64,000 nucleotides of DNA from assembly GCF_017751145.1 (NCBI RefSeq), contig NZ_CP046640.1, positions 1,654,137-1,718,136 of the forward strand. Reading direction: 5' to 3'. Below the pieces are notes generated by a model. It worked only from the letters and a program-made list of their open reading frames with translations, was not told where the DNA came from and searched no databases. Below are positions 1 through 64,000 of this stretch, one piece after another; position 1 is the stretch's first letter, and every line of letters begins with the position of its first letter. Position numbers and translations under genes: made by a program. Source of the stretch: Iocasia fonsfrigidae (lineage in GTDB: Bacteria > Bacillota > Halanaerobiia > Halanaerobiales > DTU029).

Positions 1-585
1 CAGCTAGAACAGCAGGCGGCTCAAGATTTAAATTTGAGTGTTTATGAATTAATGAATTTATCTGTAGAAGGTGCGAAAGCTGGGGCAAATAATCTTTTAT
101 ATCTACCCTATCTAATGGGAGAAAGAAGTCCTCACTGGAATTCAAAGGCAAAGGGGGCTTTGGTGGGTCTTACTTTAAGACATACTAGAAAAGATATAAT
201 TAGAGCTGTCTTAGAAGGTGTTACTTTTAACTTGAAAATAATCAGTGAAATATTTGAAAATGAAATAGATTTTTCAAAAATCAGGGTTATTGGTGGAGGT
301 GCCAAAGGTAGAACCTGGCGCAAAATAATGGCCGATATCTATAATAAAGAAGTGTTAATGCCTAAAATTTTAGAAGAAGCTACTTCTCTGGGTGCAGCAA
401 TAGCAGGGGGAGTTGGGGTTGGTATTTTTTCGGGAGTAGAAGTTGCTGAAGAATTAAATCCTATTATTGAAAAGGAATCACCAGAGCAAAAAAAGGTTAA
501 AAAATATCAAAAGCTTTACCCGGTATTTAAAGATGCTTATTCTTCTCTGACAGGTGTCTATAATAGTCTATCAGAGATTGATTAA
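1..585 (+). CDS. Xylulokinase-like FGGY carbohydrate kinase, C-terminal part
   Basis: The reading frame is open from the first base of the window, so the 5' part of the gene lies outside it and about 194 C-terminal residues are visible. The text LPYLMGERSPHWN, the glycine-rich VIGGGAKGRTWRKIMADI and the EEATSLGAAIAGGVGVG block are characteristic of the C-terminal actin-like ATPase domain of xylulokinases. Family knowledge: these enzymes phosphorylate D-xylulose with ATP to xylulose 5-phosphate. The neighbours (polyol dehydrogenase, transaldolase-like aldolase, sugar importer) fit pentose or pentitol catabolism. Another FGGY substrate, such as ribulose, cannot be excluded because the N-terminal substrate-binding half is not visible. 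Confidence 0.85.
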   Translation, partial: QLEQQAAQDLNLSVYELMNLSVEGAKAGANNLLYLPYLMGERSPHWNSKAKGALVGLTLRHTRKDIIRAVLEGVTFNLKIISEIFENEIDFSKIRVIGGGAKGRTWRKIMADIYNKEVLMPKILEEATSLGAAIAGGVGVGIFSGVEVAEELNPIIEKESPEQKKVKKYQKLYPVFKDAYSSLTGVYNSLSEID

Positions 586-639
586 ACTTTAAACTTATTA
601 ATATAGATTCTATATGTAGATAAATTGGAGGGTTTTAAA

Positions 640-1602
640 GTGCTTTATAGAAAATTGGGTAGTTCAGGTTTAGAAGTATCAGTTCTAGGATTTGGCTGCT
701 GGCCGGTAGGAAACGACTGGACAGAGGCTAATGATAAAAGTTCAGTTGAAACAATTAGAGAGGCAATGGAACTAGGTATTAATTTCTTTGATGTTGCTCC
801 GGTTTATGGATTTGGTCATGCCGAAAAGGTATTAGGTGAGGCGATCAAAGGTAAGAGAGATCAGATATATATTGCCAGCAAATGTGGACTGCGCTGGGAT
901 GATTCTAAAACTATAACTCGTAATCTTTCTCGCGAGAGTATTTTAGAAGAGGTTGATTTAACTTTGCAAAGACTAGATATAGAGTATCTGGATCTTTATC
1001 AGCTACACTGGCCTGATCCTAATACTCCTTTAGAAGAAACTATTTCAACATTGAATGAACTTAAAGAAAAGGGGAAAATCCGCAATATAGGACTCAGTAA
1101 TTATAATGTATTTTTGATTAAAGAAGCCAAAAAATATGGAGAAATTGTGAGTGACCAGGTCTTATATAATATGATAGATAGAAATTCAGATCACTATCAT
1201 GATTTAGCATTAAATTATAGAACTGAAGCGGAAATACTTCCATATGCAGAAAATAATAATCTTGGTGTAATCCCATACAGTCCACTCTGTCAGGGGCTTT
1301 TAACTGCTAGTTTTGAAATCGAAAAACTTGATAATGGTGATGTGAGAACAGCCAATTCAGAACTTAGAGGAAAAAAACTGCAGAAAAATTTAAAAAAAGC
1401 AGCCGAAGTTCGCCAAATAGCAAAAGACTTAGGAAAACCTATGGTACAGCTGGTTTTAAACTGGATGGCTGCTAAAAAGGGTATTTCGACTATTATTGCC
1501 GGGCCAACAAATGTAGAAGAAGTAAGAGAGAATGTAAGGGCTTTTGACTGGGAGCTTAAATCTGAGGTAATAGAAAAAATAGATGAAATTTTACAAGCTT
1601 AA
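640..1602 (+). CDS. Aldo/keto reductase
   Basis: A 320-residue NAD(P)H-dependent aldo/keto reductase of the TIM-barrel AKR superfamily. The N-terminus MLYRKLGSSGLEVSVLGFG is typical. The catalytic Asp/Tyr region is seen as INFFDVAPVYGFGHAEKVLG, Lys as IASKCG, and His as LYQLHWPD. I place the start at GTG 640 because GGAGG at 627-631 lies just upstream; an in-frame TTG at 625 would bury that ribosome site. It lies 54 bases after the kinase and before the RbsD-like gene, apparently in one operon. The likely role is interconversion of a sugar and a polyol or aldonate. The exact substrate is unknown. Confidence 0.85.
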   Translation: MLYRKLGSSGLEVSVLGFGCWPVGNDWTEANDKSSVETIREAMELGINFFDVAPVYGFGHAEKVLGEAIKGKRDQIYIASKCGLRWDDSKTITRNLSRESILEEVDLTLQRLDIEYLDLYQLHWPDPNTPLEETISTLNELKEKGKIRNIGLSNYNVFLIKEAKKYGEIVSDQVLYNMIDRNSDHYHDLALNYRTEAEILPYAENNNLGVIPYSPLCQGLLTASFEIEKLDNGDVRTANSELRGKKLQKNLKKAAEVRQIAKDLGKPMVQLVLNWMAAKKGISTIIAGPTNVEEVRENVRAFDWELKSEVIEKIDEILQA

Positions 1603-1668
1603 AATATTAAAAGCTGTTTGTTATCAAAAAATTGGGATAATAATTTATTTGAAAGGGGTAGAATATTT

Positions 1669-2205
1669 ATGAAACGCAAAGGAATTTTAAACCGTGAAGT
1701 CAGTAGAGTTATTGCCAGTATGGGCCATGGACAATTTTTATTAGTTTGTGATGCTGGCTTTCCAATTCCCCAAGAAGCAGATTGTGTTGATTTAGCAATA
1801 AAAAAAGGTCTGCCAGATCTGCCTACAGTTCTTAGCACTATTAATAAAGAGTTTATCAGTGAGAAAGTGATGTGTGCACCCGAAACAAAGAGTAATAATC
1901 AACCTTTATATGATGAATTAAAAAAGATATTTAAAGAAGTAGATTTTGAAGACATATCCCATGAGAAAATTTTAAAGGAGATAGCTTATGAGGCTCGAGC
2001 AATTATACGAACTGGAGATTATAACCCATGGGGAAATATAGTTTTGCAGGCAGGAACTGACCCTTATGCCTGGTTTGAAAAAGAAGGCTTAAAAATGCCT
2101 GATTTCTATAAGCAGAGAATTAAAAATATAGAAGAGGCTGATAAGAGAGATATGTTTTATAAGAGTGAAAATAATATGGAGGTGTATTATGGAACTTTAT
2201 GTTGA
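1669..2205 (+). CDS. RbsD/FucU-family sugar pyranase (mutarotase) with C-terminal extension
   Basis: The N-terminal 140 residues match RbsD/FucU mutarotases: MKRKGILNREVSRVIASMGH carries the catalytic-region His, followed by VCDAGFPIP and the C-terminal IIRTGDYNPWGNIVLQAG. Such proteins interconvert pyranose and furanose or anomeric forms of imported sugars. The product is about 178 residues, whereas typical RbsD has about 130-140; the extra C-terminal stretch (DPYAWFEKEGLKMPDFYKQ onward) has no motif I recognise. Start ATG 1669 follows GAAAGGGG. The 3' end overlaps the next start by 17 bases, implying translational coupling. The physiological sugar is not determined, but an RbsBAC-type importer lies downstream. 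Confidence 0.8.
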   Translation: MKRKGILNREVSRVIASMGHGQFLLVCDAGFPIPQEADCVDLAIKKGLPDLPTVLSTINKEFISEKVMCAPETKSNNQPLYDELKKIFKEVDFEDISHEKILKEIAYEARAIIRTGDYNPWGNIVLQAGTDPYAWFEKEGLKMPDFYKQRIKNIEEADKRDMFYKSENNMEVYYGTLC

Positions 2206-2860
2206 CAGTGCTAATGTAAAAACAATCAAAGAATTAAAAAAGTGGCTGCCAATTGATGGTGTAACAGTTAATCCATCAATTATTTCGGCAGAAAGAAAGC
2301 CATTGTTTAAATTGTTAGATGAGCTATTAGTATTAAGTGATAAATACCTGCATGTACAGGTTATATCTGCTCTAAAAGAAGATATTATTAAGGAAGCAGA
2401 AAGATTACATAGTATCTCTGATAAAATAATTGTTAAGATACCTGTTAGCGAACAGGGCCTTGCTGCTATAAAAGAAATTGATACAGCTAGAATTAAAGTT
2501 ACTGCGACAGCTATTTTTTCTCTTACTCAGGCCTTGTCTGCGGCCAAAGCCGGTGCTAGTTATTTAGCTCCTTATGTAAGTCGTCTTGATAGTATCGAAC
2601 AGTCTGGGGTTAAGTTAGTAAAAGAGATGAAATATATTATTGATAAACATCAATATTCGGCCAAAATAATTGCAGCAAGTATTAAAACTTCAAATCAAGT
2701 TAAAGAATTACTTAAAACCGGTGTAAGGGCAATGACCTTAAGTCCTGAGATAATGCTTCAGTCTCACAGACACCATTTAACAGATAGAGCAGTGGCTATC
2801 TTTAGAGAAGACTGGGACAGTGTATATAAAAAATTTGAACTTGATTCAGAAGTGAAATAA
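2189..2860 (+). CDS. Fructose-6-phosphate aldolase / transaldolase-like (FSA/TalC/MipB)
   Basis: A 223-residue short transaldolase of the FSA/MipB type. It starts MELYVDSANVKTIKELKKWL, with VTVNPSII near residue 30. IIVKIPVSEQG contains the Schiff-base lysine expected for class I aldolases of this family, followed by TAIFSLTQALSAAKAGASYLAPYVSRLD. Family members cleave or form fructose 6-phosphate (FSA) or act as transaldolases in the pentose phosphate route; the sequence does not settle which. Start ATG 2189 is preceded by GGAGGTG at 2179-2185, so the longer frame beginning at 2165 is not used. The gene overlaps the pyranase gene by 17 bases and ends the first operon, followed by a hairpin. 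Confidence 0.85.
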   Translation: MELYVDSANVKTIKELKKWLPIDGVTVNPSIISAERKPLFKLLDELLVLSDKYLHVQVISALKEDIIKEAERLHSISDKIIVKIPVSEQGLAAIKEIDTARIKVTATAIFSLTQALSAAKAGASYLAPYVSRLDSIEQSGVKLVKEMKYIIDKHQYSAKIIAASIKTSNQVKELLKTGVRAMTLSPEIMLQSHRHHLTDRAVAIFREDWDSVYKKFELDSEVK

Positions 2861-2879
2861 AATTTATTAAATTATAACC

Positions 2880-2906
2880 AATCCTGTTAGAAATTCTAAC
2901 AGGATT
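2880..2906 (+). terminator. Terminator-like hairpin after the aldolase gene
   Basis: AATCCTGTTAG (2880-2890) and CTAACAGGATT (2896-2906) form a perfect 11-bp stem with a 5-base loop, 20 bases after the aldolase stop. The downstream U-tract is poor (GTATATTGCACTTTT), so termination strength is uncertain. Confidence 0.6.
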
Positions 2907-2930
2907 GTATATTGCACTTTTCCGTTTCAG

Positions 2931-3050
2931 CAATTATATTAATTCCGCTTGTCATTCACTACGGTATCCGTACCTTCGTTCTCTGTCACAACTTTTTGTT
3001 CCGGCATCCTGCCTCCACAAAAAGTTAGAGTCGCTCCATTAATATAATTG
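2931..3050 (+). repeat. Structured repeat family A, copy A1
   Basis: Intergenic element between the aldolase and the ROK regulator. The outer stem is CAATTATATTAAT (2931-2943) with ATTAATATAATTG (3038-3050), 13 bp and perfect. The inner stem is AACTTTTTGT (2990-2999) with ACAAAAAGTT (3017-3026), 10 bp and perfect, closing the 17-base loop TCCGGCATCCTGCCTCC. The stretch between contains a related small hairpin, GGTATCCGTACC. Conserved joints are CTTGTC after the outer arm and AGAGTCG after the inner arm. The same architecture with different stem sequences occurs at four other sites in this window. No protein is encoded. Confidence 0.85.
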
Positions 3051-3114
3051 GCTTACACAAAGCATTAATGTGAATAAATTATATTTTTATTTGTGAAAAA
3101 TATAACTAATATAC

Positions 3115-3143
3115 TTGTATCTGATATATTAAAATGTTATACT
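3115..3143 (+). promoter_or_regulatory. Promoter of the ROK regulator gene
   Basis: TTGTAT (3115-3120) and TATACT (3138-3143) are separated by 17 bases and lie 44 bases upstream of the ROK start, in the region between repeat A1 and the gene. This is a sigma-A-type match by eye. Confidence 0.55.
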
Positions 3144-3187
3144 AAGACTATCGTAAATACTTTAATAAAGTGATGAAGGTGGTAAAT

Positions 3188-4357
3188 ATGAGTGGGAAAA
3201 GAGTAAGCAATATGGCAATAAAAAGGATTAATCGGAATCGTATTTTTAGATATGTTAATAATAATGATCGTGTTTCCAAACCTGATATATCAGTAGAGTT
3301 AGGAATTAGTATGCCAACAGTTCTTCAAAATATTAATGAATTAATAGAAAAAGGTCTAGTTCAAGAAGTTGGAGAATTTAAGTCTACAGGTGGGAGAAAG
3401 GCAGTGGCTATTGCCTCGATAAAAGATGCTTATTATGCCTTAGGAATTGATATTACCCAAAATCATATTGGTCTTGTTTTGACTAATTTATCTGGTGAAG
3501 TATTAAGACATAGGCGCATTTATTATCCATATACTCATAGTAAAGAGTATTATAAGGAAATGGCTAATATTGCTCTTGAATTTCTTAAAAAAGAAGGGAT
3601 TTCAGATAATGAGTTTCTGGGAGCTGGAATTTCAATTCCCGGTATTATCGATGATAAGAAAGAAAGGATTGCTTATTCCCATGCTCTTAGTGTTTCAGAT
3701 ATTGATTATGATAATTTTTCTGAGTTTATTCCATATAAATGTGTTTTTATTAATGATGCCAATGCGGCCAGTATTGCCGAAATGTATCATATTGAGAATA
3801 GGTTTAATGCAGTATATCTTTCACTTAGTAATAGTGTTGGTGGTGCAATTATTGAGGAAAGACGGCCGTACCTGGGGGATAACATCATTAATAATATGAA
3901 TGATTTATTATATTTGGGAGATAACTGGCGGGGTGGTGAGTTTGGTCATATGACATTGATACCAGATGGAAAACAATGTTATTGCGGTAAAAAGGGCTGT
4001 TTTGATGCTTATTGCTCAGCTAAAGCCCTTGTTAAATATACTGATGGTAAATTAGAAGAATTCTTTAAAAAACTTGAAAAGGGGGATGAAAAATTATATC
4101 AAATCTGGGATGAATACCTTTCTTTACTGGCAATTGAGGTAAATAATTTGAGAATGGTTTTTGATTGTACGATAATTATTGGTGGTTATGTCGGAAGTTT
4201 TATTGAACCATATATTTCGAAATTAAGAGAGAAGGTAGCTAAATTAAATACATTTGAGTCAGATGGCTCTTATCTTAAACCCTGTCTTTATCCTGTTGAA
4301 GCATCTGCTTTAGGTGCTGCGCTGCAACAAGTAGAGTCATATATTTGCAAAGTTTAA
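3188..4357 (+). CDS. ROK-family transcriptional regulator (XylR-like)
   Basis: A 389-residue ROK repressor. It has an N-terminal winged helix-turn-helix (about residues 10-70, including KPDISVELGISMPTVLQNINELIEKGLV) followed by a ROK sugar-kinase-like domain: ALGIDITQNHIGLVLTNLSG, GAGISIPGIID, then the zinc-binding cluster CYCGKKGCFDAYCS near residues 268-280. Start ATG 3188 is preceded by AAGGTGG at 3176-3182. ROK regulators of this build normally respond to xylose, glucose or related sugars. Its position between a xylulokinase-containing operon and a sugar importer suggests control of both. The ligand is unknown. Confidence 0.85.
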   Translation: MSGKRVSNMAIKRINRNRIFRYVNNNDRVSKPDISVELGISMPTVLQNINELIEKGLVQEVGEFKSTGGRKAVAIASIKDAYYALGIDITQNHIGLVLTNLSGEVLRHRRIYYPYTHSKEYYKEMANIALEFLKKEGISDNEFLGAGISIPGIIDDKKERIAYSHALSVSDIDYDNFSEFIPYKCVFINDANAASIAEMYHIENRFNAVYLSLSNSVGGAIIEERRPYLGDNIINNMNDLLYLGDNWRGGEFGHMTLIPDGKQCYCGKKGCFDAYCSAKALVKYTDGKLEEFFKKLEKGDEKLYQIWDEYLSLLAIEVNNLRMVFDCTIIIGGYVGSFIEPYISKLREKVAKLNTFESDGSYLKPCLYPVEASALGAALQQVESYICKV

Positions 4358-4754
4358 AAATATAATACATCTAAAAGCTATTTTGTCTCTTTAATATGTT
4401 TATATAGGTTTTTAAATTATTGAAGGGGTATTTTTATACAATTTTTGACTTTGGAACTGAAATTTCTACATATTAAAATAGTAAAATTGTTGACACAGTT
4501 TAAAATAAGTGTTAATATATAAGTACTTATTTAAGGAGTTTAATAAAGATAATATTAATGTATTTAATAATTAAAAAATACTAAAGAATTATCCTTATTA
4601 AAATGAAGTTATAAGTCCTGGTAAAAATGGAAGAGTATTCAGGTAATTGAGAGGAGGTGTTGGTTTAGCTACATAGTTGGTAGGTATGTATTTTGGTTTG
4701 TAATTTGACATGTGATCATGATTACAATGAATTAAAAAAATGGAGGGACATTTA
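4358..4754 (+). promoter_or_regulatory. Promoter and long leader of the sugar importer operon
   Basis: A very good sigma-A promoter, TTGACA (4490-4495), 17-base spacer, TAATAT (4513-4518), precedes about 230 bases of untranslated leader. In the leader, TTGACA 4705-4710 is followed at once by the near-palindrome TGTGATCATGATTACA (4711-4726, one mismatched pair), which resembles a CRP-type or repressor operator and may cover a second, weaker promoter. I see no gene and no known riboswitch in this stretch. Confidence 0.5.
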
Positions 4755-5719
4755 ATGAAAAAATTTAGTTCATTTTTTATGTTGTTTTTGTTGGTTTTTG
4801 CTATTTTATTTACTTGTGTTTTACTTGATACTGCTAAAATCGTTGCTGCACCAAAATTTCGCGTAGGAATGACTGTTCAGGATTTAAGTAACCAGATTTG
4901 GGCAGCAACGGCTGCTGAACTTAAAAAAATAATTAAGGCTGAAGGTGGAGAATTTACTGTTGTTGATAGTTCTAACAATGCCGGTAAACAGGTAAATCAG
5001 ATCGAAAATTTTATAGCCAGTGGTGTTGATGCCTTGATTATTCACCCGGTCGAAAAGAATTCAGTAGAGAAACCTTTAGCCAGGGCAAGAGAAAATGGAG
5101 TTAAAGTATATTGCTGGGATGAAAATATAGAAAATGCCGATTTATGCTGGCTAATTGATAATTATAAGATTGGTAAGATGGTTGGTAAATATGCAGCAGA
5201 CTGGATTAACGAAAAACTTGGCGGAAAAGCCAAGTTGGGATTTTAAATTATCCGCAAATTGAAATTTTACTTGCAAGAGGAAATGGTATTGTTGATGGCT
5301 TAAAAGAAAATGCACCCGGAGCAGAAATTGTGGCAGAATCAAGTGCTATTAACCCTGTTGAAGGCATTAATAAAACTGAAACATTTTTGCAGGCTCATCC
5401 AGATATGAAAGTTATTTGTGCCATCGGTGGTGGTGGGGCAGTTGGAGCAAATGAAGGAGTGAAAGCTGCCGGTAAATTAAGTAAAGATTTTGGTATTTTT
5501 GCTGTTGATGGAACTGATCAGGAATTAGAAGCAATGGTTAATGATGAAGCTATCCGAATGTCAGTTTTAAATACCGGTAAACCACCAAAAATGGCAGAAG
5601 TAATTTATGGGTATTTAGAAAAAATGATGGCTGGAGAAGAAGTTCCACATATTGTTTATAGGGAAATGATTCCAGTTACTAAGGAAAATGTCGATAAATA
5701 TATTCAGAGCAATAATTAA
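4755..5719 (+). pseudogene. RbsB-type sugar-binding protein, frameshifted near residue 164
   Basis: Periplasmic sugar-binding protein (type I fold, RbsB-like) of the ABC importer encoded just downstream. Start ATG 4755 follows GGAGGGA at 4742-4748. A signal peptide covers about 30 residues (MKKFSSFFMLFLLVF...) with no lipobox cysteine. The first frame reads VGMTVQDLSNQIWAATAAEL to GGKAKLGF and stops at 5244-5246. The homologous protein continues at once in another frame as LNYPQIEILLARGNG to IQSNN. One G missing from the run at 5237-5239 would restore KLGILNYPQ. All other parts look intact, so this is either a very recent mutation or a one-base sequence error. If real, import through this operon would be lost. 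Confidence 0.75.
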
Positions 5720-5731
5720 AAATATTTTTAA

Positions 5732-5766
5732 ACAGACAGCTCTATTAATCTAATAGGGCTGTCTGT
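5732..5766 (+). promoter_or_regulatory. Intercistronic hairpin between binding-protein and ATPase genes
   Basis: ACAGACAGCTCTATTA (5732-5747) pairs with TAATAGGGCTGTCTGT (5751-5766) over 16 positions with one mismatch. No U-run follows. Stem-loops in this position commonly protect or trim the upstream mRNA so that the binding protein is made in excess over the ATPase; that role is inferred here. Confidence 0.65.
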
Positions 5767-5791
5767 AAAAATAAATAAGGGGAGTTATATC

Positions 5792-7309
5792 ATGAAAGAT
5801 AATACTATACTCCAATTAAAAAATATTACTAAAAAATATCCGGGTGTTGTAGCACTTGATAATGTTTCACTGGATATCAAAGAAGGTGAGGTTCATGCTT
5901 TAGTTGGAGAAAATGGTGCAGGAAAATCAACTTTAATTAAAACCTGTACTGGTGCAATAACACCAAATAAAGGGAAAATAATTATAGATGGCAAAGAATT
6001 TACTAAAATGTCTCCTAAAAGTTCTGAAGAAAATGGAATTTCTGTAATCTACCAGGAATTTAATCTTGTTGGAGAATTAAGTGTTGCTGAAAATATCTTC
6101 TTAGGGAATGCCATTAGAACTGGTATAGTAATTGATGAAGAAGCGATGGTTAAAAAATCTAAAGAAATTTTTGATCAGCTTAATATTGATATTAATCCTA
6201 AATCCCTGGTAAAAGAGTTAACAGTAGGTTATCAACAGATAGTTGAGATTGCTAAGGCCTTATCTAAGAAGGCTAGAATTTTAATTATGGATGAACCATC
6301 TGCCCCTCTGACTAAATCAGAGTTGAAACACTTATTTGTTATGATAGATAAACTTAAAGAAAGAGGAGTAACAATAATATATATTTCTCATAGATTAGAT
6401 GAGGTTTTTCGATTGGCTGATAGAGTTACTGTTCTCCGAGATGGAGTGGTAATAGATAGTCTTTTGACTTCAGAAACAAATGTTGATCATTTGATAAGTT
6501 TAATGGTTGGCAGAGAGCTTAAAGAAACCTTTCCCAGGAGAGAGACAGAGATTAGTGATGAAGTGCTATTGGAAGTTAATCATCTAACAGGGAATGGTGT
6601 TAAAGACTGTTCTTTCAAGCTTTGTCGAGGAGAGGTTCTTGGCTTTGGCGGTTTAATTGGGGCTGGCCGTACAGAATTGGCAGAATTAATTTTTGGAGTT
6701 AAAAAAATAACAGCGGGAGATATGATTTACAAAGGGAAAAAAATCTCTCCTAAATCACCCCAAGAAGCTATTAGTTATGGGATAGCATTAGTACCAGAAG
6801 ATAGAAAACAGCAGGGGGCACTTTTAGATTTAGACATTAAAGGTAATATTGTAATGTCTATTCTTAAAAAAATCTCATCTTATTTTGTAGTTAATAAGAA
6901 TAAAGAGATTAGTATTTCTAAGGATTATAAAAATAAGTTGAATATTAAAACACCAGATCTAGGACAAAAGGTTAAGAATTTAAGTGGTGGTAATCAGCAA
7001 AAAGTTATTCTGGCGAAATGGCTGGCTTCTAAACCGGAGCTTATTATTTTGGATGAACCTACCAGAGGAATAGATGTTGGGGCAAAATTTGAAATTTACA
7101 AATTAATCAATGATTTGGTTTCTCAAGGAAAGACAATTATTTTAATTTCCTCAGAAATGGAAGAATTGATTGGAATGTCAGATAGGATAATAGTTTTAGC
7201 TGAGGGAGAAATTACAGGTTCTTTAGAAAAAAGTGAATTTAGCCAGGAAAAAATATTAAATTATGCATCCAAAATTGAAAGAGAGAGTGATTTTAATGAA
7301 CCTCAATAA
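5792..7309 (+). CDS. Sugar ABC transporter ATP-binding protein, two ABC domains (RbsA/XylG-type)
   Basis: A 505-residue ATPase with two tandem ABC domains, as in RbsA, XylG and MglA. Domain 1 has Walker A GENGAGKST near residue 40, a degenerate signature (LTVGYQQIVEIAKAL) and Walker B ILIMDEPSAPL. Domain 2 starts near residue 255, has the altered Walker A GLIGAGRTELAE and a canonical LSGGNQQKV signature, then LIILDEPTRGID. It powers import of a monosaccharide, with the binding protein upstream and the permease downstream. Start ATG 5792 follows AAGGGGAG. The stop overlaps the permease start by 14 bases. Confidence 0.93.
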   Translation: MKDNTILQLKNITKKYPGVVALDNVSLDIKEGEVHALVGENGAGKSTLIKTCTGAITPNKGKIIIDGKEFTKMSPKSSEENGISVIYQEFNLVGELSVAENIFLGNAIRTGIVIDEEAMVKKSKEIFDQLNIDINPKSLVKELTVGYQQIVEIAKALSKKARILIMDEPSAPLTKSELKHLFVMIDKLKERGVTIIYISHRLDEVFRLADRVTVLRDGVVIDSLLTSETNVDHLISLMVGRELKETFPRRETEISDEVLLEVNHLTGNGVKDCSFKLCRGEVLGFGGLIGAGRTELAELIFGVKKITAGDMIYKGKKISPKSPQEAISYGIALVPEDRKQQGALLDLDIKGNIVMSILKKISSYFVVNKNKEISISKDYKNKLNIKTPDLGQKVKNLSGGNQQKVILAKWLASKPELIILDEPTRGIDVGAKFEIYKLINDLVSQGKTIILISSEMEELIGMSDRIIVLAEGEITGSLEKSEFSQEKILNYASKIERESDFNEPQ

Positions 7310-8237
7310 AATGAGGAAGTATGGAATATTTGTAGCACTACTAGTATTAATATTATTTTTTACTTTAACTACAAATGCATTTTTAACTTTTGGTAATCTA
7401 ATTAATGTAACAAGACAAATATCTATGCTAGGAATTACTTCAGTGGGGATGGCTTTTGTTTTATTACTAGGTGGTATTGACCTTTCTGTTGGTTCTCAAA
7501 TTAGTCTGGTTAATATTATTGCAGCCTGGTTTATGGCTAAGGCAGGTTTAAATCCTGTATTTGCAATTTTAATTGCACTGACAGTTAGTACTTCTGTAGG
7601 TTTTTTAAATGGTTGGATAATTGCTAATATCAAAATGCCACCTTTAATTGTTACTCTGGCTAGTTTGACTATTCTTGAGGGTTTAGCCTATATTATTTCT
7701 GGTGGCATACCAATTTTTGGTTTCCCAAAATCTTTTTCTGTTATTGGCCAGGGCTATATTAGTTTTATACCCGTTCCAGTTATTATTATGATTATAATTA
7801 TGCTAATTGGTGCTTTTATTTTAAATAAAACCTATTTTGGAAGGTATTTTTATGCAGTTGGTGGTAATGAGGAGGCTGCTGAACTTTCTGGAATAAATGT
7901 TAAGAGAGTTAAGTATCTGGTCTATAGTTTGTCAGGTTTATTTGCTGGAATTGCTGGAATTTTGATGTTATCAAGGACTAATTCTGGTCAGGCAATTGCA
8001 GGTAAAGGTTTTGAACTGGATGTTTTAACAGCTGTTGTTTTGGGAGGAGTCAGTATTAATGGTGGTTATGGTAAAATGTTTCATGTAATTGCTGGTGTTT
8101 TAATAATGGGGGTTTTAAGTAATGGCCTGGTATTAATGAATGTCAGCCAGTATTATCAATTAGTTATTAAAGGACTTGTGTTATTATTTGCTGTAGGCTT
8201 TGATAGTTACCAAAAATATGTTGTAAAATCATCATAA
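7296..8237 (+). CDS. Sugar ABC transporter permease (RbsC-type)
   Basis: A 313-residue membrane protein with about 8-10 hydrophobic segments and the BPD_transp_2 signature regions: GMAFVLLLGGIDLSVGSQIS near residue 60 and YFYAVGGNEEAAELSGINV near residue 190. It forms the transmembrane channel partner of the RbsA-like ATPase. I choose ATG 7296, which lies inside the end of the ATPase gene after GAGAGAG, rather than the ATG at 7263 that would add an unlikely hydrophilic tail. The pattern is typical of ribose, xylose and related importers; the substrate is probably a pentose or polyol given the surrounding catabolic genes. Confidence 0.92.
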   Translation: MNLNKMRKYGIFVALLVLILFFTLTTNAFLTFGNLINVTRQISMLGITSVGMAFVLLLGGIDLSVGSQISLVNIIAAWFMAKAGLNPVFAILIALTVSTSVGFLNGWIIANIKMPPLIVTLASLTILEGLAYIISGGIPIFGFPKSFSVIGQGYISFIPVPVIIMIIIMLIGAFILNKTYFGRYFYAVGGNEEAAELSGINVKRVKYLVYSLSGLFAGIAGILMLSRTNSGQAIAGKGFELDVLTAVVLGGVSINGGYGKMFHVIAGVLIMGVLSNGLVLMNVSQYYQLVIKGLVLLFAVGFDSYQKYVVKSS

Positions 8238-8284
8238 AATAAATTTATTAATTATAACTTATATAATTATGTACTTAAGCATCT

Positions 8285-8526
8285 TGCATAATTGATTGTT
8301 CCCAGACAAAAACTCCGCAACGAATTTAGTATTAGGCAATTATGGGCTGTTTTAAACTCCCTACGGTCAAACAGCAAAACAGCCTTTTCCATAATTACCT
8401 TTACTAAATTCTGCAACATTAAACTGTTCTTGTATGGTCTATTTAAATAGGGAGTGCCCTAGGTGCTCCGTTTTAATCGTCTGGATAACAATTCAATTAT
8501 GTAAAAGTTCTATTATGAAAGAGCCT
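8285..8526. repeat. Palindromic repeat family B, full-length copy B1
   Basis: Fills most of the 438-base gap between permease and dehydrogenase. The ends are imperfect inverted repeats: TGCATAATTGATTGTTCCC (from 8285) against AACAATTCAATTATGTA (to 8503). Inside are three nested perfect stems: GAATTTAGTA (8322-8331) with TACTAAATTC (8402-8411), AATTATGG (8338-8345) with CCATAATT (8389-8396), and GGCTGTTTT (8345-8353) with AAAACAGCC (8376-8384). The last 59 bases (8468-8526) recur almost unchanged at 46682-46742, and in reverse with an insertion at 42000-42094. No open reading frame explains it. Confidence 0.8.
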
Positions 8527-8675
8527 TACTTAAATAGAGGTAAATTAAATGAATATTAAAAATAAAAGATTGCTGAAAAATAGTAAAACTAATTTTAAGT
8601 AGATTAATGAGCAAAATCAAGAATTTAATTGTAGTAAAAATTGATTAATGAAAGATTAAAGGAGAGTAGAATAAA

Positions 8676-9725
8676 ATGAGTGATAAAATGAAAGTAGCAG
8701 TTATGACTGGAATTGGAGGAATGGAATTAACAGAAAGGGATATTCCTAAACCCCAAAGAGACGAAGTTCTGGTTAAATTAGAATATGTAGGAATTTGTGG
8801 TTCTGACCTGCATTATTATGAACAGGGAGCAATTGGTGATTATGTAGTTGAACCCCCTTTTGTTCTGGGGCATGAACCAGGTGGGATAGTAGTAGAAGTT
8901 GGAGAAGATGTAAGCGATTTAAAACCAGGTGATAAGGTAGCTTTAGAGCCTGGAAAAACCTGTGGTCATTGTGAGTTTTGCAAAACTGGCAGATATAATC
9001 TGTGTCCAGAGGTAATCTTTTTTGCCACACCACCGGTTGATGGAGTATTTCAGGAGTATGTGGTATATCAGGCAGATTTTTGTTTTAAATTACCTGAAAA
9101 TGTAAGCACGTTAGAAGGTGCGCTTATTGAGCCGCTGGCCGTAGGTTTTCATGCTGCACTACAGGGGGAAGCACAGATTGGTCAGACTGCTGTTGTTATG
9201 GGGGCAGGGTGTATAGGGCTTGTTTCGCTGATGGCTCTAAAGGCAATGGGGCTTTCCAAAGTATATGTTGTTGACATTATGCAGAAACGTTTGGAAAAGG
9301 CCTTAGAATTGGGTGCAACAGGTGTAATAAACGCCAAAGAAGATGAGGTAGTAGAAAAGCTACAGGAATTAACTGCTGGTGTAGGGTGTGATCTTGCAAT
9401 TGAAACAGCAGGAACTGAAATAACTACTAGGCAAGCAATCCAGATAACTAAAAAAGGGGCTAATATTGTACTGGTTGGCTATAGTAAGAGTGGAGAAATG
9501 ACACTACCAATGAGCTTAGTGTTAGATAAGGAGTTGACTTTTAAGACTGTATTTCGTTATCGTCACATTTATCCCATGGCTATTGAAGCTGTGGCAGAGG
9601 GTAAGATAGATTTAAAGGGAATTGTAACAGATGTTTTTAAGCTGGATGATGTGCAGAAAGCAATGGATTATAGTGTTCAAAATAAGGCAGATATTGTTAA
9701 AGCTGTTATTAAAATTGCCGAATAA
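8676..9725 (+). CDS. Zinc-dependent polyol dehydrogenase (sorbitol/xylitol dehydrogenase-like)
   Basis: A 349-residue medium-chain dehydrogenase. Catalytic zinc ligands are seen in GICGSDLHYYEQG (Cys) and LGHEPGG (His-Glu). The structural zinc cysteines are in CGHCEFCKTGRYNLC near residues 96-110. The nucleotide-binding fold is marked by VVMGAGCIGLVSLMALKAMG near residue 170. The closest family by eye is the sorbitol/xylitol dehydrogenase group, which oxidises sorbitol to fructose or xylitol to xylulose with NAD+. A fructokinase follows directly and a xylulokinase lies upstream, so either polyol would be fully catabolised. Start ATG 8676 follows GGAGAG. Confidence 0.88.
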   Translation: MSDKMKVAVMTGIGGMELTERDIPKPQRDEVLVKLEYVGICGSDLHYYEQGAIGDYVVEPPFVLGHEPGGIVVEVGEDVSDLKPGDKVALEPGKTCGHCEFCKTGRYNLCPEVIFFATPPVDGVFQEYVVYQADFCFKLPENVSTLEGALIEPLAVGFHAALQGEAQIGQTAVVMGAGCIGLVSLMALKAMGLSKVYVVDIMQKRLEKALELGATGVINAKEDEVVEKLQELTAGVGCDLAIETAGTEITTRQAIQITKKGANIVLVGYSKSGEMTLPMSLVLDKELTFKTVFRYRHIYPMAIEAVAEGKIDLKGIVTDVFKLDDVQKAMDYSVQNKADIVKAVIKIAE

Positions 9726-9785
9726 CAATACAGATAATAAACTAGTGATTATTATAAGTGCTTTTATTTTAAAGGGGATGGGACG

Positions 9786-10754
9786 ATGGCAGTAGATATT
9801 ATGACGATGGGTGAAATGTTAATTGATTTTGTGCCTTTGAAAAAGGGTTTATCTTCAAAAGAAAATGAGGGCTTTTTAAGAATGCCTGGGGGAGCACCGG
9901 CTAATGTTGCAGTAGGTATTGCCAGATTAGGTTTGAGTAGTGCATTTGTGGGGAAAGTAGGTAGAGACCCTTTTGGGGGATTATTAATCGAAACGTTAGA
10001 GGATAATGGAGTTGAAACTAAGGCTATTATCCAGACTGATGAAGCTAAAACAACTTTAGCCTTTGTAACACTCGATGAGACAGGTGACCGTGATTTTACT
10101 TTTTACAGGGATCCAGGTGCAGATATGTTATATCAATGGGAAGAGGTTGACCTTGAATTATTTAAAACAGCTAAGATTTTTCACCATGGGTCAATTAGTT
10201 TAATTAATCAACCAGTAAGAGATACAACTTTAAAAATGGCTCAAATGGCTCAAGATATGGGAATAATGGTTTCTTATGATCCGAATTTAAGAAGGCCTTT
10301 ATGGGAAAATGAGCAGACAGCAAAGCAGTGGATCATAGCAGGCCTTAAAACAGCCGATCTAGTAAAATTATCTGAAGAAGAGTTAGAATTTATAACAGAT
10401 GAAAAAGAAATCAATTTAGGAGCCAAAAAAATTATGGCGCATGGACCTAAATTAATTTTTGTGACCTTAGGAGCTAAGGGGAGTTATTTTTATGATGGTA
10501 AAAACAGTAAAATTGTTCCGGGGTTTAAAGTAAAGGTTCAGGATACAACCGGTGCTGGTGATGGTTTTGTAGCCGGTGTTCTTTTTCAGTTGATCAAAAA
10601 TAATGTTAGTGATTTAAATCTATTAAGTGAATCTATGTTAGAAAATATGGCACTTTTTGCAAATGCAGTTGGTGCTCTAACAACCAAAGAGAAAGGAGCC
10701 ATATCTTCTCTACCGAAGTTGGATTCTGTAAATCAATTATTAAAAAGTAAATAA
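9786..10754 (+). CDS. Fructokinase (PfkB family), copy 1
   Basis: A 322-residue PfkB-family sugar kinase. The N-terminal GEMLIDFVP, the substrate motif GGAPANVAVGIARLG (residues 38-52) and the C-terminal anion-hole and catalytic-base motif DTTGAGDGFVAGVL near residue 254 are all present. Sequence character fits bacterial fructokinases (D-fructose + ATP to fructose 6-phosphate). It lies 60 bases after the polyol dehydrogenase, consistent with a sorbitol-to-fructose-to-fructose-6-phosphate route. A close paralog, very similar over its whole length, is encoded at 50913-51890. Start ATG 9786 follows AAGGGGATGG. Confidence 0.9.
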   Translation: MAVDIMTMGEMLIDFVPLKKGLSSKENEGFLRMPGGAPANVAVGIARLGLSSAFVGKVGRDPFGGLLIETLEDNGVETKAIIQTDEAKTTLAFVTLDETGDRDFTFYRDPGADMLYQWEEVDLELFKTAKIFHHGSISLINQPVRDTTLKMAQMAQDMGIMVSYDPNLRRPLWENEQTAKQWIIAGLKTADLVKLSEEELEFITDEKEINLGAKKIMAHGPKLIFVTLGAKGSYFYDGKNSKIVPGFKVKVQDTTGAGDGFVAGVLFQLIKNNVSDLNLLSESMLENMALFANAVGALTTKEKGAISSLPKLDSVNQLLKSK

Positions 10755-10901
10755 AAATTAGATATACATAATATATAATGAAATAAAAACAGAATCGGCT
10801 GTTAAACAATTCATATTCGTTTACTTGCGCTAAGTTTTATACTGTATTATAATGAAACAGAAAACGTGTAATAGTATTTTTTAATATAGGCGGTGAAAAT
10901 A

Positions 10902-10982
10902 ATGTGTATAAATAAAAAGAAACGAAATGATGTTCTGCTCCATGCAAGGTCAGTAGTTTTGAGTACCGCTTGCATGGAGTAA
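10902..10982 (+). other. Possible 26-codon leader ORF with strong hairpin upstream of the CD3324-type gene
   Basis: ATG 10902 to TAA 10980-10982 encodes a basic 26-residue peptide (MCINKKKRNDVLLHARSVV...), preceded by GGCGGTG. The 3' part of the ORF holds a perfect 11-bp stem: CTCCATGCAAG (10938-10948) with CTTGCATGGAG (10969-10979). The stem has no following U-run. TATAAT at 10848-10853 could be the promoter -10 box. A coupled leader peptide and hairpin would suit attenuation of the next genes, but the peptide may equally be chance. Confidence 0.35.
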
Positions 10983-11043
10983 ACAGGTGCTTATCTATGC
11001 TGGCTTTGCAACTTGAAGATTAAAATTCAAGGAGTGAGTCTGC

Positions 11044-11307
11044 ATGAAATATCTTAATGCAACCATGGTTCTTCCTGATAGCTTGGTCGAGGAATTGCAA
11101 GAATATATTCAAGGTGCTTATCTATATATCCCTTCAAAAAAAGACCAGCATAAAAAATGGGGAGAACTTTCAGGGTTACGAATAGAATTAGATGAACGAA
11201 ATGAAAGAATCCGGCAAGACTTCTCTAAGGGGTTATCTATTGAAGATTTGGCTGAAATTTATTCTCTTTCTGTTCATACTATAAGAAAGATTATATATAG
11301 CAAATAA
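11044..11307 (+). CDS. CD3324-type small helix-turn-helix protein
   Basis: An 87-residue protein, MKYLNATMVLPDSLVEELQE..., ending in a clear helix-turn-helix: GLSIEDLAEIYSLSVHTIRKIIYSK (residues about 63-87). The middle YIPSKKDQHKKWGELSG is typical of the CD3324-family or Mor-like small regulators common in clostridia. Such proteins have no established biochemical role that I know of; DNA binding is inferred from the HTH. RBS AAGGAGTGAG precedes ATG 11044. It lies 116 bases before the ceramidase-like gene and may regulate it. Confidence 0.75.
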   Translation: MKYLNATMVLPDSLVEELQEYIQGAYLYIPSKKDQHKKWGELSGLRIELDERNERIRQDFSKGLSIEDLAEIYSLSVHTIRKIIYSK

Positions 11308-11423
11308 TGTATGGGGGCCGTAATATATGGCCCTCATATTTATGTATAAAATGTTTCTGTAAAGTTTAGTATATTGAGATGTCTGTGCTATTTTGATAGT
11401 ATTTGTTCAAGGAGGTGGATACG

Positions 11424-12764
11424 ATGCTTAAAAATAATTGCCCTGTGCAATTCGGGTATTCAGATGTAGATATTACTCCCGATTGGCCAGTTGAGTTGGT
11501 GGGCTTTGACCGCATTGATAATACTTCTAAGGGGGTATGGCATAAATTAAAGGCTCAAGTTCTTATTGGCAAATCAGCAAAAGAAAAATGCTGTTTGATA
11601 ACGATTGATAGTCTTGGGTTTACTGTTGCTTTAACCAATAAACTCCGCGACCTTATTGCCAATGAAATAGGTCAATCACGAGAAAAAGTCATGGTTTGTT
11701 TTTCTCATACTCATTCTGCACCTAATGCTGGTATTGATGAAAGATACTATACCTTTGTTTGTAAGCAAGTTCTTTCAGCTGTAAAAAAGGCCCAGTCTAC
11801 AACCTCTACGCTTAAAGTTGGCTGGGGAGTAGCAGAAGGTGACATTGGGCTTAATCGTCGAGGTCAGCAATCTATTGTAGATAAACGATTAGGTGTTTTG
11901 AAATTTTCTGATAATGCAGACATTCCTAAACTGTTATTGCTACGAGTTTCCGCCCATGCAAATGTTTTATGTAGTGACAATTACAAAATATCAGCGGATT
12001 ATTTTGCTACAACAAGAGATTTGCTTGAAGCAAGATATGGTTGCAAGGTGATGATGATACAGGGGGCTGCTGGTGATATTCGTCCAAAATATCAACAAGA
12101 AAATGCAGAATATCTGGAAGTCCACGGGTTCGAGGCGTCCATGAAATCCTATTCAGTAGAAGAAAAGCAAAAATATTTTCAACAAAGTATAGCTGCATTG
12201 GAGCAGATGGCACAGTCTATATATTATTCTGTTGATAGCATTTGGAAGCAAGTACACCCAGTTTCAGTATATCGACTGGCTATGTTTTCTGAAAGCCATG
12301 TTTTTAAGGCAGATGTTCCAACAAAGGAAAAAGCAATTGCTATTGCTAACGAAGCTCAAAAAGAAGCTGGTATAGACGGTACGAGTTGGTTATTTGAGGT
12401 GGATAGGCTCAACAGGCAAAATGTTCATATACAAAAGGCAGATATTGAAATTCAGTATTTTGTCTTAAATGATGGCTCTTTATGTGGTATTGCAAATGAG
12501 GTAATGTGCGAAATTGCTTTAGATATTGAAAAACAGGCCAAAACTCCACTCTTGTTTTTTAGTGGGTATGTAAATGGAACAAGTAGCTATTTACCTACAG
12601 CACAAGAATATGATAAGGGTGGTTATGAAGTCCTTTGGTCAAATTTAATTTACTATCAATATCATGGACGTGTAATGCCGTTAAATAGAGAAACCGCTAA
12701 AAGTATTTCTGAAATAGTGGCAAATACATGGTCAAGATTTTTGGGAAATGGCATATTGATATAA
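11424..12764 (+). CDS. Neutral/alkaline ceramidase-like protein (N-terminal domain family)
   Basis: A 446-residue protein related to the catalytic region of neutral/alkaline non-lysosomal ceramidases. It begins FGYSDVDITPDWPVELVGFDR and has VMVCFSHTHSAPNAG near residue 100, where His ligands of the zinc site are expected, then IQGAAGDIRPKY (residues about 211-222) as in the family. No signal peptide is seen, so the protein is probably cytoplasmic and is unlikely to act on ceramide; bacterial intracellular members have unknown substrates. Start ATG 11424 follows AAGGAGGTG at 11409-11417. Codon choice and the isolated two-gene setting suggest acquisition by transfer, which is an inference. Confidence 0.7.
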   Translation: MLKNNCPVQFGYSDVDITPDWPVELVGFDRIDNTSKGVWHKLKAQVLIGKSAKEKCCLITIDSLGFTVALTNKLRDLIANEIGQSREKVMVCFSHTHSAPNAGIDERYYTFVCKQVLSAVKKAQSTTSTLKVGWGVAEGDIGLNRRGQQSIVDKRLGVLKFSDNADIPKLLLLRVSAHANVLCSDNYKISADYFATTRDLLEARYGCKVMMIQGAAGDIRPKYQQENAEYLEVHGFEASMKSYSVEEKQKYFQQSIAALEQMAQSIYYSVDSIWKQVHPVSVYRLAMFSESHVFKADVPTKEKAIAIANEAQKEAGIDGTSWLFEVDRLNRQNVHIQKADIEIQYFVLNDGSLCGIANEVMCEIALDIEKQAKTPLLFFSGYVNGTSSYLPTAQEYDKGGYEVLWSNLIYYQYHGRVMPLNRETAKSISEIVANTWSRFLGNGILI

Positions 12765-12794
12765 ATAATTTAATCTTAATTTATGTGGAAGTTC

Positions 12795-12823
12795 TTGATT
12801 CCTAAGTTGCTTTTTGCTATAAT
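12795..12823 (+). promoter_or_regulatory. Promoter of the queuosine-salvage operon
   Basis: TTGATT (12795-12800), a 17-base spacer, and a consensus TATAAT (12818-12823). It lies 39 bases upstream of the preQ1 aptamer. Confidence 0.8.
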
Positions 12824-12861
12824 GAGCTCGTACATTTATAAAATCAAGGTATCAACCTTGG

Positions 12862-12977
12862 ACTGGTTCGAGACCCTCCCAGTATAAAAAACTAAGGATT
12901 GAAAATACAGAATGATTAAAACACAATGTTACTTGTGTTTATTTAGCGCTGTTATCCTTAGGGAGACAGCGTTTTTT
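12862..12977 (+). promoter_or_regulatory. PreQ1-I riboswitch with transcription terminator
   Basis: The aptamer (12862-12898) has P1 stem ACTGG/CCAGT, loop TTCGAGACCCTC and tail ATAAAAAACTAAGGA, matching the class I preQ1 (queC-type) consensus. The tail segment ACTAAGGAT (12891-12899) can pair with ATCCTTAG (12954-12961), forming an antiterminator. The competing terminator is CGCTGT (12947-12952) with ACAGCG (12966-12971) followed by six T's. Expected logic: bound preQ1 ties up the tail, the terminator forms and the downstream genes are off. It controls the nucleoside hydrolase, ECF S-component and radical SAM genes. Confidence 0.92.
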
Positions 12978-13032
12978 GTATTTAGTTCTGTATTATTTTT
13001 CTTAGTGACTAAGAAGAAAAGGAGATTGGAGA

Positions 13033-14010
13033 ATGAATGCTAAAAGAAAGGTGATTATTGATTGTGACCCGGGAATTGATGATGCTCTGGCCCTTATGTT
13101 GGCAGTTGCTTCACCAGAGTTGGAAGTATTAGGGATTACGATTGTATCTGGAAATGTTTCTGTTAAAGAGGGGGCAGAAAATGCACTGAAGGTATTAAGA
13201 CTGATGAATCGCTTAGACATCCCTGTTTATTTAGGAGAGAATACCCCTCTTAAAAGGGCATATATCAGTGCTCAGGACACCCATGGAATGGATGGTTTAG
13301 GTGAAACAAATTATGCTGCTGTAAATGAGGTAAGACCGAAAGCCGGTGCAGTAAAGTTTATTTGTGAGACCCTCTACCAGGATGAAAAGGTATCTATTAT
13401 TGCCTTAGGACCTTTGACAAATATCGCCAAAGGACTCCAGCAAGATAGGGAGGCTTTTAAAAGACTGGATGAGTTTATAAGTATGGGCGGTAATTATAGG
13501 AGTCATGGCAATTGTTCACCAGTTGCAGAATATAATTATTGGTGTGACCCCCATGGGGCCAGAGAGGTCTATGAAAAACTAGACAAAAGGATTCATATGG
13601 TTGGTCTGGACGTAACAAGAAAGATTGTGCTGACTCCAAATATATTAGAATATATGCAAAGGCTTGATCCCCATAAAGGTGAGTTTGTAAAAAATATAAC
13701 TGGCTTTTATTATGACTTTCATTGGAAACATGAAGGGTTAATTGGCTGTGTAATAAATGATCCTTTAGCAGTGGCATATTTTATTAATCGTGAATTGTGT
13801 AGTGGTTTTGAGGCCTTTACAACTATTGAAACAGAGGGAATAAGTATGGGGCAGACAATAGTTGATACCATGGGTTTCTGGAAAAAGAAGGAGAATAGTT
13901 ATGTTTTGACAGAAGTAGATCATCATGAATTTATGAAGACTTTTTTAGCTAAAGTTTTTGGAGCGGATAAAGCGGAAGTTGGATCTGTTTTAGAAGAAAT
14001 TATGAAGTAA
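13033..14010 (+). CDS. queK: Nucleoside hydrolase, probable queuosine hydrolase
   Basis: A 325-residue inosine/uridine-preferring nucleoside hydrolase fold protein. The calcium-binding DCDPGIDDALAL motif (residues 10-21) is intact, with ALGPLTNIA and MGGNYRSHGN further on and a C-terminal VINDPLAVAY carrying the second metal Asp. Being first in a preQ1-riboswitch operon with an ECF S-component and a radical SAM protein matches the described QueK-QrtT-QueL salvage set, where QueK hydrolyses queuosine to queuine. The specific substrate is therefore inferred from context; the hydrolase family is clear from sequence. Start ATG 13033 follows AAAGGAGATTGGAG. Confidence 0.8.
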   Translation: MNAKRKVIIDCDPGIDDALALMLAVASPELEVLGITIVSGNVSVKEGAENALKVLRLMNRLDIPVYLGENTPLKRAYISAQDTHGMDGLGETNYAAVNEVRPKAGAVKFICETLYQDEKVSIIALGPLTNIAKGLQQDREAFKRLDEFISMGGNYRSHGNCSPVAEYNYWCDPHGAREVYEKLDKRIHMVGLDVTRKIVLTPNILEYMQRLDPHKGEFVKNITGFYYDFHWKHEGLIGCVINDPLAVAYFINRELCSGFEAFTTIETEGISMGQTIVDTMGFWKKKENSYVLTEVDHHEFMKTFLAKVFGADKAEVGSVLEEIMK

Positions 14011-14029
14011 GAACAGGAGGATTATTATA

Positions 14030-14605
14030 ATGAAAAGAACAGAGGTATTGCCGATATGTCTTGTTGCCCTGGGGGCTGTTTTAAATTATATTGGGGGAAC
14101 TATTGCTTTGGTTTTGAGATTGCCAGTTTATTTAGATACAATTGGAACCATCATGGTAGGTGGACTGCTAGGGCCCATCTATGGAATCTTTCCAGGTTTG
14201 ATCAGTGGGATTATTAGTGGGATATCTACAGATATATATGCCCTGTATTTTACACCAGTACAGATTATTACAGGAATAATGTCCGGTATACTGTTTCAAA
14301 CTGTTTATATGAAAAAATGGATGCTTCCGCTTGGAACACTGGCCATAACAATCCCGGGGACTATAGTAAGTTCTAGTATTGCAGCATTTTTATTTGGAGG
14401 GATTACTTCCTCTGGTTCATCAGTCATTGTTCAGTTACTACATAAATTTGGATTCCATATGACAGTGAGTGTATTTATAGTCCAAATTTTTACTGATTAT
14501 TTAGACCGCCTTCTGGCAGTGGTTCTGGTCTGGGCAGTTCTTGCTGCTATGCCAGTTGATTTAAAGGCTCATCTCAAAGGAGAGGAATATAGTGGACCGC
14601 TATAG
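14030..14605 (+). CDS. qrtT: ECF transporter S component, probable queuosine/queuine importer
   Basis: A 191-residue membrane protein with about six hydrophobic segments (VLPICLVALGAVLNYIGGTI onward), the usual size of a substrate-binding S component of energy-coupling-factor transporters. It needs the shared EcfA/A'/T module, which is not in this window. The preQ1 riboswitch upstream and flanking queK-like and queL-like genes point to a queuosine-family ligand (QrtT-type) rather than another vitamin. Start ATG 14030 follows ACAGGAGG. The 3' end overlaps the next gene by 14 bases. Confidence 0.72.
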   Translation: MKRTEVLPICLVALGAVLNYIGGTIALVLRLPVYLDTIGTIMVGGLLGPIYGIFPGLISGIISGISTDIYALYFTPVQIITGIMSGILFQTVYMKKWMLPLGTLAITIPGTIVSSSIAAFLFGGITSSGSSVIVQLLHKFGFHMTVSVFIVQIFTDYLDRLLAVVLVWAVLAAMPVDLKAHLKGEEYSGPL

Positions 14606-15281
14606 TAGAATAATTAATAAGAACTGTAGAGAGATTGTCTTGCTTAAGGGATATCCTTGTGCCTGGGGAAAATGCACATTTTGTGATTATACTGAAGATA
14701 ACTCTAGGGATTTGCAGGAAATGATCGAAGTAAATAGTAAAGTGCTTTCTCAGGTGACAGGGGAGTTTGGGGTATTGGAAGTTATTAATTCTGGAAGCTG
14801 TTTTGAAATACCAGAAAAGACCTTAAGGCTGATTCGTAGTATTATAAAAGAAAAGGATATTAACCAATTATTTTTAGAAAGTCATTGGATCTACCGTCAT
14901 AAACTCCAGGAAATGAGGGATTTTATGGGAATACCCATTATCTTTAAAATCGGTGTAGAGACTTTTGATAATGAATTTCGTCAAAAGGTTTTGAACAAAC
15001 AGGCAGATTTTAAAACACCCCAGGAAGTTCGAGAGTATTTTGATTCCCCCTGTATCATGGTAGGGATCAGAGGACAGAGTAAGGAAATGATTGATGATGA
15101 CATACGTATCCTTAAAGAATATTTTGAATTAGGTACAATTAATGTATATACCAATAATACCACTGATGTGAGACGGGATGAAGAATTAGTAAAATGGTTT
15201 ATGGAAAAATACAGTTATCTAGAAGAAGACCCTTCTCTTGAAGTTTTGTATTTGAATACTGATTTTGGAGTAGGGGACTAA
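14592..15281 (+). CDS. queL: Radical SAM protein, probable queuine lyase
   Basis: A 229-residue protein with the cysteine cluster CAWGKCTFC near residues 23-31, that is CX4CX2C rather than the canonical CX3CX2C of radical SAM enzymes. Further features are VINSGSCFEIP (residues about 61-71) and IFKIGVETFDNEFR, both like the beta-strand motifs of short radical SAM barrels. In described salvage operons QueL converts queuine to preQ1, which then feeds TGT/QueA. Assignment to QueL rests on operon context plus size and the cluster. Start GTG 14592 follows AAAGGAGAGG and overlaps the transporter gene, so the three genes are translationally coupled. Confidence 0.72.
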   Translation: MDRYSRIINKNCREIVLLKGYPCAWGKCTFCDYTEDNSRDLQEMIEVNSKVLSQVTGEFGVLEVINSGSCFEIPEKTLRLIRSIIKEKDINQLFLESHWIYRHKLQEMRDFMGIPIIFKIGVETFDNEFRQKVLNKQADFKTPQEVREYFDSPCIMVGIRGQSKEMIDDDIRILKEYFELGTINVYTNNTTDVRRDEELVKWFMEKYSYLEEDPSLEVLYLNTDFGVGD

Positions 15282-15350
15282 AGTCTTTGGGCTGTGGTGT
15301 AATTTACTAATAATATTAAAGAAAAGGGGGAATAGAAAAAGCATTGGCGA

Positions 15351-16418
15351 TTATTTGTTGAATCCCAAGATAAAGTAAAATAAAATTAGGATAATATAGG
15401 TTGGAAAATAAAGTAATAATAGGTTACCTGATGTATAAATCCCTATAATTTCTGCAGGAATTGAAGTATCAAAACTAAATATTGATATTATTGTTAAGAA
15501 GAAACTTACTGGAATTAGTATATTTTTATAATTATTTATTTTAAACCATTCAGCTACTGAAAAGACAGAAGCAAAATAAAAAATTGCTAATTTTATTGTG
15601 GTGGCAATTAACCAGATCACAAAAATAATAATTTCATTACCTGTTGTGGTTAGTTTGGTCAGGTCATAAAAGGGGAAATCCATATTTTTAGTTAAATCAA
15701 TTTCAAAAACAGCAATAGAAATAATAAATAGAATAACAATTATTAATTGAATAAATAAATTGCTTAGTATGCTTGCTTTAAGGGCTTTATTTTTATTCTT
15801 TAAATAAGGTGTAAATAATAATAAAAGGGTTAAAATCAGTCTAAACCAATCAGCTGAAACTATACTTCCTCTAATTATTGTTTTAAGATCAAAAACCACT
15901 GGTTTTAAACGATTAAAATCAAATAAGTTAGTATTAAAAGTTGTAATAATAAGTATAATAATTGTACCAGATATCATTATAAACATGGCAATTACACTTA
16001 TTCTAGTTAAACTTTCAAACCCAGTACAAGTTGCATAGCTTGCTAATACTGCTAAAGCAATTGATATTATTATAGGAGAGGTATTGGGCATTACAACTGT
16101 AACAAAGGCGACAATTTCATATAATATTAAGGTAGTATCAAATAAAATTATTAAAACAAAAGGTAAAATGATTATTCTTCCTAATATAGAACCAAATAAA
16201 GACATGCAGTCCTGAATAACACTTTTGTCGGAAAAATCAAAACTTAACTTTAAAAGAATATATTGAATAACTCCTGTACTAATTCCTGCCAAAACAGCAG
16301 AAGCCCAACCTAATTTTTCTGATTCTGCTAAGGTTCTGGGGACTATTAAAACAAGAGTAGGGAGTACTATTGCCAGGCTCAGCCAGAAGACTTGATAAGT
16401 ACTTATCTTTTCTTTCAC
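15351..16418 (-). CDS. GerAB-family spore germination permease (divergent copy)
   Basis: About 355 residues with some ten hydrophobic segments, of the GerAB/GerKB type in the amino acid-polyamine-organocation superfamily. The N-terminus MKEKISTYQVFWLSLAIVLP resembles receptor B subunits, which bind the germinant in the inner spore membrane. On the minus strand TTGGAGTGG precedes GTG at 16418, which I prefer; an upstream ATG at 16466 is possible. It is transcribed away from the gerAB-gerAA-gerAC operon on the plus strand, so it is a second B subunit without its own A and C partners nearby. Confidence 0.8.
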   Translation of the reverse strand: MKEKISTYQVFWLSLAIVLPTLVLIVPRTLAESEKLGWASAVLAGISTGVIQYILLKLSFDFSDKSVIQDCMSLFGSILGRIIILPFVLIILFDTTLILYEIVAFVTVVMPNTSPIIISIALAVLASYATCTGFESLTRISVIAMFIMISGTIIILIITTFNTNLFDFNRLKPVVFDLKTIIRGSIVSADWFRLILTLLLLFTPYLKNKNKALKASILSNLFIQLIIVILFIISIAVFEIDLTKNMDFPFYDLTKLTTTGNEIIIFVIWLIATTIKLAIFYFASVFSVAEWFKINNYKNILIPVSFFLTIISIFSFDTSIPAEIIGIYTSGNLLLLYFPTYIILILFYFILGFNK

Positions 16419-16574
16419 TTTTTTCCACTCCAAGTATGAATAATTATATGTACTTATTATTAACAAAAGACATATAATTAATAACTTTTACTTTCAATCA
16501 AAATTTTATTATATTAATATTTAAATTTAAAATTGTACAAAATAATGCTATGTAGATTTTAAGGGGAATCTAAT

Positions 16575-17666
16575 ATGCCTCAAATATCTAAAAGTCAATT
16601 GGCACTATTATTTATTAACATAATCATACCAGCTGCTCATATCCAAGTTCTATCTGTAAGTGTTAAGTATGCTAAAAATTCTGCGTGGATTGCTGTATTA
16701 GCAGCATATTTAATCATTGCTATTCTTAGTTTAGTAACTATAAAATTAATAGAGTTATATCCTCAGGATAGCATTTTAGATTTTAGTTCTAAAATTATGG
16801 GTAAGACGATAGGAAAGCTGTTCAATATTATTTTATTTTTCTATTCTTTTTTAATAGCATCATTTATGTTAGAACAATTTTCAATATTAGTTACAACTAT
16901 GGTTTATCGGATGACACCAGCTTATATTTTAAGAACTGGTATTATGATTTTAGCATTATATTTGGTCAGTTTGGGAGTAGAGGTAATCTTTAGAGTAAGT
17001 GATATCATATTTATAATAGTTGTTTTATTTACAATAGTTATTGGTATAGGTTTGTTAAAGGAAATTGATTTTAAGATGCTATTACCAATATTCACCGTTG
17101 ATCTTAAGAATTTTATTAAAAGCACAATAATGCCCATGGTTTTTTTCGGCCAGATTATCATATTTTTGTTTTTTCATAATTTGCTTGAAGATTTATCAAG
17201 TATAAGTAAAACTATCCAATTAAGTTTGTTAGTAGGCAGTATATTTGTATTTTTATTTGTATTAGTTGATTTAATGGTTTTTGGGGCAGACTTAGCTTCT
17301 AGAATGCTTTTTCCTCCTTATATGTTAATTAGATTTATTAATATTGAAGAAGTACTAGATAGAGCAGAGGTTTTTATGTTAACCTTATGGATTGCTTTAT
17401 CCTTTATTGAGACGGCAGTTTATTTTTGGATTAGTAATCAAGCTATAATTAAGGTGTTTAATTTAAAATATCAAAAGCTAAACATAATACCGTTAGCTAT
17501 TATTTTACTAGCTCTTACTACTGTAATGTGGAGAGAAAAAGGAATAATTGGTTTTCAGCAGTATGTTCAACTTGGATATGCTTTTAGTATCTTAAGTGTT
17601 CAATTATTTGTTCCAGTCTGTCTATATTTAACAGCACTCTTTAGAACTGGAAAAGGAGGTAACTAG
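16575..17666 (+). CDS. gerAB: GerAB-family spore germination permease, B subunit of the receptor operon
   Basis: A 363-residue polytopic membrane protein beginning MPQISKSQLALLFINIIIPAAHIQ, with about ten hydrophobic segments and the GerAB-type YPQDSILDFSSKIMG. It is the B subunit of a germinant receptor. Start ATG 16575 follows AAGGGG at 16560-16565. Its stop (TAG 17664-17666) overlaps GTG 17666 of the A-subunit gene by one base, a coupling typical of ger operons. The A and C subunits follow, so this is a complete receptor apart from the frame problem in gerAA. Confidence 0.85.
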   Translation: MPQISKSQLALLFINIIIPAAHIQVLSVSVKYAKNSAWIAVLAAYLIIAILSLVTIKLIELYPQDSILDFSSKIMGKTIGKLFNIILFFYSFLIASFMLEQFSILVTTMVYRMTPAYILRTGIMILALYLVSLGVEVIFRVSDIIFIIVVLFTIVIGIGLLKEIDFKMLLPIFTVDLKNFIKSTIMPMVFFGQIIIFLFFHNLLEDLSSISKTIQLSLLVGSIFVFLFVLVDLMVFGADLASRMLFPPYMLIRFINIEEVLDRAEVFMLTLWIALSFIETAVYFWISNQAIIKVFNLKYQKLNIIPLAIILLALTTVMWREKGIIGFQQYVQLGYAFSILSVQLFVPVCLYLTALFRTGKGGN

Positions 17667-19290
17667 TGAGTAATAATTTTAAAAAACCTATACCTGTAAA
17701 AGAGGTGAAAAAAAAAAGCTTAAAGCATTGCGAGAACGTTACATAAAAGGAGAAGATATTAATAATGTAGAGATAAAAGCAAGTTTAGATAAAAACTTAG
17801 TTTATATTCAAAGTATCTTTGATAAAGCAAGTGATTTAGTAGTTAAAAGATTTCAAATTGGAATTAACCATCCGATAAATGTAGCAATTATTTATATTAG
17901 TGGGATTAGTGAAAAAAAAGTTATTAATGATAATATTTTAAAAAATTTAATGGTTAATTCTCGTAAGCAAAATCTTAAAGAAAATATAACTACTACAGGG
18001 ATTAGGAATATTATTTTAAATACTTTATTACCTGTAGCAGGAGTAACAGTTAAAGAACATTCTGATGAATTAATACAGGCATTACTTAAGGGAAAAACTA
18101 TTTTATTGGTAGATAATTTATCTGAAGGCTTTTCCTTAAGCACAAAAAATGAAGACTCCAGGGGGCAGGAGCCAGAGACTGAGACAGTTGTTAGAGGACC
18201 AAAGGAAGGGTTCACAGAGGATTATAATACCAATATCAGCTTAATTAGGCGTAGAATCAAGACTCCTGACTTAAAATTTGAAGACTTTGTAGTGGGTAGA
18301 GTGAGTAAAACAGATGTAGTCATAGCCTATCTACAAGGTGTTGTTGAGCAATCATTAGTAGAAGAGGTTAGAGAGAGAATAAGAAGAATTGATATAGATA
18401 TAATCAATGAAAGTGCCAATATTGAACAGTTAATTGAAGATGATCCTTATTCTCCTTTTCCTCAAATTAATAATACTGAACGGCCAGATGGGGTAGCTTC
18501 AGCATTGAATGAAGGACGAATAGCTATTATAATTGATGGAACCCCTTTTGTATTACTTTTACCCTCAGTCTTTATTCACTTTCTACAGTCTGTTGGGGAT
18601 TATTATGAACGTTTCTTGTTTTCCAATGCTATTAGATTATTAAGGCTATTAGCTTTTTTTACAGCCTTATTGGCCCCTTCAGTCTATGTTGCAATTACTA
18701 CATATCATCAAGAGATGATTCCAACTCCTCTGCTAATAAGCATCGTAGCTTCTAGAACAGGAGTGCCTTTTCCTTCCGTTTTAGAGGCATTATTAATGGA
18801 AATAAGTTTTGAAGCTTTACGTGAAGCAGGATTACGTTTACCAAGACCTGTTGGTCAGGCAGTAAGTATTGTTGGGGCTTTAGTTATTGGGGAAGCAGCT
18901 GTACAAGCTGGACTTGTTTCCAGAGCAATGGTAATTGTTGTAGCTTTAACAGGAATTGCTTCTTTTATTATTCCAGCTTATAATATGGGAATTTCTATTA
19001 GACTACTTAGATTCCCAATTATGTTTTTAGCAGGAAGTTTTGGTATGTTTGGTATAACCTTTGCTTTTTTAGCTCTGTTAATACATTTATCAAGTTTGCG
19101 TTCTTTTGGTATCCCTTATTTATCTCCAATAACCCCTATTAATTTATCAGGATTAAAAGATTCTATTTTTAAGGTGCCGGAATGGATGAAGAATAAAAGA
19201 TCAACCTTTATTGTGAAAGAGGATAAGAAGAGAATTAGGTCTAATGCTAAACCTGGTCCTTCTAATAAGCAGGGTGAAGATAATGCTTAA
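17666..19290 (+). CDS. gerAA: GerAA-family spore germination receptor A subunit, apparent frameshift in a 10-A tract
   Basis: A GerA-family protein: soluble N-terminal domain, EGFTEDYNTNISLIRRRIKTP and PDGVASALNEGRIAIIIDGTPFVL (residues about 170-300), then a membrane domain of about five segments and a basic C-terminal tail. The coupled start GTG 17666 has AAGGAGG just upstream. Translation from it runs to 17717 and then leaves the homologous frame, because the A-run at 17708-17717 has ten A's where eleven are needed. Downstream the frame continues KLKALRERYIKGEDINNVEI. The only in-frame start after the run is TTG 17728 without a ribosome site. Slippage on the A-tract, a true mutation or a sequence error would all explain it. 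Confidence 0.8.
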
Positions 19291-20491
19291 AAAATTAATT
19301 TTAAGTTTATTAATAATAATTATTATGTTAAGTGCTGGTTGTGCTAATAGAAAAGAGGTGGATGAATTAGGGATTATTAATCTTACAGCAATTGATAGAG
19401 ATCCTAAAACAAATAAATACGAAATGGGAGTACAATTAATTTCTCCACAAGGAACTATGTCCGAGCAAGGAACCCAGCAGCAAGTCTGGACTATTGCTGC
19501 TACAGGTGATACTTTGATGAAGGCTGCTAAAAATCTAAGGTCACGAGTTCCCAAAAAATTAGTCTGGTTTCATAGTAATATAATAGTGATTGGGGAGGAA
19601 TTGGCTAAAGAGGGTATTGATAAGACTATTGATTTTTTTGCCAGTAATCCTGAAATTAGATATAATAGTTGGGTTTTAGTCTATAAAGGAAGGTTAGGTG
19701 AGTTATTTAAAATGGCCCCCAGGTTTGAAAATTCTTTAGCTCAGGCAATGGAAGGAATAATAGATAATCGGGAAGAATGGTCTAGTTTCTATACAATTAA
19801 TTTAAAGGATATGTTAATTAGATTAGCTAATCCTCATTATGATGTAATAGCAGGTATGATGACTGATTATGTTCCTAAACTTCCTACAGAGGGTACCTAT
19901 GAGCAGGAAAATTTAGTAAGTAGTCTTGATCCAGACGAGAAGCAAATATTGGCACTTAGTGCTATGGGGGTTTTTAAAAATGGTAAACTAAAGGGTTGGT
20001 TTAATCAGGGGGATACAATGGGTTATTTATGGGTAACTGGAAAGATGAAGCGGGGTACAATAGTAGTACCAGTCAAAAAAAATGATAAAGATAGAAGTAT
20101 GTCAGTAGATTTTCTTACAGCTAGTAGTAAGCTAAAACCAGTACTTAAAAAAGGAAAGTTAAGTATGGAGTTAAAAATTAAGACTGATGTAGAGATTTCA
20201 GAGAAAGTATCGAAATTTGATTTAACAAAAAACGAAAATGTTAAAAAAGCAGAAAAGTTAATAGCAGAAAAAATCAAAGAAAAAATTAAAGGGGCTTTAA
20301 AAAAGGCCCAAAAGGAATATAAGGCTGATATTTTTGGTTACTCTGTAGTAGTCAACAGAAGATATCCTAAAGAATGGGAAGAAAAATATAAAGACAAATG
20401 GGATGAAATTTATCCAAATATTGTGACAAACATTGATGTTGAAGTTACAATTAAGCGTTTAGGAATGTTATCTAATCCAATAGTCGAATAA
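19283..20491 (+). CDS. gerAC: GerAC-family spore germination lipoprotein (C subunit)
   Basis: A 402-residue lipoprotein. The signal peptide MLKKLILSLLIIIIMLSAGC carries the lipobox LSAGC with the modified Cys at residue 20. The GerAC features follow: NRKEVDELGIINLTAIDRDP, MAPRFENSLAQAMEGII, and the C-terminal domain DIFGYSVVVNRRYPKEWEEK. It is anchored on the outer face of the inner spore membrane and completes the germinant receptor. Start ATG 19283 overlaps the end of gerAA by 8 bases after GGGTGAAGA. The longer frame from 19244 would destroy the signal peptide. Confidence 0.9.
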   Translation: MLKKLILSLLIIIIMLSAGCANRKEVDELGIINLTAIDRDPKTNKYEMGVQLISPQGTMSEQGTQQQVWTIAATGDTLMKAAKNLRSRVPKKLVWFHSNIIVIGEELAKEGIDKTIDFFASNPEIRYNSWVLVYKGRLGELFKMAPRFENSLAQAMEGIIDNREEWSSFYTINLKDMLIRLANPHYDVIAGMMTDYVPKLPTEGTYEQENLVSSLDPDEKQILALSAMGVFKNGKLKGWFNQGDTMGYLWVTGKMKRGTIVVPVKKNDKDRSMSVDFLTASSKLKPVLKKGKLSMELKIKTDVEISEKVSKFDLTKNENVKKAEKLIAEKIKEKIKGALKKAQKEYKADIFGYSVVVNRRYPKEWEEKYKDKWDEIYPNIVTNIDVEVTIKRLGMLSNPIVE

Positions 20492-20512
20492 AAATTAATA
20501 GGAGCGATTAGA

Positions 20513-20827
20513 TTGAAAGTAATAGCACTAACTTTGTTTTTTATTATTGTAATGTATTTTCAGATGAAAAATCTAATTAAAAATAAAGATTGGAAAGAAC
20601 TCTTTGTCTATTTGTTGTTAATGGGGGTTGGAATTTTATATAGTTATGGAATTGTTCTTGGATGGAAACTACCTAATCCAACAATTTTTTTAAATAAATT
20701 GTATAAACCATTTTATGATTATATATTTGAAAACTTATTAGCACAAAAGGGATTATCTGAAAATTTCCATTTATACTTTTCTTCGGTGGGTTTTTTTATC
20801 CAAGGCTTATTGACAAGTCATATATGA
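20513..20827 (+). CDS. Small membrane protein following the germination operon
   Basis: A 104-residue protein with two clear hydrophobic segments (residues about 2-16 and 29-50) and a less hydrophobic C-terminal part (FHLYFSSVGFFIQGLLTSHI). TTG 20513 is the likely start, after AGGAGCG. I do not recognise a family. It lies 21 bases after gerAC and is probably the last gene of the ger operon, so a role with the receptor is plausible but unproven. Its last codons overlap the -35 box of the carA promoter. Confidence 0.6.
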   Translation: MKVIALTLFFIIVMYFQMKNLIKNKDWKELFVYLLLMGVGILYSYGIVLGWKLPNPTIFLNKLYKPFYDYIFENLLAQKGLSENFHLYFSSVGFFIQGLLTSHI

Positions 20828-20838
20828 TATGATACTAT
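20810..20838 (+). promoter_or_regulatory. Promoter of carAB
   Basis: TTGACA (20810-20815), a 17-base spacer, and TACTAT (20833-20838). It overlaps the end of the small membrane protein gene and precedes the pyrimidine leader. Confidence 0.75.
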
Positions 20839-20874
20839 TTCTATTAGGTGAATATAAAGTATCCTTTAAACTAG

Positions 20875-20989
20875 TCCAGAGAGGCTAATAAGGAGATGAA
20901 TCTACAGTTAGGATGGTGTTTTTTAGACCTGAGCTGTGGTTAATTCTGTATACCAACTCCTTGTCAGATTTTCTGGCAGGGGTTTTTTT
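20875..20989 (+). promoter_or_regulatory. PyrR-type attenuator leader of carAB
   Basis: TCCAGAGAGGCT (20875-20886) is the conserved PyrR-binding loop motif of pyrimidine attenuators. Downstream, CTCCTTGTCAG (20957-20967) pairs with CTGGCAGGGG (20973-20982) and is followed by seven T's, forming an intrinsic terminator. In known systems PyrR with UMP binds the motif and favours termination, so carAB would be reduced when pyrimidines are abundant. PyrR itself is not in the window. Confidence 0.88.
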
Positions 20990-21045
20990 GTATATTGGGA
21001 TATATTATTTTGACAATAAAAATCTGGTTTTTACGGGGGGATTTT

Positions 21046-22116
21046 ATGATCAAGGGAAGACTTGTTCTTGAAGATGGGAGCATCTTTGAGGGAGAAATAT
21101 TTGGCTATGGGGAAGATACAGGTGGTGAGATTGTTTTTAATACCAGTATGACTGGTTATCAGGAAATATTGACTGATCCATCTTATAAGGGTGAAATAGT
21201 GACAATGACTTATCCTTTAATCGGGAATTATGGGATAAATACTGATGATTTTGAATCAGCTGCCCCTCACGTCAATGGGTTGATAGTAAAAGAGGTATGT
21301 CCTGAACCTGAAAACTGGCGCCTGGATAGTAATTTAATAGACTACCTGGAGCGAAATAAAGTTACAGGTATTTGTGGTATTGATACCAGGGCATTGACCA
21401 GGAAGTTAAGAAGTGAGGGTACTATGAGAGGTATAATTACTAAAAAAGATGATGATGATACTGCTCTAATTAATAAGGCAAAGGCTGTTCCTGCTCTATC
21501 AGGAAGGGATCTGGTAAGTACTGTTAGCAGTAAAGAGGTATACCAGCTTGGTAAAGATAATAAGTACCGGGTTGTACTTATTGACTGTGGAGCCAAGAAA
21601 AATATTATTACTTCTCTTGTTAACAGAGGCTGTCAGGTAACAGTTGTTCCAGCCTGGACAACTGCTGATGAGATATTAGGTTTAAATCCTCATGGTATTA
21701 TGCTTTCTAATGGCCCTGGTGACCCTCAGGATGTTCCCTATCTTGTAGATACTGTAAAAAAACTATTGGGAGAGAAGGCAATTTTCGGTATCTGCCTCGG
21801 TCACCAGATACTGGGTTTGGCCTGTGGTGCAGAAACCTTCAAATTAAAGTTTGGACATCGAGGTGCCAATCACCCTGTTAAAGATTTAGCTAGCAATAGG
21901 GTTTATATTACATCACAAAACCATGGGTTTGCCCTTGATAATAATTCAGTTAAAAGGCTTGATATAGATATAACACACCTTAATGTAAATGATGGTACAG
22001 TTGAAGGCTTATCTCACAAGAAATACAAAGCCTTTTCTGTGCAATATCATCCAGAGGCCTGTCCCGGGCCAGAAGATTCTAATTATCTTTTTGATAAATT
22101 TATTGCCCTGTTCTAG
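21046..22116 (+). CDS. carA: Carbamoyl-phosphate synthase small (glutaminase) subunit
   Basis: A 356-residue glutamine amidotransferase subunit that supplies ammonia to CarB for carbamoyl phosphate synthesis. The N-terminal CarA domain reads GRLVLEDGSIFEGEIFGYG and FNTSMTGYQEILTDPSY. The class I amidotransferase triad is visible as GICLGHQ (Cys nucleophile near residue 250) and YHPEACPGP (His, Glu near 334-336). Start ATG 21046 follows GGGGGG. Together with carB it is controlled by the PyrR-type leader; no other pyr or arg biosynthetic genes lie nearby. Confidence 0.97.
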   Translation: MIKGRLVLEDGSIFEGEIFGYGEDTGGEIVFNTSMTGYQEILTDPSYKGEIVTMTYPLIGNYGINTDDFESAAPHVNGLIVKEVCPEPENWRLDSNLIDYLERNKVTGICGIDTRALTRKLRSEGTMRGIITKKDDDDTALINKAKAVPALSGRDLVSTVSSKEVYQLGKDNKYRVVLIDCGAKKNIITSLVNRGCQVTVVPAWTTADEILGLNPHGIMLSNGPGDPQDVPYLVDTVKKLLGEKAIFGICLGHQILGLACGAETFKLKFGHRGANHPVKDLASNRVYITSQNHGFALDNNSVKRLDIDITHLNVNDGTVEGLSHKKYKAFSVQYHPEACPGPEDSNYLFDKFIALF

Positions 22117-22149
22117 CAAAGCACACTCAAAATCTAGGAGGTTATAAAG

Positions 22150-25100
22150 ATGCCCTTAAGGAAAGATTTGAAGAAGGTAATGGTGATAGGGTCTGGTCCG
22201 ATTATAATCGGTCAGGCGGCTGAATTTGATTACTCCGGCAGTCAGGCCTGCCGCGCTTTAAAAGAAGAAGGTCTGGAGGTTGTACTTGTTAATAGTAATC
22301 CTGCAACCATAATGACTGATGAGAATATGGCTGATAGGGTTTATATTGAGCCGCTAACAGTTGAGGTGATAAGTAAAATACTTCGTAAGGAAAGACCTGA
22401 TGGTCTTCTGCCAACCCTTGGTGGACAGATTGCTTTGAACCTGGCGATAGATCTGGCCGAAACAGGTATACTGACCGAATTGAGAGTAGAATTATTGGGC
22501 ACTCCTCTAGAAACAATCCAGCGGGCAGAGGATAGGAATACATTTAAGGAATTAATGGATGAAATAGGTGAACCTGTTTTAAGCAGTAAGACTGCTGAAA
22601 CGATTGTTGAAGCGAAGAAAATTGCCAATAATATTGGATATCCTGTTATCATCCGTCCGGCCTATACTATGGGAGGAACAGGTGGGGGTGTAGCTCATTC
22701 ACCAGCAGAACTGGAGGATATAGCGGCCCGGGGTTTTAAACATAGTTTGATTGGTCAGATATTAATAGAACGGAGTATTAAGGGCTGGAAAGAGATAGAA
22801 TATGAAGTAATGAGGGATGGTAATGATAACTGTATTACTGTCTGTAATATGGAAAACTTTGATCCAGTGGGGGTTCATACCGGTGATAGTATTGTTGTTG
22901 CCCCCAGTCAGACCCTGACTGATAAAGAATATCAGCTTCTGCGTTCTTCAGCATTGAAAATAATTAGGGCCCTGGGGATTGAGGGTGGATGTAATGTACA
23001 ATATGCCCTTGACCCAGAGAGTTTTCAGTATTATATTATTGAGGTTAATCCCCGGGTAAGTCGTTCCAGTGCTCTAGCATCTAAAGCAACAGGATATCCG
23101 ATTGCCAAGGTTTCTGCCAGGATTGCCCTGGGATATACCCTGGATGAGATAGAAAATGCTATAACTGGCAAAACAAAGGCCTGTTTTGAACCGGCCCTTG
23201 ATTACCTTGTTTTTAAAATACCGCGCTGGCCTTTTGATAAGTTCCATTATGCTGACCGCGGTCTGGGTACACAAATGAAAGCAACTGGAGAGGTTATGGC
23301 TATTGAGCGTACTATAGAATCAGCCCTCCTGAAGGCTGTACGTTCTCTGGAGATAGGGGCCTATGGGTTAAAACAATCTGCCATAGAGTCATTTAGTGAT
23401 AAGAAGTTAAAGGAAAAACTACTGGCTGCTGATGATGAGCGCTTATTTGTTCTGGCTGAGGCCTTAAGAAGGGGTTATAGTGTAGATGAACTCCATAAAT
23501 TAACAGATATCAGCAGCTATTTTTTAAGTAAATTAGAAAATATCATTAATTTGGAAGAAGATATAAAAATTGAACTAACACCAGAATTATTGGAAAGAGT
23601 GAAAAGGGTTGGTTTTTCTGACAGGGAGATTGCTACTTTATCAGGTAAAAAAGAGGAAGAAATAAAATATATACGTGATAAACATGCTCTAAAACCGGTT
23701 TATAAAATGGTTGATACCTGTGCAGCAGAATTTGAGGCTGTTACACCATATTATTATTCATCATATGAAACTGTAAATGAATCAATCAGAACGAACCGAG
23801 AAAAAGTTATGGTCCTTGGTTCAGGGCCGATTAGAATAGGTCAGGGGATTGAATTTGACTATTGCAGTGTACATTCTGCCTGGACCCTTCATGAGGAGGG
23901 TTATGAATCTATTATTGTTAATAATAACCCGGAGACTGTAAGTACAGATTTTGATACTTCAGATAGATTATATTTTGAGCCTCTAACTAAGGAAGATGTA
24001 ATGAATATTATCGAACAGGAAAAGCCAGCCGGGGTTGTAGTACAGTTTGGGGGTCAAACTGCCATAAACTTAGCTCATCCACTAGCAAGTGAAGGTGTAG
24101 AGATATTGGGGACATCTGTTGAAGCGATAGATATTGCTGAAGACCGTGATAGATTTATAAAACTCTTAAAAGAGCTTAATATCCCTACACCAAGTGGTGA
24201 TGTAGCTGCTTCCTTAGAGGAGGCTAAAAAGATAGTCTATAATGTTGGCTATCCTGTTTTAGTACGCCCCTCCTATGTCCTTGGTGGTAGGGCGATGGAA
24301 GTAGTTTATAATGATAATGAACTTATAGAATATATGAGAAATGCAGTTAAGATATCCCCTGAACATCCGATTCTTGTTGACAAATATATTACTGGTATGG
24401 AGATAGAGGTAGATGCAATTTCAGATGGCCGGGATGTAGTAATACCCGGGATTATGGAACATGTGGAACGGGCTGGTGTTCACTCTGGTGACAGTATAGC
24501 TGTTTACCCTACACATTCATTAAAAGCAGAATTAAAAGAAAAAATAGTAGATTATACTATCAGGATTGCCCGGGCTTTAAAGATTAAGGGTCTAATAAAT
24601 ATCCAGTTTGTTGTAGCCAGGGATAATATTTATATTATTGAGGTAAATCCCCGTTCCAGCCGTACAATACCATATTTAAGTAAGGTTACCGGGGTTCCTA
24701 TGGTTAAACTGGCCACAAAGGCTTTACTGGGAGTATCCTTAAAAGAGATGGGTTATTCAACAGGCCTTGTCAGGGAAAAGAAACATATTGCTGTTAAGGT
24801 ACCGGTATTTTCTTTTTCCAAATTAACAAAAGTTGATACAGGATTAGGTCCAGAAATGAAATCAACAGGGGAGGTTCTTGGTCTGGATTATTCATATGAA
24901 AAGGCCTTATATAAAGGATTAATAGCTGCTGGTATTGAGATACCCCAAAAAGGAACAATTCTGGCAACTATAGCCGATAAAGATAAAAAGGAAGCGATTA
25001 AATATATTAAAGATTTCACAGCACTGGGTTTTAATATTATTGCTACTGAAGGGACAGCTGATGCCCTTAAAAAGGCTGGTGTAAAGGTTGAAAAAATAAA

Positions 25101-25350
25101 TAAAGTCTCAGATGGCTCGCCACATGTAATTGATTTAATCAATCAGGATAAGGTTGATTTAGTTATTAATAGCCTTACCAGGGGTAAGATACCAGCCAGG
25201 GATGGATTTCAGATCAGAAGGAATGCAGTTGAAATGGGTATTCCCTGTCTAACATCACTAGATACTACTGCGGCGATTTTACATGTTCTTCAGGAGATAA
25301 AGGCAGGAGAAGATATTGAAGTACAGGCCCTGCAGGATTATATAAAATAA
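22150..25350 (+). CDS. carB: Carbamoyl-phosphate synthase large subunit
   Basis: A full-length 1066-residue CarB with the internal duplication of two ATP-grasp units: [20 protein letters not shown] near residue 9 and its counterpart [20 protein letters not shown] near residue 551. The ATP-grasp motifs [16 protein letters not shown] and [18 protein letters not shown] each mark one synthase half. The C-terminal MGS-like allosteric domain (about 930-1066) contains [14 protein letters not shown]. It makes carbamoyl phosphate from bicarbonate, glutamine-derived ammonia and 2 ATP. It lies 33 bases after carA with AGGAGG upstream of the start. Confidence 0.98.
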
Positions 25351-25453
25351 GCCTAAACGATGATCACCAAATAAACTAATTAGCTATCATTTTTTAGAGT
25401 TACATGAATATATATGTATAAAGTGATAGCTTAAAGTTAGAGGTGATCAATTA

Positions 25454-26830
25454 ATGGGTATTAATATTGATTTTGCAAAAAGGTTTGCTGCTGATTTGGC
25501 AGTCAAGCAGGTTTTAAAGTACATTGAAAAGTCCCCAGAGGAAAACTTTTTGCATATTCTTGATATAGCAGAAAAATTGGTCAAGCGTGATAACCATAAA
25601 CAGGCCGTACAGGCTATGAGGGAAAATTATGAAGCAAATCCAGTTATTAAACAATATATTAAAAAACTAAGTGATATTGCTCCTGCTTATAGGGATGGCT
25701 TATTGATGAATTTCTTTGTTAATGCCGTGATTTTAGGTATACCATACCAATACGAATTATCTGAAGAATTGGGAACAGCAGTACCCTGGACAATATTAAT
25801 AGATCCTACCAGTGCCTGTAATTTAAACTGTAATGGTTGTTGGGCCGGGAAATATAATAAGAAGGATACCCTTGAATTTGAAGTTGTAGATCGGGTCATT
25901 GTGGAAGCCAAAAAGCTGGGGATATATTTTATTGTATTATCTGGTGGGGAACCTACACTTTATCCTTATCTCTTTGATATCTTCAGGAAACATGATGATG
26001 TTGGTTTTATGATGTATACAAATGGCACTTTGATCGATGATGAATTTGCGGATAAAATATTGGAAGTTGGTAATGTAACACCAGCTATCAGTCTTGAGGG
26101 TTTTAAAAATCAAACTGATCAGCGCAGGGGAGAAGGAACCTTTGCGAAGATAATGGATGCTATGGACCGTCTTTCTGCACGGGGTATTATATTTGGTGCC
26201 AGTGTTACAGCTACCAGGGATAATGTGGATACTTTATTTGGGGATGAATTCATTGACTTAATGATTGAAAAAGGCGCTATTTATATGTGGTCATTTCATT
26301 ATATTCCGATTGGGAGAAATCCTGATTTTAATTTAATGCTCAAACCAGAGCAGAGATATAATCTAGCAGATAGGGTGACTGACTTGAGGAATAATAAACC
26401 ACTTTTTGTTATGGACTTCTGGAATGATGGGACATTTAGTCAAGGGTGTATTGCTGGAGGTAGAAGGTATTTTCATATAAATGCTAAAGGAGAAGCAGAA
26501 CCTTGTGCTTTTGCACATTTTTCTGTGGATAATGTCAAAGAAAAATCATTAAAAGAAATCCTGCATAACCCCTTGTTTAAGGCTTATCAAAAGAGACAGC
26601 CATTTTCTGCAAACCTGATGTGTCCCTGTCCAATTATAGATAACCCCCAGGCCCTGAGGGATATTGTAGAAGAGTCTTCTGCTCTACCAACCCATGAGGG
26701 TGTCCGGGAGATATTTGCAGCTGAAAATGCGGAAAGGCTTGATCTAATATCTAATGAATGGCATTGTATTTCTCAGAAAATACATGATAAGAGAATGGGT
26801 ATAGAAAAGTCTAGAGAAGGAAATTTTTAA
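25454..26830 (+). CDS. Radical SAM protein of unknown substrate
   Basis: A 458-residue radical SAM enzyme. A helical N-terminal region of about 115 residues precedes the cluster CNLNCNGC (residues about 124-131, CX3CX2C). Barrel motifs follow: FIVLSGGEPTLYP (GGE for SAM binding) and ISLEGFKNQTDQRRGEG. The C-terminal region has further cysteines (QGCIAGGRRYFHINAKGEAEPC and NLMCPCPI), resembling a SPASM/twitch-like auxiliary cluster. I do not recognise the product, and the gene stands alone between carB and the cellodextrin locus. An 8-bp inverted repeat AGCTATCA/TGATAGCT lies just upstream (25381-25432). RBS AGAGGTGAT precedes ATG 25454. Confidence 0.85.
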   Translation: MGINIDFAKRFAADLAVKQVLKYIEKSPEENFLHILDIAEKLVKRDNHKQAVQAMRENYEANPVIKQYIKKLSDIAPAYRDGLLMNFFVNAVILGIPYQYELSEELGTAVPWTILIDPTSACNLNCNGCWAGKYNKKDTLEFEVVDRVIVEAKKLGIYFIVLSGGEPTLYPYLFDIFRKHDDVGFMMYTNGTLIDDEFADKILEVGNVTPAISLEGFKNQTDQRRGEGTFAKIMDAMDRLSARGIIFGASVTATRDNVDTLFGDEFIDLMIEKGAIYMWSFHYIPIGRNPDFNLMLKPEQRYNLADRVTDLRNNKPLFVMDFWNDGTFSQGCIAGGRRYFHINAKGEAEPCAFAHFSVDNVKEKSLKEILHNPLFKAYQKRQPFSANLMCPCPIIDNPQALRDIVEESSALPTHEGVREIFAAENAERLDLISNEWHCISQKIHDKRMGIEKSREGNF

Positions 26831-26890
26831 AATTTTTTTAAAAAAAAGAAGGAATTTTAAATTTAGTATTGAATATGTATATATAAAGAT

Positions 26891-26906
26891 ACTAAACCGA
26901 TTTAGT
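26891..26906. promoter_or_regulatory. LacI-type operator 1
   Basis: ACTAAACCGATTTAGT is a near-palindrome with the central CG typical of LacI-family operators. A second site with the same half-sites lies at 26996-27011, upstream of the LacI gene. Confidence 0.65.
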
Positions 26907-26995
26907 TTTGATAGATATAATCCTGAAAAAACTGTCGAAAATCATCAACTTTATAGTTTCTTTTTAAGTTATATTAATTATTTTTTTAAATAACT

Positions 26996-27011
26996 ACTAA
27001 ACCGTTTTAGA
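26996..27011. promoter_or_regulatory. LacI-type operator 2
   Basis: ACTAAACCGTTTTAGA repeats operator 1 (shared ACTAAACCG core, symmetric TTTAG arm). It ends about 20 bases before the regulator start codon, a position suited to autorepression. The spacing between the two centres is 105 bases, compatible with DNA looping. Confidence 0.65.
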
Positions 27012-27031
27012 TAGGCATGGGGGTGCTGGTT

Positions 27032-28039
27032 TTGGCGACAATAAAGGATATAGCAAAAATCGCAGGAGTGTCAGTTACAACAGTATCCAAAGTAATTAAT
27101 GAATACCCGGATATTGGGGAAAAGACAAGGGAAAAAGTAATCAAGGTAATAGAACAGGAAAATTACCGTCCTAATGCTATTGCCAGGAGTTTGTCAACAA
27201 ATAGGTCCAATACAATAGGTATATTTTTTACTGATCATTTAAATAGTGGGCTTAGACATCCTTTTTTCCGTGATGTTATCTATGGTATTGAAAAGGTTTT
27301 TTTTCAAAAGGGTTATGATCTGGTTATGTTTGCTCACCGTTGGGGCGATCGCTTCAGTTATACTGAAAAAAGCAAGAATAGAAATGTTGATGGAGCAATT
27401 TTGATGGGGATGCCGAGGACTGACCCTAATATTGATCGATTAATTAACTCTAATATTCCGACAGTTTTTGTTGACCTTGACATAGTAGGTAAGAAGGCCT
27501 CTTATGTTATTTCTGATAATGTGCAGGGAGCAAAAATAGCTGTTGAACATTTATATAATCTAGGTCATAGAGAGATCGGGATGATTATGGGACAGTGGAT
27601 TACTAAAGCTGCCCAGGACCGTCTGATTGGATTTCAGCAGAAAAAGGATGAACTAAAACTTGATAATAATAATAAATGGATTATTGAAACAGAGTTTAGT
27701 GAAAAGGGTGGATTTCAGGCCATGAAAAAAATTCTATCTTTAGATGAAAAACCGACTGCAGTATTTTGTCAGGGTGATGAAATGGCCATAGGTGCTATGG
27801 CGGCCATTGAAGAAGAAGGGTTTAGTGTTCCAGATGATTTTTCACTTGTAGGATTTGATGATATTGAAATAAGCCGTTATGTGCGGCCTGCCCTGACAAC
27901 AGTGCATCAGGACAAGTTGCTTATGGGGGAAAAGACTGCTGAACTTTTATTGGATATTATAAATGAACAAAAAAGTTTTTTTCCTATTGTATTACCTACT
28001 AAGTTAATTAAAAGAGATTCCTGTAAAGCAATTGATTAG
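27032..28039 (+). CDS. LacI-family transcriptional regulator of the cellodextrin locus
   Basis: A 335-residue LacI/GalR repressor. The N-terminal HTH ATIKDIAKIAGVSVTTVSKVI and hinge helix YRPNAIARSLSTNRS are followed by a periplasmic-binding-protein-like effector domain (NTIGIFF to the end, with FCQGDEMAIGAMAAIEEEG). I choose TTG 27032 because GGGGGTG at 27019-27025 precedes it and the protein then starts at the conserved MATIKDIA; ATG 27017 would overlap the ribosome site. It is upstream of an ABC importer, a cellulase and two GH94 phosphorylases, so cellobiose or a cellodextrin is the likely inducer (inferred). Confidence 0.9.
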   Translation: MATIKDIAKIAGVSVTTVSKVINEYPDIGEKTREKVIKVIEQENYRPNAIARSLSTNRSNTIGIFFTDHLNSGLRHPFFRDVIYGIEKVFFQKGYDLVMFAHRWGDRFSYTEKSKNRNVDGAILMGMPRTDPNIDRLINSNIPTVFVDLDIVGKKASYVISDNVQGAKIAVEHLYNLGHREIGMIMGQWITKAAQDRLIGFQQKKDELKLDNNNKWIIETEFSEKGGFQAMKKILSLDEKPTAVFCQGDEMAIGAMAAIEEEGFSVPDDFSLVGFDDIEISRYVRPALTTVHQDKLLMGEKTAELLLDIINEQKSFFPIVLPTKLIKRDSCKAID

Positions 28040-28120
28040 TTTGATATTGGAGTGAGGTGATTGATGAAGAGTAAATATAGAATTGTGATAGGGTAGCAAA
28101 AAATAATTTGAGGTGATAAG

Positions 28121-29017
28121 ATGCGGAAATTAAAAACTTTAGCTTATTGGTTTATCTTGCCAGCGGCACTTGCTATGTTGTTTGTACATATATTACCGAT
28201 GACCTGGGGGATTTTGATCAGTTTTAAGAAACTGGATATTTTTACAATTCGCAACTGGATTTCGGCCCCCTGGATTGGTTTTCAAAATTATATTAATGGT
28301 TTTAATCCAGTTACTACAGTTGGTCAGAGGTATATAAGTAGTTTATGGAATGTATTGTACTATGGTGTTGTAACCATCTTAGGTGGTTTTGTATTATCAC
28401 TTATTGCTGCATTATTATTAAATAGGGATTTCTTTGGTAGAACTTTAGTAAGGGGACTGATCTTAATACCTTATATTACACCAGATGCGGTTGCTTTTAG
28501 TTTCTGGCGGTTTATGTTTCAAAACAGAATTGGTATTATTAATGAGACATTACAAAATCTGGGTATTATCCAGGACAGGGTTATGTGGTTAGTAGGTTCC
28601 AATAGTTTATATGCTGTTATGATAGCGGCCATGTGGAAAGGCTGGCCTTTTGGTGCACTGATGTTATTGGCCGGGCTTCAGACTATCCCTCGGGAAATGT
28701 ATGAGGCAGCAATGATTGATGGGGCATCTGTCTGGCAGAGATTTAGGTATATTACTATGGCATATTTATCACCAGTAATAAAAACAATGATGATTATGAA
28801 TATACTGTGGAATTTTCATGCCTATAACCAGTTTGTAACACTACTTGGTTCAGACCCGGGGAAATATGCTGAAGTTCCTAATACCTTAATTATGCGCCAA
28901 ACTTTTAGTTTCTTTAAGTATGGTATAGGTTCAGCCTTGTCTGTTTCTTTAATGGTAATTATGTTAGTTATTACCCTGTTATACTTATATATCTTCCGGA
29001 TTAGGGCAGAAGAGTAA
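28121..29017 (+). CDS. Oligosaccharide ABC transporter permease (MalF-type)
   Basis: A 298-residue membrane protein with six predicted segments, beginning RKLKTLAYWFILPAALAMLF. The EAA loop, EMYEAAMIDGASVWQRFRYIT near residue 190, contacts the ATPase. It pairs with the next gene to form the channel. No ATPase gene is found in this locus, so a shared MsmX-type ATPase elsewhere is likely. Start ATG 28121 follows TTGAGGTGATA. The upstream 81 bases contain only a 10-codon ORF with a good RBS (ATG 28065), probably not a gene. Confidence 0.92.
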   Translation: MRKLKTLAYWFILPAALAMLFVHILPMTWGILISFKKLDIFTIRNWISAPWIGFQNYINGFNPVTTVGQRYISSLWNVLYYGVVTILGGFVLSLIAALLLNRDFFGRTLVRGLILIPYITPDAVAFSFWRFMFQNRIGIINETLQNLGIIQDRVMWLVGSNSLYAVMIAAMWKGWPFGALMLLAGLQTIPREMYEAAMIDGASVWQRFRYITMAYLSPVIKTMMIMNILWNFHAYNQFVTLLGSDPGKYAEVPNTLIMRQTFSFFKYGIGSALSVSLMVIMLVITLLYLYIFRIRAEE

Positions 29018-29030
29018 AGGGAGTGATTTG

Positions 29031-29888
29031 ATGAATAATGTAAAAGATATGACTATTTCCGGGAAGACACTATTCTATTTGGCAATAATAATTATGGTAG
29101 CCCTTGTTTTGGCTCCTTACTTGTGGATGTTATCGGCTTCATTTAAGAGTGATCTGGAGATTCAAGGGATGAGACCAAGCTGGATACCCCAGACCTTTAC
29201 TTGGTCAAATTATACTGAAATGAATAAAACTGTGCCAATTTTAAAATTTTTCAAAAACAGTCTTATTATTTGTACAGGTGCTATGTTTATTGCTACGCTT
29301 GTTTCTGTTATGGCAGCATATGGTATTTCCAGGTTTAGATTTTACGGCAGGAACCTTTATACACTAATTGTCTTATCCACCCAGATGTTACCTGGTATTC
29401 TATTTATTATACCATATTTTGTAATGTTTAATTGGATTAAAGCTTTAACAGGTATTCCTATGGTTAATACCTATCACGGTATGATATTTACATATACATC
29501 ATTTGCTATTCCTTTTGCTACATTAATGATGAGAAATTACCTTGATTCAGTACCACAGAGTATTGATGAACAGGCCTTGATTGATGGTTGTAATAGATTT
29601 CAGGCCCTTTTTAGAATTATTATACCACTTGCTAAACCGGGTATTGCTGCTGTAGCAATTTATGCCTTCATTATGGGCTGGGGAGAGATTTTATTTGCGA
29701 CAGTGTTAACTAATTCGGCTACAAGGACTATTTCCTTAGGTTTGTTACAATACATTAGTCGAAATCAGGCTAAATGGGCTCAAATGATGGCAGCCTGTAT
29801 TGTTTCTAGTATACCTATTATTATTCTCTTTACGATTTTCCAGAAACATATTGTGCAGGGTTTAGTAGCTGGTTCAACAAAAGGTTAA
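29031..29888 (+). CDS. Oligosaccharide ABC transporter permease (MalG-type)
   Basis: A 285-residue membrane protein with six segments. The EAA-type loop SIDEQALIDGCNRFQALFRI near residue 178 and the C-terminal segments ending in QKHIVQGLVAGSTKG are typical of MalG-type permeases. It follows the MalF-type gene by 13 bases. Start ATG 29031 lies after GGGAGTG; a TTG at 29028 is an unlikely alternative. Partner of the solute-binding protein encoded 178 bases downstream. Confidence 0.92.
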   Translation: MNNVKDMTISGKTLFYLAIIIMVALVLAPYLWMLSASFKSDLEIQGMRPSWIPQTFTWSNYTEMNKTVPILKFFKNSLIICTGAMFIATLVSVMAAYGISRFRFYGRNLYTLIVLSTQMLPGILFIIPYFVMFNWIKALTGIPMVNTYHGMIFTYTSFAIPFATLMMRNYLDSVPQSIDEQALIDGCNRFQALFRIIIPLAKPGIAAVAIYAFIMGWGEILFATVLTNSATRTISLGLLQYISRNQAKWAQMMAACIVSSIPIIILFTIFQKHIVQGLVAGSTKG

Positions 29889-30065
29889 TAAGTTTGTAAA
29901 AATCTTTTATCTTAATCTAATAAGATAAACTTATCTATAAAATGGAGTAAACCGGTGAACTTATCCGGTAAGGCTCAAATATTTAAAGGAGGTGATTTGC
30001 AGGATATTTATATCTGATCGGTTTTATGGGAGTAGTTTTTTAAATTCTAAAGGGGGTATTTTTAA

Positions 30066-31304
30066 GTGAAAAAGTTAGTAGTGTTATTAACAATCGCAAC
30101 GATGCTGGTTTTTGCAGCAGTAGCTAGTGCTACTGAAATTACATTCTGGGCTATGACTAATGGTCCTTCTGAAGCACATTATGAATGGATGGCAAAGACT
30201 GCTGCAGAGTTTGAAGCTGAAACAGGTATTAAAGTTAAATTTGAAGAAATAGGTTGGGATAGTTTAAATCGTTTAACAAATACGGTTATTACTGGCGAGG
30301 GTGCTCAGGTATTTCAGATCGGTAATACCTGGCAGGGCTTATTTGCTGCTACTGGTGGTGTTCTTGAATTTGATCTGGATGATTTTGATGAATTTATGGG
30401 GGCACCTCTGGCAAGTGCTACATATGATGGTAAGGTTTATGGTATACCGTGGTTTGCTGAAACAAGGTGCTTATTCTATAACACGGAAATGTTCAAAAAA
30501 GCTGGTATTACTACTCCTCCAGGGACATGGAATGAAGTTATGGATGCTGGTCAAAAGATAATTGATAAGTATGGTGAAGGTAGTGCTTTTGCGATTGCTG
30601 GAACAAGTGCCTGGGATTTAATCCATAATTATGCCATGCTCTTATGGTCATTTGGTGGAGAAATGTTAGTAGACGGTAAGGCAGTTTTTAATAGTCAGGC
30701 AGGTTATGATGCAATTGATTACTGGGTAGGTTTACTTGATAGTGGTCTGGCTGATCCTGCGTGTGCTGAGTATAACCAGCCCCAGGCTAATGCAGCCTTT
30801 AACAATGGTGATGTTGCTATGACTATTACTGAACCATCCCAGATTCCTGTTATTGCTGATGAGAACTCAGATTTACCCTATGACATTGTTCAACCACCTG
30901 CAGGTCCTGCTGGTAGGGGTGCATTTGCCGGTGGTAGTAATATTGTAATTAGAAAAAATGCCCCGGCAGAAGAAATTGAAGCAGCTAAGGCCTGGGTTCA
31001 ATTCTTGATGAGAAAAGAAAATCTAGTTTCCTATTGTAAGGATCAGTGTAATTTCTTACCTACAACCAAGGAAGCCTTTAATGATCCATACTTTGCTAGT
31101 GGTAAATTGGTAGTATTTAAAAAGACACTTAGTTATGCTAAGGCTTATCCAACATTAGCAGAATGGGGCGAAATCGAAACTTCTATCCAGGGTAATTTCA
31201 GTAATGTATTAACTGAATGGGTAGAAGGTAACTATGATGAGAATTCTGCTGAAGAGTATTTAGATGCAGCTGCTGCAGAAGTTAATCTTATACTTGGTAA
31301 CTAA
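30066..31304 (+). CDS. Extracellular solute-binding protein, family 1 (oligosaccharide)
   Basis: A 412-residue MalE-like binding protein. The signal peptide MKKLVVLLTIATMLVFAAVA ends in ASA, a type I cleavage site, and lacks the lipobox Cys usual in monoderm Firmicutes; this suggests a periplasm and outer membrane. The mature part has EITFWAMTNGPSEAHYEWMA and PWFAETRCLFYNTEMFKKAG, characteristic of family 1. Substrate is inferred to be cellobiose or cellodextrins from the flanking GH9 and GH94 genes. Start GTG 30066 follows AAGGGGG. The 177-base leader contains AAGGAGGTG near 29989 without a matching ORF, and a short stem ACCGG/CCGGT. Confidence 0.9.
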   Translation: MKKLVVLLTIATMLVFAAVASATEITFWAMTNGPSEAHYEWMAKTAAEFEAETGIKVKFEEIGWDSLNRLTNTVITGEGAQVFQIGNTWQGLFAATGGVLEFDLDDFDEFMGAPLASATYDGKVYGIPWFAETRCLFYNTEMFKKAGITTPPGTWNEVMDAGQKIIDKYGEGSAFAIAGTSAWDLIHNYAMLLWSFGGEMLVDGKAVFNSQAGYDAIDYWVGLLDSGLADPACAEYNQPQANAAFNNGDVAMTITEPSQIPVIADENSDLPYDIVQPPAGPAGRGAFAGGSNIVIRKNAPAEEIEAAKAWVQFLMRKENLVSYCKDQCNFLPTTKEAFNDPYFASGKLVVFKKTLSYAKAYPTLAEWGEIETSIQGNFSNVLTEWVEGNYDENSAEEYLDAAAAEVNLILGN

Positions 31305-31349
31305 AAATATCAGGGAAGGGTTTATCCCTTCCCCTTTAAATATTTTTAG
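31301..31349. terminator. Palindromic terminator-like hairpin between binding protein and cellulase genes
   Basis: GGGAAGGG (31313-31320), TTTAT, CCCTTCCC (31326-31333), flanked by a second inverted pair CTAAAAATAT (31301-31310) and ATATTTTTAG. It lies directly after the binding-protein stop and probably limits readthrough into the cellulase gene, or stabilises the upstream message. Confidence 0.7.
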
Positions 31350-31395
31350 TTTTTATAACTGGAAAAAAGAATAATTACAAGAGGTGATATTTCTT

Positions 31396-33945
31396 ATGTC
31401 TAAGAAAGGTCTCTTTTTTTTGTTAATTTTATTATTTTTGATAATAGTTGTTACACCAATATTAGCTGCTGATCAGTTTCCTATATATTTCAATATAGAT
31501 TCCAATATTACTATTGATGGGCAATTTAATGATTGGCCTATTACAATACCCTGTATTATCAATAGTGATACTCAGATAACTAATGGAGAACGTAAATCAG
31601 CTGAAAATTTTAATGGTCTAATAAATAGTTTTTTTGATAATAAAAATATGTATATTTCTGCAATAATAAAAGATAGTACTCCATTAATGAACAATTTTAA
31701 AGGGAATGATATCTATCAGGGTGATTGTCTGGAAGTATATATTGGATTTCATGACAAAGTACATAGTTCTTACCAAAATGATTATCAATTTGGTCTATCA
31801 CTAACTTCAGGAGGGATTGAAACCTGGCACTGGACAAAAGGTGAGGAATTGACTGCTTATGATGTAAAGATAGTAACAACAAAAGAAGGATATCAATTAG
31901 AAGCCAAAATACCATTATCTAATTTTGACATACAAACTGTTAATCCTGGTCAGACTGTCTGGTTTGATTTTGGCTTAGATAATGGTCAAGGAAAAGATAC
32001 ACGTTCTACACAGATGATTGCTTTTGGAGATGGTACTGGATGGCAGACGGCAGAGGTTTGGAAAAAAGCCTATCTTACTAAAGATGAAAAAATCTTTAAC
32101 AAACCATACATAATTACCCCACCTTCCTTTAAAACTGAAAAATACCATCGAATTTATGTCTGGTATAAAGGTGAATTTTTAAATGACCTTCCGGAATTTA
32201 AATCTAAATTTGAAGTTGACAACAGGGCTGGATATGTTTTTAAACCTGATAGAGAAGTTAATTTATCTGTCTCTGCTAAAATTGATGGTTATGAAATAAA
32301 TAAGGTAATTAATGTAGAAAAATCAAAAGAGGAGTTTAAGATTGTTATGCCGGTAAGGGATATAAAAGTAAATCAAGTAGGCTATTTACCTGATTCAAAA
32401 AAATATTTTATATTGACTGATAACTCAGGTGAATTAACTGAAAGAAAGTTTACTATCTTAACTTCATTATCTCAGGATGAAGTTTTTAGTGGCAAAATAG
32501 TTGGACCTATAGAAGATAAAACTACTGGTGATATTCTCTATTATGGTGATTTTAGTGAATTAAACAGGCCTGGAATGTATAAGATCAAGATAAATGGTTT
32601 TGAAAATTCCTACGTTTTTAATATTAATAATAAGATTTACAAAAATTTATTCTATGAAACTATGCGTTCATATTACTTACAGAGATGTGGCATAGATCTA
32701 AATGATGATATTTCCAATATAAACCATCAAGCCTGCCATCTTGATGATGCTTATTTAAAAACAAACCCTGATGTAGCTAAGGATGTAACAGGAGGTTGGC
32801 ATGATGCTGGTGATTTTGGTAAATATATTCCACCAGCAGGAGTAACTGTAGCTCAATTATCTTTGATGTATCAACTAGCTGGTGATAAAGTTTCAAATAT
32901 ATGTCTAGATATTCCTGAGTCTAACAATGAAATAGCTGATGTTATTGATGAACTAAAATATGAATTAGACTGGATGTTAAAGATGCAGGCAGAAGATGGG
33001 GGTGTTTATCATAAGGTTACACCAGCAAATTTTGCTGGGATGATACTTCCCGATAATGATACTAACAAACGATATGTATATGAAAAAGGGACTGCTGATA
33101 CAGCAATTTTTGCAGGTGCTTTAGCACTTGCAGCCGATACTTTAAAGGATATTGATAGTAATTATGCACGGAGATTGAAAACTGCTGCTGTAGCTGCGGC
33201 AGAGTTTTTACGCAATCAGGAGTTTGATTTATGGCCTTCAAATGATAATACTGGTGCTTATACTACTAGTAATTTGTCAGATGAAAAATTTTGGTGTTAT
33301 GCCCAATTATATAAATTAACCGGTCAAAGAGAATATCTAGATCTAGCTGCTGACTATATAGATAAGGTAAGAGAAATTGCACCTATCAGTTGGGATAATA
33401 CATCTGCACTGGCTGTTTATGCACTATTAAGTTCTGATAATCTTCCAGATGACTTAAAAAATAAATTGCAAGATAGATTAATACAACATGCTGAGATGAT
33501 AGTCAGTAAAGTCAATAGTAATGGTTATCCTACTTCATTGGGAGAGTCAGAGTACTACTGGGCTTCCAATAAGGTTGCTTTAGCATATGGGGTGAATTTA
33601 GTTTTAGCTAATCAATTTAACTCTGATGAAAGATATATAAATGCTGCCCGTAAACAAATTGATTATATATTGGGGATGAATGCCTTGAGCAAATCCTTTC
33701 TTACTGATCTTGGTACTGATGATGTTAAATATCCCCATCATCGACTGGTAATTGCCAGTGGTCAATTAATACCCGGCTTACTGGTTGGAGGACCTAATAA
33801 TAATGCAGATGATGGTCTATATGATAAAGGTTTGAAGCAAAAAGGTTATCTTGATGATGAAGAGGCTTATTCCTGTAATGAATATGCGATAGATTATAAT
33901 GCTCCCTTTGTCTTTTTAACTGGATATTTTATTAAAGAGTGGTAG
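31396..33945 (+). CDS. Secreted GH9 cellulase with N-terminal CBM9-like domain
   Basis: 849 residues. The signal peptide is about 29 residues ([20 protein letters not shown]...). Next comes a CBM9-like domain (about 30-225, with NMYISAIIKD and GDCLEVYIGF), a spacer, an Ig-like CelD_N domain (about 318-410, from IKVNQVGYLPDSKKY) and a GH9 (alpha/alpha)6 barrel to the end. GH9 catalytic landmarks are GGWHDAGDFGKY near 465 (nucleophile-water Asp pair), HHRLVIASG, and YSCNEYAIDYNAP near 825 with the acid Glu. It hydrolyses cellulose or beta-glucans outside the cell, feeding cellodextrins to the importer upstream. Start ATG 31396 follows GAGGTG at 31381-31386. Confidence 0.93.
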   Translation: MSKKGLFFLLILLFLIIVVTPILAADQFPIYFNIDSNITIDGQFNDWPITIPCIINSDTQITNGERKSAENFNGLINSFFDNKNMYISAIIKDSTPLMNNFKGNDIYQGDCLEVYIGFHDKVHSSYQNDYQFGLSLTSGGIETWHWTKGEELTAYDVKIVTTKEGYQLEAKIPLSNFDIQTVNPGQTVWFDFGLDNGQGKDTRSTQMIAFGDGTGWQTAEVWKKAYLTKDEKIFNKPYIITPPSFKTEKYHRIYVWYKGEFLNDLPEFKSKFEVDNRAGYVFKPDREVNLSVSAKIDGYEINKVINVEKSKEEFKIVMPVRDIKVNQVGYLPDSKKYFILTDNSGELTERKFTILTSLSQDEVFSGKIVGPIEDKTTGDILYYGDFSELNRPGMYKIKINGFENSYVFNINNKIYKNLFYETMRSYYLQRCGIDLNDDISNINHQACHLDDAYLKTNPDVAKDVTGGWHDAGDFGKYIPPAGVTVAQLSLMYQLAGDKVSNICLDIPESNNEIADVIDELKYELDWMLKMQAEDGGVYHKVTPANFAGMILPDNDTNKRYVYEKGTADTAIFAGALALAADTLKDIDSNYARRLKTAAVAAAEFLRNQEFDLWPSNDNTGAYTTSNLSDEKFWCYAQLYKLTGQREYLDLAADYIDKVREIAPISWDNTSALAVYALLSSDNLPDDLKNKLQDRLIQHAEMIVSKVNSNGYPTSLGESEYYWASNKVALAYGVNLVLANQFNSDERYINAARKQIDYILGMNALSKSFLTDLGTDDVKYPHHRLVIASGQLIPGLLVGGPNNNADDGLYDKGLKQKGYLDDEEAYSCNEYAIDYNAPFVFLTGYFIKEW

Positions 33946-33979
33946 GAGATAATTTAACTATATAAGGAGGTAATAATAA

Positions 33980-36334
33980 ATGGGTTATGGTTTTTTTGAT
34001 CAGGATAAAAAGGAATACATAATAACAAATCCGTATACCCCAACACCCTGGATTAACTATCTGGGAGGTGGAGATTATGGAGGTATTATCTCACATACAG
34101 CTGGTGGGTATAGTTTTGATGGGGATCCCCGCTATAAAAGAGTGCTTCGGTATCGCTATAATGCTATTCCTGAAGACCAGCCTGGTAGATATATCTACAT
34201 CAGGGATAATAAAAGTGAGAATTATTGGTCTGCTAGCTGGCAGCCAGTAAAAAGGGATTATGACTACTATAAATGCCGTCACGGGCTCGGCTATACAGCA
34301 ATAGAACAGAAAGTAGATGATATTAAAACAAGTATCACCTATTTTGTACCCGGTAATCATTCAATGGAGATTTGGTGGTTAAGGGTCAAAAATGATAGCG
34401 CACAGCAAAGGGATTTAGGTCTTTTTACCTATGCTGAATTCTCCTTTTTTGATGCGGTTAAAGACCAGCAGAACCTGGATTGGACTCAGCAGATTCAACA
34501 GGGTGATTTTGAAGATAATATAATTTACTGGAATGCCTTTATGAAGTACTGGGATTATATATTTATGACCAGCAGTATGCCAGTATCTTCCTTTGAGACA
34601 AGTAGAGAGGCTTTTATAGGTAGTTATCGTGATCTCAGTAATCCTGTTGTTGTGGAAAGAGGGTATTGTGATAATAATGAAGCACGCCGTGCTAATGGTG
34701 CAGGTGTATTAAATAATAATATTACTTTAGAGGCTGGTGAGGAAAAAGAGATAATATATCTACTGGGAACAACCCCTGATAAAGATATCTCAAAAAAAGA
34801 GATTGGTAACTTTTTGAAGGTAGATAGGGTTAAGAGTGAATTTTTTAATCTTAAAAAATATTGGGATAAATATTTGAATAAGTGTCAGGTAGAAACACCT
34901 GATGATGAAATGAATCTGATGCTTAATACCTGGAATCCTTATCAGTGTAAAACTACTTTTAACTGGTCCCGCTTTGTATCATTATATCAACTTGGCATAA
35001 ATAGGGGAATGGGATTTAGGGACAGTGCTCAGGACATTTTAGGTGTTGTCCATTCAATTCCAGATGAAAGTAAGGAACTAATTATAAAATTATTAAAATG
35101 CCAGCACAGCAAGGGGAATGCCTATCACCTATTTTATCCCCTAACAGGGGAGGGTAGTATAGGGGAAGCTGGCGAAGATGGTAGTGTGGACTGGTATTCT
35201 GATGACCACCTCTGGGTGATTTTATCTGTTACAGCTTATATTAAAGAGACTGGTGATCTTGCTTTTCTGGAGGAATTAGTACCCTATGTTGATAGTAAGA
35301 AAAAAGCATCTGTTTTGAGACATTTATGTCAGGCTCTGGAGTTTACTGAGAGTCATAAAGGCAAACATAATCTACCCTTAGCTGGTTTTGCAGACTGGAA
35401 TGATACAATAAACTTAGACCACGGTAATGGAACTGCAGAGTCAGTCTGGACAGGTATGCTGTATTCATATGTTTTAAAGGAAATGATTGATTTATTACAA
35501 TATATTAAGCAGGAAGAGCTGGCAGATAAATACAATGATTATTATAGAAAACAAATTGGAGATATAAATAAGTGGGCCTGGGATGGCTCCTGGTATCTAC
35601 GGGCTTTTGATGATAATGGTCAAGTAGTTGGTTCCAGTAAATGTGAGTCTGGAAAGATTTTTCTTAACCCTCAGTCCTGGTCAATAATGGCAGGTATTAT
35701 TGCTAAAGAAAATCGAAAAAAATTATTAGAGAGTGTTAAAAAATATCTTAATACAGAATATGGGGTTGTTCTTTTATATCCAGCTTATCATGAATATGAC
35801 AAGTCTAAAGGGGGGATAACTACCTATCCACCTGGAGCCAAAGAGAATGGGGGTATCTTTCTGCACACAAATCCCTGGGTAATGATTGCTGAGGCTATTG
35901 AGGGTAATGGAGAGCAGGCCTATCAGTACTATCGTCAGGTTTTGCCCCCCTGTAGAAATGAGATAGCTGATATTTATGAAGTAGAGCCCTATGTCTATTG
36001 TCAAAATATATTAGGCAAGGAACACCCTCAATTTGGTCTGGGGCGTAATTCCTGGTTAACAGGTACAGCTGCCTGGATGTATAGGGCTGCAGTTTATTAT
36101 ATTTTGGGTATCAGGCCAGATTATGATGGTTTGATTGTTGACCCTGTCTTGCCTTCAGAGTGGAATGGTTTTAAAGTCAGGAGGGTTATAAGGAATAAAA
36201 TACTTAAAATTGAATGTATTAGGAAGGGAGAGAAATCAATAGAAATTAATGGAGAGAAAATATCTGATACTAATAAAATAAAATATAGCAGACTTAATAA
36301 AAAAGAAAATAATATAAGGGTATATTTTAATTAA
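33980..36334 (+). CDS. GH94 phosphorylase, paralog of cellobiose phosphorylase with unresolved specificity
   Basis: A 784-residue cytoplasmic GH94 enzyme without signal peptide. The N-terminus FFDQDKKEYIITNPYTPTP and TAGGYSF match cellobiose phosphorylases. [11 protein letters not shown] (about 341-351) and ADWNDTINLD (about 473, catalytic Asp in DWND) keep the active-site frame. Compared with the downstream copy, the loop after DWND is shortened and other positions differ, so it may act on a related donor such as another beta-linked glucobiose or cellobionic acid. It is too short for cellodextrin phosphorylases (about 980 residues). AAGGAGG precedes ATG 33980. Confidence 0.8.
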   Translation: MGYGFFDQDKKEYIITNPYTPTPWINYLGGGDYGGIISHTAGGYSFDGDPRYKRVLRYRYNAIPEDQPGRYIYIRDNKSENYWSASWQPVKRDYDYYKCRHGLGYTAIEQKVDDIKTSITYFVPGNHSMEIWWLRVKNDSAQQRDLGLFTYAEFSFFDAVKDQQNLDWTQQIQQGDFEDNIIYWNAFMKYWDYIFMTSSMPVSSFETSREAFIGSYRDLSNPVVVERGYCDNNEARRANGAGVLNNNITLEAGEEKEIIYLLGTTPDKDISKKEIGNFLKVDRVKSEFFNLKKYWDKYLNKCQVETPDDEMNLMLNTWNPYQCKTTFNWSRFVSLYQLGINRGMGFRDSAQDILGVVHSIPDESKELIIKLLKCQHSKGNAYHLFYPLTGEGSIGEAGEDGSVDWYSDDHLWVILSVTAYIKETGDLAFLEELVPYVDSKKKASVLRHLCQALEFTESHKGKHNLPLAGFADWNDTINLDHGNGTAESVWTGMLYSYVLKEMIDLLQYIKQEELADKYNDYYRKQIGDINKWAWDGSWYLRAFDDNGQVVGSSKCESGKIFLNPQSWSIMAGIIAKENRKKLLESVKKYLNTEYGVVLLYPAYHEYDKSKGGITTYPPGAKENGGIFLHTNPWVMIAEAIEGNGEQAYQYYRQVLPPCRNEIADIYEVEPYVYCQNILGKEHPQFGLGRNSWLTGTAAWMYRAAVYYILGIRPDYDGLIVDPVLPSEWNGFKVRRVIRNKILKIECIRKGEKSIEINGEKISDTNKIKYSRLNKKENNIRVYFN

Positions 36335-36364
36335 AGAGATTTTAATAAGAGAGGAGAAAAGACT

Positions 36365-38794
36365 ATGAAGTTCGGTTATTTTAATGATGAAAATAAGGAA
36401 TATGTTATTACTAGACCAGATACTCCATACCCCTGGATAAATTATCTGGGGTCTCAGGCATATTTTTCTCTACTGTCCAATACAGCAGGGGGCTATAGTT
36501 TTTATAAAGATGCCAGCAAATTAAGGATAACACGTTATAGATACAACAATATACCTCATGATGTAGGTGGTAAGTATTATTATTTATTTGAAGATGGTGA
36601 ATACTGGTCTCCTACCTGGGCTCCTGTCAAGAGAGAACTTGATAAATATGAATGCCGTCATGGTCTGGGTTATAGTAAAATCACAGGGGAATATAATGAT
36701 ATTAATACAGAAATACTCTATTTTGTACCTGAAAATGCTAACTGTGAAATACATCGTTTGAAGATTAAAAATAATAGTAATAGAAAACGTTCGCTAAAGT
36801 TGTTTTCTTTTATTGAATTTTGCCTCTGGAATGCCTTTGATGATATGACTAATTTTCAGAGGAATTTCAGTACAGGTGAGGTTGAAGTAGAAGGAGCAAC
36901 TATTTATCATAAAACAGAGTATCGAGAGAGAAGGAATCACTATGCCTTTTTTACTGTAAATAGTGAAATTGATGGTTTTGATACTGATCGGGAAAGTTTT
37001 ATGGGGTTATATAATGGTTTCCACGAACCGGCAGTGGTTAAAAATGGTCAGTCGAGTAATTCATTAGCCAATGGTTGGTCTCCAATTGCTTCACATTCTA
37101 TCAATATGGATCTTGAAGCCGGTGAAGAAAAGAGTTTTATCTTTCAACTGGGTTTTATAGAGAATAAAAAAGCAGAAAAGTGGTCTGCCCCTGGTATTAT
37201 TAATAAGACAAAGGCCTATCAACTTATGAGGGATTTTGATAATGATAAAAAAGTGGATAAAGCCTTTAGAGAACTTAAAGATAGTTGGGAAAGCTTACTT
37301 GATAATTATCAGCTGAAGTCTGGTGATGAAAAACTCGATAGAATGGTAAGCATATGGAATCAGTATCAATGTATGGTAACCTATAATCTATCGCGCAGTG
37401 CTTCATATTTTGAGTCTGGTATAAGTAGGGGAATGGGTTTTAGGGATTCAAATCAGGACCTCATTGGTATAGTACATATGATTCCTGAGCGGGCCCGCCA
37501 GCGAATATTGGATCTGGCAGCAACTCAATTTGAGGATGGGAGTGCCTATCATCAGTTTGAGCCTCTTAATAAAAAGGGGAATGATGCTATTGGAAGTGGG
37601 TTTAATGATGACCCTTTATGGCTAATACTTGGGACAGCATCTTATCTTAAAGAAACTGGTGATTTTGATTTCTTAAATCAAAAAGTGCCCTTTAATAATG
37701 GTAAGGAGGCAGTACTATTTGATCACCTTAAGGCCTCTTTTATGTATATAGTTAATAATCGTGGTCCACATGATCTACCACTTATAGGACATGCTGACTG
37801 GAATGATTGTCTTAATTTGAGCTGTTTTTCAGATAAACCAGGTGAGTCTTTCCAGGTATTAAGTAATAAAGAGGATAGTCAGGCAGAATCTGTTATGATT
37901 GCCGGTATGTTTATTACCTTTGCTCCGGATTATATAGAAATTTGCCGCCAGAGAGGGGAAGAAGAGTTGGCCAGGGAGGCTCAAAACTATGTTGAGGAGA
38001 TGAAAGAAGCTATCAAAAAGCACGGTGTTGATGAGAACTGGTTTCTACGGGCCTATGATTACTATGGTAAAAAGGTAGGTAGTGTTGAAAATGAAGAAGG
38101 TCAGCTCTATATTGAACCACAGGGTTTTTGTATTATGGGTGGTATAGGTCTTGAGGATGGTTTGGCCAGAACAGTTCTGGATTCAGTCAAAGACCGGCTA
38201 GATACAGATTATGGTCTTGTTTTAGTAGATCCTACTTATAAAAGTTATCATATAGAATTAGGGGAGATTAGTTCATACCCACCAGGATATAAGGAAAATG
38301 GGGGTATTTTTTGTCATAATAACCCCTGGATAATGATAGCCGAGACTATGATCGGTAGGGGTGACCAGGCCTTTGAGTACTACAAGAAGATAGCACCTGC
38401 CTATCTTGAAGAGATTAGTGAAGTCCATAAAACAGAACCATATGTGTATGCCCAGATGATTGCCGGGAGAGATGCTGCAACACATGGAGAAGCTAAAAAT
38501 TCCTGGTTAACAGGTACAGCTGCCTGGAATTTTGCAGCTATTACACAATGGATTCTTGGTATCAGGGCTGACTTTAATGGTTTGAAAATAGACCCATGTA
38601 TCCCTAAAAACTGGGATGGTTTTGAAGTAAAAAGGGTTTTCAGGGGTGATATCTTTAAGATAAAAGTAAACAATCCCGAACATGTGAGTAAAGGTGTCAG
38701 GGAGATTAAGGTTGATGGTACTCGAATTAATGGCAATCTTCTTCCAGTATATCAAGATGGTGGAGAACATGATATAGAAGTAATTATGGGTTAA
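36365..38794 (+). CDS. cbp: Cellobiose phosphorylase (GH94)
   Basis: An 809-residue canonical cellobiose phosphorylase: [28 protein letters not shown] and [12 protein letters not shown] at the N-terminus. [14 protein letters not shown] is near residue 355, and [13 protein letters not shown] near 475 holds the catalytic Asp. It converts cellobiose and phosphate to glucose 1-phosphate and glucose in the cytoplasm, saving one ATP. It is 30 bases downstream of its GH94 paralog, with GAGAGGAG before ATG 36365, and is the last gene of the cellodextrin operon. A strong terminator follows. Confidence 0.92.
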
Positions 38795-38852
38795 CTTAAT
38801 GTATTAAGGGGAAAACAGGATATTTGCTTTAAAATTGATTGTTCTAAATCTG

Positions 38853-38894
38853 AAATGCAGTATAAAAAGTTTTATTTTTATACTGCATTTTTTT
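38853..38894 (+). terminator. Intrinsic terminator of the cellodextrin operon
   Basis: AAATGCAGTATAAAAA (38853-38868) and TTTTTATACTGCATTT (38875-38890) form a perfect 16-bp stem with a 6-base loop, followed by four more T's. Confidence 0.9.
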
Positions 38895-38985
38895 ACATAA
38901 TATGATATAATTTAGCTGTGTAATTACATAATAAATATTTAAGTTTAAAGAAATTTACGGCTTAACAAATGAGAGGTGTTATCTA

Positions 38986-40641
38986 GTGCTTGGTAAATAT
39001 CTGGAGAAAATAGAATTTTCATCTTATGATGATTTTGTAAATGATTATAAGATTAAAGTTCCAGATAACTTTAATTTTGCTTTTGATGTTGTGGATAAGT
39101 ATGCAGAGGAAGAACCCGAAAAAACTGCTATTGTCTGGTGTAATGATGAAGGAGAGGAAGAGACCTTTACCTTTAAGGAACTGAGAGATTACAGTAATCA
39201 GACTGCTAATTATTTTAGAGCTTTAGGGATCAAAAAAGGGGATGCAGTAATGCTAATCTTAAAACGGCGTTTTGAGTTCTGGTTTAGCATCCTGGCTCTC
39301 CATAAAATTGGGGCTATTTGTATTCCTGCTACCCATCTACTTACCGAGAAGGATATTGTTTATCGAAATAATGCAGCTGATATAAAGATGATTGTTGCAG
39401 TAGGAGAGGAAGAGGTTTTACAGAATATTGATAAGGCAGCAGTTAAATCCCCTGGTCTACTAAAAAAGGTTATGTTGAATGGTTGCCGTGATGGATGGCA
39501 TGTTTTTAATGAGGAAATTAAAGGATATTCAAGTTCTTTTAACAGACCACAAGGTGATAGTGCTATTTCGAATGATGATATTATGTTAATATATTTTACT
39601 TCTGGTACTACAGGGATGCCTAAAATGGTACAGCATAATTTCGTATACCCATTAGGTCATTTAATAACAGCAAAATACTGGCAGAATGTCCGCAATAATG
39701 GATTGCATTTAACGGTTGCTGATACTGGCTGGGCCAAAGCAGTCTGGGGGAAATTATATGGGCAGTGGTTGGTTGGCAGTGCTGTGTTTGTCTATGATTA
39801 TAATACAAGATTCAATGCAACTGATTTGTTAGGAATGATAGAAAAATACCGGGTTACAACCTTTTGTGCCCCTCCAACTATCTATCGTTTTTTTATTAAG
39901 TCTGATCTCAGCAAATTTGACCTTAGCAGTCTGGAATACTGTGTTGTGGCAGGAGAGCCTTTAAACCCCGAAGTATATAATAGATTTTTAGAAGAAACAG
40001 GCCTTGAATTAAGAGAAGGATATGGACAAACAGAACTGACTGTTACTCTAGGAACATTCCCCTGGATGGATGTTAAACCAGGTTCAATGGGAAAACCTGC
40101 TCCTGGTTATAATATTGAGCTGCACGATCGAGAAGGAAATGTCTGTGGTGTCGGGGAAGAGGGAGAAATTGTTATCCGTACAGATAGGCAAAAACCCCTC
40201 GGAATGTTTGGGGGTTATTACCGGGATAAAGAATTAACACAAAGGGTCTGGCATGATGATATGTATTATACCGGGGATGTGGCCTGGAGGGATGAAGATG
40301 GTTATTACTGGTTTGTAGGGCGTGCTGATGATGTAATTAAAAGCTCTGGTTACCGAATTGGCCCCTTTGAGATAGAAAGTGCCCTTATTGAACATTCTTC
40401 TGTCCTTGAATGTGCCATAACAGCTGTTCCTGATGAAATTCGTGGACAAATTGTAAAGGCCAGCATTGTTCTGGCTAAGGGTTACCAGGCCAGCAAGAAA
40501 CTGGCCAGGGAATTACAGGATTATGTTAAGAAAATAACTGCTCCATATAAATATCCACGTATTATAGAATTTGTTGATGAACTTCCTAAAACAATTAGTG
40601 GTAAAATAAGAAGGGTAGAAATAAGAGCTAAAGATAATTAA
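38986..40641 (+). CDS. AMP-forming acyl-CoA synthetase (acetyl/medium-chain type)
   Basis: A 551-residue adenylate-forming enzyme. The P-loop-like motif [15 protein letters not shown] is near residue 207, REGYGQTE (A5-type motif) near 345, and [20 protein letters not shown] with [13 protein letters not shown] near 430-455. The catalytic lysine lies in [10 protein letters not shown] near the C-terminus. It activates a carboxylate via an acyl-AMP to the CoA thioester. The N-terminal half resembles medium-chain and acetyl-type synthetases, but chain length cannot be read from sequence. Start GTG 38986 follows GAGAGGTG. A monocistronic gene with its own terminator. Confidence 0.88.
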
Positions 40642-40670
40642 TAATAGGCTAAGAAGATGACTGTAATAAT

Positions 40671-40708
40671 AAAGCAAGGGGAAGAAATTTCCCTTGCTTT
40701 TATTTTTA
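40671..40708 (+). terminator. Intrinsic terminator after the acyl-CoA synthetase gene
   Basis: AAAGCAAGGG (40671-40680) and CCCTTGCTTT (40691-40700) form a 10-bp stem followed by TATTTTTA. Confidence 0.85.
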
Positions 40709-40753
40709 GTTAAGGAACTTGGATTTTGAGATTATGGACAACTTTGAAGACCG

Positions 40754-40985
40754 ACCAATATATTTACTTCCCTTGTCGTTCACCACAGGCACTCCGTATC
40801 TAAGCAGAACGCACAAGAAAATTAATGTTGTACTACGGCGTCCTGCCTTCGTTTACTGTCGAGAAATTGTCTTTCGGTTCACTGACTCTTCTTTTTATTA
40901 CGCATGGTTGAGTCAGTATCAGGCCATCGAGGCCAAGTTCCATGCCTTCAGACAATTTCTAGAGTCGTCCAGTATATATATTGGT
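40754..40985 (+). repeat. Structured repeat family A, enlarged copy A2
   Basis: Outer stem ACCAATATATTTACT (40754-40768) with AGTATATATATTGGT (40971-40985), 14 of 15 paired. Inner stem AGAAATTGTCT (40862-40872) with AGACAATTTCT (40950-40960), 11 bp. In place of the usual 17-base loop, 77 bases are present and contain a further hairpin, ACTGACTC (40881-40888) with GAGTCAGT (40910-40917). The first joint is also enlarged, with CTTGTCGTTC against GAACGCACAAG. The flanks (TTTGAGATT.TGGA.AACTTT upstream, CTGGTTTATGATAAGTAG downstream) are shared with copy A5. It occupies the convergent gap before the 2-hydroxyacid dehydrogenase; the 94-codon frame over it is not a gene. Confidence 0.85.
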
Positions 40986-41003
40986 CTGGTTTATGATAAG
41001 TAG

Positions 41004-41966
41004 CTAACTGTTTTCTTTTAGATATGAAATACAACTTAGAATTGAGTTTTCTACCATATCACTTACAGCCTGGTCAGTATAGAAGGCAGTATGTGGTGTT
41101 ATAATTACATTGGGATAGGATTTTAATATGGCCAGTTCTCTGTTACTTAAGACCTGGCATTTTAAATCGTTGTAATAAAGGTCTGCTTCACCCTCAATTA
41201 CATCTAATGCAGCACCACTAATCTTTTTATTCTCAAGGGCTGCAATTAGCTCCTTTGTATTAATTAGTGAACCGCGGGCGGTATTGATAATATAGACACC
41301 ATCTTTCATAATTGAGAGGGATTCTTTATTAATAAGGTGAAAATTCTCTTTGGTGGCAGGAACATGCATCGTAATAATATCACTTTCTTGAAAAAGTTCA
41401 TTTAAACTGACATACCTGGCAGACTCTTTTATGTTTTCCTGTGGATGTAAGTCATGGGCAAGGAGCTTACAAGCAAAACCACTTAAACATTTTATCACCC
41501 TTTGTCCAATTCTACCTGTACCAATGATACCAACTGTTAAGTTGTGTAGCTCCTTACCTTGAATCCCTTTTAGTGAATAATCCTGGACATTGCTTCGCTC
41601 CATAATTCCTTTCATTTTTCTCAGTACCATTAGAATTAACATAACCGTATATTCTGCTACACTGGCTGGGGAATAACCTACATTTCCTACTCCGATTCTA
41701 TATCTTTTAGCACTTTTAATATCAATATGGTCATAACCAATTGTCCTGGTAGAGATGAATTTTACCCCTATTTGATGGAATTTTTCTATTAATTCCTGAT
41801 TAATTCTGCTTGTGATAATACTGATACAGTCACAACCTTCTGCTAGCTCAGCATTTTCAATCTTAGGTTCATCTTCACATAATTTCATTTCAACTTGATA
41901 CTTTTCACTAAATTTCTTGAAATATTCAATCTCGTCTTCACGGCAACTATATGCTAGAATATTCAT
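41004..41966 (-). CDS. D-2-hydroxyacid dehydrogenase (D-lactate dehydrogenase-like)
   Basis: A 320-residue NAD-dependent D-2-hydroxyacid dehydrogenase. The Rossmann fingerprint is TVGIIGTGRIGQRVIKC near residue 143. The catalytic Arg is in INTARGSLINTKEL (about 229-242), the Glu near DVIEGE, and the His in ITPHTAFYTDQA near residue 293. The overall pattern (SRTIGYDHID-like TRTIGYDHIDI, NVGYSPASVAEYTV) resembles fermentative D-lactate dehydrogenases and VanH. Reduction of pyruvate to D-lactate is the likely role, but other 2-keto acids are possible. The start at 41966 is preceded on the minus strand by AAAGGAGTC. Confidence 0.88.
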   Translation of the reverse strand: MNILAYSCREDEIEYFKKFSEKYQVEMKLCEDEPKIENAELAEGCDCISIITSRINQELIEKFHQIGVKFISTRTIGYDHIDIKSAKRYRIGVGNVGYSPASVAEYTVMLILMVLRKMKGIMERSNVQDYSLKGIQGKELHNLTVGIIGTGRIGQRVIKCLSGFACKLLAHDLHPQENIKESARYVSLNELFQESDIITMHVPATKENFHLINKESLSIMKDGVYIINTARGSLINTKELIAALENKKISGAALDVIEGEADLYYNDLKCQVLSNRELAILKSYPNVIITPHTAFYTDQAVSDMVENSILSCISYLKENS

Positions 41967-41999
41967 TTTTTGACTCCTTTATTTTTAGATTTTTAATAT

Positions 42000-42094
42000 A
42001 AGGTTCTTTCATAATAGCCCTTTTGCATAATTGAATTGTTTCACCACATATACTCCAATTATTATAAATTAATGTTGTCCAGACGATTAAAAAT
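42000..42094 (-). repeat. Palindromic repeat family B, copy B2 (reverse orientation)
   Basis: Read on the minus strand it runs TTTTTAATCGTCTGGACAACA, then about 36 bases not found in copy B3, then AAACAATTCAATTATGCAAA and GGGCTATTATGAAAGAACCTT. It shares both end segments with 8468-8526 and 46682-46742. It lies upstream of comEA and behind the dehydrogenase gene. Confidence 0.75.
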
Positions 42095-42218
42095 ACTGTT
42101 TTCTATATAATATCAAAAAAAGTTAAGTTTTTCTATGTTTAAAAAAAAATAAATTTTAAGCAGGAATCAAAGGTTTTATTATGAAATATATAGTAAAAAT
42201 TAGAAAAAGGGTGGTATA

Positions 42219-42881
42219 ATGAAGATTAATAGTTTGAGCAGGGAGCAGATTGTTCTGGCATTATTAGTAGTTGTGATTATTATAGGAATATCTATTCTGT
42301 TGATCAATGAACAGTTAAGTAAAGCTGTAATAGTATCAACTGTGAGTGAAAAAAATGTCATTAGTAATGAAATAAATGAGCAGAATGAGGTTTTATTATC
42401 AAATAACACGGTGGAAGAGGTTGAGAAAGAAGATCAAAGGATAATTATCCATATAGCAGGTGAGGTGAAACAATCAGGTGTATATGAACTGCCAGGAGAT
42501 GCCAGGGTAATTGATGCTGTTATGGCAGCAGGTGGTGAGACATCTTATGCTGATCTTGACTCAATGAACCTGGCTTCACCAGTGTTTGATGGTGAAAAAA
42601 TCTATGTACCTTCAATAATAGAAACAAAATTAAGTGATGAGTCTTATGCCAGTGGAAATAAGTTAAGTAGTACTGGGGCATCATCAAATAAAATTAATAT
42701 TAATAAAGCTAGTAGTAAAGAACTGGAAGAATTACCCGGGATAGGCCCCAGCAAAGCAAGTAGTATCATAGATTACCGTGATGAAATTGGGAGATTTTCT
42801 GATCTTGAACAATTAACAGCTGTTAGTGGTATTGGGGAGAAGACCCTGCAGAAGATTAAAAATAAAATATCAGTCAGGTGA
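42219..42881 (+). CDS. comEA: ComEA family competence DNA-binding protein
   Basis: A 220-residue protein. The N-terminal membrane anchor is QIVLALLVVVIIIGISILLI (residues about 9-28). A SLBB-like domain follows (IIIHIAGEVKQSGVYELPGD near residue 75), then a C-terminal pair of helix-hairpin-helix motifs (NINKASSKELEELPGIGPSK and LTAVSGIGEKTLQKIKNKI). It binds double-stranded DNA at the cell surface and passes it to the ComEC channel encoded next. Start ATG 42219 follows AAGGGTGG. It overlaps or abuts comEC. Confidence 0.93.
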   Translation: MKINSLSREQIVLALLVVVIIIGISILLINEQLSKAVIVSTVSEKNVISNEINEQNEVLLSNNTVEEVEKEDQRIIIHIAGEVKQSGVYELPGDARVIDAVMAAGGETSYADLDSMNLASPVFDGEKIYVPSIIETKLSDESYASGNKLSSTGASSNKININKASSKELEELPGIGPSKASSIIDYRDEIGRFSDLEQLTAVSGIGEKTLQKIKNKISVR

Positions 42882-42886
42882 ATGGT

Positions 42887-45184
42887 ATGATGAGAAGACC
42901 TTTTTTGCTCTGCAGCTTTTTCTTTTCTGCAGGAATTATCACTGCTTATTATTTGTCTTGGATTAGTATATTATTAATTTTTCCCTTGATATTAGTGATC
43001 GCTTTTTACTGTAGAAAAATTAAACTACTTATTATTTTTATAATTGTATTTATTTTAGGTTTTTCCTGGATATCGTGGCATGAATATATCTATAGTAATG
43101 ACGCTTCAATAATATCATATAATGGACAAGATAATGTTGATATTTTGGGAGTAATCAAGGAAGACCTTAGAGCTTTGAGCGGGAATAAGGTCTACTTAAA
43201 ACCATATTTTGCTGATGGAAATAGAATTAAATATGGTTTAATAGAATTAGATAAACGTTATTTACCTCATGCTGTTGAAGATGGGGATTTGGTATCAGGT
43301 GTTTTTAATCTGTCCTTTCCCAGTAAGGCTATGAATCCTGGAGGGTTTTCTAATTATAATTATTTAAAAAGGAGGGGTGTTTTTTCTAAGGGCTATTTGT
43401 CATATAGTTTTACAAAGATAAGTAGGGTTAATGGTGGGATTCTAAAGGTGATTATAAAGGCAAAAAGGGCTTTTATTAAACTTATTAATCAGACAATGGA
43501 TTTCCCCTATAATGAGGTTTTGAAGGGTTTATTGCTTGGTGAGAAGAGTGGTATACCAGCAGAATGGACTAGTAATTTCGAATTATCTGGGGCAAACCAT
43601 TTATTAGCTATTTCTGGTCTACATGTAGGTGTTATTTCCTTAATTTTTCTAAAAATACTTAAGCTCTGCAGGCTGCCGGTAATTAGTAGAAACATAATAA
43701 TTACTTTATTGATGATATTTTATATAGTATTGACAGGTTTTAGACCTTCGGTTTTAAGGGCTGGTATTTTAGTAATCACTTTTCTCTGGGCAGTTGTTTT
43801 CAAACGCAGTGGTGAAGTATTTAATCTAATAGGTCTTTCTTCGATGATTAATTTAGTCATTAATCCCTATGATTTATTTAATGTAGGGTTTCAATTGAGC
43901 TATATGGTGTTAAGTTCTATAGTATTATGGACTAATCTATTAAAAAACAAATTGCCTAATTTGCTAGCCCTTTCAATTGCTGCTCAACTGGGGGCAAGTC
44001 CATTAATTGCTTATTATTTTAATCTATTAACACCTATTGGTGTTGTAACAAATCTCTGGGCAATACCCTTAAGCGGAATTATTGTTTCACTGGGTATTAC
44101 AGGGCTATTATTAGGTATTATTAGTCCTGTTATAAGCTGGTTAATAAATAGTTTTATATCTTATTTGCTGTTTGTCTTAAATTGGGGTACGTCTTTTATG
44201 GCAGGTATACCCTTAGGACATTTAGAGGTAGCTACCCCATCAATTGTGATTACTATTTTATTTATACTATTTATTCTCATAATGCCGATTTTTTTAAAAA
44301 AAAGATATATTCCCTTAAATATTAAAAAACAAAAAAAGATCATCTTATATTTAATTTATGTAATGCTATTTTTCCTGTCTATAGAATTAGTAATACCCTT
44401 TTTTAATAATCATTTAGAAGTCACTTTTTTATCAGTTGGTCAAGGAGATAGTATTGTAATTAATGTTGCTAACAGTTATCATCTAGTGGTTGATGGCGGT
44501 GGCAGGGCAGGTTTGGCTTCTACCCAGGGGCAGGTGACAGTTCTACCATATTTAATATATAAGGGAATAAAAAAAATTGATGTATTATATATTACACACT
44601 TTGATGGGGATCATGCCCTGGGTATTATTGATTTAATTGGTCAAAGAGAGATAGGCCTGCTGGTATTACCTGCCTGCTTTGATAATAATGACCTGGCCAA
44701 AGAAGTCATAAAAAAAGCCTGGGCATATAATATTCCTGTTAAGTTAAGTAGCAGGGGGGATTTATTCAAATTAGGTAAATGCAGCCTGACAGTTCTGAAT
44801 CCATTGCAAGACCTGAAATTTCCTGACCGTAATAATAACTCTGTTGTCCTCAAAGTAAATTATGGTAATTTCTCCTTATTATTAACCGGTGATTTAGAAA
44901 AAGAAGGTGAATACCGTTTGATTGAATCAGGTGATTTTATTAAAAGTAATGTCTTAAAACTTGGTCATCACGGAAGTGCTGGCTCATCATCAGAGCTTTT
45001 CTTAAGAAAAGTAGAACCTGATTACGCTGTTATCTCAGTAGGCCGGAATAATTATGGACACCCTGCCCAGGAGGTTTTTGATAGAACAAATAAATTTAAT
45101 ATTAAAACACTAAGAACTGATAAAAGTGGAGCAATTACTATTACAACTAATGGCAAACAGTATAAAATAAAGAGCTATAGATAG
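42887..45184 (+). CDS. comEC: ComEC/Rec2 DNA uptake channel with metallo-beta-lactamase domain
   Basis: About 765 residues. N-terminal membrane segments and an OB-like region are followed by the competence core (LAISGLHVGVISLIFLKIL near 245, TGFRPSVLRAGILVITF near 285). The C-terminal metallo-beta-lactamase domain has THFDGDHALGI (HxxxDH) near residue 570 and LGHHGSAGSS near residue 690. It forms the single-stranded DNA import channel, and the MBL domain probably degrades the non-transforming strand. I choose ATG 42887 after CAGGTG; GTG 42878, overlapping the comEA stop, is an alternative. The organism may therefore be naturally transformable. Confidence 0.93.
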   Translation: MMRRPFLLCSFFFSAGIITAYYLSWISILLIFPLILVIAFYCRKIKLLIIFIIVFILGFSWISWHEYIYSNDASIISYNGQDNVDILGVIKEDLRALSGNKVYLKPYFADGNRIKYGLIELDKRYLPHAVEDGDLVSGVFNLSFPSKAMNPGGFSNYNYLKRRGVFSKGYLSYSFTKISRVNGGILKVIIKAKRAFIKLINQTMDFPYNEVLKGLLLGEKSGIPAEWTSNFELSGANHLLAISGLHVGVISLIFLKILKLCRLPVISRNIIITLLMIFYIVLTGFRPSVLRAGILVITFLWAVVFKRSGEVFNLIGLSSMINLVINPYDLFNVGFQLSYMVLSSIVLWTNLLKNKLPNLLALSIAAQLGASPLIAYYFNLLTPIGVVTNLWAIPLSGIIVSLGITGLLLGIISPVISWLINSFISYLLFVLNWGTSFMAGIPLGHLEVATPSIVITILFILFILIMPIFLKKRYIPLNIKKQKKIILYLIYVMLFFLSIELVIPFFNNHLEVTFLSVGQGDSIVINVANSYHLVVDGGGRAGLASTQGQVTVLPYLIYKGIKKIDVLYITHFDGDHALGIIDLIGQREIGLLVLPACFDNNDLAKEVIKKAWAYNIPVKLSSRGDLFKLGKCSLTVLNPLQDLKFPDRNNNSVVLKVNYGNFSLLLTGDLEKEGEYRLIESGDFIKSNVLKLGHHGSAGSSSELFLRKVEPDYAVISVGRNNYGHPAQEVFDRTNKFNIKTLRTDKSGAITITTNGKQYKIKSYR

Positions 45185-45193
45185 AAGATAGAG

Positions 45194-46399
45194 TTACTTG
45201 TTTTCTTTTATCAGCCTGGAATCATCGGATAAGCAGTGCATTCCAGCTAGTTTGATTCCAGCTGCCCCCAGGGGAGCGGTTATAATAATTGCCAGTACTG
45301 CTAAAGCCAGGATAATATCACCTGATTTCACTCCTGCGGCAAGTGGAACAGCACCAATGGCTGCCTGAACAGTGGCTTTTGGAGTATAGGCAATCACACA
45401 AAATAATCTCTCTTTAAGATTAAGTTCAGTTCCACTGATAGAGATTAAAACACCAATGCCTCTGGCTATTAGTCCAGTAAAAATAATTAACAGACCAATT
45501 AGGCCTGATTCGAGAGCCAGGTGTATATTTACTTCAGCCCCTACCAGTACAAAAAGCATTATTTCAGCAAAAACCCAGATTTTATTGAACTTAGCTGCCA
45601 GGCGGTTGGCCAGTAAATTGTATTGTTCCTGTAAGATATAACCTATGACCATGACACCTAATAAAGAGGCAATAGGGATAATCCCTGCCAGGAAATCTTC
45701 CAGACTGGTCATTATAATAGCAGCACTTAAAATTAATAAAACCTTTTTGGTATCCCTGATATGATATTTTTTAAATAAATAAAGCAGAAGAAAGCCAATT
45801 AGAATCCCAAGAATTATACCTGAAGCAATAGATAGAGGAATACTTAAGATTTTTTTAGTAATATGTAGTTGTTTGCCTCCATAAAGCCCTAAAAAAGTTG
45901 AAAAAATAGTAATAGCAATAACATCATCAATAGAGGCACCTGTCAGAATAAGGGTAGGGATTCCTTTATTACTCCCTCGATTTTTATCCATTAAATCCAG
46001 CATCTGGGGGACAACTACAGCCGGTGAAACGGCTGCGATAATAAATCCTAGCATACCTGCCTCTATCCAGGAGAATTGCAAAAAATAAGTAGCCGTTAGA
46101 ATTATAGTTCCCCCCTCCAGCAGTCCAGGAATAAAACTGAGTTTTATTGCTGGAACACCTATTTTTTTAAGGGTCCTTTTTTCAATACCTAAGCCTGCCC
46201 TGAGTAATATAACAATAAGGGCGATTTTTCGAAGGTCAGGTGAGATATTTAAAATGTTTTGTTCAATTAGATTAAAGCCGTAGGGTCCCAGTAGTATTCC
46301 TAATAATAACATACCTAATAAACCCGGTAATTTCATTTTATCAAAAGATTTGTTAAAAATAAGACCTAGCATCATTATTAAAGCCAGACTAAGTGCCAT
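45194..46399 (-). CDS. Cation:proton antiporter (CPA2-type) under fluoride riboswitch control
   Basis: A 401-residue membrane protein with about 12 segments. GASIDDVIAITIFSTF (residues about 153-168) carries the paired Asp of electrogenic CPA2 Na+/H+ antiporters. The start is MALSLALIMMLGLIFN, with GAAAGGGG upstream on the minus strand, so ATG 46399 is used instead of 46417. It likely exchanges Na+ or K+ for H+. A fluoride riboswitch with terminator lies directly upstream, linking it to fluoride stress, where an antiporter could help restore ion or pH balance (inferred). It is convergent with comEC. Confidence 0.88.
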   Translation of the reverse strand: MALSLALIMMLGLIFNKSFDKMKLPGLLGMLLLGILLGPYGFNLIEQNILNISPDLRKIALIVILLRAGLGIEKRTLKKIGVPAIKLSFIPGLLEGGTIILTATYFLQFSWIEAGMLGFIIAAVSPAVVVPQMLDLMDKNRGSNKGIPTLILTGASIDDVIAITIFSTFLGLYGGKQLHITKKILSIPLSIASGIILGILIGFLLLYLFKKYHIRDTKKVLLILSAAIIMTSLEDFLAGIIPIASLLGVMVIGYILQEQYNLLANRLAAKFNKIWVFAEIMLFVLVGAEVNIHLALESGLIGLLIIFTGLIARGIGVLISISGTELNLKERLFCVIAYTPKATVQAAIGAVPLAAGVKSGDIILALAVLAIIITAPLGAAGIKLAGMHCLSDDSRLIKENK

Positions 46400-46431
46400 A
46401 ATTATTACCCCTTTCAATAGCTTATTTATGT

Positions 46432-46518
46432 AAAAAGGCTCCTATTCAGCAGTAAAACCTGAATAGGAGCCATTAATTGTTAGAAACAATGGTTACAGGT
46501 GGTGCTCCATCACCTTTA
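46432..46518 (-). promoter_or_regulatory. Fluoride (crcB-motif) riboswitch and terminator
   Basis: On the minus strand the aptamer reads AGGTGATGGAGCACCACCT, then GTAACC, a hairpin ATTGTT/AACAAT, and TAATGGCTCCTAT. P1 is AGGTG/CACCT and the pseudoknot is GGAGC/GCTCC, as in fluoride aptamers. The 3' strand also starts the terminator: GGCTCCTATTCAG (46471-46459) pairs with CTGAATAGGAGCC (46449-46437), followed by five T's. Ligand binding should hold GGCTCC in the pseudoknot and prevent termination, switching the antiporter on. A possible promoter TTGACT (46559-46554) with TATAAA (46538-46533) precedes it, though the spacer is only 15 bases. Confidence 0.9.
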
Positions 46519-46681
46519 GTATTTAGATATAGTTTATACTAGGCTTGTTATTAAGTCAAGGAAAAATTTATAAAGAAATACTAATCTATTTATAAAGAAT
46601 TATTTATGAAATTCATAATTCCTTCATAATTAAATGTTAAGATTAAATTACCAGTAAGGTATTTTATAGTTTAAAAATAAA

Positions 46682-46742
46682 CCGTTTTAATCGTCTGGAT
46701 AACAATTCAATTATGGGAAAAGTTCTATTATGAAAGAGCCTT
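46682..46742 (+). repeat. Palindromic repeat family B, end copy B3
   Basis: A 61-base segment almost identical to 8468-8526 (CCGTTTTAATCGTCTGGATA at one end, TCTATTATGAAAGAGCCTT at the other). It is the right end of element B1 without the internal nested stems. It lies in the 457-base gap between the antiporter and the SHOCT gene; the remainder of that gap holds the fluoride riboswitch and otherwise nothing I recognise. Confidence 0.8.
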
Positions 46743-46856
46743 AAATATGAAAAATTAAATTTATTGAGTTAAGGGCTAATAAGCAGTAAGTATAGTATGA
46801 TGTATGGTTAAGCGGAGATAATAAGAAATTGATAGAGAAAAGGAGGGATATAAACA

Positions 46857-47126
46857 ATGATGGGTTTTGGTCAAGGTTGGAGAATTGGTGGCTATGGCAT
46901 GCACAGTTTTGGGGGGATTTTTATGATGATTTTATTCTGGATTTTTATTATTATGGGAATAGTATATTTGGTAAAAAATTTTACTAATAATAACGCTAAC
47001 AATAATAACAGTAATAATTGCAATACTGGCCAGAGAGATAATGCTGTTAATATAGCACGGGAAAGATATGCCAGAGGTGAAATTAGTAAAGAGGAATTAA
47101 CTGAAATTATCAATAATCTTAAATGA
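46857..47126 (+). CDS. Small membrane protein with C-terminal SHOCT domain
   Basis: 89 residues: a glycine/methionine-rich N-terminus (MMGFGQGWRIGGYGMHSFGG), one transmembrane segment (IFMMILFWIFIIMGIVYLVK, about 21-40), an asparagine-rich linker, and a SHOCT helix pair ending ARERYARGEISKEELTEIIN. SHOCT proteins are short oligomerising modules of unclear function. Start ATG 46857 follows AAGGAGGG. A bidirectional terminator follows. Monocistronic. Confidence 0.85.
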   Translation: MMGFGQGWRIGGYGMHSFGGIFMMILFWIFIIMGIVYLVKNFTNNNANNNNSNNCNTGQRDNAVNIARERYARGEISKEELTEIINNLK

Positions 47127-47160
47127 AATATTTGCTGGATAATAATAACAGCAAATTAAA

Positions 47161-47190
47161 ATGAGCGGTTAAAAACCGCTCATTTTTAAT
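47161..47190. terminator. Bidirectional terminator between SHOCT and SASP genes
   Basis: ATGAGCGGTT (47161-47170), three A's, AACCGCTCAT (47174-47183), then TTTTTA on the plus strand. It serves the SHOCT gene and probably the convergent SASP gene. Confidence 0.85.
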
Positions 47191-47227
47191 GGGTTGACTT
47201 TTATAAAATATTATATATCAGTTCAGA

Positions 47228-47464
47228 TTAATACTGCTGTTGATTACCCTGGGTTCCGGCGAGAGAGTTTTCATATGCCTCTACCATCTTTCTTACCATA
47301 TGACCTCCAAGGGCACCAGTATCACGGGTAGTCATTTCACCATAATAACCACTTTGAGGTATCTGGATTCCAAGTTCTTGAGCAACCTCATACTTGAATT
47401 TCTCCATTGCCTGTGCTGCCAGTGGATTAACAAGGGTATTATTTCTTTGTCCTACACCTGCCAT
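47228..47464 (-). CDS. Small acid-soluble spore protein, alpha/beta type (1)
   Basis: A 78-residue SASP: VNPLAAQAMEKFKYEVAQELGIQ followed by GEMTTRDTGALGGHMVRKMV, the DNA-binding signature of alpha/beta SASPs that coat spore DNA and protect it. The segment around YEVAQELGI corresponds to the GPR cleavage region; the gpr protease gene lies 2.3 kb away. The minus-strand ribosome site AAAGGGGGTG precedes the start at 47464. It shows that the organism, or its recent ancestor, forms endospores. Confidence 0.93.
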   Translation of the reverse strand: MAGVGQRNNTLVNPLAAQAMEKFKYEVAQELGIQIPQSGYYGEMTTRDTGALGGHMVRKMVEAYENSLAGTQGNQQQY

Positions 47465-47545
47465 TAAATTTCACCCCCTTTATGTCTTGCAGTATTATTA
47501 TTTTGTGTTAATGGGGAGCTGGTCATACTAGTATTTTCTGGGATA

Positions 47546-47568
47546 GCTGGGTGAGTAAATCACCCAGC
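47546..47568 (-). terminator. Hairpin downstream of SASP 2
   Basis: GCTGGGTGA (47546-47554) and TCACCCAGC (47560-47568) form a perfect 9-bp stem with a 5-base loop, just past the SASP 2 stop on the minus strand. There is no U-run, so it may stabilise rather than terminate. Confidence 0.5.
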
Positions 47569-47584
47569 CTTAATATATGATAAT

Positions 47585-47800
47585 CTACCTGTCAGAATTA
47601 TTTGCTATCTTATCCTCAGCCATTTTTACCATTTTCTTGACCATGGTACCACCTAGCTTTCCTACTTCACGGGTGGTCATATCTCCCCAACCCTGCTTAT
47701 TAATCTTATCAATAAGTCCTAGTTCATTAGCAACTTCATACTTGAGACTGTCAAGGGCATCACGGGCAAGAGGATTCAAGATTCGCTTTTTGCGGCTCAA
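47585..47800 (-). CDS. Small acid-soluble spore protein, alpha/beta type (2)
   Basis: A 71-residue SASP (MSRKKRILNPLARDALDSLK), with VANELGLIDKINKQG and DMTTREVGKLGGTMVKKMVK matching the alpha/beta family. I choose TTG at 47800 because AGGAGGTGG lies just upstream on the minus strand; an ATG at 47827 would extend the protein through that site. It has a longer spacer between the two conserved halves than copy 1. A hairpin at 47546-47568 follows its stop. Each gene appears to be transcribed separately. Confidence 0.88.
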   Translation of the reverse strand: MSRKKRILNPLARDALDSLKYEVANELGLIDKINKQGWGDMTTREVGKLGGTMVKKMVKMAEDKIANNSDR

Positions 47801-47928
47801 AAAGCCACCTCCTGACAAGTAGTACATGATTATAATTTGCTAAAAAGCAAAAAGATATGTTAATATAATATTGGTAAATCTTAAGGGCACGATTATTTAA
47901 AAACTATATTATAAAGGAGAACTTATTA

Positions 47929-48927
47929 ATGAAAGATATTAAAGAGATATTAAATAAATCTATAGATGAATTAAAGCCTATTTACCTTATATATAGTGAA
48001 GAAATTTATTTATTAAATAAATTTAAAGAAGCTTTTACAAAAAAATATATTCCTGATGAGATTAAGGATTTTAATTTAACGGTTATTAAAAACACAGAAA
48101 ATCTACCAGTATTAGTAAAGAATCAGGCCAACACACCACCATTTATGACAGAAAAAAGATTTATTATAATTGAACCTGGTGAATATTTTAAAAATAAAAA
48201 TTCAGAGGATAGATTTTTAATCGAATTATTTAATAATTTCCCTCAAACTACTCAACTGCTTTTTTTAATTAATGGTAAGATTGATAAGAGATTAAAGGTT
48301 GTTAAAGAAATTAAAAAAAATGGAGAGATTATAGAATTAGAATCACCTAAATATAAACAACTGGATAAATGGATAGAGCGGGAATTTGCAAGATATAATA
48401 AAAAAATCGATAAAAGGTCTATTAATATGCTGGAGAATATGTTCCAAAATAATCTCCAATTATTAGAGAATGAGATAGGAAAGATTGTACTATATAAACA
48501 TGATGAAGAAAAAATAAATTATAATGATATAAGTAATATTATTAGTAAGGATAGATTATTAGAGGATAATTTGATTTTTGCTTTTACAGATGCAATTATT
48601 GGCAGGAATAATGGAAAGGCTATTACTATTTTAAACGAAATGCTCAATGATGGTGCAGTTCCTTTGAAGATTTTGAGTACAGTTATCTGGCAGTTAAGGT
48701 TATTGTTGTCTGTGAAAGAATTAAAAAAGAAAGGTAAGGATATCAGGGATATTTCCCGGATATTAAAGGTACATCAGTATCCTGTCAAAAAGTGTTATAG
48801 TAAAGCAGATGTCTTTACTGATGAAGAACTGGAAATTATGTTGGAAAGGTTTATGGAAACAAATTATCAGATAGTAACAGGAAAATATGAGGCTGCTCTG
48901 GCCCTGGAGATGGCAATAGTAAAATAA
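47929..48927 (+). CDS. holA: DNA polymerase III delta subunit
   Basis: A 332-residue clamp-loader delta subunit. The N-terminal AAA+-like domain reads KPIYLIYSEEIYLLNKFKEA and FMTEKRFIIIEPGEYF. The C-terminal all-helical collar domain has LLEDNLIFAFTDAIIGRNNG and GAVPLKILSTVIWQLRLLL. It opens the beta clamp in replication. The usual neighbour order holA, rpsT (opposite strand), gpr, spoIIP, lepA of many Firmicutes is kept here. The start ATG follows AAAGGAG. Confidence 0.9.
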   Translation: MKDIKEILNKSIDELKPIYLIYSEEIYLLNKFKEAFTKKYIPDEIKDFNLTVIKNTENLPVLVKNQANTPPFMTEKRFIIIEPGEYFKNKNSEDRFLIELFNNFPQTTQLLFLINGKIDKRLKVVKEIKKNGEIIELESPKYKQLDKWIEREFARYNKKIDKRSINMLENMFQNNLQLLENEIGKIVLYKHDEEKINYNDISNIISKDRLLEDNLIFAFTDAIIGRNNGKAITILNEMLNDGAVPLKILSTVIWQLRLLLSVKELKKKGKDIRDISRILKVHQYPVKKCYSKADVFTDEELEIMLERFMETNYQIVTGKYEAALALEMAIVK

Positions 48928-48931
48928 AAAA

Positions 48932-48968
48932 AGAGGTTTATTCTTTTTATCAAGAAGAATAAGCCTCT
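48932..48968. terminator. Bidirectional terminator between holA and rpsT
   Basis: AGAGGTTTATTCTT (48932-48945) and AAGAATAAGCCTCT (48955-48968) form a 14-bp stem with one G-T pair. On the minus strand it is followed by a run of seven T's, so it mainly serves rpsT. Confidence 0.85.
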
Positions 48969-48976
48969 GTTTTATC

Positions 48977-49240
48977 TTAAGAAATTTTATTATACATTTT
49001 GGTTAAACGGGATTTTTTGCGGGCGGCATTGTTTTTGTGGATTATGCCTTTGCTTACAGCTTTATCTATTGTTTTAATTGCAGTCTGTAATTTATCTCCT
49101 GCTGTAGAAGAATCCCCTTCTTCTACTGTTTTTTCAAAATCTTTAATGTTGTTTTTGAGTTTATCTTTCCATTCCCTATTGCGAATTGTTCTTTTTTCAG
49201 CAGTTTTTACCCTCTTTTTTGCTGATTTAATAATAGGCAT
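48977..49240 (-). CDS. rpsT: 30S ribosomal protein S20
   Basis: An 87-residue basic helical protein: PIIKSAKKRVKTAEKRTIRN, ending in IHKNNAARKKSRLTKMYNKI, which is the S20 signature. It binds 16S rRNA early in small-subunit assembly. Start ATG 49240 follows GGGAGGTGAAG on the minus strand; the upstream ATG at 49246 would add two residues and place the ribosome site too close. Convergent with holA, as in many Firmicutes. Confidence 0.95.
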   Translation of the reverse strand: MPIIKSAKKRVKTAEKRTIRNREWKDKLKNNIKDFEKTVEEGDSSTAGDKLQTAIKTIDKAVSKGIIHKNNAARKKSRLTKMYNKIS

Positions 49241-49405
49241 GCACACTTCACCTCCCTTATTTCATAACAAACTATAAGAAATCAAATTATAAGTAGTTTT
49301 TAAAATACAGCAATTTTTATTTTAACATGAGTTTTTTAAAAATGCAAGTTTTGTATATAAAAATATTTAACTGGTTAAAATATAATTGAAAAAGGGGGTG
49401 ATAGT

Positions 49406-49741
49406 TTGAGAGGCTGGATAGGAGCAATAGTAAGATTTATTGTGTCTGCACTGGTATTATTAGCAGTAGGCTATGTAGTACCTGGATTTAGTATGGTTGG
49501 ATTTGGTAATGCCCTGATAGCTGCTATTGTAATAGCCTTGATGGGTTATGTTATTGAAACATTGTTTGGTGATAATATTTCACCACAGGCCCGCGGGGTG
49601 GTAGGGTTTATCACTTCTGCTGTAGTGATTTATTTGACTCAGTTTGTTGTTGAGGGGTTAACAGTGACTATTTTTGGTGCTTTAATTGCTGCTTTTGTAA
49701 TTGGGCTGGTTGATGCATTTGTACCGACTGAATTAAGATAA
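49406..49741 (+). CDS. Phage holin family 4 (superfamily IV) membrane protein
   Basis: A 111-residue membrane protein with about four hydrophobic segments (WIGAIVRFIVSALVLLAVGY; NALIAAIVIALMGYVIETLF; GVVGFITSAVVIYLTQFVVE; a final FGALIAAFVIGLVDAFVP). This is the pattern of the Phage_holin_4_2 family, often chromosomal and not phage-linked. No other phage genes are near. It lies 12 bases before gpr and probably shares its transcript, so a spore-related role is conceivable. TTG 49406 follows GGGGGTGA. Confidence 0.8.
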   Translation: MRGWIGAIVRFIVSALVLLAVGYVVPGFSMVGFGNALIAAIVIALMGYVIETLFGDNISPQARGVVGFITSAVVIYLTQFVVEGLTVTIFGALIAAFVIGLVDAFVPTELR

Positions 49742-49752
49742 AGGGGATAAAG

Positions 49753-50760
49753 ATGACTAATCAGCAAGTGATTTTTGAAAATAATCGGGTTTATTCGGAT
49801 CTTGCACTTGATGCTCATAGTTTAGCAGTAGAACAAACAGGTGGGGAAGTACAGGGAGTAAGTGTTCAGGAAGAACAGTTAGAAAATGCGCTGATAACCC
49901 GGATTGAGGTTATGAATGAGCAGGGTGCTAAGGCTATCGGCAAGCCCATTGGTAAGTATATAACAATAGAATCAGATGGTCTCAAAGGACAAAATAGAAT
50001 GGTTCATGACCAGTTGAGTGAAATATTTGCTGGTGAATTAGCTTCATTAGCAAACCTGGAAAATATTAGACCTCATCCCAATCTGGAGCCGACTATATTT
50101 ATAGTTGGTCTGGGAAACTGGAATGCTACACCTGATGCATTAGGTCCACAGGTTCTTAACCATCTTATGGTTACCAGACATCTTTATCAGGAAGCCCCTC
50201 CTGAATTAAGAAAGGGGCTGCGGCCTGTCTGTGCCTTATCACCAGGTGTCCTGGGTTTGACAGGTGTTCAAACTGCTGAAATAATTAAAGGTGTTGTAGA
50301 GATGGTTCAACCTAACTTGATTATTGCTATTGATGCCTTATCTGCCCGCAGTACTGCCAGGTTAGCCAATACTATTCAGATAAGTAATACTGGGATAGCA
50401 CCTGGTTCAGGGCTTGGTAAAAATAGAATGGCAATTAATCAAGAAACAATGAATATTCCTGTTATAGCAATTGGTGTACCAACAGTTGTACATGCTATAA
50501 CTATCGTTAATGATGCTATGGAGGAATTATTAAAAGGAAATATCTTTTCTCCTGCTGAAAGAGAGAGGTTTAGACATATTGATGAAGCAGAAAAAAAGAG
50601 AACTATAGGGAATATACTGGGACCATATATGGGTAGTTTGGTAGTATCTCCTAAAGGTGTAGATGAGTTAATTCTCGATCTTGGAAGAATTATTGCTGGA
50701 GGGATAAATGTAGCCCTTCATCCTGATATTACACCTGATAATTTATCGCTTTATTTATAA
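49753..50760 (+). CDS. gpr: Germination protease
   Basis: A 335-residue GPR endopeptidase that degrades SASPs when spores germinate. The N-terminal propeptide-like region (VYSDLALDAHSLAV) is followed by TIFIVGLGNWNATPDALGPQ, ALSPGVLGLTGVQTAEIIKG and IAIDALSARSTARLANTIQI, all characteristic. Its substrates are the two SASPs encoded at 47.2-47.8 kb. The start ATG follows AAAGGGG, directly after the holin-like gene. A strong terminator follows. Confidence 0.95.
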   Translation: MTNQQVIFENNRVYSDLALDAHSLAVEQTGGEVQGVSVQEEQLENALITRIEVMNEQGAKAIGKPIGKYITIESDGLKGQNRMVHDQLSEIFAGELASLANLENIRPHPNLEPTIFIVGLGNWNATPDALGPQVLNHLMVTRHLYQEAPPELRKGLRPVCALSPGVLGLTGVQTAEIIKGVVEMVQPNLIIAIDALSARSTARLANTIQISNTGIAPGSGLGKNRMAINQETMNIPVIAIGVPTVVHAITIVNDAMEELLKGNIFSPAERERFRHIDEAEKKRTIGNILGPYMGSLVVSPKGVDELILDLGRIIAGGINVALHPDITPDNLSLYL

Positions 50761-50780
50761 TATGTATTGTAAGAATTCAG

Positions 50781-50807
50781 GGAAGGTATTTATACCTTCC
50801 TTTTTTT
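50781..50807 (+). terminator. Intrinsic terminator after gpr
   Basis: GGAAGGTAT (50781-50789) and ATACCTTCC (50792-50800) form a 9-bp stem followed by seven T's. Confidence 0.9.
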
Positions 50808-50912
50808 CAACTTATTTTTTCTTTACTATTTGGATAATTTTATATATAATTATAAATAAAATATAGAAACATTACTCGATAAATTGAAGGTTATGTAAGC
50901 GAGGGGGAAGTA

Positions 50913-51890
50913 ATGACAGTAGATATAGTTACTATGGGAGAGATGTTAATTGATTTTGTGCCTTTAAAAAAAGGCCTGGCCCTTAAAGATAATGAAGGCT
51001 TTTTGAGAATGCCAGGTGGGGCACCAGCCAATGTGGCTGTTGGAACGGCTAAACTTGGTATTAAAAGTGCTTTTCTGGGTAAAGTTGGGGCTGACCCTTT
51101 TGGTGATTTACTTATTGATACCTTAAGGGAGAATAGTGTTAATGTTGAAGGAATAGTCCAGAGTAATAAAGCAAAAACTACTTTGGCTTTTGTAACCCTT
51201 GATGAAAAGGGGGATAGGGATTTTACTTTTTACAGGGACCCTGGTGCAGACATGTTATATGACTGGGATGAAGTGAATTTGAAACTGCTTAAAAAAGCAA
51301 GAGTATTTCACCACGGCTCCATTAGTTTAATTGATGAGCCTGTACGCAGTACTACCTTAAGGATGGCTGAAACTGCTAATGATAATGGTCTTATTGTTTC
51401 TTATGACCCTAATCTGCGCATACCTCTGTGGCCTGATTTAAAACAGGCTGAAAAATGGATAAAAGAAGGCCTGAAAACTGCTGATTTACTTAAAATATCA
51501 GAAGAGGAACTGGAGTTTATTACAGGTGAATCTTCCCTTAAAAAGGGTGCCCGGAGAGTAATGGCAGAATATAATGTGAAGTTGATATTTATAACCCTTG
51601 GTGCAGAGGGTAGTTATTTTTATAATGGTTTGACAGAAGGGATGGTATCAGGTTTTAAGGTAAATGCCCAGGACACTACTGGAGCAGGAGATGCCTTTAC
51701 AGCAGGAATCCTTGCCCAGCTTATTAATGAGGATATTGATGATTTATCCAGGCTGGATAATATTACTTTAAAAGAAATGCTTAAATTCAGCAATGCTGTT
51801 GGGGCTATAACAACTACAGGTAAAGGTGCTATTTCATCATTACCTAATTTAAAAAGTGTGAGAAAATTTTTGAAAAAAACCAAAATATAA
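50913..51890 (+). CDS. Fructokinase (PfkB family), copy 2
   Basis: A 325-residue PfkB kinase very similar to the gene at 9786-10754 over its full length (shared GEMLIDFVPLKKGL, GFLRMPGGAPANVAVG, DRDFTFYRDPGADMLY). The catalytic DTTGAGDAFTAGIL motif is present. It is flanked on both sides by intrinsic terminators, forming a self-contained unit between gpr and spoIIP, which are usually adjacent. It was therefore probably inserted after duplication. Without a polyol or sugar-transport neighbour, it may handle fructose from sucrose or general hexose supply. The start ATG follows GAGGGGG. Confidence 0.9.
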   Translation: MTVDIVTMGEMLIDFVPLKKGLALKDNEGFLRMPGGAPANVAVGTAKLGIKSAFLGKVGADPFGDLLIDTLRENSVNVEGIVQSNKAKTTLAFVTLDEKGDRDFTFYRDPGADMLYDWDEVNLKLLKKARVFHHGSISLIDEPVRSTTLRMAETANDNGLIVSYDPNLRIPLWPDLKQAEKWIKEGLKTADLLKISEEELEFITGESSLKKGARRVMAEYNVKLIFITLGAEGSYFYNGLTEGMVSGFKVNAQDTTGAGDAFTAGILAQLINEDIDDLSRLDNITLKEMLKFSNAVGAITTTGKGAISSLPNLKSVRKFLKKTKI

Positions 51891-51912
51891 CTATTTAAAA
51901 TGATACTTAAAT

Positions 51913-51948
51913 AAAAACCCTGAGAGATTATTACTCCCAGGGTTTTTT
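51913..51948 (+). terminator. Intrinsic terminator after fructokinase copy 2
   Basis: AAAAACCCTG (51913-51922) and CAGGGTTTTT (51938-51947) form a 10-bp stem; an inner GAG/CTC pair extends it. Six T's end the stem. Confidence 0.88.
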
Positions 51949-52031
51949 CTATTATTTTATAATCATGATAAAAACTTAAGTTATATCTACCAATCTATCA
52001 TCATATTAATTTTAATAGGAGGAGAAATGAC

Positions 52032-53138
52032 ATGTCCTATAAAAAGATAGATCTTAAGGTGATAATGGTAGTAATCATGTTATTACTTATTTTTCTTAAC
52101 CTATTAAAATATCATATGATGAGTGATGTAGTAGTTCCAGTTTGGTCAAGCCATGATGTAGAATATTATGATAGAGAAAAAGATAATAGGAGTTTGATTA
52201 CCAGGGTGAAAGACTATCTTAGTCCTGAACAGTTACTCTATAGATTAACCAGGATAAGGGTCAGGGCTCCTATTACCTATTTAAAGAGGGAAATCCCTTT
52301 GCTGGCTTATTATACCCCAGAGGAATTAAAAACACCTAGACAGGTGGTCTATAACCCTGGAGATAATAATAAAATAGTAAAACTAAAATTTGACTTAAGG
52401 CAGGGGGAAGAGATAAGTAGTCAGCAGGATAACAGTCAGTCAATTGATGATTTAAGAGGGATGGAACCTGATAATAAAATTAGGGATGATCAGAAAAGGC
52501 CTTTAATAGCTATTTATCATACACATACTTCAGAAACCTATATTGATGATCCGAGAAAGCAGGATAATAATGGCCATGTTTTTCCAGGCGAGATTGGTAA
52601 TGTTGCCAGAGTAGGTAGTGAACTGGCAACATTACTGGCAGAGAGATATAATTTTCGGGTTATTCATACAACCAAGGTTCATGATGAGCGTTATAGTATG
52701 TCGTATTATAATTCACGAAAAACAGTTAAGGAGCTGTTGGATAATAACCCTGAAATAGATTTGTTATTGGATATACATCGTGATGGGATTAAACACCTAC
52801 CTTCACGGGAAACCATTACTACTGTAGTAAATGATCAAAGGGTGGCTAAAGTGATGATTGTAGTTACTAATGGTAAATTTGATTTTGCCCATTTAGACTT
52901 GAAAGACCATCATCAAGAGTGGGAAAAAAACCTGAATTATGCCAGAAGATTTGCCAATAAAATAGAAGAGATGTATCCTGGGTTATTGAGCAGGTTAGAA
53001 ATCAGGGATACCACTTATAATCAAGATTTACATCCACGGGCTTTATTATTGGAAATAGGTGATTATAGAAATACAACCCAGGAAGCTATTAGATCAGCAG
53101 AACTACTGGCAGGTGTTATTGTGGAGATGTTTAGATGA
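52032..53138 (+). CDS. spoIIP: Stage II sporulation protein P
   Basis: A 368-residue SpoIIP. The N-terminal membrane anchor is LKVIMVVIMLLLIFLNLLKY (residues about 8-27), followed by a linker and the amidase domain from about residue 155. Zinc and catalytic motifs are visible: IAIYHTHTSETYI (His, Glu), LLLDIHRDGI (His, Asp), and ALLLEIGDYRN (Glu). It degrades septal peptidoglycan with SpoIID and SpoIIM for engulfment of the forespore. Start ATG 52032 follows GGAGGAG. Confidence 0.94.
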   Translation: MSYKKIDLKVIMVVIMLLLIFLNLLKYHMMSDVVVPVWSSHDVEYYDREKDNRSLITRVKDYLSPEQLLYRLTRIRVRAPITYLKREIPLLAYYTPEELKTPRQVVYNPGDNNKIVKLKFDLRQGEEISSQQDNSQSIDDLRGMEPDNKIRDDQKRPLIAIYHTHTSETYIDDPRKQDNNGHVFPGEIGNVARVGSELATLLAERYNFRVIHTTKVHDERYSMSYYNSRKTVKELLDNNPEIDLLLDIHRDGIKHLPSRETITTVVNDQRVAKVMIVVTNGKFDFAHLDLKDHHQEWEKNLNYARRFANKIEEMYPGLLSRLEIRDTTYNQDLHPRALLLEIGDYRNTTQEAIRSAELLAGVIVEMFR

Positions 53139-53222
53139 TATATATGTAATATTGTTGATAAAAAGATATGCCAATGTTATAATTAATTGAAGAAATTAGA
53201 TGTGTTGAGGAGGAAACGATAG

Positions 53223-55010
53223 GTGAATAGTGAGCATATCAGGAATTTTTGCATTATTGCCCATATTGATCATGGAAAATCAACCCTGGCAGACCGTCTT
53301 CTTGAATATACAGGTGTTTTAACTGAACGGGAGATGAAAGAACAGGTTCTCGATAAAATGGAACTTGAAAGGGAACGTGGTATTACTATTAAGGCTCAGG
53401 CAGTACGGCTTGAGTATAATGGGTATCAATTAAATCTAATAGATACCCCCGGACATGTGGATTTTTCATATGAAGTTTCCAGGAGTCTGGCAGCCTGTGA
53501 AGGGGCTATACTGGTAGTTGATGCCTCACAGGGGGTAGAAGCCCAGACTCTGGCTAATATATACCTTGCACTGGAACATGACCTGGAGATAATACCGGTT
53601 ATTAATAAAATTGATCTGCCGAGTGCTGATCCAGACCGTGTTAAGGCCCAGTTGATTGATGTTGGTTTGGAGATAGAGGATACGATCTTGACCAGTGCCA
53701 AGGAAGGGACTGGTATTAAAGAAGTGCTAGATGCTGTCATAGAACAAGTACCTGCACCGGAAAATACATTTAATAAGCCTCTGCGTGCTCTTATCTTTGA
53801 TTCTTTTTATGACCCATATCAGGGGGTAATTGCCTATGTGAGAATAAAGGATGGTAGTATCAAACCGGGTCAAAGGGTTAAGATGATGTCAAATAATAGG
53901 GAATATGAGGTTGATGAACTTGGTATATTTATCCCTGATATGAAAAAAACAGCTAGTTTAGAGGCTGGTGAGGTTGGTTATATTATTGCCGGTGTGAAAG
54001 ACGTTAAGAATTGTCGGGTGGGGGATACAATTACCTCTGCAGATAATCCAGCATCTGAACCACTACCAGGTTATCAAAAAATAAAGCCAATGGTTTATAG
54101 TGGACTCTATCCAACTGATAATGCTGATTATGGTTTATTAAAAGATGCCCTTGAAAAATTACAGTTGAATGATGCCTCTCTGACCTTTGAAGCAGAGACC
54201 TCAGAGGCCCTTGGTTTTGGATTCAGAGTTGGTTTCCTGGGTCTATTACATATGGAGATTATTCAGGAACGGTTGGAGCGGGAATATGGCCTTGAACTTG
54301 TAATTACTGCCCCAAGTGTGGTTTATCGTATTACAGACCAGCAGGGTGATATGATTGAAATCGAGAATCCTGCTGAATTTCCTGAACAAAACGAAATTGA
54401 AATTATCGAGGAGCCTTATGTGAAGGCAGAGATTTTTTTACCTGATGAATATGTGGGACAGGCTATGGAACTCTGTCAGGAGAACCGTGGTGAATTTAAG
54501 GATATGCAGTATATAGATGAAAATAGGGTTAAATTATATTATGAAATTCCCTTGAGTGAAATTATTACAGATTTTTTTGATCTTTTAAAATCAAAAACCA
54601 GAGGATATGCTACCCTGGATTATGAATTTATAGGATATAAGCCTTCACAGCTGGTAAAACTGGATATATTGCTCAGCGGTAGCCCGGTAGATGCTTTATC
54701 AACCATAGTTCATCAGGAAAATGCGGGCAGCAAAGGACGTTCACTGGCACGAAAACTGAAGAAACTTATTCCCAGGCAGATGTTTGCAGTACCAATTCAG
54801 GCTGCTATTGGCAGTAAAATTGTGGCCCGGGTTAATATTAAAGCACTGAGGAAAAATGTTTTACAAAAGTGTTATGGTGGTGACATAAGCAGAAAGAGGA
54901 AATTGCTTGAAAAACAAAAAGAAGGCAAAAAAAGAATGAAGAGGGTTGGACAGGTGGAAATTCCCCAGGAGGCATTTATGGCTGTCTTACAGCGGGATGA
55001 TGATGAATAA
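53223..55010 (+). CDS. lepA: Elongation factor 4 (LepA)
   Basis: A 595-residue translational GTPase. G1 is [20 protein letters not shown]2 ITIKAQAV, G3 DTPGHVDF, and G4 NKIDLPSAD. The LepA-specific C-terminal domain ends with [20 protein letters not shown]. It back-translocates stalled ribosomes under ionic stress, which suits a halophile if the affiliation is right. GTG 53223 follows GAGGAGGA. Its last bases overlap the hemW start. Confidence 0.97.
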
Positions 55011-56164
55011 TAATGACCTGCAGTTATCCTATCAAAAACCCTTTGCTCTTTATGTTCATATACCTTTTTGTTCAGAGAAATGTAATTACTGTGATTTTTA
55101 TTCAGAGAGATATAGTCATTCTGCACTAGAGGGTTTTTATCAAGGAATACAGCGAGAGATTGAATTATATACCAACTTAATTGAGCGGCCAGTACTTAAA
55201 ACTATATATAGGGGGTGGTACCCCCAGTTTAATTAAACCGGCCTATTTGGTCGGTTTAATTGAAAAGATAAGACAACATTTTGATCTTGCTATGGTAGAG
55301 GAAATAAGTATAGAAGTAAATCCAGGCTCGATTACAAAGGATAAATTATTAAAATATAAGGAAGCAGGGATTAATAGAATTAGCCTGGGGGTTCAGTCTT
55401 TTAATGATAATGAGTTGAATTTTCTGGGTAGAAAACACACAGTCGGTCAGGCTTTAGAAGCAGTTGAACTCTTACAGAGGGTTTTCCAGAATTATAATCT
55501 TGATTTAATATTTGCTATTCCTGGACAGAGTCTTAAGTCCTGGCAGGAGACCCTAAAACAGGTTTTATCATTTCAGCCACCACATCTTTCTATTTATAAT
55601 TTGCAGATTGAAAAAGGTACTCCTTTAGCTAATATGTTAGAAGAGGGAGAGATAAAGGTTGTTGATGATACTTTGGATGCTGAAATGTATCTTCTGGCCA
55701 GGGAATTATTTAATCTTCATGATTTTAAACAATATGAGATATCCAATTTTTCTAGAAAGGGATTTGATTCTATTCATAATCAAATTTACTGGCATTATCA
55801 ACCCTATTTAGGGATAGGGCCTGCTGCTGTAAGTTTTGATGGTAGGATTCGTTTTGCTAATAAAGCAGATTTGCCAAAATACATTAATAATCTTACCAAT
55901 AGTGTTTTACCAGTCGAGAATATAGAAAGGCTGTCAATAAAAGAACAAATCTCTGAAATGATTTTTATGGGTTTACGCTTGACAGATGGTATTTCATTAG
56001 CAGAATTTACTGATAGGTTCACAGTAGACCTGCTGAAGCTTTATCAATTGGAAATAGAAGATTGTTTGAGCAAAGGGCTTATTGAAATAAAGGACAAGCA
56101 TATAAGGTTAAGTGAAAAGGGTCTATTGTTAGGTAATGAAGTGTTTATGAAATTTCTTAAGTGA
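55003..56164 (+). pseudogene. hemW: HemW (radical SAM heme chaperone / coproporphyrinogen oxidase-like), frameshifted
   Basis: HemW homolog. ATG 55003 overlaps the lepA stop. The first frame holds ALYVHIPFCSEKCNYCDFYS (cluster CX3CX2C) and continues to LKTIY before stopping at 55234-55236. Another frame picks up YIGGGTPSLIKPAYLVGLIE, PGSITKDKLLKYKEAGINRI, GVQSFNDNELNFLGR and the rest to 56164. The switch lies in the simple stretch AAAACTATATATAGGGGG (about 55198-55215): either two bases of a TA repeat are missing or one A is extra. All other HemW motifs are intact. A sequence error or a recent mutation is possible. Confidence 0.78.
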
Positions 56165-56200
56165 TTTTTATAATTCTAGAAATTATGAACTTTGAAGGCC

Positions 56201-56324
56201 GACAGATATATTTGTTTTCCTTGTCGTGCGCTGAGGTGTCCTACCTTCGCTTACTGTCAAGAAATTCTCCTCCGGCGTCGTGCCTACGGATAATTTCTAG
56301 AGTCGTCCAACAAATATATCTGTC
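56201..56324 (+). repeat. Structured repeat family A, copy A3
   Basis: Outer stem GACAGATATATTTGTT (56201-56216) with AACAAATATATCTGTC (56309-56324), 16 bp and perfect. Inner stem AGAAATTCTCC (56260-56270) with GGATAATTTCT (56288-56298), 10 of 11 paired, closing the 17-base loop TCCGGCGTCGTGCCTAC. Joints CCTTGTCGT and TAGAGTCGTCC are conserved. It lies 36 bases after hemW and 19 bases before the reversed copy A4. Confidence 0.88.
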
Positions 56325-56343
56325 TGAGTTAAGGTAGCTAAGT

Positions 56344-56467
56344 AATAATTTTAATTCTGTAGCGGCTCTAACTTTTTGTGGAGGCAGGACGCCGGAACAA
56401 AAAGTTGTGACAGAGAACGGAGGCACGGATGCCGGAGAGAACGACAAGCGGAAGAATTAAAATTATT
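56344..56467 (-). repeat. Structured repeat family A, copy A4 (reverse orientation)
   Basis: Outer stem AATAATTTTAATTCT (56344-56358) with AGAATTAAAATTATT (56453-56467), 15 bp and perfect. Inner stem AACTTTTTGT (56370-56379) with ACAAAAAGTT (56397-56406), 10 bp, closing a 17-base loop. Reversed, it closely matches copy A1 in loops and inner stem, including the second small hairpin GGCATCCGTGCC where A1 has GGTATCCGTACC (compensated pair). With A3 it fills the 468-base gap before hrcA. Confidence 0.88.
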
Positions 56468-56546
56468 CTCGATCAATTTAGGATGACGTAGCCACTTTGT
56501 TCTTACTAATAAGGTAAGGGATATTTTTCATTTTGGAAATACAATG

Positions 56547-56613
56547 TTGACAAAATTGTGTTAATATGTTATTTTATTATTAGTAATTAGCACTCTTTAT
56601 AATTGAGTGCTAA
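56547..56613 (+). promoter_or_regulatory. hrcA operon promoter with CIRCE operator
   Basis: TTGACA (56547-56552), a 17-base spacer and TATTTT (56570-56575), followed by a perfect CIRCE inverted repeat TTAGCACTC - 9 bases - GAGTGCTAA (56587-56613). HrcA binds CIRCE and represses the heat-shock operon; titration of GroE by unfolded protein relieves it. Confidence 0.95.
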
Positions 56614-56632
56614 CAAAAAAGGGGGCCAGCCG

Positions 56633-57679
56633 ATGGTTGAAGAAGTTGAAAGGCGGAAAAAAGAGATACTTAAAGCGATTATTCATGAGCATATTTTTAC
56701 TGCCGAACCCGTTGGTTCACGTACCCTGGCCAAATCATATGAACTAGGTGTAAGTTCTGCAACAATCCGGAATGAAATGTCTGATTTAGAGGAACTAGGT
56801 TATCTTGAACAGCCCTATACATCTGCTGGACGGATTCCTTCTGATAAAGCCTACCGTTTTTATGTCGATACACTTATTAATGATAGAGAGAATCTGAATC
56901 TAGAATTAATTAAACTACTTAATAATTTTAATTATGAAAGACAGGGCATTCAGCAGATAATGTCTAATATGGCTAAGATGTTATCGAGTGTTACCCGCTA
57001 CACATCAGTTGTCAGCGAACCACAGATGAAAAAAAGTAGAATTAAACAGATCCAGTTAATACCAGTAGAAGGGAAGAGGATTTTAATAGTTCTGATAACA
57101 AACACAGGAATTGTGCATAATAAAATTGTTAAATTAAAGCAAGATCTTAACCCAAGACAACTTGGGTATTTAAATGAGTATCTATTTAATAATTTAAAGG
57201 ATAAGCGGATAAAGGGTATAAACAATCTTGTTTTGCAGGAACTGGAAAAGAGATTAATTAAAAGACTGGATTTATCTCAGGAAATAATTGAATTAGTCTA
57301 CAAAGGATTAGAGATGGTATCTAAAGAGGATGATTTTAAAATATATTTAGGTGGTACTTCTTATATCCTTGAACAACCAGAGTTCAATGATTTAGATAAC
57401 CTAAAAAAGGTCTTAAATATACTTGATCATGAAGAAATGCTAAAAGACCTTTTAGTTACTATACCCAATAAAGAACTTGAGGTAATGATAGGTCATGAAA
57501 ATAAAATTGAAGAAATGAAGAAATGTAGTCTCGTTTTTGCTTCTTACACTGTTGGTGATATGGCTTCTGGAAAAATCGGTGTTATAGGTCCTACCAGGAT
57601 GGAGTATTCCAGGGTAATTGCTTCAGTTAATACTGTAGCAGAACTAATGGGTAAGATTATATCAGAATTAAGTGGGTGA
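56633..57679 (+). CDS. hrcA: Heat-inducible transcription repressor HrcA
   Basis: A 348-residue repressor. The N-terminal winged helix is EERRKKEILKAIIHEHI-like (here VERRKKEILKAIIHEHIFTA), then PVGSRTLAKSYELGVSSATI and NEMSDLEELGYLEQPYTSAG, typical of HrcA. The C-terminal GAF-like domain ends with IGVIGPTRMEYSRVIASVNT. It binds the CIRCE element 20 bases upstream of its own gene. Start ATG 56633 follows AAAGGGGG; an upstream in-frame start at 56603 lies inside CIRCE and is not used. Confidence 0.96.
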   Translation: MVEEVERRKKEILKAIIHEHIFTAEPVGSRTLAKSYELGVSSATIRNEMSDLEELGYLEQPYTSAGRIPSDKAYRFYVDTLINDRENLNLELIKLLNNFNYERQGIQQIMSNMAKMLSSVTRYTSVVSEPQMKKSRIKQIQLIPVEGKRILIVLITNTGIVHNKIVKLKQDLNPRQLGYLNEYLFNNLKDKRIKGINNLVLQELEKRLIKRLDLSQEIIELVYKGLEMVSKEDDFKIYLGGTSYILEQPEFNDLDNLKKVLNILDHEEMLKDLLVTIPNKELEVMIGHENKIEEMKKCSLVFASYTVGDMASGKIGVIGPTRMEYSRVIASVNTVAELMGKIISELSG

Positions 57680-57684
57680 TGATA

Positions 57685-58296
57685 ATGGTAGAAAAAAATG
57701 CTAAGAAGAAAGATGAAGAGGTATTGGAACAGCAGTCTGAAACTGAAAAAGAGGATTTAGAAACTAAAACGGTTAGAGAAGGGGATATAAAGATAGAGGA
57801 AGAAGATGGGTTAGAAGAAAACATAGAGGAAGAAGTAATAGATGTTGAGGAGTTAGAAGAAGAAATAGCAAAGCTGCAGGAAGAGAAAGATGCCTTTTTC
57901 AATCAATTACAGCGTCTACAGGCTGATTTTTCTAATTATAAAAAGAGGGTTGAGAAGGAGAAAGGGCGAGCTTATCAGCAGACAAAGATAGAACTTATTG
58001 GTGAATTACTTCCTGTAATAGATAATTTTGAAAGAGCTCTTGCCCAGGAAGATAATGGTGGTGAATTCTATCAAGGTGTTGAAATGATTTACCGGCAGAT
58101 AATAACTTATCTGGAAAAACAGGGAGTAAAGGCGATTGAGGCTGAAGGAGAACAATTTGATCATAATTATCATGAAGCAGTAATGCAGGTTGAAGATGAT
58201 GACTATGAATCTGGAACTATTATTAAAGAAATACAGAAGGGGTACATAATGGAAGATAGGGTAATTAGACCTACTATGGTGAAGGTGGCTCAATAG
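57685..58296 (+). CDS. grpE: Nucleotide exchange factor GrpE
   Basis: A 203-residue co-chaperone. A long acidic N-terminal coiled coil (EEEIAKLQEEKDAFFNQLQR-like region, here about residues 55-100) leads into QADFSNYKKRVEKEK, then the beta domain with GVEMIYRQI, FDHNYHEAVMQVE and the final DRVIRPTMVKVAQ. It releases ADP from DnaK. Start ATG 57685 is 5 bases after the hrcA stop, with GTGGGTGATG as ribosome site. Strong acid bias is common in the family. Confidence 0.95.
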   Translation: MVEKNAKKKDEEVLEQQSETEKEDLETKTVREGDIKIEEEDGLEENIEEEVIDVEELEEEIAKLQEEKDAFFNQLQRLQADFSNYKKRVEKEKGRAYQQTKIELIGELLPVIDNFERALAQEDNGGEFYQGVEMIYRQIITYLEKQGVKAIEAEGEQFDHNYHEAVMQVEDDDYESGTIIKEIQKGYIMEDRVIRPTMVKVAQ

Positions 58297-58374
58297 GTTT
58301 TTAAATATAACTAAATTTGAGATTTAATTTCTAAAGACTTAACAGAATATAACATTTATAAGGAGGAATTTGAA

Positions 58375-60210
58375 ATGGGTAAAATAATTGGTATTGACTT
58401 AGGAACAACTAATTCATGTGTGGCTGTAACTGAGGGGGGAGAACCCTCTGTCATACCTAATGCAGAAGGTAATAGAACTACTCCTTCTGTTGTCGCAATT
58501 TCAAAAAAGGGTGAACGTCTGGTAGGGGAAACTGCTAAGAGACAGGCGATTACAAACCCTGATCAGACTGTTAGCTCTATTAAACGACATATGGGAACTG
58601 ATTATAAAGTTAATTTAAATGGTAAAGACCAGACTCCACAACAGATATCAGCTATGATTTTGCAGAAACTAAAACGTGATGCAGAAGAATACCTTGGTGA
58701 AGAGGTTACAGAAGCAGTTATTACTGTTCCTGCATATTTTACTGATAGTCAGCGTCAGGCCACCAAGGATGCTGGTAAGATTGCAGGATTAGAAGTCAAG
58801 AGGATAATAAATGAACCTACAGCTGCTTCTCTGGCATATGGTCTGGAGGATGATAAAGAACAGACCATTCTGGTATTTGATCTTGGTGGTGGGACATTTG
58901 ATGTATCTATTTTAGAACTTGGTGATGGTGTGTTTCAGGTTGTGTCTACTAGTGGTAACAATCACTTGGGTGGTGATGATTTTGATAAAAAGGTTATGGA
59001 TTATCTGGCTGATGAATTTAAGAAAGAACATGGTGTAGACCTGCGTAAAGATAGAATGGCAATGCAGCGCTTGAAAGATGCTGCCGAAAAAGCGAAGAAA
59101 GAATTGTCATCAGTGATGACTACTAATGTTAATCTACCTTTTATTACCCAGACTGATGATGGCCCAAAACACCTGGATGTAGATATAACCCGGGCTAAAT
59201 TTGATGAATTAACTGCTGACCTTGTTGAGAAGACAATGGAACCTTCACGAAGGGCTCTCAAGGATGCTGATATGTCACCTTCTGATATAGATGAGGTTAT
59301 ACTTGTTGGTGGTTCTACCAGAATTCCAGCTGTTCAGGAAGCAGTCAAAAAATTAATTGGTAAGGATCCCCATAAAGGTATTAACCCTGATGAAGTTGTG
59401 GCTATGGGTGCTGCTATTCAGGGTGGTATTATGGCAGGGGATGTAAATGATATTGTCTTATTAGATGTTACCCCATTATCTCTTGGTATTGAAACACTTG
59501 GTGGTGTTTTCACTAAATTGATTGACAGGAATACTACTATACCTACTGAAAAGAGTAAGGTTTTTTCAACTGCTGCTGACAATCAGACCAGTGTGGATAT
59601 TCATGTTTTACAGGGTGAAAGGAAGATGGCCAGTCATAATAAGACACTGGGACGTTTTCAGTTGACAAATATCCCGCCAGCTCCCAGGGGAGTTCCGCAA
59701 ATAGAGGTAACCTTTAAAATCGATACTAATGGTATTGTTCATGTCTCAGCTAAAGACCTGGGGACAGGTAATGAACAAAATATCACTATTAAATCATCTA
59801 CTGGATTATCTGATGAGGAAATAGACCAAATGGTAAATGAAGCTGAGGCTCATGAAGAAGAAGATAAAAAACGTCTAGAAGAGATTGAAGCCAGGAATGA
59901 GGCAGACAGCCTTGTCTATCAGACAGAAAAGACTCTTAAAGATGCAGGGGATAAGGTTGAGCAGTCTGTAAAGGATAAAGTTGAGCAGGCTAAGGATGAC
60001 CTTAAAAAGGCTCTTGAAGGTGAAGATATAGAAGAGATTAAAAATAAGACAGAGGCTTTAACCAATGAATTGACTGAATTAAGCAGTCAACTCTATGCCC
60101 AGGCTCAGCAGCAGGCAGAGCAAGCAGGTCAGGACCCAGCAGGAGATACTGGTGATGACAATACTGTTGATGTAGATTATGAAGAAGTGGATGAGGAAGA
60201 TAATGAATAA
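58375..60210 (+). CDS. dnaK: Chaperone DnaK (Hsp70)
   Basis: A 611-residue Hsp70 with ATPase domain motifs [48 protein letters not shown] and [14 protein letters not shown], and substrate-domain motif [16 protein letters not shown]. The C-terminal lid ends in the acidic tail [14 protein letters not shown]. It refolds proteins with DnaJ and GrpE. AAGGAGG precedes ATG 58375. A hairpin and a repeat copy separate it from dnaJ. Confidence 0.98.
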
Positions 60211-60292
60211 ATACTAACATTTTGAACAATGAATTAATATAAATAGTATATGGGTTCAAAGTATAGTTATATGTTTAATTTGGTTGTTGCTT

Positions 60293-60318
60293 GAGGGGGG
60301 GGATATTTCCCCTCTTTT
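60293..60318 (+). terminator. Terminator-like hairpin after dnaK
   Basis: GAGGGG (from 60293) pairs with CCCCTC (60309-60314), followed by four T's. It lies before repeat A5 and may reduce readthrough from dnaK into dnaJ. Confidence 0.65.
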
Positions 60319-60379
60319 GACTGTTTAATATTATTAAGAAATTATATTTTTTTGAGATTTTGGATAACTTTAAAGGTCG

Positions 60380-60501
60380 ACCAATATATTTACTTACCTT
60401 GTCGTGCACTGCGGCGTCCTGCCTTCGTTTACTGTCGAGAAATTGTCTTCCGGCATCCTGCCTCCAGACAATTTCTAGAGTCGTCCAGTAAATATATTGG
60501 T
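60380..60501 (+). repeat. Structured repeat family A, copy A5
   Basis: Outer stem ACCAATATATTTACT (60380-60394) with AGTAAATATATTGGT (60487-60501), 15 bp and perfect. Inner stem AGAAATTGTCT (60438-60448) with AGACAATTTCT (60466-60476), 11 bp, closing the 17-base loop TCCGGCATCCTGCCTCC. It lies between dnaK and dnaJ in a 447-base gap. Apart from the dnaK hairpin, the rest of the gap shows no recognisable feature. Confidence 0.9.
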
Positions 60502-60657
60502 CTGGTTTATGATAAGTAGTTAACTTTGTATAAGAAGTGATTCTAAGAAAACATTAATGATTGTTGATTAAGTCTGGATGGCCGTTAGCCCAATTTATTA
60601 ATATAAATATTTAAATAGGTTTGTAGAGTAATTTTGTTTAAAAAAGGTGGTGTTAAG

Positions 60658-61791
60658 GTGGCTGAGAAAAGAGATTATTATGAGATATTGGGTTTGAGTC
60701 GTGAGGCTGATGAGAGTGAGATTAAAAAGGCCTATCGTAAGAAGGCCAGGAAATTACACCCTGATGTTAATAAAGATGACCCCAATGCGGAAGAAAAGTT
60801 TAAAGAACTATCAGAGGCTTATGAAATATTGAGTGACCCTAATAAAAGGGCACGTTATGATCAGTATGGTCATTCCGGGATAAATGATAATGATTTTAAT
60901 TTTGATGACTTTGCCCGTGGTGGTTTTGGTGGGTTTGAAGACATGTCTGATATTTTTGATATGTTTTTTGGTGGTGGTATGGGAGGTAGACGTCGTGGCC
61001 CACAGAGGGGTTCAGACCTGCAGTACCGTTTGACTATAGATTTTGAAAAGGCTGTTTTTGGTGGGAGTGAAGAGATAAGTATACCCAGGACTGAGACCTG
61101 TGATACATGTCATGGTTCAGGGGCTAAACCAGGTAGTAAGGCTAAAACCTGTCCACAGTGTAATGGAAATGGCCAGGTCAGGACTTCACAGCAGACACCT
61201 TTTGGTCATTTTACCCAGACAAGGGTTTGTGATAAATGTGGGGGTACTGGTAAGGTTATAGATAATCCCTGTTCAAATTGTCATGGTCAAGGAAAGGTCA
61301 GGAAAAGGAGAAAGATTACAGTTAATATCCCTGCTGGGGTCTCGAATGGGAATAAATTAAGAATGTCTGGTGAGGGTGAGGCTGGTGATCATGGTGCAAG
61401 AAATGGTGATTTATATATTGTAATTCAGGTCAAAGAACATAAAATCTTCAAACGCAAACAAGATAATATTTATTGTGAGGTACCAATTAATTTTGTTCAG
61501 GCTATACTTGGTGATGAGATTGAAGTACCTACACTGGAAGGGAAGGTTAAGTTTACTATTCCAGAAGGTACTCAACCTGGTACTACTTTTAGATTGAAGA
61601 ACAAAGGTATTGCACATCTTAATAGTTACGGTAGGGGAGATGAGTACATTAAGGTAAAGGTAGTGATTCCTAAAACCCTTAGTGAAAAACAGAAGAAGAT
61701 CTTAATGGAATTTGCTGAGGAATCTGGTGAAGAGATTAATCCTGAACACAAAAGCTGGCTGGAGAAAGTAAGGGATGTTCTTGGGGTGTGA
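60658..61791 (+). CDS. dnaJ: Chaperone DnaJ (Hsp40)
   Basis: A 377-residue type I Hsp40. The J-domain has the HPD motif (KLHPDVNK near residue 35). It is followed by a G/F-rich segment ([20 protein letters not shown]), four zinc-finger repeats CxxCxGxG ([32 protein letters not shown]) and the C-terminal substrate domains. It delivers clients to DnaK. GTG 60658 follows AAAAGGTGGTG, giving [13 protein letters not shown]; the longer frame from 60634 has no such fit. Confidence 0.97.
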
Positions 61792-61794
61792 TAA

Positions 61795-62661
61795 ATGAAC
61801 TGGCAGGAAGTAAGGGTTGAAATAGCTAAGGAGGCAGCTGAGGCAGTTGCCCATTATCTACAGGAAAATAGTAAACATGGTGTAGTAATTAAAGAGAATG
61901 ATGAATATATGGAAATTACTGCTTATTATCCAGCTGATGATAGTTTTTCAGAAAATCTAAGGGATTTAAAGGAATGGGTTAAAAATTTGAAGAAATTCGG
62001 TCTTGAGACTGGTAAAGTGAAGTACCAGTTACAATTAACAGCAGAAGAAGACTGGTCTACAAGCTGGCAATCTTTTTTTAAGTCGCTTTATCTGGGTGAT
62101 AGGTTTTTAATATGTCCTGGTTGGGAAGATTGTGATGATAAAGAACGTATTATTATTAAAATAGACCCGGGTATGGCTTTTGGAGTAGGTAGTCATGAAA
62201 CTACAGAATTATCTATACAACTCCTGGAAAAGTATATAGGTAATAAGACAGTTAAAATGCTCGATATTGGTACGGGGACAGGGATATTATCTATTGTTGC
62301 TGCCTATCTTGGTGTTAATAATATTTTAGGGATAGATATTGATAAAGCAGCAGTTAAGGCTGCTAGAGAGAATATTGTAATAAATAATGTTAGTGACAGT
62401 GTTACGGTAATCCAGGGGGATCTTACTGAGAGCTTAAGTGTTAAATTTCCATTGATTATCGCTAATTTATTACCAGATATTATAGAAAGACTCTTAAAAA
62501 CAGTCGTTTCTTTAATGGAAAAAGATGGTCTTTTAATATTATCAGGAATTATTAGTAATAAAGAAGATAAAATTATAAATTTAGCCCGTGGAGAGGGATT
62601 AACAGTGATTGAGCAATGTTCCTTAGGGGAATGGGTTAGCCTGGTATTAAGGAAGGATTGA
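61795..62661 (+). CDS. prmA: Ribosomal protein L11 methyltransferase
   Basis: A 288-residue PrmA. The N-terminal L11-recognition domain (MNWQEVRVEIAKEAAEAVAH) is followed by GMAFGVGSHETTELSIQLLE (linker) and the SAM-binding fold MLDIGTGTGILSIVAAYLG with GIDIDKAAVKAARENI and PLIIANLLPDII. It trimethylates residues of L11. It starts 3 bases after dnaJ and is coupled to rsmE, the usual order in Firmicutes. Confidence 0.95.
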   Translation: MNWQEVRVEIAKEAAEAVAHYLQENSKHGVVIKENDEYMEITAYYPADDSFSENLRDLKEWVKNLKKFGLETGKVKYQLQLTAEEDWSTSWQSFFKSLYLGDRFLICPGWEDCDDKERIIIKIDPGMAFGVGSHETTELSIQLLEKYIGNKTVKMLDIGTGTGILSIVAAYLGVNNILGIDIDKAAVKAARENIVINNVSDSVTVIQGDLTESLSVKFPLIIANLLPDIIERLLKTVVSLMEKDGLLILSGIISNKEDKIINLARGEGLTVIEQCSLGEWVSLVLRKD

Positions 62662-62665
62662 TATT

Positions 62666-63415
62666 ATGCACAGATTTTTTGTAGATAAGGATGATATTGA
62701 TGGTAGTGTGGTTAGAATCACAGGAAGTGATTTTAACCACCTTTCTCATTCACTAAGATTAGCCCCAGAGGATAAGATAATTGTCTCTAATGGGGACGGC
62801 TGGGATTATCTTGTTGAACTACAAAATTTTAGTGATCAATCTGTTAAAGGCAGGATTATAAATAAGGAAAAAAACCGTTCTGAACCTTTATTAGATATAA
62901 CAATAGCCCAGGCTATTCCTAAAAAGACTAATATGGATTATATTATTCAAAAATGTACTGAACTTGGGGTGAAAAATTTTATACCCCTGGATACTACTAG
63001 AACTATTGTTAAGTTAAAAGGGAGAAAAGAAGAAAAGAGAGTAAATAGGTGGCAGAAAATAGCCAGAGAAGCTGCTAAACAAGCCGGCAGGGGTATGATA
63101 CCAACTGTTGCCAGGGTACATAAATTAAGGGATTTAGTAAAATATAAAGATAAATATAATTTAATTATCATACCATGGGAAGAAGAGAAGTCTTGCTCAC
63201 TTATTAACCTAAAGGACAAAATAAGGGCAGTAGATAAGAGGGTACTAATAATTATTGGTCCTGAAGGGGGGTTTTCTGCTGAAGAAGTAGCAAGTATTAC
63301 TAAGATAGGTGGAATATCAATTACTTTGGGACCTAGAATTTTACGGACTGAAACGGCTGGTTTAGTTACTGCTACTGTAGTACTATATGAGACAAATGAT
63401 TTAGGGGGAAATTAA
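62666..63415 (+). CDS. rsmE: 16S rRNA (uracil1498-N3)-methyltransferase
   Basis: A 249-residue SPOUT-class methyltransferase. The N-terminal PUA-like part reads MHRFFVDKDDIDGSVVRI, NHLSHSLRLAPED. Catalytic and knot motifs are TELGVKNFIPLDTTRTIVK, WQKIAREAAKQAGRG, IIIGPEGGFSAEEV and LGPRILRTETAGLVTATVVL. It methylates U1498 of 16S rRNA. It begins 4 bases after prmA. Confidence 0.95.
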   Translation: MHRFFVDKDDIDGSVVRITGSDFNHLSHSLRLAPEDKIIVSNGDGWDYLVELQNFSDQSVKGRIINKEKNRSEPLLDITIAQAIPKKTNMDYIIQKCTELGVKNFIPLDTTRTIVKLKGRKEEKRVNRWQKIAREAAKQAGRGMIPTVARVHKLRDLVKYKDKYNLIIIPWEEEKSCSLINLKDKIRAVDKRVLIIIGPEGGFSAEEVASITKIGGISITLGPRILRTETAGLVTATVVLYETNDLGGN

Positions 63416-63416
63416 T

Positions 63417-64000
63417 ATGGCAACAGTAGCCTTCCATACACTGGGGTGTAAAGTTAACCACTATGAATCTGAAGCTATGATGGATCTCTTTAAAGATAAG
63501 GGCTATCAACTTGTTGATTTTAATGATAGGGCTGATATATATGTTGTAAATACATGTACTGTTACTAATGAAGCAGCCCGTAAATCGAGGCAGCTTGCCA
63601 GGAGGGCTAAGAGAAATAACCCGGTAGCAACTGTAGTAATGGTTGGTTGTTATACCCAGGTTTCACCGGATGAGGTTAGTAATATTGAGGAAATAGATTT
63701 AGTAATTGGGACTTCTAAGAGGCTTGATATTGTTAGAATGGTTGAGGAAGTGAGGTCTAACAGTAATTTCACTGCGGAAATAGTTGATTGGCAGGAACTC
63801 AAAGAATTTGAAGAACTAAGGGTTAATACCCTGACAGAAACCACAAGAGCCTATGTTAAGGTAGAAGAGGGGTGTAATCAGTTCTGTACTTATTGTATCA
63901 TACCTTATGCCCGGGGGCCGGTTCGGAGTAGGGAGATAGATTCTGTCCTTGAGGAGGTAGAAGAACTTGTTAATGGTGGTGTTAAAGAAATAATATTAAC
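63417..64000 (+). CDS. mtaB: tRNA t6A37 methylthiotransferase MtaB, N-terminal part
   Basis: The frame is open to the window end, so about 194 N-terminal residues are seen. The start MATVAFHTLGCKVNHYESEA and ADIYVVNTCTVTNEAARKSR, GCYTQV belong to the N-terminal UPF0004 [4Fe-4S] domain. KVEEGCNQFCTYCIIPYARG carries the radical SAM CX3CX2C cluster. The family adds a methylthio group to t6A at tRNA position 37. ATG 63417 begins 1 base after the rsmE stop, with AGGGGG inside rsmE as ribosome site. TRAM domain and C-terminus lie beyond the window. Confidence 0.93.
   Translation, partial: MATVAFHTLGCKVNHYESEAMMDLFKDKGYQLVDFNDRADIYVVNTCTVTNEAARKSRQLARRAKRNNPVATVVMVGCYTQVSPDEVSNIEEIDLVIGTSKRLDIVRMVEEVRSNSNFTAEIVDWQELKEFEELRVNTLTETTRAYVKVEEGCNQFCTYCIIPYARGPVRSREIDSVLEEVEELVNGGVKEIIL

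Follow-up and report, generated by a model that had tools for sequence, protein, structure and literature searches.

A Fluoride Riboswitch Precedes a Predicted NHA-Type Cation/Proton Antiporter in Iocasia fonsfrigidae

Introduction

Bacteria have two known types of fluoride exporter, and the antiporters found under fluoride riboswitches have hitherto been seen as auxiliaries that bring pH back to normal. What, then, does such an antiporter do in free-living anaerobes that retain a sensor for fluoride, lack any recognised exporter, and have wired the sensor to a single NHA2-like protein? The locus described here lies in a 64,000-nucleotide stretch of the Iocasia fonsfrigidae genome (the window), and it makes testable whether a Na+/H+ exchanger alone can protect against fluoride and, if it can, whether the effect comes from a change in pH or from transport of fluoride. 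Whichever holds, the way in which genomes are read for fluoride resistance would need revising.

The pairing of a fluoride riboswitch with a Na+/H+ antiporter is already known and is not new; after the exporters, Na+/H+ antiporters are the next commonest genes under these riboswitches (PMC11139923, citing Baker 2012). In C. difficile, a fluoride riboswitch governs the CD0656-CD0657 operon, which encodes a CLC-F protein and an NhaP-type antiporter (PMC11477304). Our locus is alike in that a cation/proton antiporter sits in a fluoride-riboswitch operon, but CD0657 accompanies a CLC-F exporter, whereas the window antiporter stands alone in a genome in which no exporter was found. The NHA2-type identity of the protein, its lead among riboswitch targets in its order and in Clostridia, its occurrence without an exporter, and the rarity of CrcB in genomes with the linkage are all unreported in the largely open-access literature that we searched.

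Results and Discussion

The Riboswitch and Its Expression Platform

In an Rfam covariance search (cmscan), minus-strand positions 46457-46523 match the fluoride riboswitch aptamer (the crcB motif, RF01734) with a score of 40.3 bits (E=1.1e-7) against the gathering score, the curated cut-off, of 34 bits. The match spans the full length of the model (1-64 of 64) and is the sole RF01734 copy in the 3.93-Mb, single-contig genome, which is 99.1% complete. The original prediction, made from the letters alone, had called a fluoride riboswitch at 46462-46518; the covariance check bears out the call and the place, and the span proves to be ∼5 nt short at each end. We regard the identification as a fluoride riboswitch as confirmed at the sequence level, and we infer from it that the RNA binds fluoride.

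The 5′ strand of the pseudoknot, GGAGC (46508-46504), pairs with GCUCC (46470-46466). Where the Rfam consensus, GGAGU/ACUCC, has a U-A pair, the window aptamer has C-G, a compensatory change, and the same pairing is kept through several sequence variants across antiporter-linked aptamers (GGAGU/ACUCC, GGAGC/GCUCC, AAGU/ACUU and GGUGU/ACACC). Apart from this pair, the window aptamer departs from the motif only in that UAAUG replaces UGAUG, and both differences occur in relatives. The full-length match, the pseudoknot and an aptamer-overlapping terminator are otherwise as in the motif layout (PMC2864571).

That terminator occupies 46432-46471 (minus strand) and consists of a perfect 13-bp stem (46471-46459 with 46449-46437), a 9-nt loop and a T5 tract, in agreement with the earlier claim of a perfect 13-bp terminator merging with the aptamer. 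It folds with −23.5 kcal/mol (z=−7.1), and its exact pattern occurs once in the window, where 0 are expected by chance. The 3′ pseudoknot strand is also part of the 5′ arm of the terminator, a platform that fluoride binding could disrupt. Read from its sequence, this layout is that of a standard fluoride-ON attenuator, as PMC2864571 describes for the motif. Under our strict rule, a terminator overlaps the aptamer in at least 23 of 45 riboswitch-linked relatives (described below), and further ones missed by the rule are visible by eye. A candidate sigma-70-type promoter, TTGACT-17-TAAACT, lies at 46531-46559 (minus strand) and matches 9 of 12 consensus positions; sites of this kind are no commoner than chance predicts, and it is suggestive only that the promoter would put the transcript start near the 5′ end of the aptamer.

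The Controlled Gene

Downstream of the terminator, a Shine-Dalgarno sequence (AAAGGGG, 46408-46414, minus strand) is situated 8 nt 5′ of an ATG at 46399, from which an intact open reading frame of 401 codons runs on the minus strand to a stop ending at 45194. The TTG start at 46417 given in the list of open reading frames is less likely. Because the gene ends 9 bases from a convergent comEC-like ORF, it appears to be transcribed alone, and the riboswitch thus appears to control one gene. On the other side of the riboswitch and transcribed away from it, a gene at 46857-47126 (plus strand) encodes a small 89-aa membrane protein whose SHOCT-like C-terminus scores below the Pfam cut-off.

The 401-aa product scores 152.9 bits with PF00999 (Na+/H+ exchanger superfamily), where the cut-off is 26.2, and 39.9 bits with TIGR00932, the NCBIfam CPA2 subfamily model, far short of the 238.3 set for it. 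Among solved structures, its closest relative by sequence is NHA2/SLC9B2 from human and bison (7b4l, E 3.6e-45), with 31% identity in the structural alignment. The AlphaFold2 model (mean pLDDT 88, pTM 0.84) likewise has a predicted fold closest to NHA2, with a TM-score of 0.86. Residues E95, D158, D159, R313 and K341 align with NHA2 E215, D278, D279, R432 and K460, respectively, and 36 relatives show little or no variation at these positions. D158-D159 is the DD motif, aligned with the NHA2 ion-site pair D278-D279. R432 of human NHA2 forms a bridge between E215 and D278, and K460 is in contact with E215 (PMC12072577). Among CPA2 clades, this glutamate is reported to occur only in mammalian NHAs, and it may account for their electroneutral exchange (PMC6181914).

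Taken with the fold, these residues suggest to us that the protein is probably an NHA (SLC9B)-type monovalent cation/proton exchanger, and the residues indicate that it probably exchanges Na+ or Li+ for H+ at 1:1. Unlike mammalian NHA2, the window antiporter is bacterial and fluoride-regulated, and its N-terminus is ∼130 residues shorter; the alignment begins near NHA2 residue 132 with no N-terminal extension, and the extra helix TM-1 of NHA2 is apparently missing. The original prediction of a DD-motif antiporter in place of a fluoride channel holds, the protein being neither CrcB nor CLC. Its label of "CPA2-type" was right as to an antiporter and too coarse as to type, given that mammalian NHA2 proteins are the closest relatives of known structure and that the NHA-specific glutamate is present.

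Known Fluoride Exporters

Fluc/CrcB and CLC-F exporters are the usual first genes under fluoride riboswitches, and by analogy an exporter-type role might be considered for the antiporter, which has no sequence relation to either family. Looking for crcB elsewhere in the genome was a check proposed with the original prediction, and it gave the most informative result of the follow-up. Profile searches of the genome returned 0 matches to CrcB/Fluc (PF02537), 0 to the CLC family (PF00654), and 0 to a CLC-F profile built in this analysis; control genomes gave the expected matches in the CrcB/Fluc and CLC searches. Because the genome is without a known fluoride exporter, the antiporter is, as predicted from sequence, its only visible fluoride-induced defence, and the same arrangement recurs in many anaerobic bacteria. 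We note that the reading of conserved residues, the further searches for exporters and the statistical contrasts below were chosen along the way, after the first exporter search had come back empty. Throughout, strict CLC-F denotes a match to the CLC profile together with the GNNLI/GMGLI, GREGT/V and GEVTP signatures (PMC11139923).

Recurrence of the Linkage within the Order

A fluoride riboswitch is present in 21 of 38 genomes of the same order. Its commonest target is an intact antiporter (17 of the 21 genomes), which lies directly downstream in 16 and behind a GTPase-like gene in one; in this last genome (L217, G010:C1:743901-746967) the order is fluoride riboswitch, dynamin-like GTPase gene, antiporter. 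The other four riboswitch genomes have CrcB downstream in two, an antiporter remnant in one and another gene in one. At the locus of the remnant (L214, G035:C42) the riboswitch is kept and the antiporter behind it is without its N-terminal 252 residues. CrcB occurs in 4 of the 38 genomes and in 0 of the 17 with a riboswitch-targeted antiporter. The CLC proteins of the order were also considered as hidden exporters and set aside, as the loci examined carry GREGP or GRIGP-type motifs in place of CLC-F signatures; the CLC-F profile gives one weak match across the order, at 174 bits.

Four riboswitch-linked antiporters of family f4 in the order (L007, L009, L010 and L015) have S-D in place of D-D; both acids are thus not kept in every member, which counts against the exchanger reading favoured below. 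The same four proteins carry a C-terminal extension that resembles a universal stress protein domain, an assignment made by resemblance alone.

Relatives beyond the Order

Several phyla are represented among the best 80 antiporter relatives in named genomes, and in 45 of these 80 a riboswitch lies on the same strand no more than 400 nt upstream. In a quick tree (a short-search version), all 62 riboswitch-linked rows fall inside one branch of 86 rows with a support of 99, and this branch adjoins unlinked members from Bacteroidota and Lentisphaerota. CrcB is found in 3 of 44 named genomes with the riboswitch-antiporter linkage, and the strict CLC-F signature in 0 of the 41 named linked genomes searched for CLC-F. 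Homologues on plasmids were set aside as uninformative: 798 plasmid records match, for the most part over short stretches in Klebsiella and E. coli, and the one plasmid homologue inspected is a truncated gene beside resistance genes.

Linkage and Exporters in Clostridia

We sampled 293 Clostridia genomes, of which 65 contain a riboswitch over the cut-off, and examined 77 loci, with tandem aptamers counted once. The antiporter follows at 41 loci, CrcB at 13 and strict CLC-F at 5; the rest comprise another antiporter type (2), a broken copy (1), and other or unresolved cases (15). At two loci, L182 (G354:C42) and L187 (G259:C11), two tandem fluoride riboswitches, ∼100 bp apart, precede a gene for a different antiporter type. 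No antiporter of the kind studied here is found among the genes after the five riboswitch-linked CLC-Fs, and the idea that it rides with CLC-F was dropped.

CrcB is encoded in 62 of the 293 genomes, and its distribution is uneven: 1 of the 40 genomes with a riboswitch-linked antiporter has it, vs 61 of the other 253 (Fisher p=0.0007). With strict CLC-F added, the figures are 2/40 vs 66/253 (p=0.002). When CLC-F-like proteins without the full signature are counted as well, the contrast is weaker (5/40 vs 69/253, p=0.05). Five genomes (G216, G260, G355, G272 and G363; L219-L221, L236 and L237) encode near-CLC-F proteins in which GREGA and GEVIP replace GREGT/V and GEVTP. These tests ignore shared ancestry and admit other thresholds, and we take them as supportive, not decisive; the low exporter frequency in linked genomes could come partly from shared ancestry, and most unlinked Clostridia in the sample are likewise without a recognised exporter. 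A comparison limited to riboswitch genomes (2/40 vs 18/25) is stronger but biased by conditioning and is not used as evidence.

A Possible Mechanism and Its Alternatives

We lean towards the view, as somewhat probable, that a fluoride-induced NHA-type exchanger stands alone in place of an exporter and acts on the transmembrane pH difference by which fluoride is trapped. The ion comes in as HF and, like other weak acids, accumulates in proportion to the inside-minus-outside pH (PMC11139923). In the absence of fluoride, the terminator would capture the 3′ pseudoknot strand and transcription would stop; with Mg-bound fluoride, the pseudoknot would hold that strand, the terminator would be blocked and the exchanger would be made. 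The protein would then swap Na+ (or Li+) for H+ at 1:1, and this exchange would alter both fluoride accumulation and the remaining acid load. In cells without Fluc or CLC-F, it could serve as a stand-alone defence by resetting the pH gradient. Any protection would depend on direction, because H+-out exchange relieves acid but raises fluoride trapping. Countering acidification, a role suggested in the original prediction, would be thermodynamically awkward in a cell without an exporter, because H+ pumped out draws in more HF. With H+ moving in and Na+ out, trapping would be reduced and HF would leak back out. This direction is our guess and depends on the gradients; it fits the case of fluoride-adapted yeast, whose adaptation is partly via intracellular acidification, to go by the title of reference 88 in PMC11139923.

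The antiporter might instead leave the fluoride level as it is and restore Na+ or pH balance after fluoride has inhibited ATPases and glycolysis, an account that we consider possible though fairly unlikely. Other fluoride-riboswitch genes do handle downstream damage (enolase in L200, MutS-like and dynamin-like proteins), and halophiles rely heavily on Na+ cycling, which would suit such a role. A review, too, assigns the antiporters to pH homeostasis (PMC11139923). However, fluoride-sensing organisms would then have no gene for lowering fluoride, and the lower exporter frequency in linked genomes is not predicted. That rarity of CrcB (1/40 vs 61/253 in Clostridia, 3/44 in named genomes) would fit an antiporter that itself exports fluoride, for example by moving F− together with H+ or Na+ or in exchange for one of them, as a third family beside Fluc and CLC-F: it resembles the reported mutual exclusion of Fluc and CLC-F (PMC11139923), no gene but the antiporter follows a fluoride riboswitch in this genome without Fluc or CLC, and CLC-F proteins were themselves first taken for chloride transporters (PMC7266159). 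We nonetheless judge fluoride export to be quite improbable, since all known NHA2 cation-binding residues are conserved in the antiporter and no anion site was identified in it. The original prediction held that a direct role with fluoride is not established for this family, and we agree. To the best of our knowledge, no member of this fold transports fluoride.

A coincidental or functionless RNA match, or an antiporter link of that kind, is scarcely credible and already contradicted. The score of 40.3 bits is modest and a promoter-like site of this quality is to be expected by chance, but the riboswitch recurs independently before the same gene in many genomes, with compensatory pseudoknot changes and overlapping terminators. 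One may also picture an NHA2-like clade, spread over several phyla and mostly riboswitch-linked, as a third stand-alone fluoride defence that replaces Fluc/CLC-F and possibly moves fluoride; we regard this reading as speculative and unlikely.

Elsewhere in the Window

A second riboswitch in the window, of the preQ1 class (RF00522, 52.2 bits), lies at 12857-12901 on the plus strand, upstream of a nucleoside-hydrolase-like ORF that starts near 13033 (MNAKRKVIIDCDPGIDDALALML) and possibly encodes a queuosine salvage nucleosidase.
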